From the NCBI GenBank assembly GCA_025924495.1, contig JAICIG010000191.1, forward strand, positions 1-14,147: a stretch of 14,147 nucleotides of DNA. Reading direction: 5' to 3'. Positions 1-14,147 of the stretch are shown piece by piece. Position 1 is the first letter of the stretch, and each line of letters begins with the position of its first letter. The notes beneath the pieces are model-generated. The model was not told the origin of the DNA. It did no database searches and saw only the letters and a program-made list of their open reading frames with translations. Both the position numbers and the translations under genes were made by a program. The stretch is from Pirellulales bacterium (GTDB taxonomy: Bacteria; Planctomycetota; Planctomycetia; Pirellulales; JAICIG01).

Positions 1-92
1 ATTCCGATCTGCGGCTGATTATTAATTCGGAGGTTCCCGTGAACGATGGCGGGATTGCTTTGGGGCAAGCAGCGATTGCAGCCTGCCGATAA
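1..92 (+). CDS. hypF: HypF C-terminus (carbamoyltransferase, [NiFe]-hydrogenase maturation), partial
   Basis: This is the 3' end of a gene that begins outside the window. Complete codons start at base 3 and give 29 residues before TAA at 90-92, ending in PVNDGGIALGQAAIAACR. The NDGGIALGQA block is the C-terminal signature of HypF, in its Kae1-like carbamoyltransferase domain. In known systems HypF makes a carbamoyl-adenylate from carbamoyl phosphate and ATP and passes it to HypE, where it becomes the cyanide ligand of the NiFe centre; it acts in the cytoplasm. The gene converges on the glycosyltransferase gene, with only 18 bases between the two stop codons, so they are unlikely to be functionally linked. 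Only about 4% of the usual ~750 residues is visible, so the call rests on one motif. It implies a hydrogenase maturation locus to the left. Confidence 0.75.
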   Translation, partial: SDLRLIINSEVPVNDGGIALGQAAIAACR

Positions 93-110
93 CGAGGCCG
101 GATAAATGCT

Positions 111-1229
111 TTACGGGTTCAACTTCGCGGCTCGTTCGTAGATTAACTGCGCACATTGTTCGGCGCCGTCCAATCGCAGGGCAATCGATGGTTTCGGCAA
201 TGAGAACAACTTCTGCAGCGGTTCGCGCCAGCGACCCGAGGCAAAGTCTGACTGCGAAATGTCCTGTAAGCGCACATAGCGAGCGGCCTCGCGGTCGAAG
301 ATTTCATCCTCGCGAAAATGACGGCGAGGGGGCCGCAGGATGGCCTTCTCCGCCACGATGCATTCCGACAGAATTCCGTAACCCAGCTTTGAGACTACGG
401 CATCGGCGATCTGCAAGACATCCGTGAAGTTGAGCGCCGGAGTCAACGTGACTGACGCCATGTTGTCCGCGACCGGGCTTTCATCGGTCTCGAAGTGCAA
501 GAACAGGCAGTCAGGATTCTCTCGTGCGGCGCGCTCGCGTGCGGCCAGCGGAATTCGACCGCGCATGGCCAGAATGATCCTGCGCCGCCGATCGCCCGGG
601 TTGATTTGCAGCTCTTCGAAGACCTCTTGGGGATTGCGAATTGCACGCCGCGCGGACAACGGCATGTCTCGGACCTCGCCGAACGTCTCCAAGCCGGCGC
701 CCTCGCTGAAGGGCAGCTTCAGCAAGGTTTGCATTTTTGAGTATCCTTCCCGAACCCACTCTTGTAACTGTCGCCCATTCGGGTCGCCATTCATCAATGG
801 CTCGTAAATCCAATCCCAAGTGAAATTGCCGATCCCCAGACAAGGCACGCCGGCGTCGGCTGCAATGTCTCCGGCCAGAGGCGGAAAATCGGCGACGATG
901 AGCTCGATAACTCGTTGGTTGATCCACTCCAGTTCGGTCGACTTCATTGCGTCGCGGCGGGCGTAGTAATCTGCCAACTGCGCGAGCGTCGCTTGAATAT
1001 CGACGCCGAGAGCATCAGCGTCTTCAACGACGCCTGGATCCAGCGATCTGTCTTGCCGGTGCGCGAACGTCCGCGGAATACCGTCGAATAGGTGCGCGGG
1101 CGCGCTCGTGCGGACGTGAACGGTCCAATCGGGCGCCAACGCGACAAACGCTCGGATGATGGCTGCGCTGCGCGTGGCATGCCCATAGCCGTGGCCGCTG
1201 ACGTAATACAACAACGCACGCGCCGCCAT
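111..1229 (-). CDS. GT-B fold glycosyltransferase (MurG/ARA1-N-terminal type)
   Basis: The gene encodes a 372-residue protein with no signal peptide or obvious membrane segment. It opens with a beta strand and a glycine-rich loop, YYVSGHGYGHATR (residues 8-20). This is the acceptor-side motif of GT-B enzymes of the MurG/GT28 class and of the glycosyltransferase-like domain at the N-terminus of plant L-arabinokinase. The C-terminal half has FTDVLQIADAVVSKLGYGILSE (268-289 region), the expected nucleotide-sugar binding segment. It probably transfers a sugar from a nucleotide donor, but neither donor nor acceptor can be read from the sequence. The ATG start lies 3 bases after the stop of the deacetylase gene and a weak GGAA precedes it, so it is the last gene of the operon and probably translationally coupled. 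The context suggests it glycosylates a product of the acyl-aminoketone synthase, possibly with an N-acetylated sugar that the neighbour then deacetylates; this is inference. Confidence 0.75.
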   Translation of the reverse strand: MAARALLYYVSGHGYGHATRSAAIIRAFVALAPDWTVHVRTSAPAHLFDGIPRTFAHRQDRSLDPGVVEDADALGVDIQATLAQLADYYARRDAMKSTELEWINQRVIELIVADFPPLAGDIAADAGVPCLGIGNFTWDWIYEPLMNGDPNGRQLQEWVREGYSKMQTLLKLPFSEGAGLETFGEVRDMPLSARRAIRNPQEVFEELQINPGDRRRRIILAMRGRIPLAARERAARENPDCLFLHFETDESPVADNMASVTLTPALNFTDVLQIADAVVSKLGYGILSECIVAEKAILRPPRRHFREDEIFDREAARYVRLQDISQSDFASGRWREPLQKLFSLPKPSIALRLDGAEQCAQLIYERAAKLNP

Positions 1230-1232
1230 TGG

Positions 1233-2057
1233 CTATTCCGGGAACAAGCGGCGTCGGCTTTCGTCATCGAGCGGCGCCGCATACTCGCTGATCTCGAACG
1301 CCTCGGCGTACTCGATCGAGTTTCCGCGCTCGGCGCCATAGCGCGAGATTAATTGTGAGCGATAGCGATCGGACTGCGGCCGCAAGGCGGCCAAATACCA
1401 CTGGCTCAACCAGGAGCGACGCTCGGCCGGGTCGGCTGGCAAGGGCTGCGGCTCGCGACGGTTAAACGGCAGCCACTCAAACACCTGCGAGATGTGACAC
1501 GCCAGCATGTCGACGATCTGCTCGACGTAGCGACCGACATCAATGACAACGTCTCCCGCCAAGGACGTGGGCTTGGTGAAGCGGTCGGGCATGTAGGCCA
1601 CCACCGGGTCCTGCCGCAAGATCGGGGCGTCGCGTACGATGGCCGGCACCGTCACCAGATAGGAGGCGTCTTGCACCACTTGCCCCACGGCGCGGTGGTC
1701 GGGATGGTAGTCGTTAGGACGATGAGTCAACACGAGATCGGGCCGGAAATTGCGGATTGCTCGGATGACTCCCCAACGCAGTTCGAGCGTGGGTTCCAAC
1801 TGTCCATCGTGATTCGGCCAGACCTCGGCCTCGGCGCCAATCACGGCCGCCGCCGCCAGCGCTTCGGCCTTGCGACGCGCAGCCAATGGCGCCCCGGAAA
1901 GCTCGTGGTGTCCTGCGTCGCCGTTGGTAAGCGAGACCATTTTGACAACGTGGCCGAGTCGACGATACATGGCTGCCAAGCCGCCGGCATGGAATTCGGC
2001 ATCATCGGGATGAGCGCCGAGGATCAGCAGTCGCAATGGATCGGGCACGGCAGGCAA
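1233..2057 (-). CDS. PIG-L/LmbE family zinc-dependent deacetylase
   Basis: This 274-residue protein shows both hallmarks of the PIG-L family. AHPDDAE at residues 15-21 supplies zinc ligands (His16, Asp19) and the catalytic Asp. HRPNDYHPDHRAVG at 112-125 supplies the third ligand, His121. Known members remove the acetyl group from N-acetylglucosamine conjugates: GlcNAc-phosphatidylinositol (PIG-L), GlcNAc-inositol (MshB) and GlcNAc-malate (BshB). The HISQV segment (188-192) resembles the HxSQ element of BshB-like members, so a bacillithiol-type role is an alternative, but no other bacillithiol gene is visible. The chosen start is TTG at 2055-2057. There is no ATG in the 16 codons between the upstream in-frame stop and this point, GTG at 2046-2048 is an alternative, and none has a clear Shine-Dalgarno site. 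The gene follows the acyl-ligase fusion by 101 bases and precedes the glycosyltransferase by 3. Confidence 0.85.
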   Translation of the reverse strand: MPAVPDPLRLLILGAHPDDAEFHAGGLAAMYRRLGHVVKMVSLTNGDAGHHELSGAPLAARRKAEALAAAAVIGAEAEVWPNHDGQLEPTLELRWGVIRAIRNFRPDLVLTHRPNDYHPDHRAVGQVVQDASYLVTVPAIVRDAPILRQDPVVAYMPDRFTKPTSLAGDVVIDVGRYVEQIVDMLACHISQVFEWLPFNRREPQPLPADPAERRSWLSQWYLAALRPQSDRYRSQLISRYGAERGNSIEYAEAFEISEYAAPLDDESRRRLFPE

Positions 2058-2158
2058 CGACGGACAATGGAATGAACTGACTCGGGCGTTGCCCGAAAAT
2101 ATAGTTCAACTCGCTAAAGTGTGCGAGCCCTGTTGAGCATCGCCAAATGCAAGCAAGC

Positions 2159-5100
2159 CTAGCGGCGCGCCCTTGCGGCCGCCATCGTGCGATCGCCGGA
2201 AATATGCTCGGCATATTGCGGATCGATTTTCGCCAGCTCCTCGGACAGCGCGGCAACGGTATAGCGGATCTGCTCTTCGGTGTGGTTCGACGTAATGAAG
2301 AACCGCAGCCGGGCGGCTCGCTCTTCCACCGCCGGATGAACGATCGGCTGGACATTGATGCCTCGAGCATTGAGGGCTTGCGAAAGCCTCAAGCAGAGCA
2401 GCGAATCGCCCAAAATGATTGGCACGACTGGCGTGTCTTTGCTCAGCCCTGTATTCAGCTTGCTGGCCTGCGCCAGCGACAAGAACAGCGCCGAGTTTTT
2501 GTGCAAGGCTTCGACGCGCTGGGGCTCGCGCTCGAGGAGCTTGAGGGCCGCTAAGGAAGCGGCGGCATTCGACGGCGAAATGCCCACGCTGTAAACGAAG
2601 CCCGGAGCCGTGTACTTCAAGTACTCTACGACGGCTTTGCAGCCCGCAATGTAACCGCCGCAACTGCCGAATGACTTGCTCAGCGTGCCCATCCATAAAT
2701 CGACATCGGCTGGGTTGACGTCCCAATACTCGCCGATGCCCCGGCCATGCGCTCCCAGCACGCCGGCCGAATGGGCTTCGTCCACCATCAAAAAAGCCTT
2801 GTGCCGTTGTTTGACTTCGATGAACCGCGGCAGATCCGGCACGTCGCCGTCCATGCTGTAAGCGCCTTCAATGGCGATCAGCACGCGGCGGTAGTCGCCG
2901 CGCAAATCTGCAAGCAACTGATCGACAGTCCGCCAATCGTTATGCGGGAAAGGCCTACGACGGGCGCCCGATAAGATACACCCTTGAATGATGCTGTTAT
3001 GCGCCAGGGCATCGTGCAGAATCAGATCGCCGGGGCCGAACAAATGGCCGATCGTCGTCTCGTTGGTCGAGTGCCCGCCAACGAAGACGATGGCGTCTTC
3101 AGCGCCGATCAGGCGTGAAATCGCTTGTTCCAACTCGCGGTGAATTGTCTTTTCGCCCGACACCAGGCGGCTGGCGGACACCGACGTTCCAAAGCGATCA
3201 ATCGCGTCCTTGGCCGCCTTGGAAACGACCGGATCTCCCGACATACCGATGTAGTTGTAGCTCGAAAAATTGATCAGCTCCCGACCGCCGATCATTGTCG
3301 TATCGTTGGTCACGCGCTGGTGCACGTTGAAATACGGATTACCTACGCCCAACTGCTCGACCATTTCCATGTTTTGTTTCAACCGCAGATATTCCGGATA
3401 GCGGTCGAAGCGGTAATTCTCAGGCGGAATCGACTCGGCGGCGTCTTCGGCCTTCTCGCCGCTGCCGAGGTACTGCTCGACGGCCGCGATGACTTCTCGA
3501 CAGGTCTCCAGTTGTGGCAAAACCTCTTCGGGGAAGCGGCCGCCAAAACGTTCTTCGAGGGAGGCAAGAATTTCCATCCGCTCCAGCGAATCGAGGCCCA
3601 ATTCGACGATGCTGGAGTCGAGTGTGAGGCCCTTGGCGCGTTCTTTGGCGATGCGCTGCACTTCCTCCAAAACCTGCTCGGCCGTGCTTTTTTTCTCGGC
3701 CCCTTTGTTCTCGACCGCCGGGCAATTATCGGGGCCAACTGCGGCATGACTGCCATTGGCAGAGACGGCGCCGTTGGCGCGCGACGGAATCGCGGTTGGA
3801 GCTGGCCGCGGGACCACAGGCCGCCGGGCGGCCGGCAGATCGGCGCCTGCAGCGCCAGCCAACTTTGCCTCGCGCGGACTCGACGCTTCGGAATCCGAAA
3901 GTTCGCTGCCAGCAAATTCGCCTAACCCTGACTCGCTCGGCGCCTCAATCTCGTTGACGCCCGCGACGCCCGAGGCAGCTGCGCCCGACGTGCCTTCCGC
4001 AGCCTCGGAGCGCTCGACCACCTCCAGCGAGCCGGCCAGAAAAGCGTTGCGGCAGGCGTGACGCTGGATTTTCCCGCTCGACGTCTTGGGAATGCTCCCC
4101 GACTTTACCAGCACAATCGAATCGACGATCAGCTCGTGCTCGCGCGAAACGTCGCGGCGAATTTCGGCAAAGATCCCCGCCAATTCGGTTTTTTGGCGCC
4201 GGTCGATTTCGTAGACGATCACGAGTTTCGCCTCGTCGTTGACATCCACGGTGAATGCGGCGCCGCAACCGGGACGAATCGCCTCGTGGCTCTTCTCGAC
4301 GGTCAACTCGATGTCGTGCGGGTAGTGATTCAATCCACGAATGATGATCAAGTCTTTCAGGCGACCGGCAACAAATAACTCGCCATCCTGAAAAAATCCC
4401 AGATCGCCCGTCCGCAAATACGATCCTGTTTGAGCCCCTCGTACGCGGGCGTGAAAAATCTCCGCGGTCTCGATCGGACGCTGCCAATACCCTTGCGCAA
4501 TGCTAGGGTTCGAAACCCAAATCTCGCCGACCTCGCCAGGTCCGCATAAGCTGGCCGTTTCAGGATCGGCAATGACGATTTGTTCGTCCGGCAGCTGCCT
4601 GCCGCTGCCGACAAGGCGGCGCGCCGCCTCATCCATCGCAGGCACTTCGACGACTTTCCGGCTTTCCAGCGCCTTCGCGTCAAAAGCCCGCACCACGGGC
4701 AATTCCGCCTTCAGTCCGCCGGAAACAAGCAGCGTCGCCTCGGCGAGGCCGTAGCACGGATAAAACGCCTCGCGGCGGAAACCGCATGGTTCGAACATTT
4801 CGGCAAAGCGGTCAAGCGTTTCCGAGCGCACCGGCTCCGCCCCATTGAAGGCCACGCTCCAGGAACTCAGGTCGAGTTGTGCTCGCTGCTCAGGTGTGAT
4901 CTTGCGGATGCAAAGATCATAGGCGAAGTTCGGACCGCCACTTGTCGCAGCACGGTAGCGGGATATCGCCTGAAGCCAGCGGAAGGGCCGCTGCAAAAAC
5001 GACATTGGCGACATGAGAACATTCAGCGTACCGTGATAGAGCGGCGCGAGAATTCCCCCAACCAGGCCCATGTCGTGATAGCTTGGCAGCCAGAACACGC

Positions 5101-5740
5101 CTCGGTCGGAATGGGTCAATTCGAAGGCATGGCCGATCAGCGCACAGTTGTGCAGCAAGTTGAAGTGGCTAAGGACGACTCCTTTGGGCGTACCCGTCGA
5201 GCCCGATGTGTACTGTAGAAAAGCCAGGTCTTCCCCTTGGGCCTCCGGATCTTGCCATTCAGATTCAATTCCCGTCGGCATTTCGTCGGTGGCGAGCCAC
5301 GTCAACTGCTTGAGATCGGGAGTCCCCTTAAGCAGCGGTTGGATGCGCTCGTGAACCACCGAGGTGGTCAACGCCACCTTGGCATTTGCATCGCGTGCGA
5401 TGGCATGAATTCTGTCCAGCGAACGATTCATGCGAGGCGGGTAAGCCGGCACAGCGATGACGCCCGCATAAAGACAACCGAAGAAACCGGCGACGAATTC
5501 CAAGCCGGCCGGGTAAAGCAACAAGGCCCGCTCGCCCTGCAATCCGTGCGATTGCAGCCTGGATGCAATCGCACGAGCCTGCCGGTCCAGTTCGCCGTAA
5601 GTCAGGGCAATTTGGTCCTTTTCGCCGTCCGTCAGGAAAAGGTAGCCGGTCTTTTCCGACTGATGACGAGCGCGATGCCGCGCCAGCTCCACGAGCGTCG
5701 AAGGACCAAAGAAGGATCCAGGAAGTCGCATATGATCCAC
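2159..5740 (-). CDS. Fusion of fatty acyl-AMP ligase, acyl carrier protein and PLP alpha-oxoamine synthase
   Basis: From the GTG at 5740 the protein has 1193 residues and three domains. Residues ~1-570 are an ANL-superfamily fatty acyl-AMP ligase: the P-loop YTSGSTGTPKG (177-187), the FAAL-type YHDMGL (221-226), GDLGF (445-449), GRLKDLIIIRGLNHYPHDIE (460-479) and the catalytic lysine in KTSSGKIQR (Lys557). An Ala/Ser/Pro-rich linker (~571-684) follows. Residues ~685-760 are a carrier domain with LGLDSLERME, Ser718 being the phosphopantetheine site. Residues ~775-1170 are an alpha-oxoamine synthase: HNSIIQG (His914 stacks on PLP), VDEAHSAGVLGAHGRG (Asp987, His990) and GTLSKSFG (Lys1022 forms the Schiff base). 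The SKSFG form is closer to serine palmitoyltransferase than to BioF. Predicted reaction: fatty acid plus ATP, loading on the carrier, then decarboxylative condensation with an amino acid to a long-chain alpha-aminoketone. The amino acid is unknown. It is the first gene of the operon. TTG 5755 and ATG 5731 are alternative starts. Confidence 0.9.
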   Translation of the reverse strand: MDHMRLPGSFFGPSTLVELARHRARHQSEKTGYLFLTDGEKDQIALTYGELDRQARAIASRLQSHGLQGERALLLYPAGLEFVAGFFGCLYAGVIAVPAYPPRMNRSLDRIHAIARDANAKVALTTSVVHERIQPLLKGTPDLKQLTWLATDEMPTGIESEWQDPEAQGEDLAFLQYTSGSTGTPKGVVLSHFNLLHNCALIGHAFELTHSDRGVFWLPSYHDMGLVGGILAPLYHGTLNVLMSPMSFLQRPFRWLQAISRYRAATSGGPNFAYDLCIRKITPEQRAQLDLSSWSVAFNGAEPVRSETLDRFAEMFEPCGFRREAFYPCYGLAEATLLVSGGLKAELPVVRAFDAKALESRKVVEVPAMDEAARRLVGSGRQLPDEQIVIADPETASLCGPGEVGEIWVSNPSIAQGYWQRPIETAEIFHARVRGAQTGSYLRTGDLGFFQDGELFVAGRLKDLIIIRGLNHYPHDIELTVEKSHEAIRPGCGAAFTVDVNDEAKLVIVYEIDRRQKTELAGIFAEIRRDVSREHELIVDSIVLVKSGSIPKTSSGKIQRHACRNAFLAGSLEVVERSEAAEGTSGAAASGVAGVNEIEAPSESGLGEFAGSELSDSEASSPREAKLAGAAGADLPAARRPVVPRPAPTAIPSRANGAVSANGSHAAVGPDNCPAVENKGAEKKSTAEQVLEEVQRIAKERAKGLTLDSSIVELGLDSLERMEILASLEERFGGRFPEEVLPQLETCREVIAAVEQYLGSGEKAEDAAESIPPENYRFDRYPEYLRLKQNMEMVEQLGVGNPYFNVHQRVTNDTTMIGGRELINFSSYNYIGMSGDPVVSKAAKDAIDRFGTSVSASRLVSGEKTIHRELEQAISRLIGAEDAIVFVGGHSTNETTIGHLFGPGDLILHDALAHNSIIQGCILSGARRRPFPHNDWRTVDQLLADLRGDYRRVLIAIEGAYSMDGDVPDLPRFIEVKQRHKAFLMVDEAHSAGVLGAHGRGIGEYWDVNPADVDLWMGTLSKSFGSCGGYIAGCKAVVEYLKYTAPGFVYSVGISPSNAAASLAALKLLEREPQRVEALHKNSALFLSLAQASKLNTGLSKDTPVVPIILGDSLLCLRLSQALNARGINVQPIVHPAVEERAARLRFFITSNHTEEQIRYTVAALSEELAKIDPQYAEHISGDRTMAAARARR

Positions 5741-5748
5741 GGTAAAGG

Positions 5749-5753
5749 TCCTC
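5749..5753 (-). promoter_or_regulatory. Shine-Dalgarno site for the FAAL-ACP-oxoamine synthase gene
   Basis: On the minus strand this reads GAGGA, 8 bases before GTG at 5738-5740. It is the best ribosome-binding match near the gene and favours the GTG start. The upstream TTG (5753-5755) overlaps the site and has no Shine-Dalgarno of its own, and the ATG at 5729-5731 is too far away. Confidence 0.55.
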
Positions 5754-6030
5754 AAACCAATTGGGCGCCAAGCTCAGACGGCCTTTTTTCACTCTGCTCT
5801 AAGCGAGCCGCGCGTGAAGACAAACGGGGTAACGTGGGAGAATTCGACACGCACTGCCCCCCATTCGGTCTATGATTAAGTCGATTGACCGACACAGCCT
5901 ACCATGCCGGTTTCGGCCATTCAAACGGCCATAAGCCGCCAGATCCCCCCACAAGTCAGGCGTCGTAATAAGTTTGGTCACTGTGCTGTTATCGGGCTGA
6001 ATCAAAGGACAGATTTCTCGCTTTTCGCGA

Positions 6031-6095
6031 GGTCGGAGAGTCAACCTAAATTCCCATTTTTGCTAGACTAGCGTTTCGGGCTCGTTTCTCCGACC
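6031..6095 (+). repeat. 9-base inverted repeat enclosing a smaller dyad
   Basis: GGTCGGAGA at 6031-6039 is the exact reverse complement of TCTCCGACC at 6087-6095. Inside the 47-base loop sits a second dyad, GCTAGACTAGC (6062-6072). As RNA this would form a long stem capped by an arm with a small hairpin. It lies in a non-coding gap just upstream of a terminator-like element, so it may be part of a small RNA or an untranslated leader. No known RNA family was recognised. Confidence 0.4.
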
Positions 6096-6122
6096 CATCT
6101 AGTACCAGAAGCGTCTTTGCGT

Positions 6123-6156
6123 GCCGGCCGTTACGCGGCGCGGGCGGCTTTTTTTT
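6123..6156 (+). terminator. Terminator-like hairpin with T8 tract
   Basis: GCCGGCC (6123-6129) can pair with GGGCGGC (6142-6148) with one mismatch around a 12-base loop, and eight T residues follow at once (6149-6156). This is the layout of an intrinsic terminator reading on the plus strand. No plus-strand gene is visible upstream in the gap, so it would end either a small RNA covering the inverted repeat at 6031-6095 or an antisense transcript. It could also end an aborted leader of the WD40 gene. The mismatch and large loop make it a moderate candidate only. Confidence 0.4.
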
Positions 6157-6359
6157 AAATCGCCGGCTGCGGCGCACATCCAGCGAGGCGCGGCTGAAGA
6201 CTGCAGATCTTGGGCCAGTAGACCGCACTTCCGGTCGCCCTTTGCGGCGTGACTTTCGACCGTATCATTAAGGTTAAGCGTGCGGCAGGGAAAAAGGGGC
6301 TGGGAACGGCATTTGGAGCTGCCCCAGACCAGGCAATCAATCGGGATCCGCGAATCAGC

Positions 6360-6363
6360 GAGG
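6360..6363 (+). promoter_or_regulatory. Shine-Dalgarno site for the WD40 gene
   Basis: GAGG lies 6 bases before the ATG at 6370. It supports this start over the in-frame ATG at 6280, whose extra 30 residues are basic and show no motif, whereas the protein from 6370 opens directly with a zinc ribbon. Confidence 0.5.
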
Positions 6364-6369
6364 CCGAAG

Positions 6370-7476
6370 ATGACGCAGATCCGTTGCGAGTGCGGAACAG
6401 TCTGGGAGTCACTGCCAGCAATACAGCCCGAAGCAGACAAGTGTCCCGGTTGCGGTCGAGCGCCGGGCCTCGCAGTTACCGAGGGGGGGGCGGTCCTTAA
6501 GGGTGCGATGCGAGATCACCGCCACCCGATTCGCGCGGTCGCATTCGCGCCCGATAGCCGCTTATTCGCGGCAGCGGCGGGAGCCGTTTCGTCGTCCGTA
6601 GCCAAGACGCAAATCGGCAGCACGATATTGTGGGACGTCGGCTCGAATGAGCCGGTAGCGAGGCTGAAATGGCACCGTGAAGCCGTTCTTTCCGTCGCAT
6701 TTTCCCCTCGCGACGCCTTGATGGCCACCGGCGGTCGCGACGGTTCGATTGCTATCTGGGACGTGAGCCGCGGATTGTGGGACGCTGTTCTGGCGATCCG
6801 CGAGCATTCTTGGCGGGCAAGCGGTGAAGGAATCCTCTCGTTGGCTTTTAGCGCCGACGGGCGGTGGCTTGTGTCGACCGGCGAAACGGAGTCCATCAAA
6901 ATCTGGAACGCGAATACCTGGCAGCCCGAGCGCTGCATCTCAGCGAACCGCCAAGGTCGTTGCCAGGCTGCCTTTTCGCCTTGCGGACGGTTTTTGGCGG
7001 CCGTGTGGCAAAGTCGAGGAGCCGCAGTGCTCTGGGATGTACCAAGCTGGTCGCAATACCTCGAGCTGCGGCTCAGGTCCGAAGAAGATCGGGAAGATTA
7101 TGGGTTGGCCTTCTCGCCCGACGGCAATCGCCTGGCGGTGTTGGGCGCCGGCGAGGCCCGAATCTGGGATATCGCTACTTGCCAGGTACTCACGTCGTTT
7201 CGACCCGCGAAGAGCCAGGCGATTGCCTGGTCGCATTCAGGCAAGTTGATCGTCACCGGTGGTTCGGAAACGTCAGGCAATGCGACGGTACGGCTTTGGG
7301 ACGCCGATACGGCGGCTGAAGTCGACCAACTCGCGGGTTCGCGGTCGCCCGTCACGGCAGTCGCCTTTTCGCCCGACAGCCGGCATTTGATCAGCGGCTG
7401 CCAGGACGCATCGGTGAACCTCTGGGCGATGACCGCTGAGCCCCGCCAAGTCCTAAGCCGATTCGCAGAGGGCTAG
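6370..7476 (+). CDS. Zinc-ribbon plus WD40 beta-propeller protein
   Basis: This 368-residue protein has no signal peptide or membrane segment, so it is probably cytoplasmic. Residues 1-30 form a small zinc ribbon with Cys6, Cys8, Cys25 and Cys28 (CxC then CPGC). About seven WD40 blades follow. Blade endings are seen at ILWDV (86-90), IAIWDV (127-132), IKIWN (176-180), AVLWDV (219-224), ARIWDI (263-268), VRLWDA (307-312) and VNLWAM (349-354); most blades also have an AFSPDG-like turn. Seven blades suit one closed propeller, a scaffold for protein binding with no catalytic role of its own. The partner is unknown. The gene stands alone on its strand, flanked by a divergent operon on the left and a convergent gene on the right. 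A run of eight G bases at 6483-6490 lies near its 5' end. Confidence 0.85.
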   Translation: MTQIRCECGTVWESLPAIQPEADKCPGCGRAPGLAVTEGGAVLKGAMRDHRHPIRAVAFAPDSRLFAAAAGAVSSSVAKTQIGSTILWDVGSNEPVARLKWHREAVLSVAFSPRDALMATGGRDGSIAIWDVSRGLWDAVLAIREHSWRASGEGILSLAFSADGRWLVSTGETESIKIWNANTWQPERCISANRQGRCQAAFSPCGRFLAAVWQSRGAAVLWDVPSWSQYLELRLRSEEDREDYGLAFSPDGNRLAVLGAGEARIWDIATCQVLTSFRPAKSQAIAWSHSGKLIVTGGSETSGNATVRLWDADTAAEVDQLAGSRSPVTAVAFSPDSRHLISGCQDASVNLWAMTAEPRQVLSRFAEG

Positions 7477-7505
7477 CCGACCGCTTGTTGCGCGCCAAAG
7501 GTGCG

Positions 7506-7622
7506 CTACTGAACGTTAATGCCAGCCTTGTCCACAGCCAAACCATCGTGGCTGTTGCCAAGCCGTCGATGGACTTCGCCATCGATCGTGTAGCTCATGG
7601 CGCGCACCGAGCCGACGCAAAA
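7506..7622 (-). pseudogene. Orphaned C-terminal remnant of the adjacent DUF1559 gene
   Basis: Past the TAG at 7623-7625 the same reading frame stays open for 38 codons to TAG at 7506-7508. It reads FCVGSVRAMSYTIDGEVHRR and then a tail containing LGNSHDGLAVD. This matches the usual end of DUF1559 proteins, in which an FCDGSVR-type strand and a RRLGNRHDG-type tail follow the H-X9-DG signature. Here the DG pair is VG. Because the frame is unchanged, one nonsense mutation or a readthrough event explains the split better than a frameshift. It is listed separately because it is not expected to be translated. Confidence 0.7.
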
Positions 7623-8504
7623 CTACAAGTTAAAGTCGGCCGATTGCGCGCTGCCGAAGCGAAGCGAGTCGCTAAAACCGATCTTGTCGACCATCGGCGG
7701 ATAGTTCAAGTTCGTGCTGCGGGAAATGTCGTTGTCGAAGCCTGTGTAACAATCTTCGTTGTCGCCCGCATCGGCGCCATTAGTGTAGTTATTCGGATTC
7801 AGATACTTTTCGCCAATCAGATACGTGACGCTCGTGCCGTCGGTGACTTCCGCCAGCTTCACCTGGCTGCCCTGATAGCTGATTCCGCTGAACGTCGTAC
7901 TCGTCGGCCAGCCATAGGAGGCAGCCGCGGCATAACTCGATGGACCAGGCCCGTTCTCGACGGCCGTAGAATCGCCCGCGTTGGCGGCATAGTCGACTTT
8001 AGCAACAGGATTCTGTGGTCCGGCGTTGATGTTGCTGGTGCCGCTGGCGTAAAGGACCGCCGCGCGCCGGCTGGGGCAATAATAACTGGGAACAGCAATG
8101 GCTAGCATTTGGGCCTGGAGCGTCATTTTGCTTGCGCCGGTTTGTCCCGTGCTCTTCTGAAAGATCACCTGTTGCTCAATGTATGGAAGCAAGGCGTAGA
8201 AGATACCGCCTGGCTGACTTCGCCCAAAGCCAAGATCGGGATCGCCGACGTAGTCCCAGCCCCAGCCATTACTAGGCAAGAAACGGTTGACGTCGTGATG
8301 GTTCTGAGCCCCAATAGCCATCTGCCGCAGATGATTCTGGCACTCAGTGCGGCGCGCCGCTTCACGAGCCGCTTGCACCGCCGGCAAGAGCAATGCGATT
8401 AAGATGCCGATGATGGCAATCACCACCAGCAGTTCCACCAACGTAAAACCCGCTCTGCGACCATGCTTACAGGCAAGCCCGTCGCTAATGTGATTTGCGC
8501 GCAT
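7623..8504 (-). CDS. DUF1559 pseudopilin-type protein with premature stop
   Basis: The gene encodes 293 residues. A type IV prepilin-like leader is clear: a basic stretch, then [26 protein letters not shown] (prepilin peptidase cut expected after Gly19), with the hydrophobic helix at ~20-42. The body is typical of the planctomycete DUF1559 family, with [12 protein letters not shown], the [17 protein letters not shown] helix, [26 protein letters not shown] and [14 protein letters not shown]. These proteins are probably exported and inner-membrane anchored; their function is largely unknown. The family's closing H-X9-DG motif is broken: His is Gln287, a TAG falls within the spacer, and Asp becomes Val beyond it. 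The product therefore lacks about 38 C-terminal residues and may be non-functional. ATG 8504 is chosen because GGAG lies 5 bases upstream. A frame from TTG 8606 would bury the leader. Confidence 0.85.
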
Positions 8505-8509
8505 GCTTG

Positions 8510-8513
8510 CTCC
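8510..8513 (-). promoter_or_regulatory. Shine-Dalgarno site for the DUF1559 gene
   Basis: GGAG on the minus strand, 5 bases before the ATG at 8502-8504. It fixes a start that leaves an 18-residue basic leader before the prepilin cleavage site, the usual arrangement for this family. Confidence 0.6.
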
Positions 8514-8757
8514 GCCTTCTGGTTGCCGCCTAGCGATCCCATTCAAATCATGCGTCCCCACAGTACCCGCGGCTGAATCTTGATTCAAGATGGAGCTGCG
8601 GTTCAATGGGGGCGCAGTTGTCGCTTATTTCATACAAAACTTTGAAAAATCTGCGGCGCTTCTCGGGTGTTGGCGACGACGCGATGACAGGAGTTCCCGC
8701 AACAATCGGCGGGCGGAGCTCGCGAGGATAGGCGGGAAGGCGTGCGGCCACTTCGAA

Positions 8758-10644
8758 CTACGTTGCTTCTGGACTGGAACTCGGCCCCCGATTCAGCTTG
8801 GGCACTCGCAGACGCAAGTTAGGAGCTTCGGTCCGCGCCTCTTCCATCCGGCGTCGGTAGACTGAGAGAATATCGCTTCTGGTCACCATGCCTATTACGG
8901 CGCTGGGTTGAGAGCGCAGCACCACAGGCAACCGGCCGATGCCATGATTAACCATGTGGTCGGCCGCCTGACGCACCGTGCAATCGTCGTAGACGTATTT
9001 GGGCGAGCGAGCCAGTAGCTCTTGAATTTGCGACGTCCCGGCGGCCGTCGCGTCTTGCAGATCGCGGCGCGTCACAACTCCGACAAGCACCCCGCGTTCA
9101 TTGAGTACGGGAAAGCCATTGTGCTCCGTGCCATCCGCCCCGGAAGCAAGCCAATCCCTCACATGCTCCAGGGTATCGCGCGCCTTCAGTGCGACCACGC
9201 CGCGTGACGCCACGTCGCGCACCAACACCTGGTCGAGCGCGTCGGCGATATATTCGGCGGGAGTCCGAATGCCGCGGCGGGCAATCTTTTCGGTCATAAT
9301 CGAATTGCGCATCAGCAGGCATGACACCAGATAAGCTCCGGTGCAACCGCCCAGCAGCGGCAGCAAGCCGAGAGGCTGCAGTGTCGTTTCGAACGCGAAG
9401 ACCGCCGAAGTCAACAGCGCACGCGAGGCGCCGGCGAACATCGCCGCCATGCCGACGAGCGCGGCCACGCGCACATCGACCGCAAAGCCGGGAGCGAGCA
9501 GCATGGCAGCTTTGCCGAGCGTCGCGCCAATGCCAGCGCCGATGGTGAACAAAGGCGCGAGGGTTCCGCCCGATGTGCCGCTGCCTAAAGAGACAGCCCA
9601 GGAAACGAACTTCATGGCGCACAACCAAACGACGGCCTGAAGCGGAAGGTTGTCTGAAATGATGTCGCTAATGTTTTGATAGCCGACGCCGAGAGTGCGC
9701 GGCGCGAAGAAGCCGACCACGCCCACGGCAATCGCCCCGAGCGCCGGCCACCACATCCAATGGATGGGCAACCGCTCAAAAGCATCCTCGACGGCATAAA
9801 CCAGGCGAGTCACGCCGACCGCAAACACGCCCACCAACGCTCCAATCAAGATATAAACCGCCAGTGCAGCCCCTGTCGGTTGCTCAAGAGGCGTCATCTT
9901 AAAGGCGGGTTCGAATCCCTCGAGCACGATGTGCATGCTCGTCGCTGCGGCGCTCGCGAGCGCCACCGGAATGATCGAGCGAGGCCGGAATTCGAACAAG
10001 AGCAGTTCGATTGCCAACAGCACGGCCGATACCGGACTGCCAAAAATAGCGGCCATGCCGGCCGAGGCGCCGGCGGCGAGCAAAACTTTGCGCTCGTTCG
10101 GCGAAATGTGCATGATCTGTCCGACGACGGAACCTAGCGCGCCCCCCGTGGCGATAATGGGCCCTTCGGCGCCGAAGGGACCGCCCGTCCCGATCGAAAT
10201 CGCTGTGGATAACGGTTTCAAGAACACCATGCGAGCCGGAATGCGGCTCTGATTGACCAACACCTGCTCCATTGCCTCCGGGATACCATGTCCTCGGATC
10301 GCTTTGGAACCGAAGCGAGCCATGATTCCGACGACCAGGCCGCCCAGTACTGGTACGAAGACGACCAGCAGCCCTAGTTGATTGTCGGCCGGCGAAACGT
10401 CCGAGAACGAAAGCCGCCCAAAAAACGCGAGGTTGGTGAAAAAGTTGATCAGACCGACAAGAATCTCGGCCACGAAGGCTGCCGATATGCCGAGCAGAAT
10501 TGCTATGCCGCATAGCAGCATAACTCGTCGATCGACGATCGTGTACTGCGGCGGGACTTGTGCGGCCTCGAGCACGGCGTTGAGCGAGGGGGCGACGGGC
10601 AAGCCATCCGTCGTGGCAGAGCGGGTGTTTTCGCCATTTAGCAT
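8758..10644 (-). CDS. ClC-family chloride channel/antiporter with C-terminal CBS pair
   Basis: This 628-residue integral membrane protein has about ten or more hydrophobic segments over residues ~38-450. The selectivity-filter motifs of the family are present: GHGIPE (118-123; the GSGIP site), GAEGP (158-162) with the gating glutamate Glu160, and GGTLAP (359-364; the GxFxP site). Glu218 in FEFRP aligns with the internal proton glutamate of E. coli ClcA, so 2Cl-/H+ exchange is more likely than a passive channel. Two cytoplasmic CBS domains follow (~473-535 and ~548-600, with GVVTRRDL and GMVTRSDIL). In known proteins such domains bind adenine nucleotides and adjust transport. ATG 10644 has GGAG 6 bases upstream; GTG at 10674 would add 10 residues. 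It is monocistronic as far as can be seen, with its own candidate promoter. Confidence 0.92.
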   Translation of the reverse strand: MLNGENTRSATTDGLPVAPSLNAVLEAAQVPPQYTIVDRRVMLLCGIAILLGISAAFVAEILVGLINFFTNLAFFGRLSFSDVSPADNQLGLLVVFVPVLGGLVVGIMARFGSKAIRGHGIPEAMEQVLVNQSRIPARMVFLKPLSTAISIGTGGPFGAEGPIIATGGALGSVVGQIMHISPNERKVLLAAGASAGMAAIFGSPVSAVLLAIELLLFEFRPRSIIPVALASAAATSMHIVLEGFEPAFKMTPLEQPTGAALAVYILIGALVGVFAVGVTRLVYAVEDAFERLPIHWMWWPALGAIAVGVVGFFAPRTLGVGYQNISDIISDNLPLQAVVWLCAMKFVSWAVSLGSGTSGGTLAPLFTIGAGIGATLGKAAMLLAPGFAVDVRVAALVGMAAMFAGASRALLTSAVFAFETTLQPLGLLPLLGGCTGAYLVSCLLMRNSIMTEKIARRGIRTPAEYIADALDQVLVRDVASRGVVALKARDTLEHVRDWLASGADGTEHNGFPVLNERGVLVGVVTRRDLQDATAAGTSQIQELLARSPKYVYDDCTVRQAADHMVNHGIGRLPVVLRSQPSAVIGMVTRSDILSVYRRRMEEARTEAPNLRLRVPKLNRGPSSSPEAT

Positions 10645-10650
10645 CAACGT

Positions 10651-10654
10651 CTCC
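10651..10654 (-). promoter_or_regulatory. Shine-Dalgarno site for the ClC gene
   Basis: GGAG on the minus strand, 6 bases before ATG 10642-10644. It supports this ATG over the in-frame GTG at 10674. Confidence 0.5.
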
Positions 10655-10776
10655 AGGACCAGCCAGAGCAGCACATCGAACCGCCGATTGCCGCCTTTTT
10701 CAACTGCTTCATCTTCAAGGACACCGCGCTATCGGAAGCGAGCAGCTCCAGGCAGCAGGCGCGATGCACTACGGCC

Positions 10777-10806
10777 CTTTTAGTTCCTGAATGCAACGAA
10801 TGTCAA
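10777..10806 (-). promoter_or_regulatory. Candidate sigma70-type promoter for the ClC gene
   Basis: On the minus strand a perfect TTGACA -35 box (10801-10806) is followed, after 18 bases, by TAAAAG (10777-10782), a 4/6 match to the -10 consensus. It lies in the gap between two same-strand genes and would give a leader of about 125 bases. The -35 box is strong, but the -10 box is weak and the spacing is one base long. Confidence 0.35.
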
Positions 10807-10860
10807 CCCAACCGAGACCCACAAAGCGTTTCAATGTCGGGGCCTGGCCGACGCACGACG

Positions 10861-11754
10861 TCATTGCGCTGGCGCAAGAATAGCGACTTTCGCTTGCTCT
10901 TCGCTCATTAAGCTGGTGGAACCGTCGCGCTCCAGTGCATTGACGCCGCCGACGTGATAACTGAATCGAGTGCGAGGGCCGCCCGGCAACGTGCCATCGG
11001 CGGCGCCAAAGGTGAAATCCTGCGGTTTGAGCCAGTTCACGCCCGACTCTGCGACTTCGATGATCAAATACCTGGTTTTTGGCGGCACTTTCGCGTTGCC
11101 TTTCGTCTTGCGCGGCCGATTAACCTCGGCAATCTCCGGAGGCGTCGCAAAATCGCCCGTGCTGCCGTCGACGAGCGCCAGATAGCTGGTGTGCGAGGAC
11201 TCGAATGCGGCAGGATCGCAGGGACATCCGTAAGCAGCAGGCATGAGATCCGCTAACTCTCGATTGTGCGGCCCGTTCCAGGGTTCTTCGAACCGATATT
11301 CCTTGTAGAGTGCTTCCTCCGCTTTGCCCAAGTAGGGCAGCAATAGCACTCGCCAACTATGTAACGATTCGCCTTTTGGGCCGCGCGTCACGACAGGCGG
11401 GTATGCGCTGTAGTCGTCGTAGTAGCTCTCGAGTGCGACGCCGATCCGCCGCAACTGTTCGGAGCAGCGTTCTTGGTCCATTTTGGCGGCGAGCATCCCC
11501 GCAAGAATTCGGCCGCCTAGGACGAGGCCCACGATGAGTATGCACAGCAATGCCCCGATGATGAACAACACGCGCACCGAGGAATCGCCGCGAGCGCGGG
11601 GCAAGCGCTTTCCGGCGGAAGTCTCATGCTCGCCGAGGTCGGCCGGAATCGAGACAAAGCGCCCACAGTGTGCGCATGGCCCGCTATGGCCGGCGAACTC
11701 CGGCGCTACCTGCGTGGCGGCGCCGCAATGCGGACAAATAAACAGCCCAGCCAT
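10861..11754 (-). CDS. DUF1559-family protein with N-terminal zinc ribbon and single membrane anchor
   Basis: The 297-residue product starts with a zinc ribbon (Cys7, Cys10, Cys27, Cys30; two CxxC pairs) and then a basic stretch. One membrane helix follows at ~60-86 (VRVLFIIGALLCILIVGLVLG), so the ribbon probably faces the cytoplasm and the rest the periplasmic side. The outer domain has DUF1559 features: RIGVALESYYDDYSAYPP (103-120), HSWRVLLLPYLG (132-143), EPWNGPHNR (157-165), YLALVDGSTG, and an intact H-X9-DG signature at His267...Asp277-Gly278. There is no prepilin leader, unlike the DUF1559 gene at 7623-8504. Function is unknown; the family is planctomycete-specific as far as known. ATG 11754 is preceded by GGAGAG at 5 bases; the frame extends to TTG 11814 but that adds only a basic tail. 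It lies 121 bases after the aldolase on the same strand and may share its transcript. Confidence 0.8.
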   Translation of the reverse strand: MAGLFICPHCGAATQVAPEFAGHSGPCAHCGRFVSIPADLGEHETSAGKRLPRARGDSSVRVLFIIGALLCILIVGLVLGGRILAGMLAAKMDQERCSEQLRRIGVALESYYDDYSAYPPVVTRGPKGESLHSWRVLLLPYLGKAEEALYKEYRFEEPWNGPHNRELADLMPAAYGCPCDPAAFESSHTSYLALVDGSTGDFATPPEIAEVNRPRKTKGNAKVPPKTRYLIIEVAESGVNWLKPQDFTFGAADGTLPGGPRTRFSYHVGGVNALERDGSTSLMSEEQAKVAILAPAQ

Positions 11755-11759
11755 CCGCG

Positions 11760-11765
11760 CTCTCC
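11760..11765 (-). promoter_or_regulatory. Shine-Dalgarno site for the zinc-ribbon DUF1559 gene
   Basis: GGAGAG on the minus strand, 5 bases before ATG 11752-11754. It decides the start: the protein begins only six residues before the first zinc-binding cysteine. Confidence 0.6.
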
Positions 11766-11875
11766 GAGAGATCTTTACCGGCTTCCGCGCATTCGTCCGA
11801 TGCCCCTTCGCCAAAGCTCGGCGAATCTACCATCCGCCCGATTGAACATTGGGCACACGGCAGCGTGCTGAGTTG

Positions 11876-12544
11876 CTAGCCATGACGCAACGCTGCGCGA
11901 GTCTCTTGCACGATCTTGACGTAGTGTTTCGCCAACGTCTCAATCCGGGTCATATCGCCCGTCGCCACGGCTTTCGATTCCACCAGCGAACCCCCGATGC
12001 CCAGCGCACACGCTCCAGCGCGGAGAAACGACGCAGCCGTCTCCAAGTTGACTCCGCCCGTGGGCATCAAACGAATTTGAGGCAGAGGACCGTGTAACGC
12101 CTTGAGATATACCGGCCCTGTAACTTCGGAGGGAAAGATTTTGACGATGTCCGCTCCGGCCTCCCAGGCCGTCAGGACTTCGGTCGGCGTGAATGCGCCG
12201 GGAAAAATGAGTTTATCGTATCGGCGGCAGCAGCGGATCACGTCGGCATTGACGGCGGGCGAAACGATGAACTCCGCTCCGGCCAGCATGGCAATCCGCG
12301 CAGTTTCGGGATCGAGCACGGTGCCAGCGCCCAACAACACTTTGTCGCCCAGCCGATCCGCCACTTGCTCGAGCACCCGATGGGCCTTCGGGACAGTAAA
12401 GGTGACCTCCATCACGTTGACGCCGCCGGCCAGCAGCGCTTCGGCCACATCCGCCAGGCGGCTGCCGTCATTCGCCCGGATGATTGCCACGATGCCCGAG
12501 TCGAGAAGCCGAGAAAGCTGTTTCAATTTGCTCATAAACCGCAT
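11876..12544 (-). CDS. eda: 2-dehydro-3-deoxy-phosphogluconate (KDPG/KHG) aldolase
   Basis: This is a 222-residue TIM-barrel class I aldolase, close to the usual ~210-220. It cleaves KDPG to pyruvate and glyceraldehyde 3-phosphate in the Entner-Doudoroff route, and related members act on 4-hydroxy-2-oxoglutarate or 6-phosphogalactonate analogues. Key elements are MEVTF with catalytic Glu46, GAGTVL (72-77), VSPAVN, FPGAFTPTE, VKIFPS with the Schiff-base Lys135, and the phosphate-binding MPTGGV (160-165). After MEVTF the family's common RT pair is replaced by TVPKA, so substrate choice is uncertain. No Entner-Doudoroff dehydratase lies nearby; it could serve sugar-acid catabolism. The start is uncertain: ATG 12544 (chosen), ATG 12535 (gives the typical MSKL opening) or TTG 12571; none has a good Shine-Dalgarno site. 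Several dyads lie just upstream. Confidence 0.88.
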   Translation of the reverse strand: MRFMSKLKQLSRLLDSGIVAIIRANDGSRLADVAEALLAGGVNVMEVTFTVPKAHRVLEQVADRLGDKVLLGAGTVLDPETARIAMLAGAEFIVSPAVNADVIRCCRRYDKLIFPGAFTPTEVLTAWEAGADIVKIFPSEVTGPVYLKALHGPLPQIRLMPTGGVNLETAASFLRAGACALGIGGSLVESKAVATGDMTRIETLAKHYVKIVQETRAALRHG

Positions 12545-12576
12545 GGTCGACGATCCGCGCGCCGAAGTCAATTCTC

Positions 12577-12600
12577 GTCAGCCTGACGGATAACCGTCAG
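12577..12600 (-). promoter_or_regulatory. Overlapping dyads upstream of the aldolase gene
   Basis: CTGACGG (12583-12589) and CCGTCAG (12594-12600) form a perfect 7-base stem around an ATAA loop. GTCAG (12577-12581) and CTGAC (12583-12587) form a second dyad that shares the same CTGAC. The two hairpins exclude each other. The site is 33 bases upstream of the chosen ATG, so it may be an operator or a leader switch. No T-tract follows on either strand, so it is not a standard terminator. Confidence 0.4.
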
Positions 12601-12641
12601 TTTCGCCAGCAGCTTGCCGGCGTCATTTAAATTGGTTCCTG

Positions 12642-12654
12642 GCCAAGGCTTGGC
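12642..12654. promoter_or_regulatory. 13-base palindrome in the aldolase/SHOCT divergent region
   Basis: GCCAAGGCTTGGC is a perfect 6-base dyad around one central base, a layout typical of binding sites for dimeric repressors. It sits between the divergent aldolase and SHOCT-like genes, about 100 bases upstream of the aldolase start. No regulator gene is present nearby, so this rests on symmetry alone. Confidence 0.3.
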
Positions 12655-12687
12655 GACGTAAGTTATGGCAGGCTCGCTGGTTCATGC

Positions 12688-12716
12688 TGGACGCCGGCGC
12701 CGGGGATGTACATAAT
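12688..12716 (+). promoter_or_regulatory. Candidate sigma70-type promoter for the SHOCT-like gene
   Basis: TGGACG (12688-12693, 4/6 to the -35 consensus) is followed after 17 bases by CATAAT (12711-12716, 5/6 to the -10). It would give a leader of about 55 bases to ATG 12778. It also overlaps the alternative ATG at 12706, which argues against that longer start. Confidence 0.4.
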
Positions 12717-12777
12717 ACTGACAAGGTGGCGAGATCGGCGAACTTATGGCCAGCGGTTCGCGGTACGGCAGAGCGGC

Positions 12778-13041
12778 ATGTCGGATATTCTGCAGAGACC
12801 CGAGGCGAGATTGGTCATCCTGGCGGCCCTTGTGGCCGTGGTGGTGGCGGTGGGAATTTACGTTGTGGCGAAAGTGCGCCGAACCTTCGTGGAAAGCGGG
12901 CCAAGCGCTAACGATTTGATCACGAATTTTCGCGAATTACATTCCCAGGGTGAGCTAAGCGACGAGGAATACCGAACAATAAAAGCAATGTTGGCGGCTC
13001 GCCTGCAGCAACAGTTAAAGGGTAGGAGCCACGAGGGTTAA
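12778..13041 (+). CDS. Small membrane protein with SHOCT-like C-terminal domain
   Basis: The gene encodes 87 residues. A single strongly hydrophobic helix (VILAALVAVVVAVGIYVVA, ~13-31) is followed by basic residues, so the N-terminus is probably outside or very short and the C-terminus cytoplasmic. Residues ~46-76, NDLITNFRELHSQGELSDEEYRTIKAMLAARL, fit the SHOCT pattern: an amphipathic helix, a G-x-[LI]-[ST]-x-x-E-[FY] turn and a second helix. SHOCT domains are short helical hairpins thought to mediate oligomerisation or protein contacts; no enzymatic role is expected. The ATG at 12706 in the same frame would add 24 basic residues, but it falls inside a good -10 box, so ATG 12778 is preferred despite a weak GAGCGG upstream. 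It precedes clpX on the same strand by 301 bases; a functional link is not evident. Confidence 0.7.
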   Translation: MSDILQRPEARLVILAALVAVVVAVGIYVVAKVRRTFVESGPSANDLITNFRELHSQGELSDEEYRTIKAMLAARLQQQLKGRSHEG

Positions 13042-13342
13042 GACGGCTGGAGTCAAGCTTGCAAAGCAAACCGGTTTGTCTGGTTCTGCGGGGCGGCGAA
13101 ACCCTGGTTATCTTGAATTCTTTTCCTACGGGTAAACAGCGGCCGCCTCTCCGGCGTATCAGGAACATGCGCGGGATGCAAGGCGCAAGCTTGGTCTGAC
13201 TGCTCGAAGCGATTGCGGACAAGGATGCCCCTGGCCATGCGACGATCCGGTCAAATGGCCCTCGAGCGACAACTTTGATTCAGGACGCCGCGTCGACCGG
13301 CCTGCGTGGGTCGGAGGCGGTGCACAGCGGAAAGGAGTTAGC
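13042..13342. other. Intergenic region upstream of clpX
   Basis: This 301-base gap holds no gene that I can support. Open frames on the minus strand give Arg/Pro/Ser-rich translations without motifs. It contains one 12-base palindrome, CAAACCGGTTTG (13067-13078), and no CIRCE-type heat-shock repeat. Neither clpP nor the trigger factor gene, frequent upstream neighbours of clpX, is present. The clpX promoter presumably lies here, but no box pair stands out. Confidence 0.5.
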
Positions 13343-14147
13343 ATGCCCTCGAGTAGGGATGTGACCGGAGGTCGCCGCGGTGGAGGCACCACCAAGAAAA
13401 ACGCGTTTTGTTCATTTTGCCGCAAAAGCTATCGCGATGTCGGTCCGTTAGTCGAAGGACCGGGCGACGTTTACATTTGCGGAGAATGCATCGAGCTTTG
13501 CCAATCCATTCTCGAACAGGAACGGCGTCGTCGAGGAACGAGCAAACAACTATTCACGAAAGTTCCCACGCCGCGCGAACTCGTGACGCAGCTCGATGAA
13601 TACGTCATCGGGCAGGACCGGGCGAAAAAGGTGTTGTCCGTGGCGGTCAACACCCACTACAAGCGGCTCATGCATGCCAGCGAGCCGGGCGATGTCGAAC
13701 TCGATAAATCGAATATTCTCCTCATCGGCCCGACGGGCAGCGGAAAGACGCTGCTGGCCCGCACCTTGGCTCGCATGCTGAACGTCCCGTTCGCCATTGG
13801 CGATGCGACCACGTTGACCGAAGCCGGCTACGTCGGCGAAGACGTCGAGAACTTGCTGCTCAAGCTGTTGCATGCGGCCGACTTCGATCTGGAGAGCGCT
13901 CAACGCGGCGTGCTCTACATCGACGAAATCGACAAGATCGGCAAGACCAGCCAGAACGTGTCGATCACGCGCGACGTCTCCGGCGAAGGCGTGCAACAGG
14001 CCCTGTTGAAGATGCTCGAAGGCACGATGGCCAACGTGCCGCCCCAGGGCGGACGAAAGCACCCCGAGCAGCAATATATTCAGATGGACACGAGCAATAT
14101 TCTGTTCATCTGCGGGGGCACCTTTGTCGGGATTGAAAAGATCATTG
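13343..14147 (+). CDS. clpX: ATP-dependent Clp protease ATP-binding subunit ClpX, 5' part
   Basis: The reading frame runs off the right edge after 268 codons of an expected ~420-440. ClpX is a hexameric AAA+ unfoldase that feeds substrates to ClpP in the cytoplasm. The N-terminal zinc-binding domain is intact: Cys23 and Cys26, then Cys46 and Cys49 after 19 residues. The ClpX-type linker [21 protein letters not shown] follows (~76-96). Walker A is GPTGSGKT (129-136) and Walker B is LYIDEID (191-197). The stretch [19 protein letters not shown] holds the substrate-contacting GYVG pore loop, and the sequence ends in the conserved [20 protein letters not shown] 13343 has a strong AAAGGAG (13331-13337) 5 bases upstream, the best ribosome-binding site in the window. 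The first ~20 residues are a variable Arg/Gly-rich tail. It is not next to clpP. Confidence 0.97.

Follow-up and report, generated by a model that had tools for sequence, protein, structure and literature searches.

A planctomycete fusion of fatty acyl-AMP ligase, acyl carrier protein and alpha-oxoamine synthase: a candidate first enzyme of ceramide-like lipid synthesis

The window, by which we mean the whole stretch of 14,147 nucleotides that was analysed, contains the features collected in Table 1. The fusion, PIG-L and glycosyltransferase genes lie on one strand and are separated by gaps of 101 (fusion/PIG-L) and 3 (PIG-L/glycosyltransferase) bases, just as an earlier note on this DNA had stated. 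For the fusion, the reading frame begins with a TTG at 5755 (1198 amino acids) and contains an in-frame GTG at 5740 (1193 amino acids). Because most of the 15 relatives in the fusion alignment begin at about 5740, this is the likelier start. Promoter- and terminator-like sites in positions 1-6400 showed no excess over the shuffled rate, and neither a reductase nor an N-acyltransferase gene adjoins the fusion gene within the window.

Table 1. Positions and strands of the genes discussed, with the evidence for each assignment.
Feature	Position	Strand	Evidence
Fusion gene: fatty acyl-AMP ligase + acyl carrier protein + alpha-oxoamine synthase	2159..5740	-	Pfam, NCBIfam and PDB matches
PIG-L/LmbE-family N-deacetylase-like protein, 274 aa	1233..2057	-	Pfam PIG-L
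GT-B-fold glycosyltransferase-like protein, 372 aa, MJ1255/Glyco_trans_1_3 type	111..1229	-	Pfam, fold model
WD40-repeat protein	6280..7476	+	Pfam WD40; divergent from the fusion gene

Pfam divides the fusion protein into an AMP-binding domain (residues 27-424), a DIP2-like AMP domain (468-579), a PP-binding domain (693-758) and an Aminotran_1_2 domain (826-1170); its sequence matches in the PDB are acyl-AMP ligases and serine palmitoyltransferases (SPTs). Ser723 of the acyl carrier protein (ACP), the PLP lysine Lys1027 and the residues His919, Asp992, His995 and Arg1151 (numbering of the 1198-residue frame) are invariant in 16 aligned sequences; the catalytic roles of Lys1027 and of the last four residues we assume to be those given in the SPT literature. 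The ACP part scores 43 bits with PF00550, and its DSL motif (D722-S723-L724) is invariant in the same number of sequences. Carrying the PLP lysine together with the family His, Asp and Arg, the C-terminal part qualifies as an alpha-oxoamine synthase, and the N-terminal half has the AMP-binding fold with its closest relatives among fatty acyl-AMP ligases (FAALs). The top NCBIfam models for this ligase half were an NRPS/PKS model and FAAL models, all scoring below their cut-offs, and its best PDB chains were 7r7e, named as a polyketide synthase (673.7 bits), and saframycin synthetase B, followed by FadD32 and FadD23. Domains, PDB matches and invariant key residues thus bear out the three-part fusion that had been proposed from the letters alone. 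The architecture recurs far too often to be an accident: among 7,993 candidates scored, 5,496 proteins with 0.55-1.75 times the length of the fusion match its ACP-synthase half at E ≤ 1e-60; the listing covered the best 120 of these, and the total may include proteins other than fusions. The curated SPT models fell short of their cut-offs (SerpalmtaseCFB, 298.8 of 640 bits; others, 260 of 500 and 214.6 of 670), as did every NCBIfam equivalog model, including bioF (342 of 426 bits). Since no cut-off for SPT or any other equivalog was reached, the substrate is not fixed by the sequence.

The two smaller proteins could be assigned to families, again in agreement with the earlier note. The PIG-L protein scores 100.8 bits with PF02585 (cut-off 28.2) and has AHPDDAE and HPDH motifs, to which we ascribe a role with zinc; at the level of fold and motif it is a predicted deacetylase, and it remained below the BshB1 equivalog cut-off (105.8 of 182.5 bits). 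The glycosyltransferase is weakly recognised by sequence (Glyco_trans_1_3 of Pfam, 28.7 bits, cut-off 25). Its AlphaFold2 model, of high confidence (pLDDT 92.3), predicts the two Rossmann domains of the GT-B fold, and the best fold matches in the PDB were macrolide glycosyltransferases such as OleD.

The ACP-synthase part of the fusion was found in 76 of 97 genomes of the order (1e-100), a set which lies outside the window's own genome. While the earlier note was right that the window holds no N-acyltransferase, a homologue of YghO is encoded elsewhere in 81 of these 97 genomes (1e-5; 31-39% identity among nearly full-length rows). Both genes occurred in 75 genomes and neither in 15, with six having the acyltransferase only and one the fusion only, so that an N-acyltransferase of the YghO/aca type accompanies the fusion synthase in 75 of 76 genomes. 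Fisher's test gave p 5e-12 with genomes treated as independent of kinship. On an rpoB tree there were two or three independent joint changes and none in the opposite direction (sign test, p 0.25-0.5); the co-occurrence loses significance once kinship is counted. The genome with the fusion and no acyltransferase match (G061) had no rpoB match and is therefore off this tree. Among the genomes with an acyltransferase and no scored fusion synthase, all of them assemblies of unstated completeness, G010 has a stand-alone SPT-like gene, G037 is truncated by the end of a contig, and the synthase of G063 is in frame but divergent; no comparable cause emerged for G048, G072 and G101. In G072 a long frame with no synthase match runs to the contig end, for which reason the strict table enters this genome as fusion-negative; in a relaxed run on the rpoB tree G072 and G063 were counted as fusion-bearing, and G069 and G101 were left out.

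Stand-alone SPT-like genes (at least 65% identity to L144) were found in 6 of 97 genomes, too few for the general SPT of the order, a role for which they are ruled out. All 7 copies adjoin a YghO homologue; this homologue therefore goes with SPT in the order. In one genome (G038) it lies directly beside the fusion gene, and a CerR homologue was seen beside the acyltransferase at two loci (G015 and, over 118 residues, G048).

In phylogenetic trees the fusion synthase was the sister of eukaryotic LCB2, with a support of 99/87 in a tree of 52 rows and of 100/98 in one of 40 rows. The latter was built without long branches (plpar_L156, FUS_L015, SDRAOS_Streptomyces, AOS_Bglumae, AOS_BfragPlasmid, plpar_L155), near-duplicate fusions (L081, L084, L085, L011, L110, L098, L005, L009) and two divergent fusions. 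A further tree including the two divergent fusions joined the fusions with LCB2 at 99/97. AU tests did not reject a grouping of the fusion with bacterial enzymes instead of LCB2 (p 0.156; 0.176 on 40 rows); the p values of two other tests of clades (0.231 and 8e-6) were set aside as their named groups omitted the two divergent fusions. Fusion, LCB2 and bacterial SPTs formed one branch in the 40-row tree (92/93) and no such branch in the 52-row tree. FUS_L015, from Bacteroidetes, fell outside the fusion clade in every tree that included it.

Taken together, these observations make it on balance probable that the fusion is a self-contained enzyme of the SPT type which starts the synthesis of ceramide-like lipids in this planctomycete order. 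Acyl activation and SPT-type condensation both fit its domains, and sphingoid-like chemistry, as the earlier note had put it, is therefore the best reading. In Caulobacter, AasR selectively loads AcpR, and formation of 3-oxo-sphinganine requires spt, acp and aasR, as reported in PMC9386255. We infer the substrates, the product and the order of steps from the families, the domain order and this precedent. The N-terminal ligase would convert a free fatty acid into acyl-AMP, and the chain would be loaded onto the built-in ACP. The C-terminal PLP enzyme would then join the acyl thioester with an amino acid, most likely serine, under loss of CO2, giving 3-oxo-sphinganine or a near analogue. A YghO-type N-acyltransferase and a CerR-type reductase, both presumably encoded elsewhere in the genome, would attach the second chain and reduce the ketone, respectively; the PIG-L protein and the glycosyltransferase would be dispensable for such a route.

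A different role for these two proteins follows from the pathway proposed in the earlier note, in which the three window genes jointly make an aminoketone lipid bearing an amino sugar. Their common strand and tight spacing would suit it, and of the 19 genomes having both fusion and PIG-L homologue (at least 58% identity), 3 have them no more than 6 kb apart, as compared to 0.04 expected, the limit of 6 kb having been picked post hoc. In addition, the glycosyltransferase may be encoded on the same contig as the fusion in two of its seven closest relatives, the sole basis being contigs of equal size (10,632; 581,147). Against it stands that both of the closest genomes examined have fusion, PIG-L and glycosyltransferase on three separate contigs, the latter two genes lying 1.4 kb or more from a contig end; there it is the WD40 gene that is kept beside the fusion (L117 in G013, L118 in G032). 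None of 32 other fusion loci, some of which end within a few kb, has all three genes together; gene calls in these longer loci had overlooked the PIG-L of G044, found by a later search. Neither gene was found at L081-L110, with their short flanks, and 80 loci with fusions only in part gave one weak PIG-L (31%) and no glycosyltransferase. No general conserved neighbour of the fusion emerged, the most frequent being present in 12 of 33 loci and the runner-up, which looks KsgA-like by eye, in 8. Where PIG-L is linked it lies upstream of the fusion, in all three genomes, whereas in the window it lies downstream. The PIG-L family, present in 40 of 97 genomes, does not track the fusion on the rpoB tree, and five genomes (G021, G050, G060, G077, G084) have a close PIG-L homologue and lack both fusion synthase and ceramide-type acyltransferase. 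The glycosyltransferase was found in only 2 of 97 genomes (1e-30). In relatives the genes thus largely lie apart, an outcome that the note itself had named as telling against its proposal. The conserved three-gene aminoglycolipid pathway is not supported, and we regard joint action of the three genes as very unlikely; the PIG-L protein, as an accessory or unrelated neighbour, and the glycosyltransferase, as a lineage-restricted one, are probably only local companions of the fusion.

Other products of the fusion itself were also considered. The fusion could be an alpha-oxoamine synthase that shares this design yet takes another amino acid, such as alanine or glycine, or an acyl chain that is short or unusual; its product would then be no ceramide precursor but a 1-deoxy base, aminoketone or specialised metabolite. 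The scores below all equivalog cut-offs would allow for this, and alanine is named as an alternative Spt substrate in PMC11334938. Synthases 56-58% identical to that of the window moreover occur within frames of 2,564-2,588 amino acids in 8 of 97 genomes, and a 57% identical one is part of a Planktothrix plasmid gene annotated as a polyketide synthase. The near-universal presence of the fusion in the order and its co-occurrence with the N-acyltransferase, however, agree more readily with a membrane lipid than with a specialised product, and we consider this alternative unlikely. For synthesis of 8-amino-7-oxononanoate, en route to biotin, it can be said that bioF is the top-scoring synthase model and that JGI gives many relatives that name. 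Its cut-off was missed, as stated above, the trees set the fusion apart from BioF of E. coli and Bacillus, and the protein contains its own fatty acyl-AMP ligase and ACP; the two closest genomes also have four and three further matches to the synthase family outside the fusion. A function in biotin synthesis is thus highly improbable.

If the fusion does act as an SPT-type starter enzyme, planctomycetes would gain a defined, near-universal first enzyme of sphingolipid synthesis, a design that could pass the chain internally and might account for the channelling of free fatty acids into long-chain bases without CoA. Planctomycete sphingolipids have been inferred from metagenome genes, with 138 Planctomycetota genomes (PMC11334938). 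In the portion of the open-access literature covered by our search, a ligase-ACP-synthase fusion of this kind is not described.

The nearest functional counterpart is the AasR/AcpR/Spt module of Caulobacter and E. coli BL21, which likewise combines a fatty acyl-AMP ligase, a dedicated ACP and an SPT-type enzyme, and yghO is given as the N-acyltransferase gene of E. coli BL21 (PMC9386255). The module consists of three separate genes, in contrast to the one polypeptide of the window, and its Spt is 32% identical to the fusion synthase and belongs to another branch of the tree. In E. coli BL21 the genes for the ligase (36% identity to the fusion), an NAD epimerase-type protein, the ACP (33% over 52 residues) and spt (32%) stand in a row, with yghO adjoining. 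FAALs are usually partnered with PKS or NRPS modules. The N-terminal half of the fusion resembles them in matching FAAL models and differs in being fused to ACP and synthase. The Planktothrix gene mentioned above (plasmid p3, NZ_LR882937; type I polyketide synthase by annotation) ends in an oxoamine synthase of the same clade and lacks the direct fusion of fatty-acid loading with the oxoamine synthase.

Eukaryotic LCB2 is a membrane subunit that works together with LCB1 on acyl-CoA; the fusion differs in carrying its own ligase and ACP. Besides the sister position in the trees, the stretch KSFGSCGGYIAG of the lysine loop is identical in Arabidopsis LCB2 and the window's synthase, whereas the loop of yeast LCB2 departs from it. 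The overall identity to Arabidopsis LCB2 is 33%, and four other synthases in the set, all from outside the clade and including a planctomycete SPT-like protein, give higher scores with the window's synthase. An LCB2 query against all proteins gave 7,148 matches, and the named ones among the best 120 are all from plants. The fusion might be an ancient all-in-one planctomycete SPT, with a synthase more closely akin to LCB2 than any other bacterial enzyme known; eukaryotes would then have taken their catalytic subunit from this enzyme lineage rather than from the stand-alone SPTs found in Bacteroidota or Proteobacteria. We put this forward tentatively, as a rather doubtful proposition from sequence comparison; if true, eukaryotic LCB2 would have a candidate source among bacteria.

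Three minus-strand genes, spaced 101 and 3 bases apart, are present in the window in the arrangement that the earlier note described; the note read them as a candidate sphingoid-like aminoglycolipid pathway. The AlphaFold2 model of the glycosyltransferase (pLDDT 92.3) has a GT-B fold, with macrolide glycosyltransferases as its nearest folds. DUF1559 proteins of the kind found in the window are common among planctomycetes.

Positions and assignments of window genes and of synthases at other loci
Feature	Source	Position	Strand	Assignment
Glycosyltransferase	Window	111..1229	-	Weak Glyco_trans_1_3 match, 28.7 bits
PIG-L protein	Window	1233..2057	-	Family domain match; both family motifs present
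Fusion	Window	2159..5740	-	AMP-binding domain, DIP2-like AMP domain, phosphopantetheine site, class I/II aminotransferase-fold domain (domain search)
WD40 gene	Window, upstream of fusion		Divergent	Domain search
DUF1559 protein	Window	7623-8606		Domain search; prepilin-type N-terminal methylation motif
DUF1559 protein	Window	10861-11814		Domain search
clpX start	Window	13343-14146		Zinc finger and AAA domains; cut at window end; ordinary
ClC channel, KDPG aldolase, small SHOCT-like frame	Window, farther out			Domain search
Divergent synthase	L300 (G063)	3018-6785		Whole fusion with same kind of acyl-AMP ligase; synthase domain 31% identical to window synthase
Divergent synthase	L301 (G052)	260-3964		As L300; 36% identical
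Divergent synthase	L015	8261-11878		As L300; 30% identical
Polyketide synthase (annotated)	L161, Planktothrix plasmid	3608-11206		Ends in a synthase of the 56-58% group
Bifunctional SDR oxidoreductase/aminotransferase (annotated)	L163, Streptomyces plasmid	1079-5116		Synthase part 38.6% identical to window synthase

With the ACP-synthase half of the fusion as query, 5,496 proteins had E <= 1e-60 among 7,993 candidates scored, and Pirellulales made up many of those named among the best 120 of these matches. Genomes of relatives (G numbers) were reached through loci (L numbers), and their order was taken to be Pirellulales. A match at 1e-120 was found in 284 of 296 genomes of one order; some of these were other acyl-AMP ligases, and a cleaner count was therefore made on 97 genomes. 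The ACP-synthase part was present in 76 of them (1e-100), PIG-L in 40 (1e-60) and the glycosyltransferase in two (1e-30), a shortfall that is large even though the cut-offs are unequal. Across all proteins, 7,998 candidates were scored for the glycosyltransferase family, of which 615 belonged to it at 1e-10.

The three-gene pathway is unsupported past a possible recent linkage. The genes lie on three separate contigs in each of the two closest genomes examined, G013 and G032 (fusions 76% and 74% identical), where the neighbour retained beside the fusion is the WD40 gene. A different gene comes after the fusion in G032. The G013 contig stops approximately 0.4 kb beyond the fusion, but since PIG-L and the glycosyltransferase each lie 3 kb or more from the ends of their own contigs, the window spacing is excluded in this genome too. 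Among 33 mapped fusion loci of varying length, window counted, all three genes were together in the window and in none of the other 32. PIG-L (at least 58% identity) lay within 6 kb of the fusion more often than by chance, in 3 of 19 genomes with both (G038, G044 and G069) against 0.04 expected, with a limit set after looking, an expectation that ignores assembly fragmentation and a G069 fusion truncated by the contig end; yet PIG-L is upstream in these, sharing the fusion's strand in one genome and lying on the opposite strand in two. G021, G050, G060, G077 and G084, five genomes that belong to a single branch, have a PIG-L at 62-71% identity, two matches being partial, and are without both the fusion synthase and the acyltransferase. 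Two of the seven closest fusion relatives among the matches listed (P0001 and P0003) have the same exact contig size and sources as close glycosyltransferase relatives (P0242 and P0246); judged by equal contig sizes among these listed matches only, the fusion and the glycosyltransferase may be linked at about genus level.

The window shows no N-acyltransferase; YghO homologues, as candidates for it, occur in 81 of the 97 related genomes (1e-5), and a CerR-type reductase gene adjoins the one in G015. Acyltransferase and fusion synthase were both present in 75 genomes and both absent in 15, with the acyltransferase alone in six and the fusion alone in one (G061), an association with a Fisher p of 5e-12 when kinship is ignored. 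On an rpoB tree of the 94 genomes with an rpoB match (three rows under half filled; G037 and G094 are absent from it, as is G061, the sole genome of the opposite kind) the acyltransferase changes four times. Among independent pairs differing in the fusion (seven under strict scoring, four under relaxed), it follows in two or three, does the opposite in none and is unchanged in the others; because the pairs are so few, a sign test is unable to reach 0.05. PIG-L, used as control, showed no such pattern. The acyltransferase-only genomes include G010, which has a stand-alone SPT-like gene, G037, whose fusion is truncated at a contig end (as it is in G069, scored as neither), and G063, with a divergent synthase in frame; G048, G072 and G101 are the remaining exceptions. 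By coordinates, a YghO homologue adjoins every one of the seven stand-alone SPT-like copies in six of the 97 genomes (gene order mapped in G003, G028, G044, one G046 copy, G010 and G055), and in G038 it adjoins the fusion itself.

At six loci (L195, L196 and L198-L201) an ABC ATPase, an FtsX-type permease and a HlyD-type protein, their domains identified from L199 only, stand in a row by the YghO-type acyltransferase position. This row is a possible lipid exporter.

The clearly divergent synthase domains joined to the same kind of ligase (see table) are a hint that domains have been swapped or that such a fusion arose separately. Frames of 2,564-2,588 aa in eight genomes (G024, G040, G070, G078, G085, G095, G100 and G104) hold synthases 56-58% identical to that of the window. 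On the Planktothrix plasmid, a fatty acyl-AMP ligase and glycosyltransferases lie near the polyketide synthase.

In a tree of 52 sequences, thinly sampled with two LCB2 and no LCB1, the fusion synthases, a cyanobacterial ACP-synthase and the Planktothrix polyketide-synthase end formed one branch, sister to LCB2 (the eukaryotic SPT catalytic subunit) of Arabidopsis and yeast with a support of 98, or 99/87 under a mixture model. When long branches were dropped, this support rose to 100/98. In that tree, LCB2 grouped with the fusions and the bacterial SPTs, apart from KBL, BioF and ALAS, at 92/93, a branch that the 52-sequence tree lacks. Forcing the fusions with bacterial SPTs instead was not rejected in either of two tree sets (p 0.156 and 0.176), and pairwise scores match the tree only in part. 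Arabidopsis LCB2 ranked the fusions first (250 bits), followed by the two cyanobacterial synthases and a Streptomyces synthase (216), with the best bacterial SPT at 196; for yeast LCB2 the margin was small (217 for the fusions versus 204 for Bacteroides SPT). The window synthase scored LCB2 (225) below a planctomycete SPT-like protein (236) and the Streptomyces synthase (234), both outside its clade, and still other non-clade synthases equalled or exceeded LCB2. According to the available portion of Mina and colleagues (PMC5519370), the apicomplexan SPT is of bacterial origin; its main text makes no mention of planctomycetes.

Ding and colleagues (PMC11334938), in the available portion, describe 138 Planctomycetota genomes with Spt-like proteins, which may be either the fusion or the stand-alone type, and make no mention of fused proteins; neither fused proteins nor planctomycetes are mentioned in the main text of PMC9386255. 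In the available portion of the latter, Caulobacter AasR, the counterpart of the BL21 ligase, is shown to transfer acyl groups selectively to the dedicated AcpR, neither CoA nor the housekeeping ACP being used, and for BL21 the N-acyltransferase gene listed for dihydroceramide is yghO. In E. coli BL21(DE3), a gene annotated as fatty acyl-AMP ligase stands in line with genes for a NAD epimerase-type protein and an ACP and with spt, and yghO adjoins them. The BL21 ligase, ACP and SPT resemble, at 36%, 33% (over 52 residues) and 32% identity, what the window fusion carries in one chain. The fusion is a new, fused form of this known enzyme module, and is probably the enzyme with which these planctomycetes begin the synthesis of ceramide-like lipids.
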